Source: Pelagibius litoralis (GTDB lineage Bacteria > Pseudomonadota > Alphaproteobacteria > Kiloniellales > DSM-21159). Taken from it: a DNA stretch of 35,598 nucleotides. A program made the position numbers and the translations under genes. Of this stretch, positions 1 to 35,598 are shown piece after piece; the first letter of the stretch is position 1, and the number at the start of each line of letters is the position of its first letter. The notes beneath the pieces are model-generated. The model saw nothing but the letters and a program-made list of their open reading frames with translations, was not told the origin of the DNA and ran no database searches. The DNA lies in NCBI GenBank assembly GCA_029287455.1, contig JARFRB010000052.1:1-35598 (forward strand), read 5' to 3'.

Positions 1-43
1 GAATTGTTCGTCTCGTGGGCTCGGAGATGTGTATAAGAGACAG
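1..43 (+). other. Illumina Nextera adapter at contig end (artefact)
   Basis: Positions 10-43 match the 34-nt Nextera read-2 transposase adapter exactly, ending in the Tn5 mosaic end AGATGTGTATAAGAGACAG at 25-43. The nine bases before it lie where an index would sit. This is library sequence left on the contig, not genomic DNA. It creates a false ATG at 29 and the peptide MYKRQ, a familiar sign of adapter read-through. Genomic sequence begins at 44. Confidence 0.97.
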
Positions 44-322
44 GGCGAGGATGAAGACGTGGAGGAGGACGTGTTGGAAGGCGAGGCGGAAAGCGTCGTC
101 TTCAACGCCACCTCCTTCGCCGCCGAAGGCCTGATCGCCGAGGACTACAGCGCCACCGAAAGCATCGAGACGGAAATCGAATCCTGCGTGGAGCGCATTC
201 GTGAAGCCCGCATGAAGGGCTACGAAGGCGATTCCTGCGGCGAGTGTGGCAACTTCACCCTGGTGCGCAACGGCACCTGTATGAAGTGCGACACCTGCGG
301 GGGCACCAGCGGCTGCTCCTAG
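44..322 (+). CDS. nrdJ: Vitamin B12-dependent (class II) ribonucleotide reductase, C-terminal fragment
   Basis: This is the last 92 codons of the adenosylcobalamin-dependent ribonucleotide reductase, which makes deoxyribonucleotides without needing or being poisoned by oxygen. The diagnostic part is the C-terminal tail: an acidic linker, then CGECGNFTLVRNGTCMKC and CDTCGGTSGCS. Its CxxC pairs belong to the redox-active cysteine tail or zinc site that re-reduces the active site in NrdJ. The 5' end is missing because the contig stops; the upstream ATG at 29 lies in adapter sequence and is not a start. Full-length NrdJ proteins are usually well over 700 residues, so most of the gene lies outside the window. 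The stop is followed 35 bp later by an intrinsic terminator. Identity is confident from the tail alone. Confidence 0.9.
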   Translation, partial: GEDEDVEEDVLEGEAESVVFNATSFAAEGLIAEDYSATESIETEIESCVERIREARMKGYEGDSCGECGNFTLVRNGTCMKCDTCGGTSGCS

Positions 323-357
323 GGGCTCGGGGGCCCCACCCCTTACCTCGCCTCAAA

Positions 358-392
358 CGGGCGCCGCCAGAACCGCGGCGCCCGATTTTTTT
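358..392 (+). terminator. Intrinsic terminator of nrdJ
   Basis: A perfect 10-bp GC-rich stem (358-367 CGGGCGCCGC with 375-384 GCGGCGCCCG) encloses a 7-nt loop and is followed by A and seven T at 386-392. It lies 35 bp past the nrdJ stop and faces the end of the convergent protease gene, so it should insulate the two. Confidence 0.9.
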
Positions 393-468
393 GGGGGGAT
401 GTGCATGGTTTGCGCGGACCGGGGTGGCGCTTTACGTCCTTGTCCGCCAAGAGCGAAGCCAACCGCCG

Positions 469-1755
469 CTAGGAGGACGGCCAGCCGATGTCCAGGGAGA
501 TGGGGGCGCTGTCGATGGGGATGAAGAAGTTGATGCCTTGGTTGCTGGCTCTCTCTTGGCCCAGAAGAATGCCGCTGACCGATACGGCGACGACGTTGCC
601 GGCTTCGTCGAGCAAGGGCCCGCCGGAGTTGCCCGGGTTCACGGGCGCGTCGCTTTGCAGGTACTCCTGCCCCCCCATGACCCGGTGGGTGCTGACGATC
701 CCGCGGCGCAAGGTGCCGCTGAAGCCCTGGTCCAAGGGCGCACCGTAAGAGTAAACCTCCTGGCCGGTGTCCGGGCTATAGGTCGCCATGGCCAAGTGCC
801 GCCTCGACGTATCGTCGATAGCGACCAGGGCCGTGTCCCTGTAGGTGTTCTTGCGAATGATCTTTCCGTTGTGCGCCGCACCGTCCACGAAACGCACCTT
901 GACCGTTTCAGCGCCGCCGACCACGTGGGCGTTCGTCAACAGGATGCCGGGGGCGATCAGGAACCCGGTCCCATGGCCTGTTGCCGACTTCAGAACCGCG
1001 ACGGCCCCGGTCAAGGGCTCATTGTTCAGGCCCGTGCCATCCGACGCGCGCAGGTCGCGCGCGAAAACCTCACGCGACGAAGTGTCCACGACCGGCGCCG
1101 GAGCGGCCGCGTCGCTCATCAGCCGATGAAAATCCGGCTGGGCAAGAAGATTCTGGACGGCGACCGAGAAGGCTTGGTCGAGGGCCCTTTCCGCCCCACT
1201 GCGGCTAACTTCCGTGGCGGCGGAGCCGCGCGTTTCGACTTCGTAGACGAGCTCTTGCCGAAAGGTGTCGTAGACCTGCCACTCCACTTCCAGATAAACG
1301 TCGGCCTTGGAGTCGCCAGGCTTGTTGAACATGGTCGATGGAAAGCAAATGTTGACCTCGAGATCGTTGACAATGCCGGCGATAAAATAGTCGGCGTCGT
1401 CCAAATCCGGATCCCCGAACAGCTTGTCCGGATCGCCGACCACCTTGTAATTCACGCGCTCGAACTCGCCCTTGAAGACTTCGTGAAGGGGATCGAGGTC
1501 AAGCTCGAACCTGTCGTTGTCCAGGCTGTAATCCACGGTGTATTGGCAGAACATGCCGGTCGCGAAGAATCCAACCGGCTCGTACCTTGGCATCTTCGCC
1601 ACGATCTTCGTGAGGGCGATCTCCCTCGTGCCTTCGAATTGAGGCGCGGTTACCGGCGCTTCCTTGGTCGCGGTTTGGGAGGTCGCGGTGCTACAGGCAG
1701 AGGATGCCAGAGCGAGGAGAACAACGGGAAGAATTCGGAAGCTCCGCACGTCCAC
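469..1755 (-). CDS. Lipoprotein with C-terminal trypsin-like serine protease domain
   Basis: The 428-residue protein starts at GTG with AGGG about 7 nt upstream. It opens with a lipoprotein signal peptide (hydrophobic residues 8-20, lipobox ASSAC with Cys21). Residues 22-245 form a domain I do not recognise. Residues 250-420 are a trypsin-like (Trypsin_2/HtrA-like) fold with a complete triad: His277 in TNAHVV, Asp307 in RDTALVAI and Ser377 in GNSGGP. No PDZ domain follows, so it is not a standard DegP/DegQ. It should act at the membrane in the periplasm, but its substrate is unknown. It is a single gene, convergent with nrdJ and divergent from the ridA-like gene across an AT-rich spacer. The protease call is firm; the N-terminal role is open. 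Confidence 0.82.
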   Translation of the reverse strand: MDVRSFRILPVVLLALASSACSTATSQTATKEAPVTAPQFEGTREIALTKIVAKMPRYEPVGFFATGMFCQYTVDYSLDNDRFELDLDPLHEVFKGEFERVNYKVVGDPDKLFGDPDLDDADYFIAGIVNDLEVNICFPSTMFNKPGDSKADVYLEVEWQVYDTFRQELVYEVETRGSAATEVSRSGAERALDQAFSVAVQNLLAQPDFHRLMSDAAAPAPVVDTSSREVFARDLRASDGTGLNNEPLTGAVAVLKSATGHGTGFLIAPGILLTNAHVVGGAETVKVRFVDGAAHNGKIIRKNTYRDTALVAIDDTSRRHLAMATYSPDTGQEVYSYGAPLDQGFSGTLRRGIVSTHRVMGGQEYLQSDAPVNPGNSGGPLLDEAGNVVAVSVSGILLGQERASNQGINFFIPIDSAPISLDIGWPSS

Positions 1756-1943
1756 AACACACCCTATTAAGTAGTTTACTTACAATTATCTTCTATATTA
1801 AGTCGTATTCACTGTAAAGAGGGGCGCGGGCGATAAGGTCCGTATTCGGTTGCCGGTACCGCGACAGCCCCCTACCCAACCGCCGACGCCTCCGCTACCC
1901 TGCGCGCCTTCACAGACGTGGCGCCGGCAAAGGGAGAAAGACC
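1756..1943. promoter_or_regulatory. Divergent intergenic region, AT-rich
   Basis: This spacer separates the minus-strand protease lipoprotein from the plus-strand RidA gene. Positions 1765-1817 are strikingly AT-rich for this genome and should hold the protease promoter. On the minus strand TTTACA lies 15 nt from TATAGA, a non-ideal spacing, so I do not assign exact hexamers. The RidA ribosome-binding site is AGGGAG, about 9 nt before the ATG at 1944. Confidence 0.4.
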
Positions 1944-2414
1944 ATGGCGGGAGCGATCGAGGGACGCTTGGCGGAATTGGGGATCGAGGTGCCGGAGGCG
2001 GCGGCGCCGGTGGCGAACTACGTCGGCTGGGTGAAGAGCGGCAATCTGGTCTTTGTGTCCGGCCAAGTGACCCTGAAGGATGGGCAGTTCCTCTACATCG
2101 GCAAGCTGGGTGGCGGCATGTCCCTTGAGGAGGGGCAGGCGGCGGCCAGGCTCTGCGGCGTCAACATCATCGCGCAGTTGAAGGCGGCCTGCGACGGGGA
2201 CCTGGACCGGGTAAAGCGCATCGTGCGCCTTGGCGGCTTCGTCAACTCCACGCCGGATTTCACCGACCAGCCCAAGGTGATCAACGGCTGCTCGGACCTC
2301 ATGGTGGAGGTCTTCGGCGACAAGGGCCGCCATGCGCGCGCCGCGGTCTCCGCCGGCTCCCTGCCCCTTGGCGTGGCGGTCGAGGTGGACGCAATCGCCG
2401 AGATCGAGGACTGA
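1944..2414 (+). CDS. RidA family protein (YjgF/YER057c/UK114, longer subgroup)
   Basis: The 156-residue protein belongs to the RidA/YjgF superfamily, whose characterised members hydrolyse reactive enamine/imine intermediates such as 2-aminoacrylate. It has the family blocks NLVFVSGQV (34-42), an IVRLGGFVNS strand (93-102) and the C-terminal ARAAVSAGSLPLGVAVEVDAI segment; Arg132 aligns with the substrate-carboxylate-binding arginine of RidA. The length fits the about-155-residue subgroup rather than the 128-residue archetype. The start has AGGGAG upstream. It points the same way as the catabolic operon that follows, but a 340-bp spacer with inverted repeats lies between, so I do not place it in that operon. 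Its activity could be deaminase or another RidA-family role. Confidence 0.88.
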   Translation: MAGAIEGRLAELGIEVPEAAAPVANYVGWVKSGNLVFVSGQVTLKDGQFLYIGKLGGGMSLEEGQAAARLCGVNIIAQLKAACDGDLDRVKRIVRLGGFVNSTPDFTDQPKVINGCSDLMVEVFGDKGRHARAAVSAGSLPLGVAVEVDAIAEIED

Positions 2415-2754
2415 GGCGCCCTCGCCTTTCTTCATCATTGCGGGCGCGGCCTCATTCCGTCCGTCATTGCGAACCGGATCCCCTCTTCGTCATTGCGAGC
2501 CGAAGGTGTGGCAATCCAGAGGTGGTTCGTTCGGCGGCGCGATAGGAAACCAGAAAACTGTGGATTGCGCCGCTTACGCTCGCAATGACGACAAAGGGGG
2601 CTACGCGCGCAATGACGACGAGTGGGGGCCGCCCGCAACAACGCGCGAGGTCCCCCGCCGCCGACGAAAAAGGGGGCGTGAGGCGAATTCGTTTGAAAGA
2701 CTCGCGGGTCTGGGGGGAAATATCATCCGTCCGTAACAATTCAGCGGGGTCTTC
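2415..2754. repeat. Spacer with nested inverted repeats (REP/MITE-like element)
   Basis: No gene is evident here. The core is an imperfect inverted repeat: the left arm 2488-2518 begins CGTCATTGCGAGC and ends GCAATCCA; the right arm 2561-2590 begins TGGATTGC and ends GCTCGCAATGACG. About 42 bp separate the arms. Further CGTCATTGCG half-sites occur at 2462-2471 and, inverted, at 2608-2617, with a degenerate one near 2434, so the repeat is nested. Sequences of the type CGTCATTGCGAGC...GCAATCCAG are common dispersed repeats in bacterial genomes. Open frames on both strands across it look incidental. Confidence 0.7.
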
Positions 2755-4131
2755 ATGCCGGACGGCCAAAGCGACCTTGGCGCACGCGCCAGCGCCTTTC
2801 TTTCCCAGCATCCCGATATCAAGGCCATCGACGCCTTTTTCGCCGATCTTTCCGGGGTGGAGCGCGGCAAGCGTTATCCCGCCGAGGACCTGCCCAAGCT
2901 GATGACCGCCGGGGTCGCCTTTCCGGCCTCGGTTTTCCTGCTCGACACCATGGGGCGCAGCCACGACCCCGGCGGCAAGGGCTTCTCGGACGGCGACCCG
3001 GACGTGATCGCGCGCGTGATCCCCGGCACGCTCGCCCCCATGCCCTGGGCCGATCTGCCCCAAGGCCAGGTGTTGCTGAGCTTCGAAACCCAGGAAGGGG
3101 CGCCGCTCGCCGTGGACCCGCGCAACATCCTGGCCAAGGTGGCCGGCATGCTGGGCGAGTTGGGCCTTAGGCCGGTGGTCGCCTTCGAGCTGGAGTTCTA
3201 TCTCATCGATCCGGAGCGCGCCCAGGGCCGGGCACCGCAGCCGCCACTGCTGCCGGGCAGCCAGAAGCGCGACGATACCACCCAGGTCTACGGCATGAGC
3301 CAGGTGGATGCCTTCGGCCGCCTGCTGCAGGACGTGATCGAGGCCTGCGAGGCACAGGATATTCCCACCGGCGCCATCTCGGCAGAATACGCGCCCGGGC
3401 AGTTCGAGATCAATCTGCGCCACGTCGCCGACCCCCTGAAGGCGGCGGACGACTGCGTGCTGTTCAAGCGGGCGGTCAAGGGCGTGGCACGGCGCCACGG
3501 GGTGCAGGCGACCTTCATGGCCAAACCCTATCCGGAGGAGGCGGGCAGCGGCCTGCACCTCCACGTCAGCCTGTTGGACGCGGAGGGGCGCAACGTCTTC
3601 GACGGCGGGGCGGAACCGGCGAGCAAGACTTTGCTCCACGCCATGGGCGGCGTCCTGGACCTGCTGCCCGACTGCATGGCGGTGCTGGCGCCCAACGTGA
3701 ACTCCTACCGCCGCTACGAGCCCAACATCTTCGTGCCGATCACCCGGAGCTGGGCCTTCGAGAACCGCTCGACAGCCCTGCGGGTGCCCATCGGGCCGGG
3801 GGACGCCCGCCGGATCGAGCATCGCATGGCCGGGGCCGACGCCAACCCTTATCTGGCGCTGGCCAGCATGCTGGCGGGCATCCACAACGGCATCGTGAAC
3901 GAGATCGATCCCGGTGCGCCCCACGAAGGCAACGCTGGCACCGGCTTCGACGCCGGCCTTCCCATGCGGCCGCGCCGGGCGCTAGAGCTGATGGCGGCTT
4001 CCAAAACTTTGCCGCGGTACTTTGGCGAGGATTATCCCAAGCTCTATACTGCCTGTAAGGAAGCCGAGTACGACGAGTTCGAGTGGCTGATCTCGCCGCA
4101 CGAATACGATTGGTACCTGCAAAGCGACTAG
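2755..4131 (+). CDS. Glutamine synthetase family protein (gamma-glutamyl-amine ligase, PuuA-like)
   Basis: This 458-residue protein has the glutamine-synthetase fold without being an ordinary GlnA. The catalytic parts are present: ELE metal ligands at 145-147, SAEYAPGQFEINL (209-221, Glu211 and Glu218), GSGLHLHVSL (264-273), the ATP/glutamate-binding NRSTALRVP (337-345) and RIEHRMAGADANPY (353-366). Length and motifs fit the PuuA/GlnA3 group, which couples glutamate to an amine other than ammonia with ATP; putrescine is the known PuuA substrate, but relatives use other amines. It is the first gene of a tight cluster, 36 bp before the ThDP enzyme, with only a weak GGGG ribosome-binding site. 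I infer gamma-glutamylation of a catabolic amine; the amine is unknown. No puuB/C/D homologues are nearby, which argues against the standard putrescine pathway. Confidence 0.85.
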   Translation: MPDGQSDLGARASAFLSQHPDIKAIDAFFADLSGVERGKRYPAEDLPKLMTAGVAFPASVFLLDTMGRSHDPGGKGFSDGDPDVIARVIPGTLAPMPWADLPQGQVLLSFETQEGAPLAVDPRNILAKVAGMLGELGLRPVVAFELEFYLIDPERAQGRAPQPPLLPGSQKRDDTTQVYGMSQVDAFGRLLQDVIEACEAQDIPTGAISAEYAPGQFEINLRHVADPLKAADDCVLFKRAVKGVARRHGVQATFMAKPYPEEAGSGLHLHVSLLDAEGRNVFDGGAEPASKTLLHAMGGVLDLLPDCMAVLAPNVNSYRRYEPNIFVPITRSWAFENRSTALRVPIGPGDARRIEHRMAGADANPYLALASMLAGIHNGIVNEIDPGAPHEGNAGTGFDAGLPMRPRRALELMAASKTLPRYFGEDYPKLYTACKEAEYDEFEWLISPHEYDWYLQSD

Positions 4132-4167
4132 TGGTGTCCACATAACGAAAAGGGTGCCTCGGGCGGC

Positions 4168-5877
4168 ATGTCTCAAGGTTTGGGAAACCGGATGTCCGGC
4201 GCGGAAGCCTTGGTGCGGATGCTGGACGGCATGGGCGTGGAGGTGATCTTCGGCCTCTGCGGGGACACCAGCCTGCCCTTCTACGACGCGCTCGCCCGGC
4301 TCGACCACGGCATCACCCATGTGCTGACCCGCGACGAGCGCTCGGCCGCCTACATGGCGGATGCCTACGCCCGGGTGACCGGCAAGGTGGGCATCTGCGA
4401 GGGGCCGTCGGGCGGCGGAGCGACCTATATCCTGCCGGGTGTGGTGGAAGCGAACGAGTCCTCGATCCCCATCCTCGCGATCACTACCGACATCTCCGTC
4501 TCCGCGCGCGGGCGCTACGCGCTTACCGAGCTGGATCAGGAGGCCCTCTTTAAGCCGCTCACCAAGTTCAACGCCGTGCTCGACCGGGCCGATGCCCTGC
4601 CCGCAACCCTGCGCGCCGCCTTCCGCGCCATGTCGACCGGCCGCCCGGGCGCGGCTCACCTCGGCCTGCCCTTCGATGTGCAGAAAGCACCTGTCGACAC
4701 CGCCGAGGTCTGGGCGGAACCGGAGCTTTTGCGCTTCCCCGCGCGGCGCACCGGCCCGGACCCGGCAGCGGTCGAAGCGGCGGCGGACGCCCTGCTGAGC
4801 GCCAAGGATCCTCTCTTCGTCTGCGGCGGCGGCCCAGTCATCGCGGGCGCGGATACCGAGTTGCTGGCGCTCGCCGAACTGCTCGAGGCGCCGGTGGCCA
4901 CCAGCATCAGCGGGCAAGGGGTCATTCCCGACGATCACCCCCTGGCGCTGGGTGTGGTGGGCAGTAACGGCGGCACGCCGGAAACCCGCGCCGTGGTGGA
5001 TGGCGCGGACATGGTGATCTTCGTCGGCTGCCGCGCGGGCTCCGTCACCACAGAGCGCTGGCGCCACCCGGCACCCGGTGCCGCGCGCATCGTCCACATC
5101 GACAATGATCCCGCAGTGATCGGCGCCAACTACGAGACCGAGGCAGCAGTGGTAGGCGACGCCAAGCTCGCCTTGGCCGCCCTTCACGACCGCTTGCTGG
5201 AGCGGATTTCCAGCCCACCGGCACGCTCCCTCGGCCGGGAGGCGGCGGCGGCGGCGAAAGCGGCAAAGTTCGCGGCCTTCGATGGGCTGGCGGCGTCGAA
5301 TGACCGGCCGATCCTGCCGGAGCGCCTGATCGCGAGCCTGCAGGCCACCCTACCCCCCGACGCGGTCATCGTGGCCGACCCAGGCACGCCCTGCCCTTAC
5401 TTTTCGGCCTTTTTCCGCCAGGACCGGGCCGGGCGGCAGTTCATCTCCAACCGGGCGCACGGCGCCTTGGGCTATGCCCTGCCGGCCGCCGTGGGCGCTC
5501 ACTATGGCCGGCCGGACGCCAAGACGGTCTCGGTGATGGGCGACGGCAGCTTCGGCTTCGCTTGCGGGGAGATGGAAACCATCGTGCGCCTGAACCTGCC
5601 GATCACCATGGTGGTGGTGTCGAACGCCACTTTCGGCTGGATCAAGGCCGGCCAGAAGTCCGGATTCGATGCCCGCTACTTCTCGGTGGATTTCACCCGC
5701 TCCCGCCACGCCGCCATTGCCGAGGCCTTCGGCGTCAAGAGCTGGACCGTGGAGGATCCGGCCGACCTGCAAGCCGCCCTCTCGGCCGCGATTGCCCATG
5801 AAGGGCCAAGCCTGGTGGACGTGATCAGCCAGCCGCTGCAGGACGCCCGCGCTCCGGTCAGCGAGTGGGTGGCTTAG
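4168..5877 (+). CDS. Thiamine diphosphate-dependent enzyme (acetolactate synthase-like)
   Basis: The 569-residue protein has the three-domain architecture of ThDP decarboxylases/carboligases: N-terminal PYR domain (1-170), central domain (190-340) and C-terminal PP domain (375-560). Glu57 in TRDERSAAYMADAYARVTG is the conserved activator of the ThDP aminopyrimidine. The Mg-ThDP motif runs from GDG (458-460) to Asn486 in VVVSNATFGW. It belongs with the acetolactate synthase, benzoylformate decarboxylase and sulfoacetaldehyde acetyltransferase group; I cannot say which reaction it does. With no small regulatory subunit (ilvH) nearby and a catabolic neighbourhood, branched-chain biosynthesis is unlikely. 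It ends 4 bp before the next gene, so the two should be cotranscribed. Confidence 0.88.
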   Translation: MSQGLGNRMSGAEALVRMLDGMGVEVIFGLCGDTSLPFYDALARLDHGITHVLTRDERSAAYMADAYARVTGKVGICEGPSGGGATYILPGVVEANESSIPILAITTDISVSARGRYALTELDQEALFKPLTKFNAVLDRADALPATLRAAFRAMSTGRPGAAHLGLPFDVQKAPVDTAEVWAEPELLRFPARRTGPDPAAVEAAADALLSAKDPLFVCGGGPVIAGADTELLALAELLEAPVATSISGQGVIPDDHPLALGVVGSNGGTPETRAVVDGADMVIFVGCRAGSVTTERWRHPAPGAARIVHIDNDPAVIGANYETEAAVVGDAKLALAALHDRLLERISSPPARSLGREAAAAAKAAKFAAFDGLAASNDRPILPERLIASLQATLPPDAVIVADPGTPCPYFSAFFRQDRAGRQFISNRAHGALGYALPAAVGAHYGRPDAKTVSVMGDGSFGFACGEMETIVRLNLPITMVVVSNATFGWIKAGQKSGFDARYFSVDFTRSRHAAIAEAFGVKSWTVEDPADLQAALSAAIAHEGPSLVDVISQPLQDARAPVSEWVA

Positions 5878-5881
5878 CCCC

Positions 5882-6655
5882 ATGAAGAACGACCCCGCCG
5901 GACCACGCATCGCCCGCGGCGGCAAGTCGGTCTATGGCGCCCGTCTGGGCATCCTGATGCTCGAGGCCCGATTTCCACGCATCCCGGGCGACATGGGCAA
6001 TGCGGAAACCTGGCCCTTCCCCGTGCTTTACCGCGTGGTGCGCGGCGCCTCGCCGGATCTGGTGGTGCGCCGGGGGGCGGAAGGCTTGCTCGAGGCCTTC
6101 CTGCAGGCCGGCGAGGAGCTGGTGCGCGACGGCGCCGACGGCCTGACGACGAACTGCGGTTTCCTGTCGCTCTTCCAGGCGGAGATGGCGGCACACTGCG
6201 GCGTGCCGGTCGCAACCTCCTCGCTGATGCAAGCACCCTTCATCCAGTCCCTGCTGCCGCCGGGGCGGCGTGTGGGAATCCTGACCGTTTCCGCCGAAAC
6301 CTTGACTTCGGAACATCTGGCGAAGGCGGGTGTCGCCGCGGACACCCCGGTGGCGGGCACGGAGGGCGGCCGCGAGTTCAGCCGCGTGATCTTGAACGAC
6401 GAAACCGAACTCGATGTCGGGGCGGCGGAGGCGGATATCCTGGAGGCCGGCCAGCGCCTGATGGATGAGAACCCGGACCTGGGCGCGGTCCTTCTGGAAT
6501 GCACCAACATGAGTCCCTACGCGCGCGTGCTCTCCGAGCACCTCGGCCTGCCGGTCTTCGACATTCATAGCTTCATGACCTGGTTCCACGCCGGCCTGAA
6601 GCCGCGGGATTTCGGCCACCCAGGCAGCGCACCGAAGCTCTGGCGGGAAAGATGA
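5882..6655 (+). CDS. Aspartate/glutamate racemase family protein
   Basis: The 257-residue protein resembles the Asp/Glu/hydantoin racemase superfamily, which uses two facing cysteines for proton transfer at an alpha carbon. The pair is visible: Cys92 in TTNCGFL and Cys207 in LLECTNM, each at the end of a predicted strand, with an RVGILTVSAE strand between the halves. Members include amino-acid racemases, maleate isomerase and arylmalonate decarboxylase, so racemisation is not proven. The start lies 4 bp after the ThDP gene, and the last four bases (ATGA) contain the start of the enolase-superfamily gene, which suggests translational coupling. Confidence 0.8.
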   Translation: MKNDPAGPRIARGGKSVYGARLGILMLEARFPRIPGDMGNAETWPFPVLYRVVRGASPDLVVRRGAEGLLEAFLQAGEELVRDGADGLTTNCGFLSLFQAEMAAHCGVPVATSSLMQAPFIQSLLPPGRRVGILTVSAETLTSEHLAKAGVAADTPVAGTEGGREFSRVILNDETELDVGAAEADILEAGQRLMDENPDLGAVLLECTNMSPYARVLSEHLGLPVFDIHSFMTWFHAGLKPRDFGHPGSAPKLWRER

Positions 6656-7800
6656 CGGCGCCTGGCGGAAGCGGCCCCGCGGATATCGCGATCACGGGGG
6701 TCGAAGTCTTCCTGGTCCGCCTGCCGGTCAAGCTGCCCCGAAAGCACGGCAGCGGCGAAGTGGCGGGCAGAGTTGCAAACGTCGTCTTGAAGCTGACGAC
6801 CGATAGCGGCATCGCGGGCTGGGGCGAGGCCGCGCCCTGGACCGTCTTCACCGGCAGCGCGGAGGCGAACGCGGCGGCCCTCGACGTCTACTTCCGGCCA
6901 TTCCTTCTAGGCGCCAATCCCTGCCGCGTGACCACCCTGATGCGCGAAGCGGAGAAGGCTCTTGTGGGGCACGGCGATGCCAAGGCGGCCCTGGAGACGG
7001 CACTTCTGGACATTTTGGGCCAGGTGAGCGGGCTTCCCATATCGGACTTGCTCGGGGGCCGCTGCCGCGACGAGATTCCCTTGAGCTTCTCGATCGCCAA
7101 TCCCGACTTCGAAGCCGATTTTGAATTGGCGTCCAAGCTCTACGACGAAGGCCTGCGGCTATTCAAAGTGAAGACCGGCTTCGCCGAGCATGCTTGCGAC
7201 ATCACGCGCCTGGAGCGCCTTCGCGAAACCCTGCCCGACGATGCGGAACTACGCGTCGATTACAATCAAGGCCTCGCACCCTTTGAGGCGATCACGCGCC
7301 TGCGCGATATCGAAGCCTTCCGGCCCACGTTCATCGAGCAGCCGGTCCCGGGCGATCAGGTCGAGGCTATGGCGGCGATCACGGCCGCCCTCGATACGCC
7401 CGTGATGGCCGACGAAAGCGTCTTTACCCCCGCCCAGGCCCTAAGAGCGGTCGAGAAGCGGATCGCCGATATCCTCAGCATCAAGATCATGAAGTCCGGG
7501 GGCATGCTGCGGGCGCGGGAGGTGGCGGCCATCGCCGAGGCCGGGGGGCTTGCCTGCTATGGCGGGGACATGTTCGAGACGGGGATTGCCCACCTCGCCG
7601 GCGCGCAGATGATCGCCGCGACCCCCAACATTTCGCTGGGGTGCGAGTTCTATCAAGCCACCTATTACCTTGAGCAGGATCTCCTGGCCGAAGCCTTTCC
7701 CGTGAAAAGCGGAAAGGTGATCGTGCCGCGAACCCCCGGTCTGGGCATTCGGGTCGATGAGGATCGGGTGCGCCACTTCGCGGAAATTTCGCGCGGGTGA
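6652..7800 (+). CDS. Enolase-superfamily enzyme (mandelate racemase/muconate lactonizing type)
   Basis: This 382-residue protein has the N-terminal capping domain (13-130) and C-terminal TIM barrel of the enolase superfamily. The catalytic set of the muconate-lactonizing subgroup is complete: Lys172-x-Lys174 in FKVKTG, metal ligands Asp203 (RVDYNQ), Glu229 (FIEQP) and Asp254 (MADES), and Lys278 on the opposite face (SIKIMKSGG). The subgroup contains cycloisomerases, o-succinylbenzoate synthase, dipeptide epimerases and N-acyl-amino-acid racemases; all abstract a proton next to a carboxylate. The substrate cannot be deduced. A four-base overlap with the racemase-like gene and a downstream TRAP transporter point to a role in breaking down an imported acid. 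Confidence 0.87.
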   Translation: MTAPGGSGPADIAITGVEVFLVRLPVKLPRKHGSGEVAGRVANVVLKLTTDSGIAGWGEAAPWTVFTGSAEANAAALDVYFRPFLLGANPCRVTTLMREAEKALVGHGDAKAALETALLDILGQVSGLPISDLLGGRCRDEIPLSFSIANPDFEADFELASKLYDEGLRLFKVKTGFAEHACDITRLERLRETLPDDAELRVDYNQGLAPFEAITRLRDIEAFRPTFIEQPVPGDQVEAMAAITAALDTPVMADESVFTPAQALRAVEKRIADILSIKIMKSGGMLRAREVAAIAEAGGLACYGGDMFETGIAHLAGAQMIAATPNISLGCEFYQATYYLEQDLLAEAFPVKSGKVIVPRTPGLGIRVDEDRVRHFAEISRG

Positions 7801-7856
7801 CGCGCGTGCCAGCCGATCGACCCGCCCAAAGCCTTCGAAGCTCGCCGACACATAGT

Positions 7857-7920
7857 ATTGACCCGGGTAGGCACCGACCCGGGTGGGCATCGACTCTGCG
7901 GGGCATTGACTCTGCGGGCC
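7857..7920 (+). repeat. Four tandem imperfect 16-bp repeats
   Basis: Four 16-bp units lie head to tail without gaps: ATTGACCCGGGTAGGC (7857), ACCGACCCGGGTGGGC (7873), ATCGACTCTGCGGGGC (7889) and ATTGACTCTGCGGGCC (7905). The first two share CCCGGGT and the last two share CTCTGCGGG; all keep A[TC][TC]GAC and a G-rich end. The array fills the 197-bp gap between the enolase-superfamily gene and dctP. It could be a regulator-binding array or a neutral minisatellite. Confidence 0.75.
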
Positions 7921-7997
7921 AAGCATGCGGATCATTGCGGACAGCGGAAGCGATCCGGACACACCTCCGCGACAAAGAACAAGGGAGTATCACGTTG

Positions 7998-8975
7998 ATG
8001 AAGAAGCTTGCTTACGCGGCAACCGTGGCCGCCTTCGCGCTCGCGGCGCCTCTTGCCCAAGCCGCCGAGAAGTGGGACATGCCCGTCGCCTACGCCGACA
8101 GCAATTTCCACACCGAGAATGCCAAGGCCTTCGCCGAAGCGGTCAAGACAGCGACGAACGGCGAACTGGAGATCGTCGTCCATGCCAGCGGTTCGCTGTT
8201 CAAGGGCAACGAGATCAAGCGCGCCGTGCAGACTGGCCAGGCGCAGATCGGCGAGCGCCTGCTCTCCGCTCACCAGAACGAGAATGCGCTCTTCGGATTT
8301 GACTCCATTCCCTTCCTAGCCACGTCCTTCGAGGATTCCTTGAAGCTCTGGGAAGCGGCGAAGCCGACCATCGAAGCGCTTCTGCTCGAACAGAACCTGG
8401 TGCTGCTCTACGCGGTTCCCTGGCCGCCCCAGGGCATCTACGCCAAGAAAGAGCTCAACTCCGCCGCCGACATGGAAGGTGTCAAGTTCCGCTCCTACAG
8501 CACGGCGACGGCGCGGCTGGCCGAATTGACCGGCGCCTTGCCGGTGCAGGTTGAAGCGGCCGAACTCAGCCAGGCCTTGGCGACCGGCGTCGCGGAATCC
8601 TTCATCTCCTCCGGCGCCACCGGATATGACCGGAAGGTCTGGGAGCATCTCACCCACTTCTATCAGGTCGATGCCTGGCTGCCGCGCAACTACGTCTTCG
8701 TGAACAAGGACGCGTGGGATTCCTTGGACGAGGCGACCCAGGCCGCGGTCATGGGCGTGGCCGAGATGGCCGAGTACTCCGGCTTCTGGCGGGCGGTGCA
8801 ATACACCGACTGGACCCTCAAGGGCCTCGCGGACAACGGCATGATCGTGACCAGCGCGCCCCCGCAATTGAAGATGGACTTCGAGAAGGTCGGCGTCACC
8901 ATGACCGAGGAATGGCTGGCCGCGGCTGGAGACGAAGGCAAGGCGATCGTCACGACCTTTAGGGAAAGCAGATAG
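7998..8975 (+). CDS. dctP: TRAP transporter solute-binding protein DctP
   Basis: This periplasmic binding protein (325 residues) captures the substrate for the DctQM permease. I start it at ATG 7998, 10 nt after AAGGGAG, because this gives a clean Sec signal peptide (MKKLAYAATVAAFALAAPLAQA, cleaved before AEKW). The frame stays open upstream to GTG 7797, but that would put 67 unlikely residues before the signal. The DctP fold is recognisable: FHTENAKAFAEAVKTATNGELEI, the LFKGNEIKRAVQTGQAQIGE segment and GVKFRSYSTATARLAELTGALPV, whose Arg is the expected carboxylate ligand. The usual ALQTGVVDG motif reads ALATGVAESFISSG here, a variant that may mark a subfamily. First gene of dctPQM. Confidence 0.92.
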   Translation: MKKLAYAATVAAFALAAPLAQAAEKWDMPVAYADSNFHTENAKAFAEAVKTATNGELEIVVHASGSLFKGNEIKRAVQTGQAQIGERLLSAHQNENALFGFDSIPFLATSFEDSLKLWEAAKPTIEALLLEQNLVLLYAVPWPPQGIYAKKELNSAADMEGVKFRSYSTATARLAELTGALPVQVEAAELSQALATGVAESFISSGATGYDRKVWEHLTHFYQVDAWLPRNYVFVNKDAWDSLDEATQAAVMGVAEMAEYSGFWRAVQYTDWTLKGLADNGMIVTSAPPQLKMDFEKVGVTMTEEWLAAAGDEGKAIVTTFRESR

Positions 8976-8983
8976 CGCAAGAC

Positions 8984-9042
8984 GGCGGACCCGCTCCGGG
9001 CCGGTCCGCCACCTGATCCGGGGGTCGTGGCGCGAAAGCGCC
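8984..9042 (+). promoter_or_regulatory. Intercistronic hairpins between dctP and dctQ
   Basis: An 8-bp perfect stem (8984-8991 GGCGGACC with 9003-9010 GGTCCGCC, 11-nt loop) is followed by a second hairpin, GGCGC-GAAA-GCGCC at 9029-9042. Neither has a T-tract, so these look like partial attenuators or 3'-end protection rather than full terminators. In TRAP operons such structures can keep binding-protein message in excess over permease message; that role is inferred. Confidence 0.5.
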
Positions 9043-9060
9043 GTTTGGGGGAACTAACGC

Positions 9061-9624
9061 ATGCCGGAATCCGTGATGAACCTTGGGCGCGGCCTGCGGA
9101 AGACGCTGGATTTCGTCTATACCGTAAGTGGCTGGATCGCCGCGCTTTTTCTCATCGCGATCCTGACCTTGATCGTTCTGCAAATGCTGGCGCGTTGGAC
9201 GGGAAACGTGTTCCCCGGCTCCACGGACTACGCGGGCTATTGCATGGCGACGGCCTCATTCCTCGCAATGGCCTATGCGCTGAACGCCGGGGCCCACATC
9301 CGGGTGAGTCTGTTCCTGATGCGCATGTCGCCGGCGAAGCGGCGTTGGGCGGAGCTTTGGTGCTTTGGCGTGGGCGCGGTGCTGGCCAGCTATTTTGCCT
9401 TTTACGCCATCAAGGCGGTGCGCATCTCCTACAAGCTTAACGACATTTCCCAGGGGCAAGACGCAACGCCCTTGTGGATACCACAGATCCCCATGGCGGT
9501 CGGCATGACGATTTTGGCGATCGCCCTGATCGACCACTGGATCCGAATCGCTTTCGGCCAGATGCCGGAAATCGACGGCGAATCCGTCGGAACGCAGATT
9601 CCTCCCGCCGAGCGAATCGAGTAG
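9061..9624 (+). CDS. dctQ: TRAP transporter small permease subunit DctQ
   Basis: The 187-residue membrane protein has four predicted transmembrane segments (about 24-45, 60-80, 96-118 and 140-162), the standard DctQ topology. Family features include the VLQMLARWTGNVFPGSTDYAGYCMATASFLAMAYAL region and the AHIRVSLFL stretch. DctQ forms the transport unit with DctM and is needed for sodium-driven uptake of the ligand delivered by DctP. GGGGG lies about 10 nt before ATG 9061; an in-frame ATG at 9076 is a weaker alternative. dctM begins 11 bp after the stop. Confidence 0.9.
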   Translation: MPESVMNLGRGLRKTLDFVYTVSGWIAALFLIAILTLIVLQMLARWTGNVFPGSTDYAGYCMATASFLAMAYALNAGAHIRVSLFLMRMSPAKRRWAELWCFGVGAVLASYFAFYAIKAVRISYKLNDISQGQDATPLWIPQIPMAVGMTILAIALIDHWIRIAFGQMPEIDGESVGTQIPPAERIE

Positions 9625-9635
9625 GGGGCCGCACC

Positions 9636-10949
9636 TTGGAACAGCTGCTTCTCACGGGCATTTTTATCTTCACCCTTTTCTTCCTCTTGGGAAGCGGCGT
9701 GTGGGTAGGCTTGTCGCTGCTTGGCGTGGCGATCGTGGGAATGGAGCTGTTCACCAGCCGGCCGGCCGGCGACGCCATGATCACAACGATCTGGACCGCC
9801 TCGTCGAGCTGGTCCCTGACAGCCTTGCCCTTGTTCATCTGGATGGGCGAGATCCTGTTCCGCACCCGTCTGTCTGAAGACATGTTTCGGGGCCTCTCAC
9901 CCTGGATGGCGGGGCTGCCGGGCCGCCTGCTCCACGTCAACGTGGTGGGCTGCACGATATTCGCCGCCGTTTCGGGCTCGTCGGCTGCGACCTTGACCAC
10001 AGTGGGCAAGATGTCGATCCCCGAGCTGCGCAAGCGCGGCTATCCGGAGCGCATGGTGATCGGCACGCTCGCCGGCGCGGCGACCTTGGGGCTGATGATC
10101 CCGCCTTCGCTGACGCTCATCGTTTATGGCGTGACCATTAACGAGTCCATTTCGAAGCTCTTCATTGCAGGCATTTTGCCAGGCTTAACCCTGGCCGCGT
10201 TGTTCATGGGCTACATCGCGTTCTGGTCCTTCTGGAAGCGCGACGAGGTGCCGCCGCGCGAGCCGCGCATGACTTTTGGCCAGCGCTTGCACCAGTCGCG
10301 GTTTCTGATTCCCGTGGTCTGCCTGATTGTCTTCGTGATCGGCTCGATCTACATGGGTTGGGCAACCGCGACGGAGGCTGCCTCATTCGGGGTGATTGGC
10401 TCGCTCGTCCTCGCCGCCTCTCAAGGCTCGCTCAATAAGGAGACCTTCATTCGAAGCCTCTTGGGTGCCACCAAGACCTCCTGCATGATCGCGCTGATTC
10501 TCGCCGGGGCAGCCTTTCTCTCCCTGTCCATGGGGTTCACTGGCTTGCCGAGGGCCTTGGCGGCCTTCATCGACTCCCTCGACCTTTCACCCTTGGTGCT
10601 GCTGATGGCCTTGCTGGTCTTCTACATCATCATCGGCTGCTTTCTGGACGGCATCTCCTCGGTCGTGCTGACTATGGCGGTGGTGGAGCCGATGATCCGT
10701 CAAGCCGGCATCGACATTATCTGGTTCGGGATTTTCATCGTGGTGGTGGTCGAGATGGCACAGATCACCCCGCCGATCGGCTTTAACCTCTTTGTGATGC
10801 AAGGCATCACCGGGCACCAGATCGGCTACGTCGCGCGCGCCGCCTTGCCGCTGTTCCTGCTCATGGTCGCGATGGTCTTCATCCTGATCGCCGTGCCGGA
10901 GCTGGCCACCTGGCTGCCCGAAAACATGCGGCAGGTTCCCGGCGGATAG
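9636..10949 (+). CDS. dctM: TRAP transporter large permease subunit DctM
   Basis: DctM is the 12-helix transport subunit of TRAP systems. I start it at TTG 9636: GGGGG at 9624-9628 is well spaced, the product (EQLLLTGIFIFTLFFLLGSG onward) begins as DctM proteins do, and its 437 residues match the family. The frame is open back to 9474 but that stretch overlaps dctQ. Family motifs include FAAVSGSSAATLTTVGKMSIPEL, the PPSLTLIVYG segment, FLDGISSVVLTMAVVEPM and MAQITPPIGFNLFVMQGI. The rare TTG start may keep expression below that of dctP. It is the last gene of the catabolic cluster. Confidence 0.92.
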   Translation: MEQLLLTGIFIFTLFFLLGSGVWVGLSLLGVAIVGMELFTSRPAGDAMITTIWTASSSWSLTALPLFIWMGEILFRTRLSEDMFRGLSPWMAGLPGRLLHVNVVGCTIFAAVSGSSAATLTTVGKMSIPELRKRGYPERMVIGTLAGAATLGLMIPPSLTLIVYGVTINESISKLFIAGILPGLTLAALFMGYIAFWSFWKRDEVPPREPRMTFGQRLHQSRFLIPVVCLIVFVIGSIYMGWATATEAASFGVIGSLVLAASQGSLNKETFIRSLLGATKTSCMIALILAGAAFLSLSMGFTGLPRALAAFIDSLDLSPLVLLMALLVFYIIIGCFLDGISSVVLTMAVVEPMIRQAGIDIIWFGIFIVVVVEMAQITPPIGFNLFVMQGITGHQIGYVARAALPLFLLMVAMVFILIAVPELATWLPENMRQVPGG

Positions 10950-10974
10950 CTCTCGCCAATTTGACCCCTCACCG

Positions 10975-11003
10975 CTTGCGGATCGCCGCCAGGCGCCTAG
11001 ACT
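10975..11003 (+). promoter_or_regulatory. Candidate promoter giving a leaderless mRNA
   Basis: CTTGCG at 10975-10980 and TAGACT at 10998-11003 are separated by 17 bp, a plausible -35/-10 pair. A start site 7-8 bp downstream falls on or next to A of the ATG at 11011. There is no Shine-Dalgarno sequence in the CTTTCAC before that ATG, which fits a leaderless transcript. Confidence 0.5.
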
Positions 11004-11010
11004 CTTTCAC

Positions 11011-12186
11011 ATGCCTGACGGATCCGCGGAGATCGTGATACGAGTGATTTCCTCCCTGGCCGAGGTGCCGGCGGCGGAATGGGATGCCTGCGCCGGCGCT
11101 GGCAACCCCTTCGTCAGCCATGCCTTCCTGAAGGCCGTGGAGGAGAGCGGGTCCGCGACCGCCGAGAGCGGCTGGCTAGGCCAGCACTTGGTCATGAACG
11201 GTCCGGAAGGGCGCCTGATCGGCGCCGTACCGCTTTACCTCAAGAACCATTCCTATGGCGAGTACGTCTTCGATTGGGGTTGGGCCGAGGCCTTCGAGCG
11301 GGCGGGTGGCCGCTATTATCCCAAGCTGCAATGCAGCGTCCCCTTCACCCCGGTGACCGGACCCAGGCTCTTGGTGCATCCAGCCGCGCCCGACCCGGAG
11401 GCCGTGCGCCGGGCCCTGATCGGCGGTCTGGTGGAATTGACGAGCCGGCATGGCGTGTCCTCCCTACACGTCACCTTCTGTACCGAAGAGGAATGGAGAA
11501 GTTTCGGGGCCGCGGGCTTTCAACAGCGGCTCGGCCTTCAGTATCACTGGCAAAATGCCGGCTACGGAAGCTTTGACGACTTTCTCGGCGCCCTGGTGTC
11601 GCGAAAGCGCAAGGCGATCCGCAAAGAGCGCCGGAAAGTGGCGGACAGCGGCGTGCGCTTGCGCGCGGTCACCGGCGATGAGATCGCGGAGCGGCACTGG
11701 GCCGCCTTCCACAACTTCTATCTCGACACGGTGGATCGCAAGTGGTCGCGCGCCTATCTCACGCGGGATTTCTTCCTTCGGCTCGGCGAGACCCTGGCCG
11801 AGCGCGTGGTTCTTATCATGGCCGAGTACGACGGCCACCTGGTAGCCGGCGCCTTAAACTTGCTGGGCGACGACGCGCTCTACGGGCGCAATTGGGGGTG
11901 CGCCGCGGAGTTCAAATTCCTGCATTTCGAGGCTTGCTACTACCAAGCGATTGATTTCGCGATTCAGCATGGCCTGTCGCGCGTCGAGGCGGGCGCCCAA
12001 GGCGAGCACAAGATCCAACGGGGCTATGTTCCAGTCCAGACTTACTCCGCCCATCTAATCGAAAACCAAGGGTTCAGGCAGGCCGTCGGCGATTTTCTTG
12101 AGCGCGAGCAACGCGCGGTTCGCCAGGAGATCGACAGCCTCGGTGACTGGACCCCCTTCCGCCGGGAAAGAGACGAAGATGACTAA
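11011..12186 (+). CDS. FemAB-like acyltransferase (PF04339/DUF482 type)
   Basis: The 391-residue protein matches the group annotated as peptidogalycan biosynthesis/recognition proteins (DUF482, GNAT/FemAB-like fold). Recognisable blocks are WDACAGAGNPFVSHAFLKAVEESGS near the N terminus, LIGAVPLYLKNHSYGEYVFDWGWAEAFERAGGRYYPKLQCSVPFTPVTG (about 70-118), RKRKAIRKERRKV (about 200-212) and a C-terminal YYQAIDFAIQHGLSRVEAGAQGEHKIQRGY. The biochemical role of this group is not established; FemAB relatives transfer amino acids to peptidoglycan precursors. The gene probably starts without a leader and overlaps the next gene by 8 bp. Family is confident; function is not. Confidence 0.85.
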   Translation: MPDGSAEIVIRVISSLAEVPAAEWDACAGAGNPFVSHAFLKAVEESGSATAESGWLGQHLVMNGPEGRLIGAVPLYLKNHSYGEYVFDWGWAEAFERAGGRYYPKLQCSVPFTPVTGPRLLVHPAAPDPEAVRRALIGGLVELTSRHGVSSLHVTFCTEEEWRSFGAAGFQQRLGLQYHWQNAGYGSFDDFLGALVSRKRKAIRKERRKVADSGVRLRAVTGDEIAERHWAAFHNFYLDTVDRKWSRAYLTRDFFLRLGETLAERVVLIMAEYDGHLVAGALNLLGDDALYGRNWGCAAEFKFLHFEACYYQAIDFAIQHGLSRVEAGAQGEHKIQRGYVPVQTYSAHLIENQGFRQAVGDFLEREQRAVRQEIDSLGDWTPFRRERDEDD

Positions 12187-12919
12187 CCCGCCACCCCGCC
12201 AAAGCCGCCGCCGTGGCACCTCGGCAAGCCTTGGCCCCACGGGGCTTGTGTATCTGGCGGCGTTCTTGCTGGCGACCCTATTTCCCGGGCTGGCCTCGGC
12301 GGAGTTGGCGGCGGATTCCCGGGCCTGCCTTGACGCCAAACGCTCGGAGGCGGTGGACCCTTGCGAGCGGGCCCTAGCGCGCTATCCGGGGGATTTGGCC
12401 GCCGAGCGCAAGCTGGCCTGGGCCTATCTCGCCACCTACCATGAAAGCGAGGCTGTGATGATGTTTCGCGGCATCGCCGAGCGCCACCCGGAGGACTTTC
12501 AGTCTCAATACGACCTCGCAGGCGTGCTGTTGGGCTTGCGCGCGTTCCACGAGGCCGGCCCGCCCGTGCGTCAAGTGCTCAAGCTTCGGCCGGACGATCT
12601 GAAATCGCTGCGTCTGGCGGGCATGTTCTACGAACTGACCGGCAAGCAGGCGGAGGCTTTTGACATCCACCTGCGCCTGGCCTTGGCGGGTGTCTCGGTC
12701 GGCATGTTCGATCTCGCCGAGGATTTCGCTTTGGGCCGCGGCACCGATACGGACCAGCGGCGCGCCCAGGAATGGTACTTAGAAGCCGCGAGATCGGGTC
12801 ATGTGCTGGCGATGAGCACCCTTGCCGCAAAGCTGGAGCGTGGCGCTTTTGGCGGACAGCCGGACCGCCCGGGTGCCGCGTTCTGGAGAGACAAGGCTAA
12901 AGCTGCACGGGGCCGTTAG
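12179..12919 (+). CDS. Exported TPR/Sel1-repeat protein
   Basis: I start this 246-residue protein at ATG 12179, inside ATGACTAA where it overlaps the end of the FemAB-like gene; the frame continues upstream but only inside that gene. A hydrophobic segment (LVYLAAFLLATLFPGLASA) looks like a signal peptide cleaved before ELAAD. Then come TPR-like helical repeats (about 60-160), including LAAERKLAWAYLATYHESEAVMMFRG, and a Sel1-like unit, LGRGTDTDQRRAQEWYLEAARSGHVLA. Such repeats mediate protein-protein contacts, so it is probably a periplasmic scaffold. The overlap predicts coupling to the upstream gene. No specific function is recognised. Confidence 0.75.
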   Translation: MTNPPPRQSRRRGTSASLGPTGLVYLAAFLLATLFPGLASAELAADSRACLDAKRSEAVDPCERALARYPGDLAAERKLAWAYLATYHESEAVMMFRGIAERHPEDFQSQYDLAGVLLGLRAFHEAGPPVRQVLKLRPDDLKSLRLAGMFYELTGKQAEAFDIHLRLALAGVSVGMFDLAEDFALGRGTDTDQRRAQEWYLEAARSGHVLAMSTLAAKLERGAFGGQPDRPGAAFWRDKAKAARGR

Positions 12920-12930
12920 GGCCAAAACCC

Positions 12931-15276
12931 CTATTCGACAAGCTCTGTCTTCTTGCCGCGCCCGGAAGCACCCCCGCTTGGCTTGCGTGAGCGCTTTCCG
13001 CCGCCTCCAGAGTCGCCCTTCGGCTGCTCCGGATAGCTGAAGGTCAAGGCATCGTCCTGAAGATCGACCTTAACCAGCCCGCCCTTGGACAAGCGGCCGA
13101 ACAGAAGTTCTTCCGCCAGGGGCTTCTTGATGTTCTCCTGGATCACACGGCCAAGCGGGCGCGCCCCGAAGGCCGGTTCGTAGCCCTTCTCCGCGAGCCA
13201 GCTGCGCGCACCATCTGAAAGCTCGATGGTGACGTTGCGGTCGGCGAGCTGCGCTTCGAGCTGGATCACGAACTTGTCCACCACCCGGGAGACGATTTCT
13301 TGCGTCAGGCCCGAGAAGGGAATGACCGCGTCCAGACGATTGCGGAACTCCGGCGTGAACATCCGGTTGATCGCCTCTTGGTCCTCGCCAACCCGCTGCT
13401 CGCGGCCGAAGCCGATCGCCGGCTTGGCAAGCTCCGATGCACCGGCGTTCGTGGTCATGATCAGGATGACGTTCCGGAAATCCACGGTCTTGCCGTTGTG
13501 GTCGGTCAGTTTGCCGTAGTCCATGACCTGCAAGAGGATATTGAAGAGGTCTGGGTGCGCCTTCTCGATCTCGTCCAGCAGAAGCACGCAATGGGGATGC
13601 TGATCGATCGCGTCGGTCAGCATGCCGCCCTGATCGAAGCCCACGTAGCCCGGGGGCGCGCCGATCAGCCGGCTGACCGAATGGCGCTCCATGTACTCCG
13701 ACATGTCGAATCGGTGCAGCTCGACCCCCAGGGAGAGTGCGAGTTGGCGCGCCACCTCGGTCTTGCCCACACCGGTGGGCCCCGAGAAGAGATAGCTGCC
13801 AATGGGCTTTTCGGGCTCGCGCAGGCCCGCGCGCGCCAGCTTGATCGCCGCGGAGAGCGCGTCGATGGCCTTATCCTGCCCAAAAACCATGGTCTTGAGG
13901 TCGCGTTCGAGGTTCTTCAAGGATTCGCGATCGTCCCGCGAAACGGACTTCGGCGGGATCCGGGCCATCTTGGCCACCACGGCTTCCACCTCCTTGACGC
14001 CAATGGTCTTGCGGCGCCTGGACTCGGGCAAGAGCGCTTGGGAGGCGCCGCTCTCGTCGATCACATCGATGGCCTTATCAGGCAGCTTGCGGTCATTGAT
14101 GTAGCGATGCGCCAGCTCGACCGCAGTGCGCAGGGCCTCGGTGGTGTAGCGCACATCGTGATGCTTCTCGTAGTAGGGCTTGAGGCCGCGCAGGATTTTC
14201 ACCGCGTCCTCAACACTCGGCTCCACCACGTCGATCTTCTGGAAACGGCGGACCAGGGCCCGGTCCTTTTCGAAGTAGTTGCGGTATTCCTTGTAGGTGG
14301 TCGACCCGATGCAGCGCAGGGAACCGCTTTGCAGGGCCGGCTTCAGGAGGTTGGACGCATCCATTGCGCCGCCCGAGGTCGCGCCTGCACCGATCACCGT
14401 ATGGATCTCGTCAATGAACAAGATGCCGTGCTCTTGCTGCTCGAGTTCGGTCATGACCGCCTTGAGCCGCTCCTCGAAATCGCCCCGGTAGCGTGTTCCG
14501 GCGAGCAGAGCGCCCATGTCGAGGGCGAAGATCGTCGCCTCGCTCAAAACATCCGGCACTTCGTTCTCGACGATGCGCTTGGCCAGACCCTCGGCGATGG
14601 CCGTTTTGCCGACACCCGGATCGCCGACATAGAGCGGATTGTTCTTAGTGCGGCGGCAGAGCACTTGGATCGTGCGCTCGATCTCGTCCGCGCGGCCGAT
14701 CAGTGGGTCGATCTTGCCTTTGCGCGCCTTCTTGTTGAGGTCGACACAATAAGCGTCCAAGGCTTCGTGTCCCTTGCGCACCACTTTCTCCGCCTGGGCG
14801 TCTTCCTCGGCACCGCTGGCCGGGCGTTCCTGCTCGTGCCCCGGCACCTTGGCAATGCCGTGGCTGATGTAGTTCACCGCATCCAGTCGGGTCATGTCCT
14901 GCTCTTGCAGGAAATAAACCGCGTGGCTTTCGCGCTCGGAGAACATGGCCACCAGCACGTTGGCGCCCGTGACCTCTTCGCGCCCCGAGGACTGCACGTG
15001 GATCGCCGCGCGCTGGAGGACACGCTGGAACCCGGCGGTGGGCTTTGCATCACCTGCGTGGTTGTTGATCAGGTTCGACAGATCGTTGTCGATGTAATCC
15101 AGGATGTCGGCCTTCAGCTTATCCATGTCCACGCCGCAGGCCCTCAAAACGGCCACCGCGTCGGAGTCCTCGCCCAGCGAGTAAAGCAGGTGTTCCAAGG
15201 TCGCGTATTCGTGACGGCGCTCGTTCGCGTAGGAGAGCGCTCGGTGCAGGGTCTGTTCCAGGTTCGCCGAAAGCAT
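12931..15276 (-). CDS. clpA: ATP-dependent Clp protease ATP-binding subunit ClpA
   Basis: ClpA (781 residues) is the AAA+ unfoldase that feeds proteins into ClpP. Order of domains: N domain (1-140) that docks ClpS; AAA module 1 with Walker A GDPGVGKT (218-225) and Walker B ILFIDE (285-290); AAA module 2 with Walker A GPTGVGKT (499-506) and a [13 protein letters not shown] Walker B region. There is no ClpB-type coiled-coil insertion, which separates it from the disaggregase. The C-terminal tail is basic and glycine-rich ([13 protein letters not shown]). It lies 8 bp after clpS on the same strand, the usual order in Proteobacteria. clpP is not in this window. Confidence 0.97.
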
Positions 15277-15284
15277 TTAACCGA

Positions 15285-15653
15285 TCATTCCTTTTCCAGA
15301 GTGCACTGCAAGGGATGCTGATGCTGGCGCGCGTAATCCACGACCTGTGTCACCTTGGTTTCCGCGACTTCATAGGTAAAGATACCACAGACTCCCACGC
15401 CGCGACGATGAACATGCAACATGATTTGCGTCGCTTCGTCGCGCGTCTTACTGAAAAACCGCTCAAGCACGTGCACGACGAACTCCATCGGCGTGTAGTC
15501 ATCGTTGAGCATGAGGACTTTGTACAAAGACGGCTTCTTGGTCTTGGCGCGCGTCTTCACGACCACGCCGGTCGAAGGGCCTTTCTCCGTCTTGTCGTCG
15601 TCACCGCTCATGGCATTGGGCCATATGACGTTGGATCTTCGTGTATTTGCCAT
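15285..15653 (-). CDS. clpS: ATP-dependent Clp protease adaptor ClpS
   Basis: ClpS delivers N-degron substrates (bulky hydrophobic N-terminal residues) to ClpA. The core is almost invariant: [43 protein letters not shown] and the C-terminal [14 protein letters not shown]. These include the Asn-Asp-Asp and HVHxxG residues that shape the N-degron pocket. The 122-residue form starts at ATG 15653; homologues resemble more closely the form from the internal ATG at 15611 (MSGDDDK, 108 residues), and neither has a clear ribosome-binding site. Cotranscribed with clpA. Confidence 0.95.
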
Positions 15654-15899
15654 CTCTTATCGAAATCACAGCGTTGATTAGCGCACCGATACGGTTACTG
15701 ATTCCTTACCAGCCTGCCAGATTATCAACCTCCTGCAAGCCAAATGGCGCGTCGGTGACCGCACGTCAATGCACCAGGGGCACCTGGCTGGAAATCAGCG
15801 AGATCGACCCCGGCCTTGGCGGCTCGGGGCGCTTCAGCCCGCCTGCGCTCAACCGCTAGGGTAGACGAGCAAATCGAGCCCAGGGAAGCTCCAAGCACG
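15654..15899. other. Intergenic region upstream of clpS, no gene seen
   Basis: The stretch between clpS and the phasin terminator holds no convincing coding frame. The clpS/clpA promoter should be here on the minus strand, but I found no pair of hexamers with good spacing. No RNA gene or repeat was seen. Confidence 0.4.
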
Positions 15900-15929
15900 A
15901 AAAAAGGCCCGGCGAAATCGCCGGGCCTT
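15900..15929 (-). terminator. Intrinsic terminator of the phasin gene
   Basis: Read on the minus strand, AAGGCCCGGCG pairs with CGCCGGGCCTT around a 4-nt loop (15904-15929) and is followed by a run of six T (15900-15905, partly in the stem). It starts 30 bp past the phasin stop and separates it from clpS. Confidence 0.9.
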
Positions 15930-15958
15930 CTCGAAGATACGAAGCTTTGCCGTTAGAT

Positions 15959-16495
15959 TTAGGCGGCGACCGGCTTCATCATCTTTTCAACGGTCACGTG
16001 GGCACGAGTCTGAAGCGGCTCGATGGCCTTGTTGGTCACCTGCACCGAAAGCTCGGTCAGCTTGGCCGACTCGGCGAGCAGGCTGTCGAAGCTGGTGCGG
16101 GCGAAATCGCTCTGCAGGTCGACGACTTCCTGCAAATTCTTCGCGCCGATCACCTTCTTGGCGACAACAACGTTAGACTCGACGGAGGCCTGCATGAAGC
16201 CCATTAGTTCCTTGCTGATGGACTCGAAGCCCTTGGCAACCGTGTTGGTGGAGGTGATCACGGCATCGACGTTGGCCTTGTTCAGCTCAGCGAACTCGTC
16301 GTAGCCCTGGAACATCGCCGAGGAAGCTTTGTCGACGTTCTCTTTGGTCATGGAAACGGCCTGCTCGTACTGCTTGGTGGCAGCGTCGGTGCCGGCCTTG
16401 ACGACGGCCTCGACGGTCTCCTTGCTGGCGTTAACGGCGGCTTCCATGGGTTTCAGCGCATCCTGAGCGCTGGCAGCGGTCTTCTTAGCGGTCAT
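15959..16495 (-). CDS. Phasin family protein
   Basis: Phasins coat polyhydroxyalkanoate (PHA) granules. This 178-residue protein is almost wholly helical, Ala/Lys/Glu-rich and cysteine-free, with the phasin_2-type pattern FQGYDEFAELNKANVDAVITSTNTVAKGFESISKELMGFMQASVE in the middle and a conserved-looking VDLQSDFARTSFDSLLAESAKLTELS after it. It starts at ATG 16495 with a strong AGGAGA 6-7 nt upstream, as expected for an abundant protein. Two PhaR-like sites flank its promoter and an intrinsic terminator follows it, so it is probably monocistronic. No PHA synthase gene is in the window. Some proteins of this family act in stress rather than PHA storage. Confidence 0.9.
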   Translation of the reverse strand: MTAKKTAASAQDALKPMEAAVNASKETVEAVVKAGTDAATKQYEQAVSMTKENVDKASSAMFQGYDEFAELNKANVDAVITSTNTVAKGFESISKELMGFMQASVESNVVVAKKVIGAKNLQEVVDLQSDFARTSFDSLLAESAKLTELSVQVTNKAIEPLQTRAHVTVEKMMKPVAA

Positions 16496-16568
16496 GTCTG
16501 TCTCCTGAATTCGAAATCATCCGTGCGGCGTGGCTGGGCCGCGGTGCGGCTACAACCGGCCGATGGCC

Positions 16569-16644
16569 TTTTTGTGCACCGCAGCATAGGCAAAAGATAG
16601 GCATGTTCTCCGGGGTGTCAAGGAATTTTTGTGCACTGCAACAT
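16569..16644 (-). promoter_or_regulatory. Phasin promoter flanked by two PhaR-like operators
   Basis: On the minus strand TTGACA (16616-16621) and TATCTT (16594-16599) are 16 bp apart, placing transcription start near 16587. Two copies of a 19-bp direct repeat, TTTTTGTGCA[CT][CT]GCA.CAT on the plus strand, lie at 16569-16587 and 16626-16644 (17 of 19 identical). Each contains a near-palindrome of the form (C/T)TGC-N3-GCA, like sites reported for the PHA repressor PhaR (CTGC-N3-GCAG type). One copy covers the start site and the other lies just upstream of -35, as expected for repression. Regulator identity is inferred. Confidence 0.65.
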
Positions 16645-16795
16645 CGCATTTGCGAAAAGCCGGGTCTAAAACCATTGAACCTAGCCAAAATGCGGGCTGG
16701 ACGAAGCGGCGAGCCGCTGTCACTCTCTGCCCAGATGACCTCGTCAGGCGCGAGTCGCCACGCGGATTAGAAGACTGTCCCCCTGGAGGACCGCG

Positions 16796-17557
16796 ATGAC
16801 CTATTGCCTTGGTATCACGCTTCGCGAGGGTCTGATTTGCCTAGCCGATGGGCGGGTCACCAGCGGCAATCAGGTCTCGAACGCACGCAAGGCAACGCTG
16901 CACGGGCCGTCCGGCCGCCAGATCGCGATCATGACTTCGGGCTTGCGGTCGCTCAGGGACAAGACCCTGGCCTACATGGATCGCGCGCAGAGGAAAGACC
17001 GGCCCTCGGGCTTCACCACCATGCTCGAGGCGGTTGGGGCCTACGCCAAGGCGCTTCGGCAAGTGGCCGAAGAGGACCGGGAATTCCTGGCCCACTCGGA
17101 TCTGGCCTTCAATCTGCACGCGGTGGTGGCCGGCCGCCTGCCGGAGGACTACGCGCCCTCCATGTTCCTGGTCTATCCGGAAGGCAACTGGATCGAGGTG
17201 GACGAGCGCACGCCATACCTTTCCATTGGCGCGACGACCTATGGCAAGCCGATTCTCGACCGCGCCCTGACCTACGACACCTCGATGTCGACGGCTTTGA
17301 AGCTCGCCTACCTCTCGTTCGATTCGACGCGGTTTAGCTCGGCCGACGTCGGCTACCCCATCGACCTTCTCACCTATTCCGCCGCCGACGAGCAATGGCG
17401 CGAGGCGCAATACGACTACGACGACCTGCGCGAACAGCGGAATTGGTGGAACGAACACATCACGGACCTGGCCGCGCGTATGCCCGACGGCCCCTGGCTC
17501 GAAACCCTGGTGCCTGGCGCCAATGGCGCCATCCCGCTGCGCCGGATCAAGGATTGA
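16796..17557 (+). CDS. Proteasome-type protease (Anbu/BPH-like)
   Basis: The 253-residue protein resembles the bacterial proteasome homologue Anbu. It starts MTYCLGITLREGLICLADGR: removing Met would expose a catalytic N-terminal Thr, with Asp17 (ADGR) and a Lys in NARKATLH placed like the Thr/Asp/Lys set of proteasome beta subunits. Further family-like segments are AIMTSGLRSLRDKTLAYM and YLSIGATTYGKPILDRAL. GGAGG lies 6-7 nt before the ATG. Known Anbu genes often sit with a transglutaminase-like protein, an ATP-grasp protein and an alpha-E protein; none is beside it here, where the neighbours are a phasin and a lipoprotein. Proteolytic activity is inferred; Anbu substrates are not settled. 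Confidence 0.85.
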   Translation: MTYCLGITLREGLICLADGRVTSGNQVSNARKATLHGPSGRQIAIMTSGLRSLRDKTLAYMDRAQRKDRPSGFTTMLEAVGAYAKALRQVAEEDREFLAHSDLAFNLHAVVAGRLPEDYAPSMFLVYPEGNWIEVDERTPYLSIGATTYGKPILDRALTYDTSMSTALKLAYLSFDSTRFSSADVGYPIDLLTYSAADEQWREAQYDYDDLREQRNWWNEHITDLAARMPDGPWLETLVPGANGAIPLRRIKD

Positions 17558-17593
17558 GCCGGCGCGAGTCGTGACCTGGCGTGCAGCCCAGCG

Positions 17594-18340
17594 CTAGAAG
17601 GGCGCGAAGATATCCCGCAGCCCGTTTTCCCCGACTGTCAATTCGAAATCGACTGTTTGCGTTCGATAGGCGCCCAGGCGGCCTTCCGGGCTGACTTCGA
17701 AGGGCGGATTGAAGGCGACACCCGTGCGATCGTTCTCCATCAACCACTTATAGAGCGGCAATTCCGGCAGGTCGGTGCTCGGATAGGCCCAGGCATAAAA
17801 GTACATTTGGCGTTCCCGGCACCCTACGGCCAAGAGATAGAAGGCGCGGGAATCCAGACGCAAGCCATCTGGGGCCGCGCCGAAGAAGCCGCTGCGCGCC
17901 AAGGCGTCCTCCAGTCCGGCGCGTTGTTGCGGCGAGAGTTCCCCACGCTCCGTCGTCCAGCGCCACGGCGCCAACGGGTCGTCCGAGGAAAGCCGCGCCA
18001 GGTTTGTTTCCTTCTGAACACGTGAGATCAGGTAAGCGCCGCCCCCAGCGTCGTCGACGACTTCATAGGCGCGAACCTGCTTCTGGTAGCGCGCGTTATA
18101 GACGAACCGGTAGCGAAGCAGGGCATCCCTGCCGCACTCAGCACGGATGTCGTCTCCGTTCAAGTAGCTGAACCATTGGGTTTTCTGTACCAGTGGCCTG
18201 TCCGGGCCGCCGCCCCGGTAGGCGCAGGCCCCAAGCAAACTAAATGCAATCCATAGTAGAGCGAGGCGCGCCAGGCTGGCCTTCGGGAAATGGCCAAGCA
18301 CGGCCCTCGAAAGAGGCGCGCCAAAGTTCGCATTGATCAT
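17594..18340 (-). CDS. Hypothetical lipoprotein
   Basis: I do not recognise this protein. I start it at ATG 18340 (248 residues) because AAGGA lies 8 nt upstream; an in-frame ATG at 18379 adds 13 residues and has a poorer AGGGG site. A hydrophobic stretch ending LLWIAFSLLGAC is a lipoprotein signal with a good lipobox, but its n-region is unusually long, so a later GTG at 18301 is possible. The mature part is soluble, mixed alpha/beta and rich in Tyr/Arg (RYRFVYNARYQKQVRAYEV, GCRERQMYFYAWAYP). It is convergent with the Anbu-like gene and divergent from dacA. It probably sits on the periplasmic side of a membrane. Confidence 0.7.
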   Translation of the reverse strand: MINANFGAPLSRAVLGHFPKASLARLALLWIAFSLLGACAYRGGGPDRPLVQKTQWFSYLNGDDIRAECGRDALLRYRFVYNARYQKQVRAYEVVDDAGGGAYLISRVQKETNLARLSSDDPLAPWRWTTERGELSPQQRAGLEDALARSGFFGAAPDGLRLDSRAFYLLAVGCRERQMYFYAWAYPSTDLPELPLYKWLMENDRTGVAFNPPFEVSPEGRLGAYRTQTVDFELTVGENGLRDIFAPF

Positions 18341-18462
18341 CCGAACGTCCTTTCGAACGAGCCTAATGGAGGGTGTCATCCTATACCCCTGGGACCTTTA
18401 CGAAAGCTCCGGATTGGCAAAAACTCTTGGTTGAAAATCAGGAAAAGCTTAATCAAACACGT

Positions 18463-18490
18463 TTACACTGGAGCGCGTAATGGCTAGAAT
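18463..18490 (+). promoter_or_regulatory. Promoter of the dacA-like gene
   Basis: TTTACA (18463-18468) and TAGAAT (18485-18490) are 16 bp apart; each matches five of six bases of the sigma-70 consensus. Transcription would start near 18497, leaving only about 6 nt before ATG 18503 but 39 nt before GTG 18536, which has AGGGGG at 18524-18529. This supports the GTG as the translation start. Confidence 0.65.
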
Positions 18491-18535
18491 CCTTTTGAGT
18501 TCATGTTCTTACGCGCCGATCTTAGGGGGATGGCT

Positions 18536-19762
18536 GTGCTTCGGGCGGTAATCAACGGATACATTGGTAGGCTTTTTGGAGTCGCCGTGGTCGCAATCGC
18601 CATGGCGGTTTGCCTAAACCCGGCTGAGGTTCACGCGAAATACGCCTCCATTGTGATCGATCTCGAGACCGGCCGGGTCCTCCACGAGAAGAACGCCGAC
18701 ACGCGCAACTATCCCGCCTCTCTCACGAAGATGATGACCCTTTACATGGTCTTCGAACGGCTCGAGCGGGGCAAGCTGACCCTTAACACCAAGATGAAGG
18801 TTTCGGCGCGGGCCGCCGGTATGGCGCCGTCAAAGCTGGGGCTGCGCAAGGGCCAGCACATCACCGTCAAGGATGCTGTCCTAGCCCTTGTGACCAAGTC
18901 GGCCAACGACGTCGCGGTTGTGGTGGCCGAGCATATCGGCGGGACGGAGATCGAATTCGCCCGCATGATGACCGACAAGGCCCACAAGCTGGGCATGTCG
19001 CGCACCACCTTCCGCAACGCGTCCGGCCTGCCGAACGCCAAGCAGCTCTCCACCGCGCGCGACATGGCGCGCCTGTCAGTCGCCATCATGCGGAACTATC
19101 CCGGGTACTACGGCTACTTCTCAAAGACGAGCTTTTCGTTCAACGGCCGCAAGTACAAGAACCACAATAACCTCTTGAAGAGATACAGCGGCACCGACGG
19201 CATCAAGACGGGCTACACCCAGGCCTCCGGCTTCAATCTCGCCGCCTCGGTCGTGCGCAACGGCCGGCGCCTGGTGGCCGTGGTCTTCGGCGGCAAGACC
19301 GCGCGTTCGCGCGACCGCCACATCATGGCGCTGCTCGACAAAGGCTTCTCGCAGGCCACCCGCATGGCCAGTGTGACCCCGCCGATCCCCGAGCCCAACC
19401 CCTCGCGCCAGGGCATCTCAATTGCCATGGCGGAAGGCAAGGTGAGCGACACGGCGGATATGGGCATCTCCCTCGTTTCGCCGGCGCGCGCGGAAACCGT
19501 CGTCGACGGCGGCTGGGCGGTGCAAGTGGGGGCGTTCAGAAGCGAGTCGCCGGCCGAGCGAATGGCGTTAGAGGCCGTAAACTCCCTCCCTGGGCTCTTG
19601 ACCCGCGATCAGGCCACGGTGGTCAAGTCCTCGAACGGCAAGGGCATTATGTTCCGCGCCCGGGTGATCGGCTTCACGCAGGAATCCGACGCTCGCGAGG
19701 CCTGCCGCCAGCTCTCCGCGAAGAAAACACCGTGCCTCGTGGTACGCCGCGACGCCGGCTGA
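18536..19762 (+). CDS. dacA: D-alanyl-D-alanine carboxypeptidase with SPOR domain (PBP5/6-like)
   Basis: This penicillin-binding protein trims the terminal D-Ala from peptidoglycan stem peptides. I start it at GTG 18536 (408 residues) for its AGGGGG site and the promoter position; ATGs at 18503 and 18530 are in frame. A signal peptide ends VHA before KYASIVIDL. The S11 peptidase motifs are complete: SLTK with Ser62 and Lys65, SAN (122-124) and KTG (224-226, KTGYT). In place of a PBP5-type C-terminal domain, a proline-rich linker leads to a SPOR domain (about 326-405, GGWAVQVGAFRSE onward). SPOR domains bind denuded glycan at the septum, so the enzyme is probably recruited to division sites. 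Confidence 0.93.
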   Translation: MLRAVINGYIGRLFGVAVVAIAMAVCLNPAEVHAKYASIVIDLETGRVLHEKNADTRNYPASLTKMMTLYMVFERLERGKLTLNTKMKVSARAAGMAPSKLGLRKGQHITVKDAVLALVTKSANDVAVVVAEHIGGTEIEFARMMTDKAHKLGMSRTTFRNASGLPNAKQLSTARDMARLSVAIMRNYPGYYGYFSKTSFSFNGRKYKNHNNLLKRYSGTDGIKTGYTQASGFNLAASVVRNGRRLVAVVFGGKTARSRDRHIMALLDKGFSQATRMASVTPPIPEPNPSRQGISIAMAEGKVSDTADMGISLVSPARAETVVDGGWAVQVGAFRSESPAERMALEAVNSLPGLLTRDQATVVKSSNGKGIMFRARVIGFTQESDAREACRQLSAKKTPCLVVRRDAG

Positions 19763-19817
19763 CCGCGCCTCCGCCGAAAAGTTAGGGTCCGGACATCCCC
19801 CGTTAGGAACGCTCGGG

Positions 19818-21206
19818 TTAGGCAGGAAGGCTCGGGGGCTCCAAGCCGCTGGCCTCAAGCTGCGCCCCTAGCGCCGCGACCAACCGCTTCAGTCCCGCGT
19901 CCGACTGCGACTCGCAGCGCGCGACCAGCACATCCTGTGTGTTCGAGGCGCGCAGCAGCCACCAGCCGTCTGCGTCGCGGACCCGCACCCCATCGATGCC
20001 ATCGACGTCGCTGCCCGCGGCTGTGAGGCGCTCCCGCACTTCCTCGATCACCGCTTTCTTGCGGTCTTCCGAACAGGGGAATCTCAGCTCGGGCGTGTTC
20101 ACCGCCGTCGGCAGGGAATCGCGGAACTCCGCAAGGCTGCCGCCCCAGGATTTCAAGGACGTCAGCAACCTGACCGCCGCGTAAAGCGCGTCGTCATAAC
20201 CATAGAACTTATCCGCGAAAAACAGGTGCGCGCTCATCTCGCCTGCGAAGGGGGACTGCGTCTCCTTCATCTTGGCCTTGATCAAGGAATGCCCGGTTTT
20301 CCACATCAGAGGCGTGCCGCCAAGCGCCGCGATACCGTCGAAGAGAACCTGGCTTGCCTTGACGTCGGCGATGATCGTCGCCCCCGGCCGCTCTTTCAGC
20401 ACGTCGCGCGCCATGAGCAGCATCAACTGATCGCCCCAAAGGATTCGGCCGAGCCCATCCACAGCACCTATCCGGTCGCCGTCCCCATCGAAGGCAATCC
20501 CCAAATCGCAGCCCTTGTCCGCCACCATGGCCTGGAGCTGGACCAGGTTCGCGGGCACAGTCGGATCCGGATGATGACTCGGAAAGGTTCCGTCGATGGT
20601 TTCGTTCAGCAAGAAATGCTGCCCGGGAAGACGCTCGGTCAACCGCCGCATCGCGTCGCCCGCGGCACCGTTTCCGGCATCCCAAGCGACCTTGAGATTG
20701 TCCGGCCCGTCGAAGTCCTGCAGCAGCCGCTCGATGTAGCGCTCCATGAGATCGTGACGGCGCGCGCTGCCCTCGCCAACCGCGTAGTCGCCCTTTGCGG
20801 CAATCCGGCCCAATTCTTGGATCTGCTCTCCATAGACGGCCGATTTGCCCAGCATCAGCTTGAAGCCATTGTACTCGGGCGGATTGTGCGAGCCGGTGAT
20901 CATAATACCACCGTCCGCGTCGAGCTCATGGACCGCGAAGTAGAGCAGCGGCGTAGGCCCGAGACCTACCCGCTCCACCCGCAAGCCCGTGGATTGAAGC
21001 CCCTCGACCACCGCCGCTTCCATGTCCGGCGAGGACAAGCGCCCGTCGTAGCCTACGCAAGCACTCTGCCCCCCGGAATTCCGGATCATGGTGCCGAAGG
21101 CCATCGCCAAGGCGCGCGCGTCCTCGGTCGAAAGAGTCTCGCCAACAACGCCACGGGCGTCGTACTCCCTCAGAAGGGTCGGATGGAACACATGCGCTTC
21201 GCTCAT
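19818..21206 (-). CDS. Phosphomannomutase/phosphoglucomutase
   Basis: This 462-residue alpha-D-phosphohexomutase interconverts mannose or glucose 6- and 1-phosphates. Four family motifs are intact: the phosphoserine loop TGSHNP (104-109, Ser106), the Mg site DGDGDR (240-245), the sugar-specificity loop GEMSAH (322-327) and the phosphate-binding RASNTQ near the C terminus. GEMSAH is the form found in bifunctional AlgC/ManB-type PMM/PGM rather than glucosamine mutase. It is the third gene of galU-ugd-mutase, 15 bp after ugd, so it probably supplies sugar phosphates to the same nucleotide-sugar pathway. The choice between mannose and glucose as main substrate is open. Confidence 0.93.
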
Positions 21207-21221
21207 GACAGGCCGCGACCC

Positions 21222-22604
21222 CTATTCCGCTGGGCCGCGCGCGGTCGCGGCGTCCTGGACGAGCCGTATCTGGCTTTTGCCGCCGCTCGTCGGCCGGCCT
21301 ATGGAGGCGTAGTGGAAGCCCGCGCTGGACATCTCCTCCGGCTTATAGACGTTCCGCAAATCCACCATCGCCGGAGACTTCATGAGAGACTTGGCCTTGT
21401 CCAGGTCGAGGTTCCGGAAGGCGTTCCACTCTGTGATGAGCACGATGCAGTCCGCGTCCTCCATGGTGGCGTAGGCGTCCTCGCACCACACAACGTCCGG
21501 CAGCAGCTCCTTGGCCTCCGGCATTCCTTCCGGATCATAAGCCCTGACGGTAGCCCCCGCGCCCTGGAGAGCGGGCACGATCGTCAACGAGGGCGCGTCG
21601 CGCATGTCGTCCGTATTCGGCTTAAAGGTCAGGCCCAAGACGGAAACGGTCTTGCCTTCCAGGCTGCCGCCGCAATGCTCGATTACCTTTTCGGCCATAG
21701 CCAGCTTGCGGGCATCGTTCGCGTCCACGACACTTTCCACAATACTGACCGGGCAGCCCGCCTCCTGGGCGGTGCGAACCAAGGCCAGGGTGTCCTTAGG
21801 AAAGCAAGAGCCGCCGTAGCCGGGCCCGGCATGCAGGAATTTCGATCCGATGCGCCTGTCCAGCCCGATGCCCTTGGCCACTTGCTGCACGTCGGCGGCA
21901 ACCCGCTCGCAGAGGTCCGCCATTTCATTGATGAACGTGATCTTGGTCGCAAGGAAGGCGTTCGCCGCGTACTTCGTCAATTCGGCGGTTTCCAGCGAGG
22001 TGAAGAGGATGGGCGTCTCGTTGAGGAACAAAGGCCGGTAAAGCGCGCGCAACACCGCTTGAGCCGGCTCCGTCGAAGTCCCGATAACCACCCGGTCCGG
22101 GCGCATGAAATCGCTAATCGCGGAGCCTTCGCGCAAGAATTCTGGATTGGAGGCCACATCGAAATCCCGGCCCTCCGAAAGATCGGGACGCGCGGACGCG
22201 ATCGCGGCACTGACCTTGCGGCCGGTGCCGACGGGAACGGTCGATTTGGTGACCACCACGCAGTAGCCGCTCATGGCACGCCCGACTTCCTCGGCGGCCG
22301 AAAGGACGAAAGAGAGATCCGCATGCCCGTCGCCGCGCCGCGAAGGCGTTCCGACCGCGATGAAAACCGCGTCCGCCCCGCGCACCGCCTCGGCCAAATC
22401 GGTGGTGAAGGACAGGCGCCCCGCCGCTGCGTTGCTGGCGACCAAGGTATCGAGTCCAGGTTCATAGATCGGAATCTCGCCGGCTTTGAGACGCTCGATC
22501 TTGCTTGCATCCTTGTCGACGCAAACCACTTCCGTGCCGAATTCGGAGAAGCAGGCTCCAGAAACCAAGCCCACATACCCCGTGCCGATCATCGCGATCC
22601 GCAT
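21222..22604 (-). CDS. ugd: UDP-glucose 6-dehydrogenase
   Basis: The enzyme oxidises UDP-glucose to UDP-glucuronate with two NAD+, a precursor for acidic exopolysaccharides. The 460 residues show the N-terminal Rossmann motif GTGYVG (7-12), AVGTPS (83-88), the conserved TKSTVPVGT (119-127) and SNPEFLREGSAISDF (152-166) segments, and the catalytic GPGYGGSCFPKD with Cys267, followed by the C-terminal UDP-binding domain (NTDDMRDAPS). It lies between galU, 43 bp upstream, and the mutase, 15 bp downstream, all on the minus strand. The UDP-glucuronate could also be used for lipid A or capsule. Confidence 0.95.
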   Translation of the reverse strand: MRIAMIGTGYVGLVSGACFSEFGTEVVCVDKDASKIERLKAGEIPIYEPGLDTLVASNAAAGRLSFTTDLAEAVRGADAVFIAVGTPSRRGDGHADLSFVLSAAEEVGRAMSGYCVVVTKSTVPVGTGRKVSAAIASARPDLSEGRDFDVASNPEFLREGSAISDFMRPDRVVIGTSTEPAQAVLRALYRPLFLNETPILFTSLETAELTKYAANAFLATKITFINEMADLCERVAADVQQVAKGIGLDRRIGSKFLHAGPGYGGSCFPKDTLALVRTAQEAGCPVSIVESVVDANDARKLAMAEKVIEHCGGSLEGKTVSVLGLTFKPNTDDMRDAPSLTIVPALQGAGATVRAYDPEGMPEAKELLPDVVWCEDAYATMEDADCIVLITEWNAFRNLDLDKAKSLMKSPAMVDLRNVYKPEEMSSAGFHYASIGRPTSGGKSQIRLVQDAATARGPAE

Positions 22605-22647
22605 GTCGATCTCCTCGCTTGAGACTAAGCCCTATCGGGCAAACCAT

Positions 22648-23556
22648 TCAGGAAGACGAAACGCGGCGAGTCTCTCTTGAAATAAGCCCCGCGTAGCGTT
22701 CGATGATTTCCGCCATATCCGCGCCTAGGTCAGGGCGCTGCAAGGCGAAAGCCACGTTCGCTTCCAAGAAACCTTCTTTGCTGCCGCAGTCGAACCGGGT
22801 GCCCTCGAAACGCAGACCATTGAAGGGGACTTCGCCAATGGTCCGGCTCATGGCATCGGTCAGCTGAATTTCGTCTCCAGCCCCCCTCTCCTGCCGGTCA
22901 AGTTCCCGGAAGACCTCGGGCTGCAACACATAGCGCCCGATAATCGACAAGGTGGACGGCGCATCCGCGGGATCCGGCTTCTCGACCAGCCCCTGGGCCT
23001 CGGCAATCCTGCCATCGTCGTGAATCACATCGAGAATGCCGTAGCGATGGGTTTGATCGCGCGGCACGTCCATCACGGCAACAACGTTGCCGCCGACTTC
23101 ATTGTAAACCTCGACCATCTGCGCAAGACAGGGTTCCTCCGCCATGACCAGGTCGTCGGCCAGAAGGACGGCGAAAGGCTCGTCCCCAACCAGGTGGCGC
23201 GCGCACCACACGGCATGGCCGAGGCCGAGAGGCTCTTGCTGGCGCGTGTAGGCAACCTGCCCTGGCTCCAGCATGGAAGAGCGCATCAAATCGAGCAACT
23301 CGTACTTGCCACGGGATTCGAGGGTTTGCTCCAGCTCGGTGGAGTTGTCGAAGTGGTCCTCGATCGCACTCTTGCCACGGCCCGTAACGAAGATGAACTC
23401 TTCCACGCCCGCCGCGCGGGCCTCTTCAAGAGCGTACTGAATCAAAGGCTTATCGACGACAGGCAGCATTTCCTTCGGCATCGCCTTGGTCGCGGGCAGA
23501 AACCGCGTGCCCAAGCCGCCTACGGGAAATATGGCCTTCCGAATGGGTTTCTTCAT
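22648..23556 (-). CDS. galU: UTP--glucose-1-phosphate uridylyltransferase
   Basis: GalU makes UDP-glucose from glucose-1-phosphate and UTP. I start it at ATG 23556 (MKKPIRKAIFPVGGLGTRFLP; 302 residues), as in the family; a longer in-frame start at 23622 adds 22 residues unlike any GalU. The nucleotide-binding GGLGTRFLPATKAMPKEMLPVVDKP, the HAVWCARHLVGDEPFAVLLADDL region and the VEKP motif are all present. As the product is the substrate of the next gene (ugd), the arrangement is a working UDP-glucuronate module. Confidence 0.96.
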   Translation of the reverse strand: MKKPIRKAIFPVGGLGTRFLPATKAMPKEMLPVVDKPLIQYALEEARAAGVEEFIFVTGRGKSAIEDHFDNSTELEQTLESRGKYELLDLMRSSMLEPGQVAYTRQQEPLGLGHAVWCARHLVGDEPFAVLLADDLVMAEEPCLAQMVEVYNEVGGNVVAVMDVPRDQTHRYGILDVIHDDGRIAEAQGLVEKPDPADAPSTLSIIGRYVLQPEVFRELDRQERGAGDEIQLTDAMSRTIGEVPFNGLRFEGTRFDCGSKEGFLEANVAFALQRPDLGADMAEIIERYAGLISRETRRVSSS

Positions 23557-23659
23557 GAGCGCAAGCCAACCCCTAGTCTTTGGAGACGGCCTTGGTGTGC
23601 CACAGAAGCCACCCATCCACAACAGTCGCCTAGGGCTATGAATCGGTCATCCCAGCGGT

Positions 23660-24403
23660 TTAACCCAAACGGTCTAGAAGCAAGTCCTTGGCTTCATTGA
23701 TTTTTGCGGCCAGATAGTTCGACCCGCCCCGGTCCGGATGGTGCTGGGACATTAATCGGCGATGGGCAGCGCGGATTTCCTTTGCGCTGGCGCCGGGATT
23801 GAGACCCAGGATTTCGTAGGCCTCCTCGACCCCCATTGATGTGTCGCGAGGCGCCGCTCCCCAGCCACGTCCGGCGCTTTCCCGCTCGCCGCCGTCGTGC
23901 GTATGGCCTGCGGCGGCGCGCCAGTCCGTTCCGTGTGCCCGGTCCAAATAGGCTTCCAATACGTCAGCCGACTGCTCATCCTCCGCGCGGCAATCGCGCC
24001 AGAGCTCGATCAGGTCGTTCTCGTCCAGTTCGTCGAGGCGCGAACCCTTAAAGCGCCCTTCGCGGACCACGCCCGTCATACCGCCGGTATCGTGATCCAA
24101 GGTCATGCGCAAGAAGCGGGTTTCGACCGTTGAGCTTTGCCCAGGCGTGGGCCCCACCGCGGCCTTAAGGCGCCCCAGCAAGGGTCCGGCCCGCAGGAGC
24201 AGCGGAATCAGGAGCGGCAAGGCGAAGGCCGCCAGGAACTTGGCGCCTCCCCACAGCATGATGAACACCAAGGCGATGCCCAGAAGCGCCAAGACCCAGC
24301 GCAGGGCCGCGATCACCGCCTTCGGATCGGCCCCGAGGAACCAGCGAAGCAGGACGACGCAGGCCACGAGCAGCGCCAATCCGAGTATGAAATAGGCGAT
24401 CAC
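23660..24403 (-). CDS. Membrane-anchored J-domain protein
   Basis: The 247-residue protein has two or three N-terminal transmembrane helices (about 2-23, 35-50 and 54-72), a soluble linker and a C-terminal J domain (193-247) with the HPD motif at 222-224 (HHPDRGGSNYLAAKINEAKDLLL). J domains stimulate DnaK ATPase, so it should recruit DnaK to the membrane. The C-terminal placement resembles the TIM14/DjlA-like type and there is no Gly/Phe or zinc region as in DnaJ. It lies between galU and the VWA gene on the same strand; the link to either is unknown. Confidence 0.85.
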   Translation of the reverse strand: MIAYFILGLALLVACVVLLRWFLGADPKAVIAALRWVLALLGIALVFIMLWGGAKFLAAFALPLLIPLLLRAGPLLGRLKAAVGPTPGQSSTVETRFLRMTLDHDTGGMTGVVREGRFKGSRLDELDENDLIELWRDCRAEDEQSADVLEAYLDRAHGTDWRAAAGHTHDGGERESAGRGWGAAPRDTSMGVEEAYEILGLNPGASAKEIRAAHRRLMSQHHPDRGGSNYLAAKINEAKDLLLDRLG

Positions 24404-24434
24404 GGAATCGCTCCCTCGCGGTGCCCGAACGGCC

Positions 24435-25148
24435 TCACCTTAGCTGATGGGTCAATTGCAGAGCGGCCCCCCCGCGCCTGCGGGAGAAATCCGCCAAGGC
24501 CTTACGGCCGCCAGCGGCGTAGACCGCCACCGCCGAAAGCAAATCGCGCAGCTGCCGCGCGGATCCGGCGTCGAAGCTGCAGCAAGCGCCGCCGGACAGG
24601 CGGGCGATCTGCTCGAAGGCGCGGCGTGCTATGGGATCTCCGCCCTCGTGAAAGATGAAGCATGGCAGACCCAGCAGCCCTAATTGCCCCGCCAAATGCC
24701 CGAGGGCATCGATGTCCTCCTCCATGGCGTCGCCAACGAAGACAAGGGCGTTTACCTTCCGCGCCTTGGTTTCCGAGGCGGCATGTTTCAGAACCCGCTC
24801 GATTTGGGTTTTCCCAGCTAGGCAAAACACGCTGGTCATGGCCTTGAGGAGCCCCTTGGGCTCGCTATGCCACTTGCTCGCCTTGCATTCGCCGAAGCCA
24901 CGATAAAAGACAAGCTGAACGTCAAGCCCCCCCAAGACGGCGGTTTCCTGAAACATCTCAGCTTGAATGTGGGTTGCCCGGTCCCAGGTCGGCTGTCGGC
25001 TCGCGGTCGCGTCCATCGCGAAAATGAGGCGGCCTCTGGCACCAGACGCCTTGCCGCTTGGCTTGATCGCCGCGACTTTGCGCAGAAAATCGTCGACCTC
25101 GCCGCGCGCCGAGGCTTTCTCGCTCGGAAGCTTTTGCTTATCCGTCAT
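24435..25148 (-). CDS. VWA-domain protein of unknown function
   Basis: The 237-residue protein looks like a stand-alone von Willebrand factor A domain. A charged N-terminal tail is followed by a strand and metal site, RLIFAMDATAS (Asp46-x-Thr48-x-Ser50, with Thr in place of the usual first Ser). A possible MIDAS Thr lies at 114 (AGKTQIERVL) and an Asp at 140 (ALVFVGDAMEED). There is no signal peptide or membrane segment, so it is probably cytoplasmic. It is flanked by the J-domain gene (31 bp downstream) and mipZ (137 bp upstream). A metal-dependent protein-binding role is the general expectation for VWA domains. Confidence 0.72.
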   Translation of the reverse strand: MTDKQKLPSEKASARGEVDDFLRKVAAIKPSGKASGARGRLIFAMDATASRQPTWDRATHIQAEMFQETAVLGGLDVQLVFYRGFGECKASKWHSEPKGLLKAMTSVFCLAGKTQIERVLKHAASETKARKVNALVFVGDAMEEDIDALGHLAGQLGLLGLPCFIFHEGGDPIARRAFEQIARLSGGACCSFDAGSARQLRDLLSAVAVYAAGGRKALADFSRRRGGAALQLTHQLR

Positions 25149-25285
25149 GGACTGTGGCTCCGGCCCTTCGCGCCTTCCATGATAATCGTCTTCATATCAT
25201 AGAAATAGGGCGAGGGGTGGCGAGGTGCCAGCCCGCTGCCCCGCGGATCCGGCCGTATGCTTGGGCTTCCGGCGCCTTCGCACGG

Positions 25286-26155
25286 TCAGACGGAAAGGCT
25301 TTCCCCGGCTTTTTGATCGGGAAGTCCGATGGCCCGCAGGAGCTCACGGACTTCCTGGCGCGCCGCCACGTGGCTTAGGGTCAGACTCGGCCCGGTTTCG
25401 CGCAGGTCCAGCAAGGTCAAGCCTTGGGGAAACAATTCCCTGAAGATCACCCGCTCCCCGAACCCCGGCGCCAAGCGGAATTGCACGCGCCTGGACAGCT
25501 TGGCCAGCAAATGCTCGATCTGGCGCTTGTTGCGCGCGTCCAGATGGGCCAAGCGGTTACGCATGACGATCCAGTCGATTGGACGGCCGCCCTGGCGTGC
25601 CCGCTTTTGCCGCTGCTCCCAGACCATCTGGCTATAGGTCGAAGGGCCCAGGATTTCGCGCGCCTCCGGATCGATGCGCCCCAGCATGTCCAAATCGACA
25701 AAGCTGTCGTTCATGGGCGTGATCAGGACGTCCGCCAAGGTGTGCCCTAGGCGCGAGAGGAAGTTGTCGCTGCCCGGGGTGTCGATCACCAGGTAATCGC
25801 AGTCTGAAAGCTCCCCGACCGCTGCCTCCAGGGCCGCGGTTTCCTGCATCTCCCCATCCGAGCGCACTGGCAGCTTCGAGCGCATGACCTTGTGCAGCTT
25901 TGGCAAGGGCAGGTTCAAGCCATTCCGGCGAACATAGGCCTCCCGGTTCTCCACATAGCGCGACAGCGTGCCTTGACGCGCGTCAAGATCAATGACACCG
26001 ACGGAAAATCCCCGCCCCAGGAGGGCGACGACGATGTGCATCGCGGTGGTCGACTTTCCTGACCCCCCCTTCTCGTTGCCCAGGACGATGACGCGCTGCG
26101 CGGTCTTGGCCCGCGGCGAGAGGGATATGGACGGATTCGGAGCGATATGGTTCAC
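25286..26155 (-). CDS. mipZ: Division-plane positioning ATPase MipZ
   Basis: MipZ is an alphaproteobacterial ParA/MinD-type ATPase that forms a gradient from the ParB-bound poles and inhibits FtsZ, so division occurs at midcell. The deviant Walker A is VLGNEKGGSGKSTTAMH (KGGSGK at 29-34), followed by VIDLDARQGTLSRYVENR and the Walker B-like LVIDTPGSDN. The MipZ-typical block LITPMNDSFVDLDMLGRIDP, the RNRLAHLDARNKR segment and VIFRELFPQGLTLLDL are all clear. No ATG is in frame near the N terminus; I choose GTG 26155 (289 residues), with GTG 26173 as an alternative. The longer open frame to 26428 runs into the preceding gene and is not credible. Confidence 0.93.
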   Translation of the reverse strand: MNHIAPNPSISLSPRAKTAQRVIVLGNEKGGSGKSTTAMHIVVALLGRGFSVGVIDLDARQGTLSRYVENREAYVRRNGLNLPLPKLHKVMRSKLPVRSDGEMQETAALEAAVGELSDCDYLVIDTPGSDNFLSRLGHTLADVLITPMNDSFVDLDMLGRIDPEAREILGPSTYSQMVWEQRQKRARQGGRPIDWIVMRNRLAHLDARNKRQIEHLLAKLSRRVQFRLAPGFGERVIFRELFPQGLTLLDLRETGPSLTLSHVAARQEVRELLRAIGLPDQKAGESLSV

Positions 26156-26318
26156 GATAACGAAGCGCCTCACGATTTTTTTTGGGATAACGTCTTCTAG
26201 CCCCTGGCGTGGATTCGAGAAAAGCGGGATCAACACCTGCCGGCGAAATGAGGGGCAAAGAAAACCCGAAGGCGCGTAAGACGGGTGGATTTTCGCCAAT
26301 TGGTCCAAAAACAAAGGC

Positions 26319-28421
26319 TTAAGCGGAGCGCACCCAAACCGCCGTATCGTGAAACACCGCGCCGCCGCGCGGTGCGCCCGGATCGGCGCTGACCAGGGCA
26401 TTAATGCCGATACCTTCTTCGAAGGCATCGTTCGGCCAGATTGACTCCACCACCAAGACGTCGGGCTGCAGTCCCTCGAAGGGCCGCACCGGCACCACGA
26501 CTGAACCCAAGCGGTTACCCAGGCGCACGCGATCCCCGCCGGCCACCCCCAGTTTGGCGCAAGTGTCCGGATGCATCAGCACTTCCGGGTGGCGCTCGCG
26601 CTTTTGCGACCCTGGAGTCTCCGTGAAGCTCGTGTTGAGAAAACCACGCGCCGGCGCGGTCACCAGGCGGTATGGCCTTTCCTCGTCTTGCGGGTCGGTC
26701 GCCGGCCAATAGTCGGCGAGCCGCGGCATGGTTCCGTGGTCGGGTCCGATGGCGGCCCAATCGGCGTGGAAATGGAAGCGCCCATCCGCGTGGGCGAAGC
26801 CTTCGAGGAAGTGCTGAACCTCGAAGTCCTCGCCGCAATCGAGCCAACCGTCTTCCCAGGCTTTCTCCGCCGAGCCGTGGCCCGAGGCGGCGAAGGTCGC
26901 CTCGACAATCTCCCAAGCGGTCATTTCGAAGCCGGGATGCTCGGCGCCGAGGCGCTTGGCCAGCGCGCAAACCACCTCGTGATTGGACCGGCAGCCGTCG
27001 AGCGGCTCGATCACCGCCTTGGTCGCCTGCAAGAAGGTGTGGCCGCTTGCGGTGTAGTAATCGTCATGCTCCAGAAAGGTCGTCGCGGGGATGACGATGT
27101 CCGCCAGTTTCGCCGTGTCCGTCATGAACTGCTCGTGCGCGGCGACGAAAAGGTCCTCGCGCAGCAGCCCTTCGCGGCATTTCAGGCTATCGGGGCACAC
27201 GACCGCCGGATTGGTGTTCTGGATGAACAGGGCGGTGACCGGCGGGCCCTCCCCCAAGTCGCGCGGATCGCCGGTCAGCACGGGCCCGAAGCGCGATTGA
27301 TCGAGTTGCCGCACCGAAGGGTCCAGCGCGTCCAGCCCTTCCAGCAAGGTCTTATCCAGATGGTAGATGGCGCCGTTGCCCCAGAGCGCTCCGCCTCCCG
27401 GATGACGCCAGGCTCCGGTGACCGTGGGCAGGCAGGAGACCGCGTGCACGCTGGCCGCCCCGTTGCGCGAGCGGGAGAAGCCGTAGCCGACCCGGATGTA
27501 AGCGCGCTTCGTGCGCCCGTAGAGCCGGGCGAAATCCTCGATCGTCTCTGCCGGCAGGCCCGTGATGGCGGCGGCCCATTCGGGAGTCTTGTCCGCGAAG
27601 TGGGCTTGGGCCTCCGCGTCCCAATCGCTGTGTGAGTCCAGGAAGGCCCGGTCCTCCACGCCCTCCTTCAGGATCACGTGGATCATGGCGGCGGCGAGCG
27701 CCCCGTCCGTCCCCGGCTTGATCGCCAGGTGCAGGTCCGCCTGCTCCGCGGTTCCGGTCCGATAGGGATCGACCACCACCAGCCGGGCGCCGCGGTTTTT
27801 GCGCGCCTTGGCGATGTGGGTCATCACATTGACCTGGGTGTTAACCGGATTGCCGCCCCAGACCACCACCAGGTCCGATTGCTGAATTTCCCGGGCATCG
27901 ACTCCGGCCTTGGCCCCCACGCCTGCGAGCCAGCCCGATTCCGCCAAGGTGGTGCAGATGGTGGACCACTGGCGCGAGTACTTCTTGACGTGGCGCAGCC
28001 GCTCGATTCCATCGCGCTGCACGTGGCCCATGGTACCGGCGTAGAAATAAGGCCAAACCGTTTCCGGGCCAAAGCGTTGTTCGGCCAGGAGCAAGCGCTC
28101 GGCGATCTCGTCCAGCGCCGCCTCCCAGGAAATCTCCTCGAAAGCGCCGCCGCCCTTTTCGCCCACCCGGCGCAGCGGACGGGTCAAGCGGTCGGGGTGA
28201 TGCACCCGCTCCGCGTAGCGCGCCACCTTGGCGCAGATCACGCCATCGGTATAAGGATTGGCACGGTTGCCCTTCACCTTCCCGATCCGGGACGGCCCCA
28301 GCCGCTCCACTTCAAGCGCACAAGTTGACGGGCAATCGTGCGGACAGGTGGAGCGATGCCAAGTCACTCGGGCCGAGGTGTCGGAAAGAGGGGCAGTGTC
28401 GGGCGGCATAAGAGAGGGCAT
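26319..28421 (-). CDS. Molybdopterin-dependent oxidoreductase
   Basis: This 700-residue protein belongs to the DMSO-reductase family of bis-MGD molybdenum or tungsten enzymes. I start it at ATG 28421 because the open frame further upstream (to 29750) is only the antisense of the acyl-CoA synthetase. Cys26, Cys30, Cys34 and Cys63 (STCPHDCPSTC ... GVICAK) form a [4Fe-4S] site. Family segments include VVVWGGNPVNTQVNVMTH, NTNPAVVCPD, DIVIPATTFLEHDDYY and a C-terminal molydopterin-binding domain (NTSFTETPGSQKRERHPEVLMHP). I could not identify the Mo ligand. There is no Tat signal or accessory FeS/membrane subunit nearby, so it is probably cytoplasmic. Substrate unknown; it is divergent from an acyl-CoA synthetase. 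Confidence 0.85.
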   Translation of the reverse strand: MPSLMPPDTAPLSDTSARVTWHRSTCPHDCPSTCALEVERLGPSRIGKVKGNRANPYTDGVICAKVARYAERVHHPDRLTRPLRRVGEKGGGAFEEISWEAALDEIAERLLLAEQRFGPETVWPYFYAGTMGHVQRDGIERLRHVKKYSRQWSTICTTLAESGWLAGVGAKAGVDAREIQQSDLVVVWGGNPVNTQVNVMTHIAKARKNRGARLVVVDPYRTGTAEQADLHLAIKPGTDGALAAAMIHVILKEGVEDRAFLDSHSDWDAEAQAHFADKTPEWAAAITGLPAETIEDFARLYGRTKRAYIRVGYGFSRSRNGAASVHAVSCLPTVTGAWRHPGGGALWGNGAIYHLDKTLLEGLDALDPSVRQLDQSRFGPVLTGDPRDLGEGPPVTALFIQNTNPAVVCPDSLKCREGLLREDLFVAAHEQFMTDTAKLADIVIPATTFLEHDDYYTASGHTFLQATKAVIEPLDGCRSNHEVVCALAKRLGAEHPGFEMTAWEIVEATFAASGHGSAEKAWEDGWLDCGEDFEVQHFLEGFAHADGRFHFHADWAAIGPDHGTMPRLADYWPATDPQDEERPYRLVTAPARGFLNTSFTETPGSQKRERHPEVLMHPDTCAKLGVAGGDRVRLGNRLGSVVVPVRPFEGLQPDVLVVESIWPNDAFEEGIGINALVSADPGAPRGGAVFHDTAVWVRSA

Positions 28422-28583
28422 AACCCGATTACTTCTCGCGGGCAATGCGGAAGTTCGCGCGGAGGTTTCCGCCCGGTTCGCCGGTGTGCCGCGGAAAGCC
28501 GCTATGCTCGATCCGCTCGAATGGAATACGATCACCTCTCTCCAACCGCACGCGGCCGCCGTTTCAGGAGCCAAGCCCCGGTC
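28422..28583. promoter_or_regulatory. Divergent promoter region, molybdopterin enzyme / acyl-CoA synthetase
   Basis: These 162 bp separate two divergent genes and should contain both promoters. On the plus strand TATGCT at 28503-28508 could be a -10, but no good -35 is placed before it. I see no clear palindromic operator. Confidence 0.35.
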
Positions 28584-30197
28584 ATGCTTCCCCCCGGCGA
28601 AACCTACGAAGACATCCGCGCCGCGTTCCGGTGGCAAATTCCGGAGCGCTACAACATCGGCGTGGACGTTTGCGACAAGTGGGCGGACGGCAGCGGGCGC
28701 ACGGCCTTGCTGGTCAAGCGGGCCGAGGGCGGTATCGACACCCTGAGCTTCGACTGGCTGAAGGCCCGCTCGAACCGTCTGGCGAATGCCTTGCGGGGGC
28801 TGGGCGTCGGGCGCGGCGACCGGGTCGCGGTGCTGCTGCCGCAAGCGCCGGAGACGGCCCTGACCCACATCGCGGCCCACAAGCTGGGCGCCATTTCGGT
28901 GCCGCTCTTCACCCTGTTCGGCGAGGATGCCTTGGCGTTTCGCCTGGCCGATTGCGGCGCCAGCGCCTTGGTCACCGACGCGGCGGGCCTGGCGAAGATT
29001 GCCGGCTTGCGCGCGGAGTTGCCGGACCTGAAGGTGGTGCTCTCCATAGACGGCCGGTCCGAGGGGGCCGAGGGCTTTGAAGCCGTGCTGGAGCAGGCGA
29101 GCGACCGGTTGGACCCAGTGGACACGGCGGCCGAGGACCCGGCGGTCATCATCTACACCTCCGGCACGACCGGCCAGCCCAAAGGCGCCTTGCATGCCCA
29201 TCGCGTGCTGCTTGGCCATTTGCCGGGGGTGGAGATGCCGCAAGAGCTCTTCCCCAAGCCCGGAGACTTGATGTGGACGCCCGCCGATTGGGCTTGGATC
29301 GGCGGCCTCTTCGACGTGCTGCTGCCAAGCCTGCATCATGGCGTGCCGGTGCTTGCCCACCGCCAGCCGAAGTTCGACCCGGAAGAGGCCTTTGCCTTGA
29401 TGGCCCAGGCGGGGGTGCGCAATACCTTCATGCCGCCCACGGCGTTGAAGATCATGCGCGGCGTCGCGCGGCCGCGCGACCGCTGGGGTTATGCCCTGCG
29501 CTCGGTTTGTAGCGGCGGCGAAACCCTGGGCGCGGAACTGCTGGATTGGGGGCAAGAGACCTTCGGGCTGACCATCAACGAATTCTATGGCCAGACCGAG
29601 TGCAACCTGGTGGTGGCTAATTCTTCCGGCATCTTGCCCGTGCGGCCAGGGTCCATGGGGCGGGCGGCCCCGGGGCACAGTGTCGCCGTCGTGGATGCCG
29701 GTGGGCAACCTCTGCCGGCGGGCGAGGTGGGCACCATCGCCATCCGGCATCCAGATCCGGTGATGTTCCTTGGCTACTGGAACAATCCCACGGCGACGGA
29801 AGAGAAGTTTGCCGGGGATTGGCTGCTAACAGGCGATCAAGGCCTGCAAGACGACGAAGGGTACTTCCGTTTTGTCGGGCGGGACGACGATGTGATCACC
29901 TCCGGCGGCTACCGCATCGGGCCAGGCGAAATCGAGGATTGCCTCTTGAAGCACCCGGCCGTTGCCTTGGCCGCGGCGGTGGGCGTTCCCGATCCGCTGC
30001 GCACCGAAAGGGTCAAGGCCTTCATCGTGCCCGCTGAAGGAGTCGAAACCGGGCCGGCCCTGGTCGAGGAAATCCAAAACTTCGTGAAGACGCGCCTTGC
30101 CGCGCACGAATACCCGCGCGAGGTGGAGTTCGTTTCTAGCCTGCCCATGACCACGACGGGCAAGATCGTCCGCCGCGAACTGCGGGCGCGAGGCTAG
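28584..30197 (+). CDS. AMP-dependent acyl-CoA synthetase
   Basis: The protein (537 residues from ATG 28584) activates a carboxylic acid as acyl-AMP and then as acyl-CoA. Adenylate-forming motifs are complete: P-loop YTSGTTGQPKG (191-201), the FYGQTECN motif, GDQGLQDDEGYFRFVGRDDDVITSGGYRIGPGEIE (hinge and A8 region) and the C-terminal catalytic Lys527 in TTTGKIVRRE. WTPADWAWIGGLFDVLLPSLHHGVPV resembles acetyl/propionyl- and medium-chain-type synthetases, but chain length cannot be fixed. AGGAG lies 13 nt upstream, a long spacing; the frame is open back to 28338 and another ATG at 28521 lacks a ribosome-binding site. Confidence 0.88.
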   Translation: MLPPGETYEDIRAAFRWQIPERYNIGVDVCDKWADGSGRTALLVKRAEGGIDTLSFDWLKARSNRLANALRGLGVGRGDRVAVLLPQAPETALTHIAAHKLGAISVPLFTLFGEDALAFRLADCGASALVTDAAGLAKIAGLRAELPDLKVVLSIDGRSEGAEGFEAVLEQASDRLDPVDTAAEDPAVIIYTSGTTGQPKGALHAHRVLLGHLPGVEMPQELFPKPGDLMWTPADWAWIGGLFDVLLPSLHHGVPVLAHRQPKFDPEEAFALMAQAGVRNTFMPPTALKIMRGVARPRDRWGYALRSVCSGGETLGAELLDWGQETFGLTINEFYGQTECNLVVANSSGILPVRPGSMGRAAPGHSVAVVDAGGQPLPAGEVGTIAIRHPDPVMFLGYWNNPTATEEKFAGDWLLTGDQGLQDDEGYFRFVGRDDDVITSGGYRIGPGEIEDCLLKHPAVALAAAVGVPDPLRTERVKAFIVPAEGVETGPALVEEIQNFVKTRLAAHEYPREVEFVSSLPMTTTGKIVRRELRARG

Positions 30198-30287
30198 AGT
30201 CTAATTTGCTTGAAGGGAAACGGCCCGTTGGCGGAAAACGGCCGGGACTTTCCCATAAACGATCGGCAATTCCAGTTCGTTCTTAAA

Positions 30288-30316
30288 ATCCGCCAAAACT
30301 CAAATACCCAGCGGAT
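30288..30316 (-). terminator. Possible terminator after the small membrane ORF
   Basis: On the minus strand ATCCGC (30311-30316) pairs with GCGGAT (30288-30293) around a 17-nt loop, followed by TTTAAG. The stem touches the stop codon of the 30-codon ORF. The long loop and short T-run make it weak. Confidence 0.3.
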
Positions 30317-30408
30317 CAAACCCCCATCCAATAGGGCATGGACTGGAAGTAAATGATGGCTCCAAGGGCAAGCAGGATCAAATAGGCGGTCTTGCGCGTT
30401 TCGGTCAT
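30316..30408 (-). CDS. Small single-span membrane protein (30 aa)
   Basis: This ORF encodes 30 residues: a charged start (MTETRKTAYL), one hydrophobic span (AYLILLALGAIIYF, about residues 8-21) and a short polar/aromatic tail (QSMPYWMGV). GGAG lies 6 nt before the ATG. The positive charges before the span favour an N-in orientation. This layout (strong ribosome-binding site, basic N-tail, one clean helix, aromatic C-tail) is typical of real small membrane proteins, such as accessory subunits of respiratory or transport complexes. I do not recognise the family, and it stands alone between the acyl-CoA synthetase and parC. Chance occurrence remains possible. Confidence 0.6.
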   Translation of the reverse strand: MTETRKTAYLILLALGAIIYFQSMPYWMGV

Positions 30409-30664
30409 CTCAATCTCCGGTCACCTGCGGCTAACGTGCGAAAATCGTGACATCGATGCGTTAGCCAATTGTTACTGCCAAGCCACGCACCGGGTCCCGG
30501 AAACCACAGGTTTCGCCGCCTTCGACGGTGACTTTCTATGTTAGCACGCTTCCATAAATCGCTGGATTCACGCAACAACACGCGAAATAGAATACATGCT
30601 GTGATATTTTTTAGTCCAGAAAAGTGGCGAGAATGCATCATCATTTAGACGGGATTTCCATTAT

Positions 30665-30684
30665 CTGTTGCGGTACCGCAACAG
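30665..30684. promoter_or_regulatory. 20-bp perfect palindrome (candidate operator)
   Basis: CTGTTGCGGTACCGCAACAG reads the same on both strands with no mismatch; flanking TTAT and ATAA extend the symmetry past a single extra G. A 6-bp GC stem (30692-30705, CCGCCG-GA-CGGCGG) follows. There is no T-tract, so a parC terminator is unlikely. A dimeric repressor site is the simplest reading; the nearest gene it could control is the small minus-strand ORF at 30408. Confidence 0.6.
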
Positions 30685-30765
30685 GATAAGGCCGCCGGAC
30701 GGCGGAATCGCGTAGTTACAAGAGTATGGAGAGGGTGAGGTGAGCGCCGCGCCTGGGCTTCGGCC

Positions 30766-33012
30766 CTAAACCTCGCCGAAACGGTTGGAGCGCGGGAAAC
30801 CATTTGGCGGCAGGCGCCCCGCAGCGGCGCGCTTGCCGATCCACGCCGTAAGATCGGTTTCGCTGCGCACCCGCCCGCCCGGCCCCATGGACCAGGCCAG
30901 ACCCTCCGCTAGATTGAAGGTCTTGGCATCCGACAAGCCGCCGTCCCGGTAGCGCTGCAGCATCACGCCACGCCCTCGCGACATTTCCGGCAGCTCGGCG
31001 CGTTCGAAGACGAGGAGCTTCCGGTTCTCGCCGATCACGGCCACATGGTCGTCCTCCGGCGATGCGGGGCGGCAGACGGCGGCCTCCGCCCCCTCGGCAA
31101 GGTTCAAGACCTGCTTGCCGTTGCGGGTTTGGGCTAGGACCTCGTCCTCGGGAACCAGGAAGCCCCGCCCGTCGTTGGACGCGATCAAAAGCCGCCGCCC
31201 CGCGCTGTGCACCAGCACCTGCACCACGTCCTGGTCGTTCGGCAGGTCCAGCAACAGCCTGACCGGCTCGCCGAAACCCCGGCCACCAGGCAGCTTATCG
31301 GCGCCCAAGGTGTAGATTCGGCCGTTGGTGCCAAGCAGCAGCAGCTTGTCGGTGGTTTGCGCCTTGAGCGCGAAGCGGCCCCGGTCGCCTTCCTTGTATT
31401 TCGCGTCGGACACATCTTCATGATGGCCCTTCATGGCACGGATCCAGCCCTTCTGCGAAAGAAGGACGGTGATAGGCTCCCGTTCCACAACGGCCTCCAG
31501 CGGCACGATGACGTCGGCCGGGGCATCACCGATCGCTGTGCGGCGGCGGCCGAGTTCGGTGTCCTTGCCGAACTCCTTCTTCAGGGCGGCGAGTTCATGG
31601 GAGATCACGCGCCAGCGCCGGGGCTCGTCGGCAAGGAGGTCCTGCAGATCAGCCTGCTCCTCGCTTAATTCCGCGTGCTCGCGGCGCAGTTCCATTTCCT
31701 CGAGCTTGCGCAAGGATCGCAGGCGCATGTTCAAGATCGCCTCCGCCTGAGCGTCGGTCAGGTCGAAGGTGCTCATCAGTTCCGCCTTCGGCTCATCCTC
31801 CTCGCGGATGATCCGGATCACTTCGTCGAGGTTGAGGAAGGCGACCAGGTAGCCCGCGAGCACTTCCAAACGCTTGGCGATCTTCTCCAGCCGGAAGGCG
31901 GTGCGGCGGCGCAAGACCTCGTGCCGGTGATCCAGGAAGGCCTGCAAGGCCTCGCGCAGGTTCATGACCTTCGGCGTGTTGTCGCTGTCGAGCACATTGA
32001 GGTTGAGCCCCACCCGCACTTCCAGTTCGGTCTGACGGTAAAGAGACTCCATCAGCATGCCGGGGTCCACGTTCCGGCTCTTGGGCTCCAGCACAAGACG
32101 CACCTCGGCGGCCGATTCATCGCGCACGTCGCCCAGCAACACCAGCTTGCGGGCGTTGAGAAGCTCCGCGATCTTTTCGATCAGCCGCGATTTCTGGACC
32201 TGATAGGGAATTTCGGTCACGACGATTTGGTAGAGCCCGCCCTTGAGCTCTTCCTTCTCCCAGCGCGCGCGCAGGCGGAAAGAGCCCCGGCCCGTCCGGT
32301 AGGCTTCCAGGATTCCTTCGCGCGTTTCCACCAGTTCGCCGCCCGTCGGGAAATCGGGTCCGGGCACCAACTCAACGAGCTTGTCGAAGGACGCATTCGG
32401 ACGTTTGATGAGATGCATCAGCGCATCGCAAAGCTCGGCCACGTTGTGGGGCGGAATAGAGGTCGCCATGCCGACCGCAATGCCCTGCGCGCCGTTCGCC
32501 AAGAGGTTCGGAAACGCGGCCGGCAGGACCACCGGCTCCAAGGCCTCGCCGTCGTAGGTGGGCCTGAAATCGACTGCGTCCTCATCAATGCCTTGCAGCA
32601 GCAACGCAGCCACATCCGTCAGCCGGGCCTCGGTGTAGCGCATGGCCGCGGCATTATCGCCATCGATGTTCCCGAAGTTCCCCTGACCGTCTATGAGCGG
32701 ATAGCGAAGGGCAAAGTCCTGGGCCAAGCGCACGAGCGCGTCGTAGATCGATTGATCGCCGTGGGGGTGAAACTTGCCGATCACGTCGCCGACCACGCGC
32801 GCCGACTTCTTGAAGGCCGAATCCGGATTGAGGCGCAGCTCGCGCATGGCATGCAGCAAGCGCCGGTGCACCGGCTTCAGGCCATCGCGTACATCCGGCA
32901 GCGAGCGCGAAACGATGGTCGAGAGCGCATAGGCCAAATAGCGCTCCGACAGCGCCTCGACCAAGCGAACCTCGCGAATATCCCCCGCCTCGACGGGAAC
33001 CTGCGGAGCCAT
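30766..33012 (-). CDS. parC: DNA topoisomerase IV subunit A
   Basis: ParC cuts and rejoins DNA to decatenate daughter chromosomes, working with ParE (not in the window). The 748-residue protein has the winged-helix/tower core with catalytic Tyr126 ([11 protein letters not shown]), the [25 protein letters not shown] segment and a shorter C-terminal beta-pinwheel. Length and the lack of a GyrA-box QRRGGKG point to ParC rather than GyrA. In the quinolone-interaction segment [10 protein letters not shown] (82-91) Gln87 occupies the place of the E. coli ParC Ser80 and Asp91 that of Glu84. Starts at ATG 33012 with GAGGG nearby. The 64 bp to the dadA-like gene suggests possible cotranscription. Confidence 0.95.
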
Positions 33013-33076
33013 GCAACCCTCACCTTGCCCACAAGATATCGTAGGGAATTGACCGGATCCCTACAAGGTCTTGACG

Positions 33077-34348
33077 TCAGAACCGATCGGCGCGATAGGG
33101 GCGCGGATCGATGTCCGGATCGCGCCCCGCCAGAAGATCCGCTATCAGATTCGCCGTCCGCGCCGCAAGCGTCAAACCGAGATGGCCGTGCCCAAAGGCA
33201 AGCGCGGCGTTCGGATAGCGCGGGCTCAAGCCGATCACGGGCAGCGAATCGGGCAGGGAGGGGCGAAAACCCATCCAGCGGCTGGCCCCCGCCGGGTCGA
33301 GGTCGGGGAAAAGTCGTTTGGCCCGCTGGCTCAAGACCTCCGCGCGCTTCCAGTTCGGCGGTGCCGCCAGCCCGCCCATCTCCACGGTCCCGCCAAGCCG
33401 CAGGCCGTCTTCCAGCGGCGTGCAGGCCATGGCGAACTCCGTGGAGTAGACAGGGCGCGAGAGTTCTATTCCCGGATCGGGGATGGAGAGGTGGTAGCCG
33501 CGCTCGGTATCAAGCGGCGCCTCGGCGCCCAGTTCGCCCGCCAGGCCTTTCGACCAGGCGCCGGCGGTCAAAACCACCGCGCCGCATGGCAGTGGGCCCT
33601 CGGCACTCCGCACGGCCGTGATCTGGCCTTCCGAGACCTCGAAACCCAGAGCCTCGGCCCTCAGGATCTCTCCACCCTCCGCTTGGAAGGCTTCGGCGAG
33701 GCGCGTGGCGAGCCGGTAGCTCTGGACCGAGTGAGCAACGTTTGGATAGAAGACCCCGGCATGAAGGTCCGAAGCCAAGGCCGGCTCCATCTGCCGCATC
33801 TCCGACGGCCCGATTTCATGCAGCTCCACCCCGCGCCGCCGCTGCAGCGTCCGATCCGCGGCGCTAGCCTCGAAGCCGTCCCGAGTCGTGTAGGCGCCGA
33901 TCCAGCCGCGCCGCACGATCATGTCTTGCACGCCAGCAGCTTCCAGATAGGGCCGGTACGCCTCGACCGCGCCGGACAAGAGCGCGGCAAGCGCCCGCGA
34001 AATCTCCTCCACCCGATCCGGGCGGCTTGCGGCGATAAATCGGATCAGCCAGGGCGCCAGGCGGGGCAAATAGCCCCAACGCAGAGCCAAGGGCCCAAGC
34101 GGGTCGGCCAGCAGGCCGGGCACCCGCCAGGCAATGCCGGGCGTGGCCACGGGCACCACCGCTTCGGTGGCCAGCACCGAGGCATTCCCAAACGAGGCCC
34201 CCTCGGCCGGCCCCGCACGATCGAGCAGGGTCACGCGCCAGCCCTCCCGCTCCAAGCGCGAAGCAACGCAAATCCCGACAATGCCGGCGCCGACGACAAC
34301 CGCGCGCCGCCGCTCGCCAGCGCCGTTGAGGGCGGGATTAGGCGTCAT
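33077..34348 (-). CDS. FAD-dependent D-amino acid dehydrogenase (DadA-like)
   Basis: The 423-residue flavoprotein belongs to the DAO/DadA family, which oxidises D-amino acids to keto acids. It has the FAD-binding GAGIVG (20-25) followed by a strand ending in an acidic residue (VTLLDR), the ASFGNAS motif typical of DadA (about 54-60), AGAWSKGLA and the C-terminal GFRPSLPDSLPVIGLS and GHGHLGLTLA segments. I start it at ATG 34348, which overlaps the recO stop by 11 bp (ATGACGCCTAA), so it is probably translationally coupled to recO; a TTG at 34360 is the other option. Substrate range is not known. Glycine or sarcosine oxidase activity is a less likely alternative. Confidence 0.85.
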   Translation of the reverse strand: MTPNPALNGAGERRRAVVVGAGIVGICVASRLEREGWRVTLLDRAGPAEGASFGNASVLATEAVVPVATPGIAWRVPGLLADPLGPLALRWGYLPRLAPWLIRFIAASRPDRVEEISRALAALLSGAVEAYRPYLEAAGVQDMIVRRGWIGAYTTRDGFEASAADRTLQRRRGVELHEIGPSEMRQMEPALASDLHAGVFYPNVAHSVQSYRLATRLAEAFQAEGGEILRAEALGFEVSEGQITAVRSAEGPLPCGAVVLTAGAWSKGLAGELGAEAPLDTERGYHLSIPDPGIELSRPVYSTEFAMACTPLEDGLRLGGTVEMGGLAAPPNWKRAEVLSQRAKRLFPDLDPAGASRWMGFRPSLPDSLPVIGLSPRYPNAALAFGHGHLGLTLAARTANLIADLLAGRDPDIDPRPYRADRF

Positions 34349-35072
34349 CGCCGGGCGCAAGAGGGAAGCGCTCCGCCAGGCGCAACCGCGCGGGCGGCAG
34401 CCCTCTATCCTGGGGGAAGAAGATATGCCGCTCCAGGAAGAAGCCGGTGAGCCTCAGCCCCTGCGCCACCTCGCCCGGACCACCACCTCCCCGCCCCGCG
34501 AGAAAGCCGGGAAGGGCCAGCAAGCGATCCCGATAGGGCTCCCCGGCAGCTAGGGACACGGCCCGCCCCGTGCGCGGGCTGACATAGGCCAACTGGTCGT
34601 TCGCCCCGCCCGCCGCGCAGGACCCCAGATCGAGCCCAAAGCCTAGGTCAGCCAATAGCATGAGTTCCCAGTGCACATAGGCCTCGGCCCAGTGGTCGCT
34701 CTCCAGCCCTTCGATCAGGGCGAGAAGCCCTTCGTAGCCGCCTGGATGCGGCTCGCGCTCCGGCAAAGCCGTCTCGCACACAGCCGTCGCCGAGGCTAAG
34801 GCGGCCAGCCTGTCCGCGTCCGAGAGAAATCGCGCGGCATGGCTTCGCTTCGTCTCCAGGGCGTAGGTCCCCAGGTGCTCCGATAGCCTCGCCCGCCAGG
34901 TCGCGTGCACAAGGTTGCCGGGCTGCAGAAGGCCCGCGTGGCGCGGGCTCTGCCCGCCGTGCACCAGGCCCGCGTGCCGGCCGCGCGTCCTCGTCAAAAG
35001 CTGCGCCACCGCGGCCGTCTCGCCATGGGGCCGCGCCGCCAGCACCAAGCCGTCCTCACTCCATTCGATCAT
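34338..35072 (-). CDS. recO: DNA repair protein RecO
   Basis: RecO loads RecA onto SSB-coated single-stranded DNA with RecR. The 244-residue protein shows the family pattern: an N-terminal OB fold (MIEWSEDGLVLAARPHGETAAVAQLLTRTRGRHAGLVHGG), LQPGNLVHATWRARLSEHLGTY, and a helical C-terminal part containing WELMLLADLGFGLDLGSCA and AYVSPRTGRAV. The Cys4 zinc finger found in some RecO proteins is absent. It overlaps the dadA-like gene; this pairing is unusual, since recO normally lies with era or rnc. Confidence 0.93.
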   Translation of the reverse strand: MIEWSEDGLVLAARPHGETAAVAQLLTRTRGRHAGLVHGGQSPRHAGLLQPGNLVHATWRARLSEHLGTYALETKRSHAARFLSDADRLAALASATAVCETALPEREPHPGGYEGLLALIEGLESDHWAEAYVHWELMLLADLGFGLDLGSCAAGGANDQLAYVSPRTGRAVSLAAGEPYRDRLLALPGFLAGRGGGGPGEVAQGLRLTGFFLERHIFFPQDRGLPPARLRLAERFPLAPGDDA

Positions 35073-35188
35073 AATTCAGCATCTAGGCATGCACAGCCCG
35101 GTCTGAAAAGCCCTCCCCAGCACATCCTCTCTTGTCCGCCGGGCCGACAGTTGCCAATTTCCTGGGATAATCTCGGGAGGAGAAAGGC
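35073..35188. promoter_or_regulatory. Divergent region recO / D-aminoacylase-like gene
   Basis: A 116-bp spacer between divergent starts. GGGAGGAG at 35175-35182 is the ribosome-binding site of the plus-strand gene. I could not place promoter hexamers with confidence. Confidence 0.35.
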
Positions 35189-35598
35189 GTGGATATGATC
35201 ATCAAGGGCGCCACCCTGTTTGACGGAACCGGGGCCGCGCGCAAGCTTCGCCAGGATGTCGCGTTGGAGGGCGCGGTCATCAAGGCGGTTGGCGAGGACC
35301 TTCCCGCCAACGGCGATGCCCGGGTCGTGGAGGCCGATGGTCTCGCCCTAATGCCCGGGATCATCGATACCCACACCCACTACGACGCCCAAATCACCTG
35401 GGACCCTGGCCTGACACCCTCCCCGGAGCTTGGCGTCAGCAGCGTGGTGATCGGCAACTGCGGCTTCACCATCGCCCCCTGCCGGGAGCAAGACCGGGAC
35501 CTGGTGATGCGCAATCTCACCCAGGTCGAAGGCATGTCGCTCGACGTTCTGCGCAACGGCATCGACTGGAACTTCGAGAGCTTCCCCGAGTATCTCGA
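35189..35598 (+). CDS. D-aminoacylase / N-acyl-D-amino-acid deacylase family amidohydrolase, N-terminal fragment
   Basis: The first 136 codons of an amidohydrolase-superfamily protein that runs off the window. It starts at GTG 35189, 6 nt after GGGAGGAG; ATG 35195 is the alternative. MIIKGATLFDGTG is the usual N-terminal beta domain, MPGIIDTHTHYDAQITWDP carries the HxH metal ligands, and VVIGNCGFTIAPCREQDRDLVMRNLTQVEGMSLDVL is the block typical of D-aminoacylases, which deacylate N-acyl-D-amino acids at a zinc site. A DadA-like oxidase for D-amino acids lies just across recO. Related members act as dihydropyrimidinases or unknown hydrolases, so the exact activity is uncertain. Confidence 0.85.
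   Translation, partial: MDMIIKGATLFDGTGAARKLRQDVALEGAVIKAVGEDLPANGDARVVEADGLALMPGIIDTHTHYDAQITWDPGLTPSPELGVSSVVIGNCGFTIAPCREQDRDLVMRNLTQVEGMSLDVLRNGIDWNFESFPEYL

Follow-up and report, generated by a model that had tools for sequence, protein, structure and literature searches.

A travelling six-gene catabolic module inserted between two older genes of Pelagibius litoralis, possibly for pyroglutamate or a close ring analogue

We found that positions 4168-10949 of a 35,598-nucleotide contig of Pelagibius litoralis (JARFRB010000052.1; this whole stretch is the window) are a horizontally moving catabolic module, which sits as an insertion between an old GS-like ligase gene and an old FemAB-like gene. 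Its six genes encode a ThDP enzyme, an Asp/Glu-racemase-superfamily protein (AGR), an enolase-superfamily enzyme of the MLE subgroup (MLE) and the three subunits of a TRAP importer (DctPQM). The set is genuine and mobile, and it appears to be undescribed: as the original prediction had supposed, no account of it was found in the open-access literature searched, where the matches were a Roseobacter proteome study and a paper on arylmalonate decarboxylases (AMDases). Our tentative reading, to which we give a little less than an even chance, is that the module imports and degrades pyroglutamate or a closely similar five-membered ring compound, via alpha-carbon chemistry and a 2-oxo acid.

The original prediction described an operon of seven plus-strand genes, the ligase being the first, and their coordinates and gaps (36, 4, -4, 197, 85 and 11 bp) were reproduced from the open reading frames. 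The 197-bp gap arises with a DctP start at 7998 and the 11-bp gap with a DctM start at 9636; the frames themselves open at 7797 and 9474. The ThDP enzyme (4168-5877, plus strand, 569 aa) has an acetolactate-synthase-like fold, with TPP_enzyme_N, M and C at 122.4, 128.7 and 127.4 bits, and is followed on the same strand by AGR (5882-6655, 257 aa, PRK07475 type; Asp_Glu_race, 45.8 bits) and MLE (6652-7800, 382 aa; MR_MLE_C, 183.9 bits, and MR_MLE_N, 70.7 bits). The importer, also on the plus strand, is complete: DctP, the periplasmic solute-binding protein (7998-8975; PF03480, 100.7 bits), DctQ, the small membrane subunit (9061-9624; PF04290, 71.8 bits), and DctM, the large one (9636-10949; PF06808, 273 bits; TIGR00786, 374.7 bits with a cut-off of 268.45). 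All of these Pfam scores lie above the curated cut-offs. A promoter and terminator scan of the window gave 9 terminator-like sites versus a shuffle mean of 8.2 and 3 promoter-like sites versus 1.2.

Beyond the window, the ThDP, AGR, MLE and DctPQM genes recur inside a 9-kb span at 10 loci, of 110 loci of ThDP or enolase relatives; co-occurrence was counted by tblastn. The predicted association of these three enzymes with the importer is hence conserved, and for six of the seven genes, given this recurrence versus none of the 110 loci for the ligase, the grouping appears to exceed coincidence; co-occurrence in related genomes thus held for the six and failed for the ligase. A D-amino-acid-dehydrogenase-like flavoenzyme is present in all 10 of the other full loci and missing from the window copy. 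The module set was also found on four Ruegeria plasmids, and parts of it on plasmids of Ruegeria, Leisingera and others. ThDP orthologues occur in 31 of 385 sampled class genomes, own genome included, this class set being an even draw. Among 30 ThDP loci, MLE is present in only 5 and DctP in 9, and some ThDP copies accompany TTT importers, without the racemase; the ThDP substrate may therefore be imported by itself. The co-occurrence thresholds were too strict for the Bosea and Agrobacterium ThDP genes (43% identity), the MLE relatives used were the best 80 of 248, and absences are lower bounds because many contigs end near the genes. Loci L031 and L158 are one contig, and L028/L161, L047/G042 and L048/G036 each appear to be a single genome under two handles; the 10 full loci contain no such duplicate. 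A membrane protein of about 310 residues, with no Pfam match, follows DctM in five loci.

The GS-like ligase (2755-4131, plus strand; Gln-synt_C, 330.6 bits, above the curated Pfam cut-off) is probably an older neighbour unrelated to the module, judging from its neighbourhood in relatives. It is present in 45 of 58 relatives and the FemAB-like gene (11011-12186, plus strand; PF04339, 536.5 bits), the downstream boundary of the insertion, in 54 of 58, own genome included in both counts. The distance between the two could be assessed in 31 of 44 ligase-bearing relatives (in 11 they lie on different contigs and 2 have no FemAB match), and the ligase lies directly 5' of FemAB, with a gap under 1.5 kb, in 21 of these 31. 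In all nine other relatives carrying MLE, the MLE gene and the ligase are on different contigs. The RidA-like gene (1944-2414, plus strand; YjgF_endoribonc, 110.5 bits, above the curated Pfam cut-off), likewise judged outside the module, lies immediately ahead of the ligase in seven of nine loci inspected in relatives (L189, L190 and L226-L230); it was not found in L188, and the sequence of L225 stops at the ligase. No orthologue of the ligase (at least 40% identity) or of RidA was found in the 110 loci of ThDP or enolase relatives.

In the pathway of the original prediction the ligase, labelled PuuA-type (gamma-glutamylputrescine synthetase), would gamma-glutamylate an amine, the other six genes would process the product and RidA could clear imines. 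In relatives the ligase, RidA and FemAB occur as a block that lacks the module, and none of the 110 module-type loci has a ligase or RidA orthologue; the gamma-glutamylation idea therefore fails. The PuuA label itself falls, with 223.9 bits to NF045547 versus a cut-off of 650, and neither a gamma-glutamylated intermediate nor a part for RidA in the pathway has any ground once both genes lie outside the module. On the other side, the ligase and ThDP genes may be cotranscribed here, being 36 bp apart on the same strand, and distant GS-family genes (27-33% identity), which are not orthologues of the ligase, adjoin MLE relatives in five Roseomonas-type loci. We regard this pathway as barely credible. 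The case shows that an insertion can make an unrelated gene resemble the first gene of an operon.

The substrate candidates are narrowed by the kinship of DctP. The nearest solved chains to the window DctP are 6wgm, 2pfz and 2pfy. In the tree, 6wgm, titled 'specific for pyroglutamate', falls inside the module DctP clade (100/99), beside the DctPs of ThDP-AGR-flavoenzyme-DctPQM loci, and the pyroglutamate-bound 2pfz and 2pfy fall in the sister clade (100/99), so the window DctP has common ancestry with pyroglutamate-bound structures. 5-Oxoprolinase genes are present in 4 of 6 annotated sister-clade loci inspected. Residues R87, H92, Y210 and R212 are common to the module DctPs and 6wgm and are absent from 2pfz, 2pfy and six sister-clade plasmid proteins; the true ligand may therefore differ from pyroglutamate. 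The module DctP clade is linked to the main ThDP lineage and also to the window's different ThDP lineage. Bootstraps of the ThDP and AGR trees had not settled, nor had the window's place in the AGR tree, and the pairing of the window with L031/L158 has a support of 92/95, below star level.

We found that AGR scores 313 bits to the PRK07475 subfamily model NF005679 (cut-off 231). Both catalytic cysteines of two-base racemases, C92 and C207, are nearly invariant in 26 rows, the exceptions being a gap at the first cysteine in L158 and Thr at the second in L040. Among solved structures, allantoin racemase 5lg5 comes closest to the predicted AGR fold (Z 19.3, rmsd 2.8, 205 aligned); allantoin and hydantoin racemases, its nearest folds, both invert five-membered rings. 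MLE has the marks of its subgroup: MR_MLE domains, a KxK motif, three metal ligands and a lysine on the other face. K172, K174, D203, E229, D254, E255 and K278 are invariant in 26 rows, and we take K172/K174 to be the KxK motif, D203/E229/D254 the metal ligands and K278 the opposite-face lysine. Its score to the muconate cycloisomerase model TIGR02534 is 264.5 bits versus a cut-off of 334.95, and its score to the enolase-type hydroxyproline dehydratase model NF043002, 131 bits versus 500, rules out formal membership of that family. The best PDB sequence matches are 3i6t, 3my9 and 3i6e (393-408 bits), for which a search of the open-access literature by entry code found no relevant function papers. 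The MLE tree was built from 59 rows and includes a sample of the plain ABC-linked loci.

Of the 58 NCBIfam models that the ThDP enzyme matched, 25 were listed, and it falls short of all 25 cut-offs. Its scores are 373.3 bits versus 538.35 for the acetolactate synthase large subunit (TIGR00118), 260.4 versus 676.4 for sulfoacetaldehyde acetyltransferase (Xsc, TIGR03457) and 319 versus 500 for 5-guanidino-2-oxopentanoate decarboxylase. We propose that it acts on a 2-oxo acid.

We infer the substrate, each reaction and the order of the reactions as follows. Pyroglutamate, or a five-membered ring compound close to it, would enter through the TRAP importer. AGR and MLE would both act at the carbon adjoining the carboxylate, most simply by inversion to the D-form; the D-amino-acid-dehydrogenase-like flavoenzyme would convert the D-form to a 2-oxo acid, and the ThDP enzyme would decarboxylate or cleave this acid. 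Most importer-linked relatives have the flavoenzyme within the module; in the window's own genome it is elsewhere, if anywhere, and its absence from the window copy counts against this scheme, as does the scarcity of MLE and DctP at ThDP loci. A D-amino-acid-dehydrogenase-like flavoprotein at 33077-34360 (minus strand) is 36% identical to the flavoenzyme in the L051 module, and contig C113 encodes a second copy at 37%; from this resemblance, the copy at 33077-34360 is a possible but unproven stand-in. The module offers three enzyme groups without an assigned function (the 3my9/3i6e/3i6t-type enolases, PRK07475 and the ThDP group) a common substrate to test.

A stricter version of the pyroglutamate scheme is an ATP-free, 5-oxoprolinase-independent route, in which AGR and/or MLE would convert the L-form to the D-form, a D-specific flavoenzyme would yield cyclic 2-oxoglutaramate and the ThDP enzyme would decarboxylate or open it. 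This we consider distinctly unlikely. To our knowledge, members of this flavoenzyme family act oxidatively on amines rather than lactams, a point against the broader pyroglutamate scheme as well. The absence of oxoprolinase, tried as support for a new route, failed: PF03746 is present in 6 and PF01968, which is not oxoprolinase-specific, in 13 of the 14 module genomes, each genome having at least one of the two. Since PxpA or a Hydantoinase_A frame of 1,200 codons or more is present in 13 of the 14, another route for pyroglutamate would be superfluous, which likewise counts against the broader scheme. Nothing relevant to an oxoprolinase-independent route was found among the matches listed from the open-access literature.

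Other substrates were weighed against pyroglutamate. A proline-like substrate such as 3-hydroxyproline, which we hold to be unlikely, would be dehydrated by MLE across the alpha and beta carbons, giving a 2-oxo acid, and the ThDP enzyme would decarboxylate 5-amino-2-oxopentanoate. Because MLE would yield the 2-oxo acid directly, this reading would explain the absence of the flavoenzyme in the window, L055, L058 and L066. It is also favoured by the ThDP score to 5-guanidino-2-oxopentanoate decarboxylase, a two-cysteine proline racemase beside the ThDP gene in L166 (with a fragment in L167, same genus), 11 ABC-linked loci with a prolyl oligopeptidase close to MLE and a 2OG-Fe(II) oxygenase that precedes MLE-DctPQM in L055 and L058. 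However, each of these hints is confined to one or two lineages, the NF043002 and decarboxylase cut-offs are missed, AcnX was not found in the window's own genome and 6wgm, in the DctP clade of the module, carries pyroglutamate in its title.

An acidic amino acid that is acyclic and carries a leaving group, such as cysteate, would be racemised by AGR, oxidised to sulfopyruvate by the flavoenzyme, and decarboxylated with release of sulfite by the ThDP enzyme, an exporter removing the sulfite. TauE-type genes occur in 4 of 122 loci (right after DctM in L041, after AGR in L186), in Ruegeria sp. SCSIO 43209 AGR is followed downstream by a 'sulfate exporter' and pta, and a cystathionine gamma-lyase adjoins the ThDP gene in Leisingera. 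Nevertheless, this context is not conserved: no exporter was found in the window, and pta, which does not adjoin the cluster in two other Ruegeria, is separated from it by an hpa cluster in a third. The ThDP enzyme is far under the Xsc cut-off, and Xsc above its cut-off was found in only 4 of 20 ThDP genomes, plus G143 with two contig-end fragments. We keep Xsc-like sulfonate chemistry as a weak alternative, and a very unlikely one. Less likely again is the breakdown of a malonate- or muconate-type acid with AGR as decarboxylase and MLE as cycloisomerase. MLE does score to the muconate cycloisomerase model and AMDase-type neighbourhoods resemble the module (below), but the muconate cut-off is missed, DctP kinship points to a nitrogen ring, and AGR has Cys92-Gly93-Phe94, matched in place by eye, where the AMDase criteria in the accessible part of PMC4996985 require Gly74-Thr75-Ser76; an AMDase identity for AGR was rejected on this ground.

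Five known systems lie close to the module of the pyroglutamate reading. By sequence, MLE is nearest to 3i6t, 3my9 and 3i6e ('muconate cycloisomerase'), enolase-superfamily structures of unknown function. Hydroxyproline and proline-betaine clusters (cis-3-hydroxyproline dehydratase, betaine epimerase) use enolase-superfamily enzymes and have in common with the module the MLE subgroup, a D-amino-acid oxidoreductase, a solute importer and alpha-carbon chemistry; their enolase subfamily differs from the window MLE, as the NF043002 score indicates, and their pathways use other enzymes where the module has the ThDP enzyme. Xsc systems share the ThDP fold, and sulfite-exporter-type genes with some module loci, but differ by the missed Xsc cut-off. 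In AMDase neighbourhoods, as the accessible part of PMC4996985 describes them, MR/MLE genes lie beside the AMDase-type gene, of the Asp/Glu-racemase superfamily, in 61% of sequences, and TRAP, TTT or ABC genes occur too; this combination recurs in the module, but the module AGR keeps both cysteines, and the ThDP enzyme and D-amino-acid flavoenzyme are not named in that part of the source. Use of 5-oxoproline by Corynebacterium requires pxpTABC, according to the part of PMC13274462 at hand. Pyroglutamate uptake by TRAP systems, exemplified by Bordetella DctP6/DctP7 (2pfz, 2pfy) and 6wgm and tied to 5-oxoprolinase, shares the DctPQM importer, but where those systems have oxoprolinase genes the module has the ThDP enzyme, AGR, MLE and usually the flavoenzyme.

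We found that the six-gene catabolic module (plus strand, 4168-10949; ThDP enzyme, the racemase-like AGR, the enolase-superfamily MLE, DctP, DctQ and DctM) is real, mobile, built from known enzyme families and apparently undescribed so far, and that it stands behind an unrelated ligase. The anatomy of the module is firm, its substrate class can fairly be inferred and the order of its reactions is a proposal. The window's contig (C38) belongs to a 3.6-Mb genome of 141 contigs that is 96% complete. The original prediction was a run of seven plus-strand genes, ligase included; this run is present, and its spacing is reproduced with start positions of 7998 for DctP and 9636 for DctM.

The ligase (2755-4131) had been taken as an operon member, and its neighbor RidA (1944-2414) as possibly serving the same pathway; neither idea was supported. 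Among 58 relatives, own genome included, we found the ligase in 45 (E ≤ 1e-140), the FemAB-like protein (11011-12186 in the window) in 54 (E ≤ 1e-60) and MLE in 10 (E ≤ 1e-120), MLE lying on a different contig than the ligase in all nine others that carry it. FemAB shares a contig with the ligase in 31 of the 44 other ligase-bearing genomes and, without the module, lies 3' of it in the same orientation and no more than 1.5 kb away in 21 of these 31 (tightest gaps 82, 85 and 87 bp); the spacing is 2.5-8.3 kb in seven, and the genes are farther apart or inverted in three. RidA is directly 5' of the ligase in 7/9 opened loci (L189, L190 and L226-L230); no RidA was found in L188, and L225 is cut off at the ligase. 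Although in five Roseomonas-type loci an MLE relative has a distant GS-family gene (27-33%) nearby, which favors the ligase as a module member, the 110 loci surrounding relatives of ThDP or MLE (the MLE loci being the best 80 of 248) contain no ortholog of the ligase or of RidA. The arrangement RidA - ligase - [ThDP AGR MLE DctPQM] - FemAB is best read as a module inserted into an old block. PuuA identity for the ligase was rejected on the curated score.

Five of the seven enlarged ligase-FemAB gaps were opened (L225-L229), and each holds different genes, none of them module orthologs; one of the five carries a flavin amine oxidoreductase and a TRAP-permease-like gene with 22% identity to DctM. 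Therefore, the junction takes up foreign DNA repeatedly, and it looks like an insertion hotspot (window 4132-11010; L225-L229).

ThDP orthologs are present in 31/385 genomes of the class, own included (E ≤ 1e-150). Within 9 kb of the 30 other ThDP genes we found AGR (14), a D-amino-acid-dehydrogenase-type flavoenzyme (10), DctP (9), a GntR regulator (6) and MLE (5); loci around the best 80 of 248 MLE relatives hold the flavoenzyme (36), AGR (20), ThDP (14) and DctP (14). ThDP, AGR, MLE and DctPQM are complete in 10 loci, all with the flavoenzyme, and four Ruegeria plasmids carry the module set with GntR, LysR and flavoenzyme genes. Hence, the predicted co-occurrence of seven genes stands for six, without the ligase. 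Other module members use TAXI-type TRAP, amino-acid ABC, branched-chain-type ABC or TTT importers. ThDP, AGR and MLE accompany a branched-chain-type ABC importer in MAGs labeled Kiritimatiellia and Neomarinimicrobiota (L033, L034), reflecting either cross-phylum transfer or a binning error. A membrane protein of ~310 residues without a Pfam match, possibly an exporter, lies 3' of DctM in several module loci (L198 17997-18929; L056, L064, L085, L206). On Agrobacterium pAt1 (L201 9162-13635), a distant AGR relative (47%) accompanies an aspartate-dehydrogenase-domain gene and a FAD / 2Fe-2S / FAD trio reminiscent of opine oxidases.

The ThDP tree joins the window to L031/L158, a single contig (92/95), and places it outside the 30-row clade (97/98) to which all 19 other DctP-linked rows belong. 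L031/L158 are also its nearest rows by path in the AGR tree, where the window's fork is not resolved. TAXI-type importers and a glyoxalase-like gene occur in L031/L158, L010 and L019, with aconitase X additionally in L031/L158. The window DctP falls inside the module's DctP clade; thus, one importer type has come to accompany two enzyme lineages, suggesting a compound common to both.

The solved proteins closest to DctP, 6wgm, 2pfz and 2pfy, all mention pyroglutamate in their titles. 6wgm falls in the module clade beside the DctPs of L180 and L181 (66-67% identity, and 55% to the window DctP), which belong to ThDP-AGR-flavoenzyme-DctPQM loci, whereas 2pfz and 2pfy group in the clade sister to it. 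Six annotated sister-clade loci were opened, with 5-oxoprolinase genes in four and an amidase in two; a seventh has no annotation. On a Thermus plasmid (L212 5950-10113), a pyroglutamate-type DctPQM lies directly 5' of an MBL-fold gene and PxpA. A 2026 report describes Bordetella DctP6/7 structures solved with 5-oxoproline (DctP7 KD 0.3 μM) and an oxoprolinase essential for Corynebacterium growth on 5-oxoproline (PMC13274462). However, plain pyroglutamate as the ligand sits poorly with Arg87, His92, Tyr210 and Arg212, which are common to 11 aligned module DctPs and 6wgm and missing from pyroglutamate-bound 2pfz and 2pfy and six sister-clade plasmid proteins, and with the oxoprolinase-type proteins that module genomes already encode (in the own genome, a Hydantoinase_A match in a 1,234-codon frame and no PxpA match). 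The module DctP ligand may be a pyroglutamate analog. A proline-like ring would fit the aconitase X, proline racemase, prolyl oligopeptidase and 2OG-Fe(II) oxygenase genes that adjoin module genes, but each is confined to one or two lineages. A sulfur compound would fit TauE-type exporter genes in 4/122 loci (directly 3' of DctM in L041, 9406-10152; downstream of AGR in L186, 7404-8153; L060; L187) and, on a single plasmid, pta accompanied by a sulfate exporter. None of these hints is general. In L166 (10744-13820), the flavoenzyme next to ThDP and AGR lies between a two-cysteine proline racemase and an N-formylglutamate-amidohydrolase-family gene.

Both cysteines are present in AGR, whose predicted fold (mean pLDDT 90.4) is closest to those of allantoin and hydantoin racemases, enzymes that invert five-membered rings. 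Lysines are kept on both faces of MLE, as in epimerases and cis-3-hydroxyproline dehydratase of the enolase superfamily. The flavoenzyme would yield a 2-oxo acid, and 2-oxo acids are the substrates of the ThDP enzyme's family, whose models it matches below cut-off in all matches listed (25 of 58 NCBIfam models). The window copy of the module lacks a close flavoenzyme; in the own genome, the two best candidates show 36-37% identity. The one within the window, a D-amino-acid-dehydrogenase-like gene (33077-34360), is alone between ORFs 30766-33012 (topoisomerase-like, named by eye) and 34338-35072.

The original view that no described pathway has such a set is borne out for the six-gene module, whose combination matched nothing in the open literature searched. 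AMDase identity of AGR was rejected on the sequence criteria in PMC4996985. In the AMDase neighborhoods described there, the nearest published architecture found, MR/MLE and TRAP, TTT or ABC genes accompany an Asp/Glu-racemase-superfamily gene.
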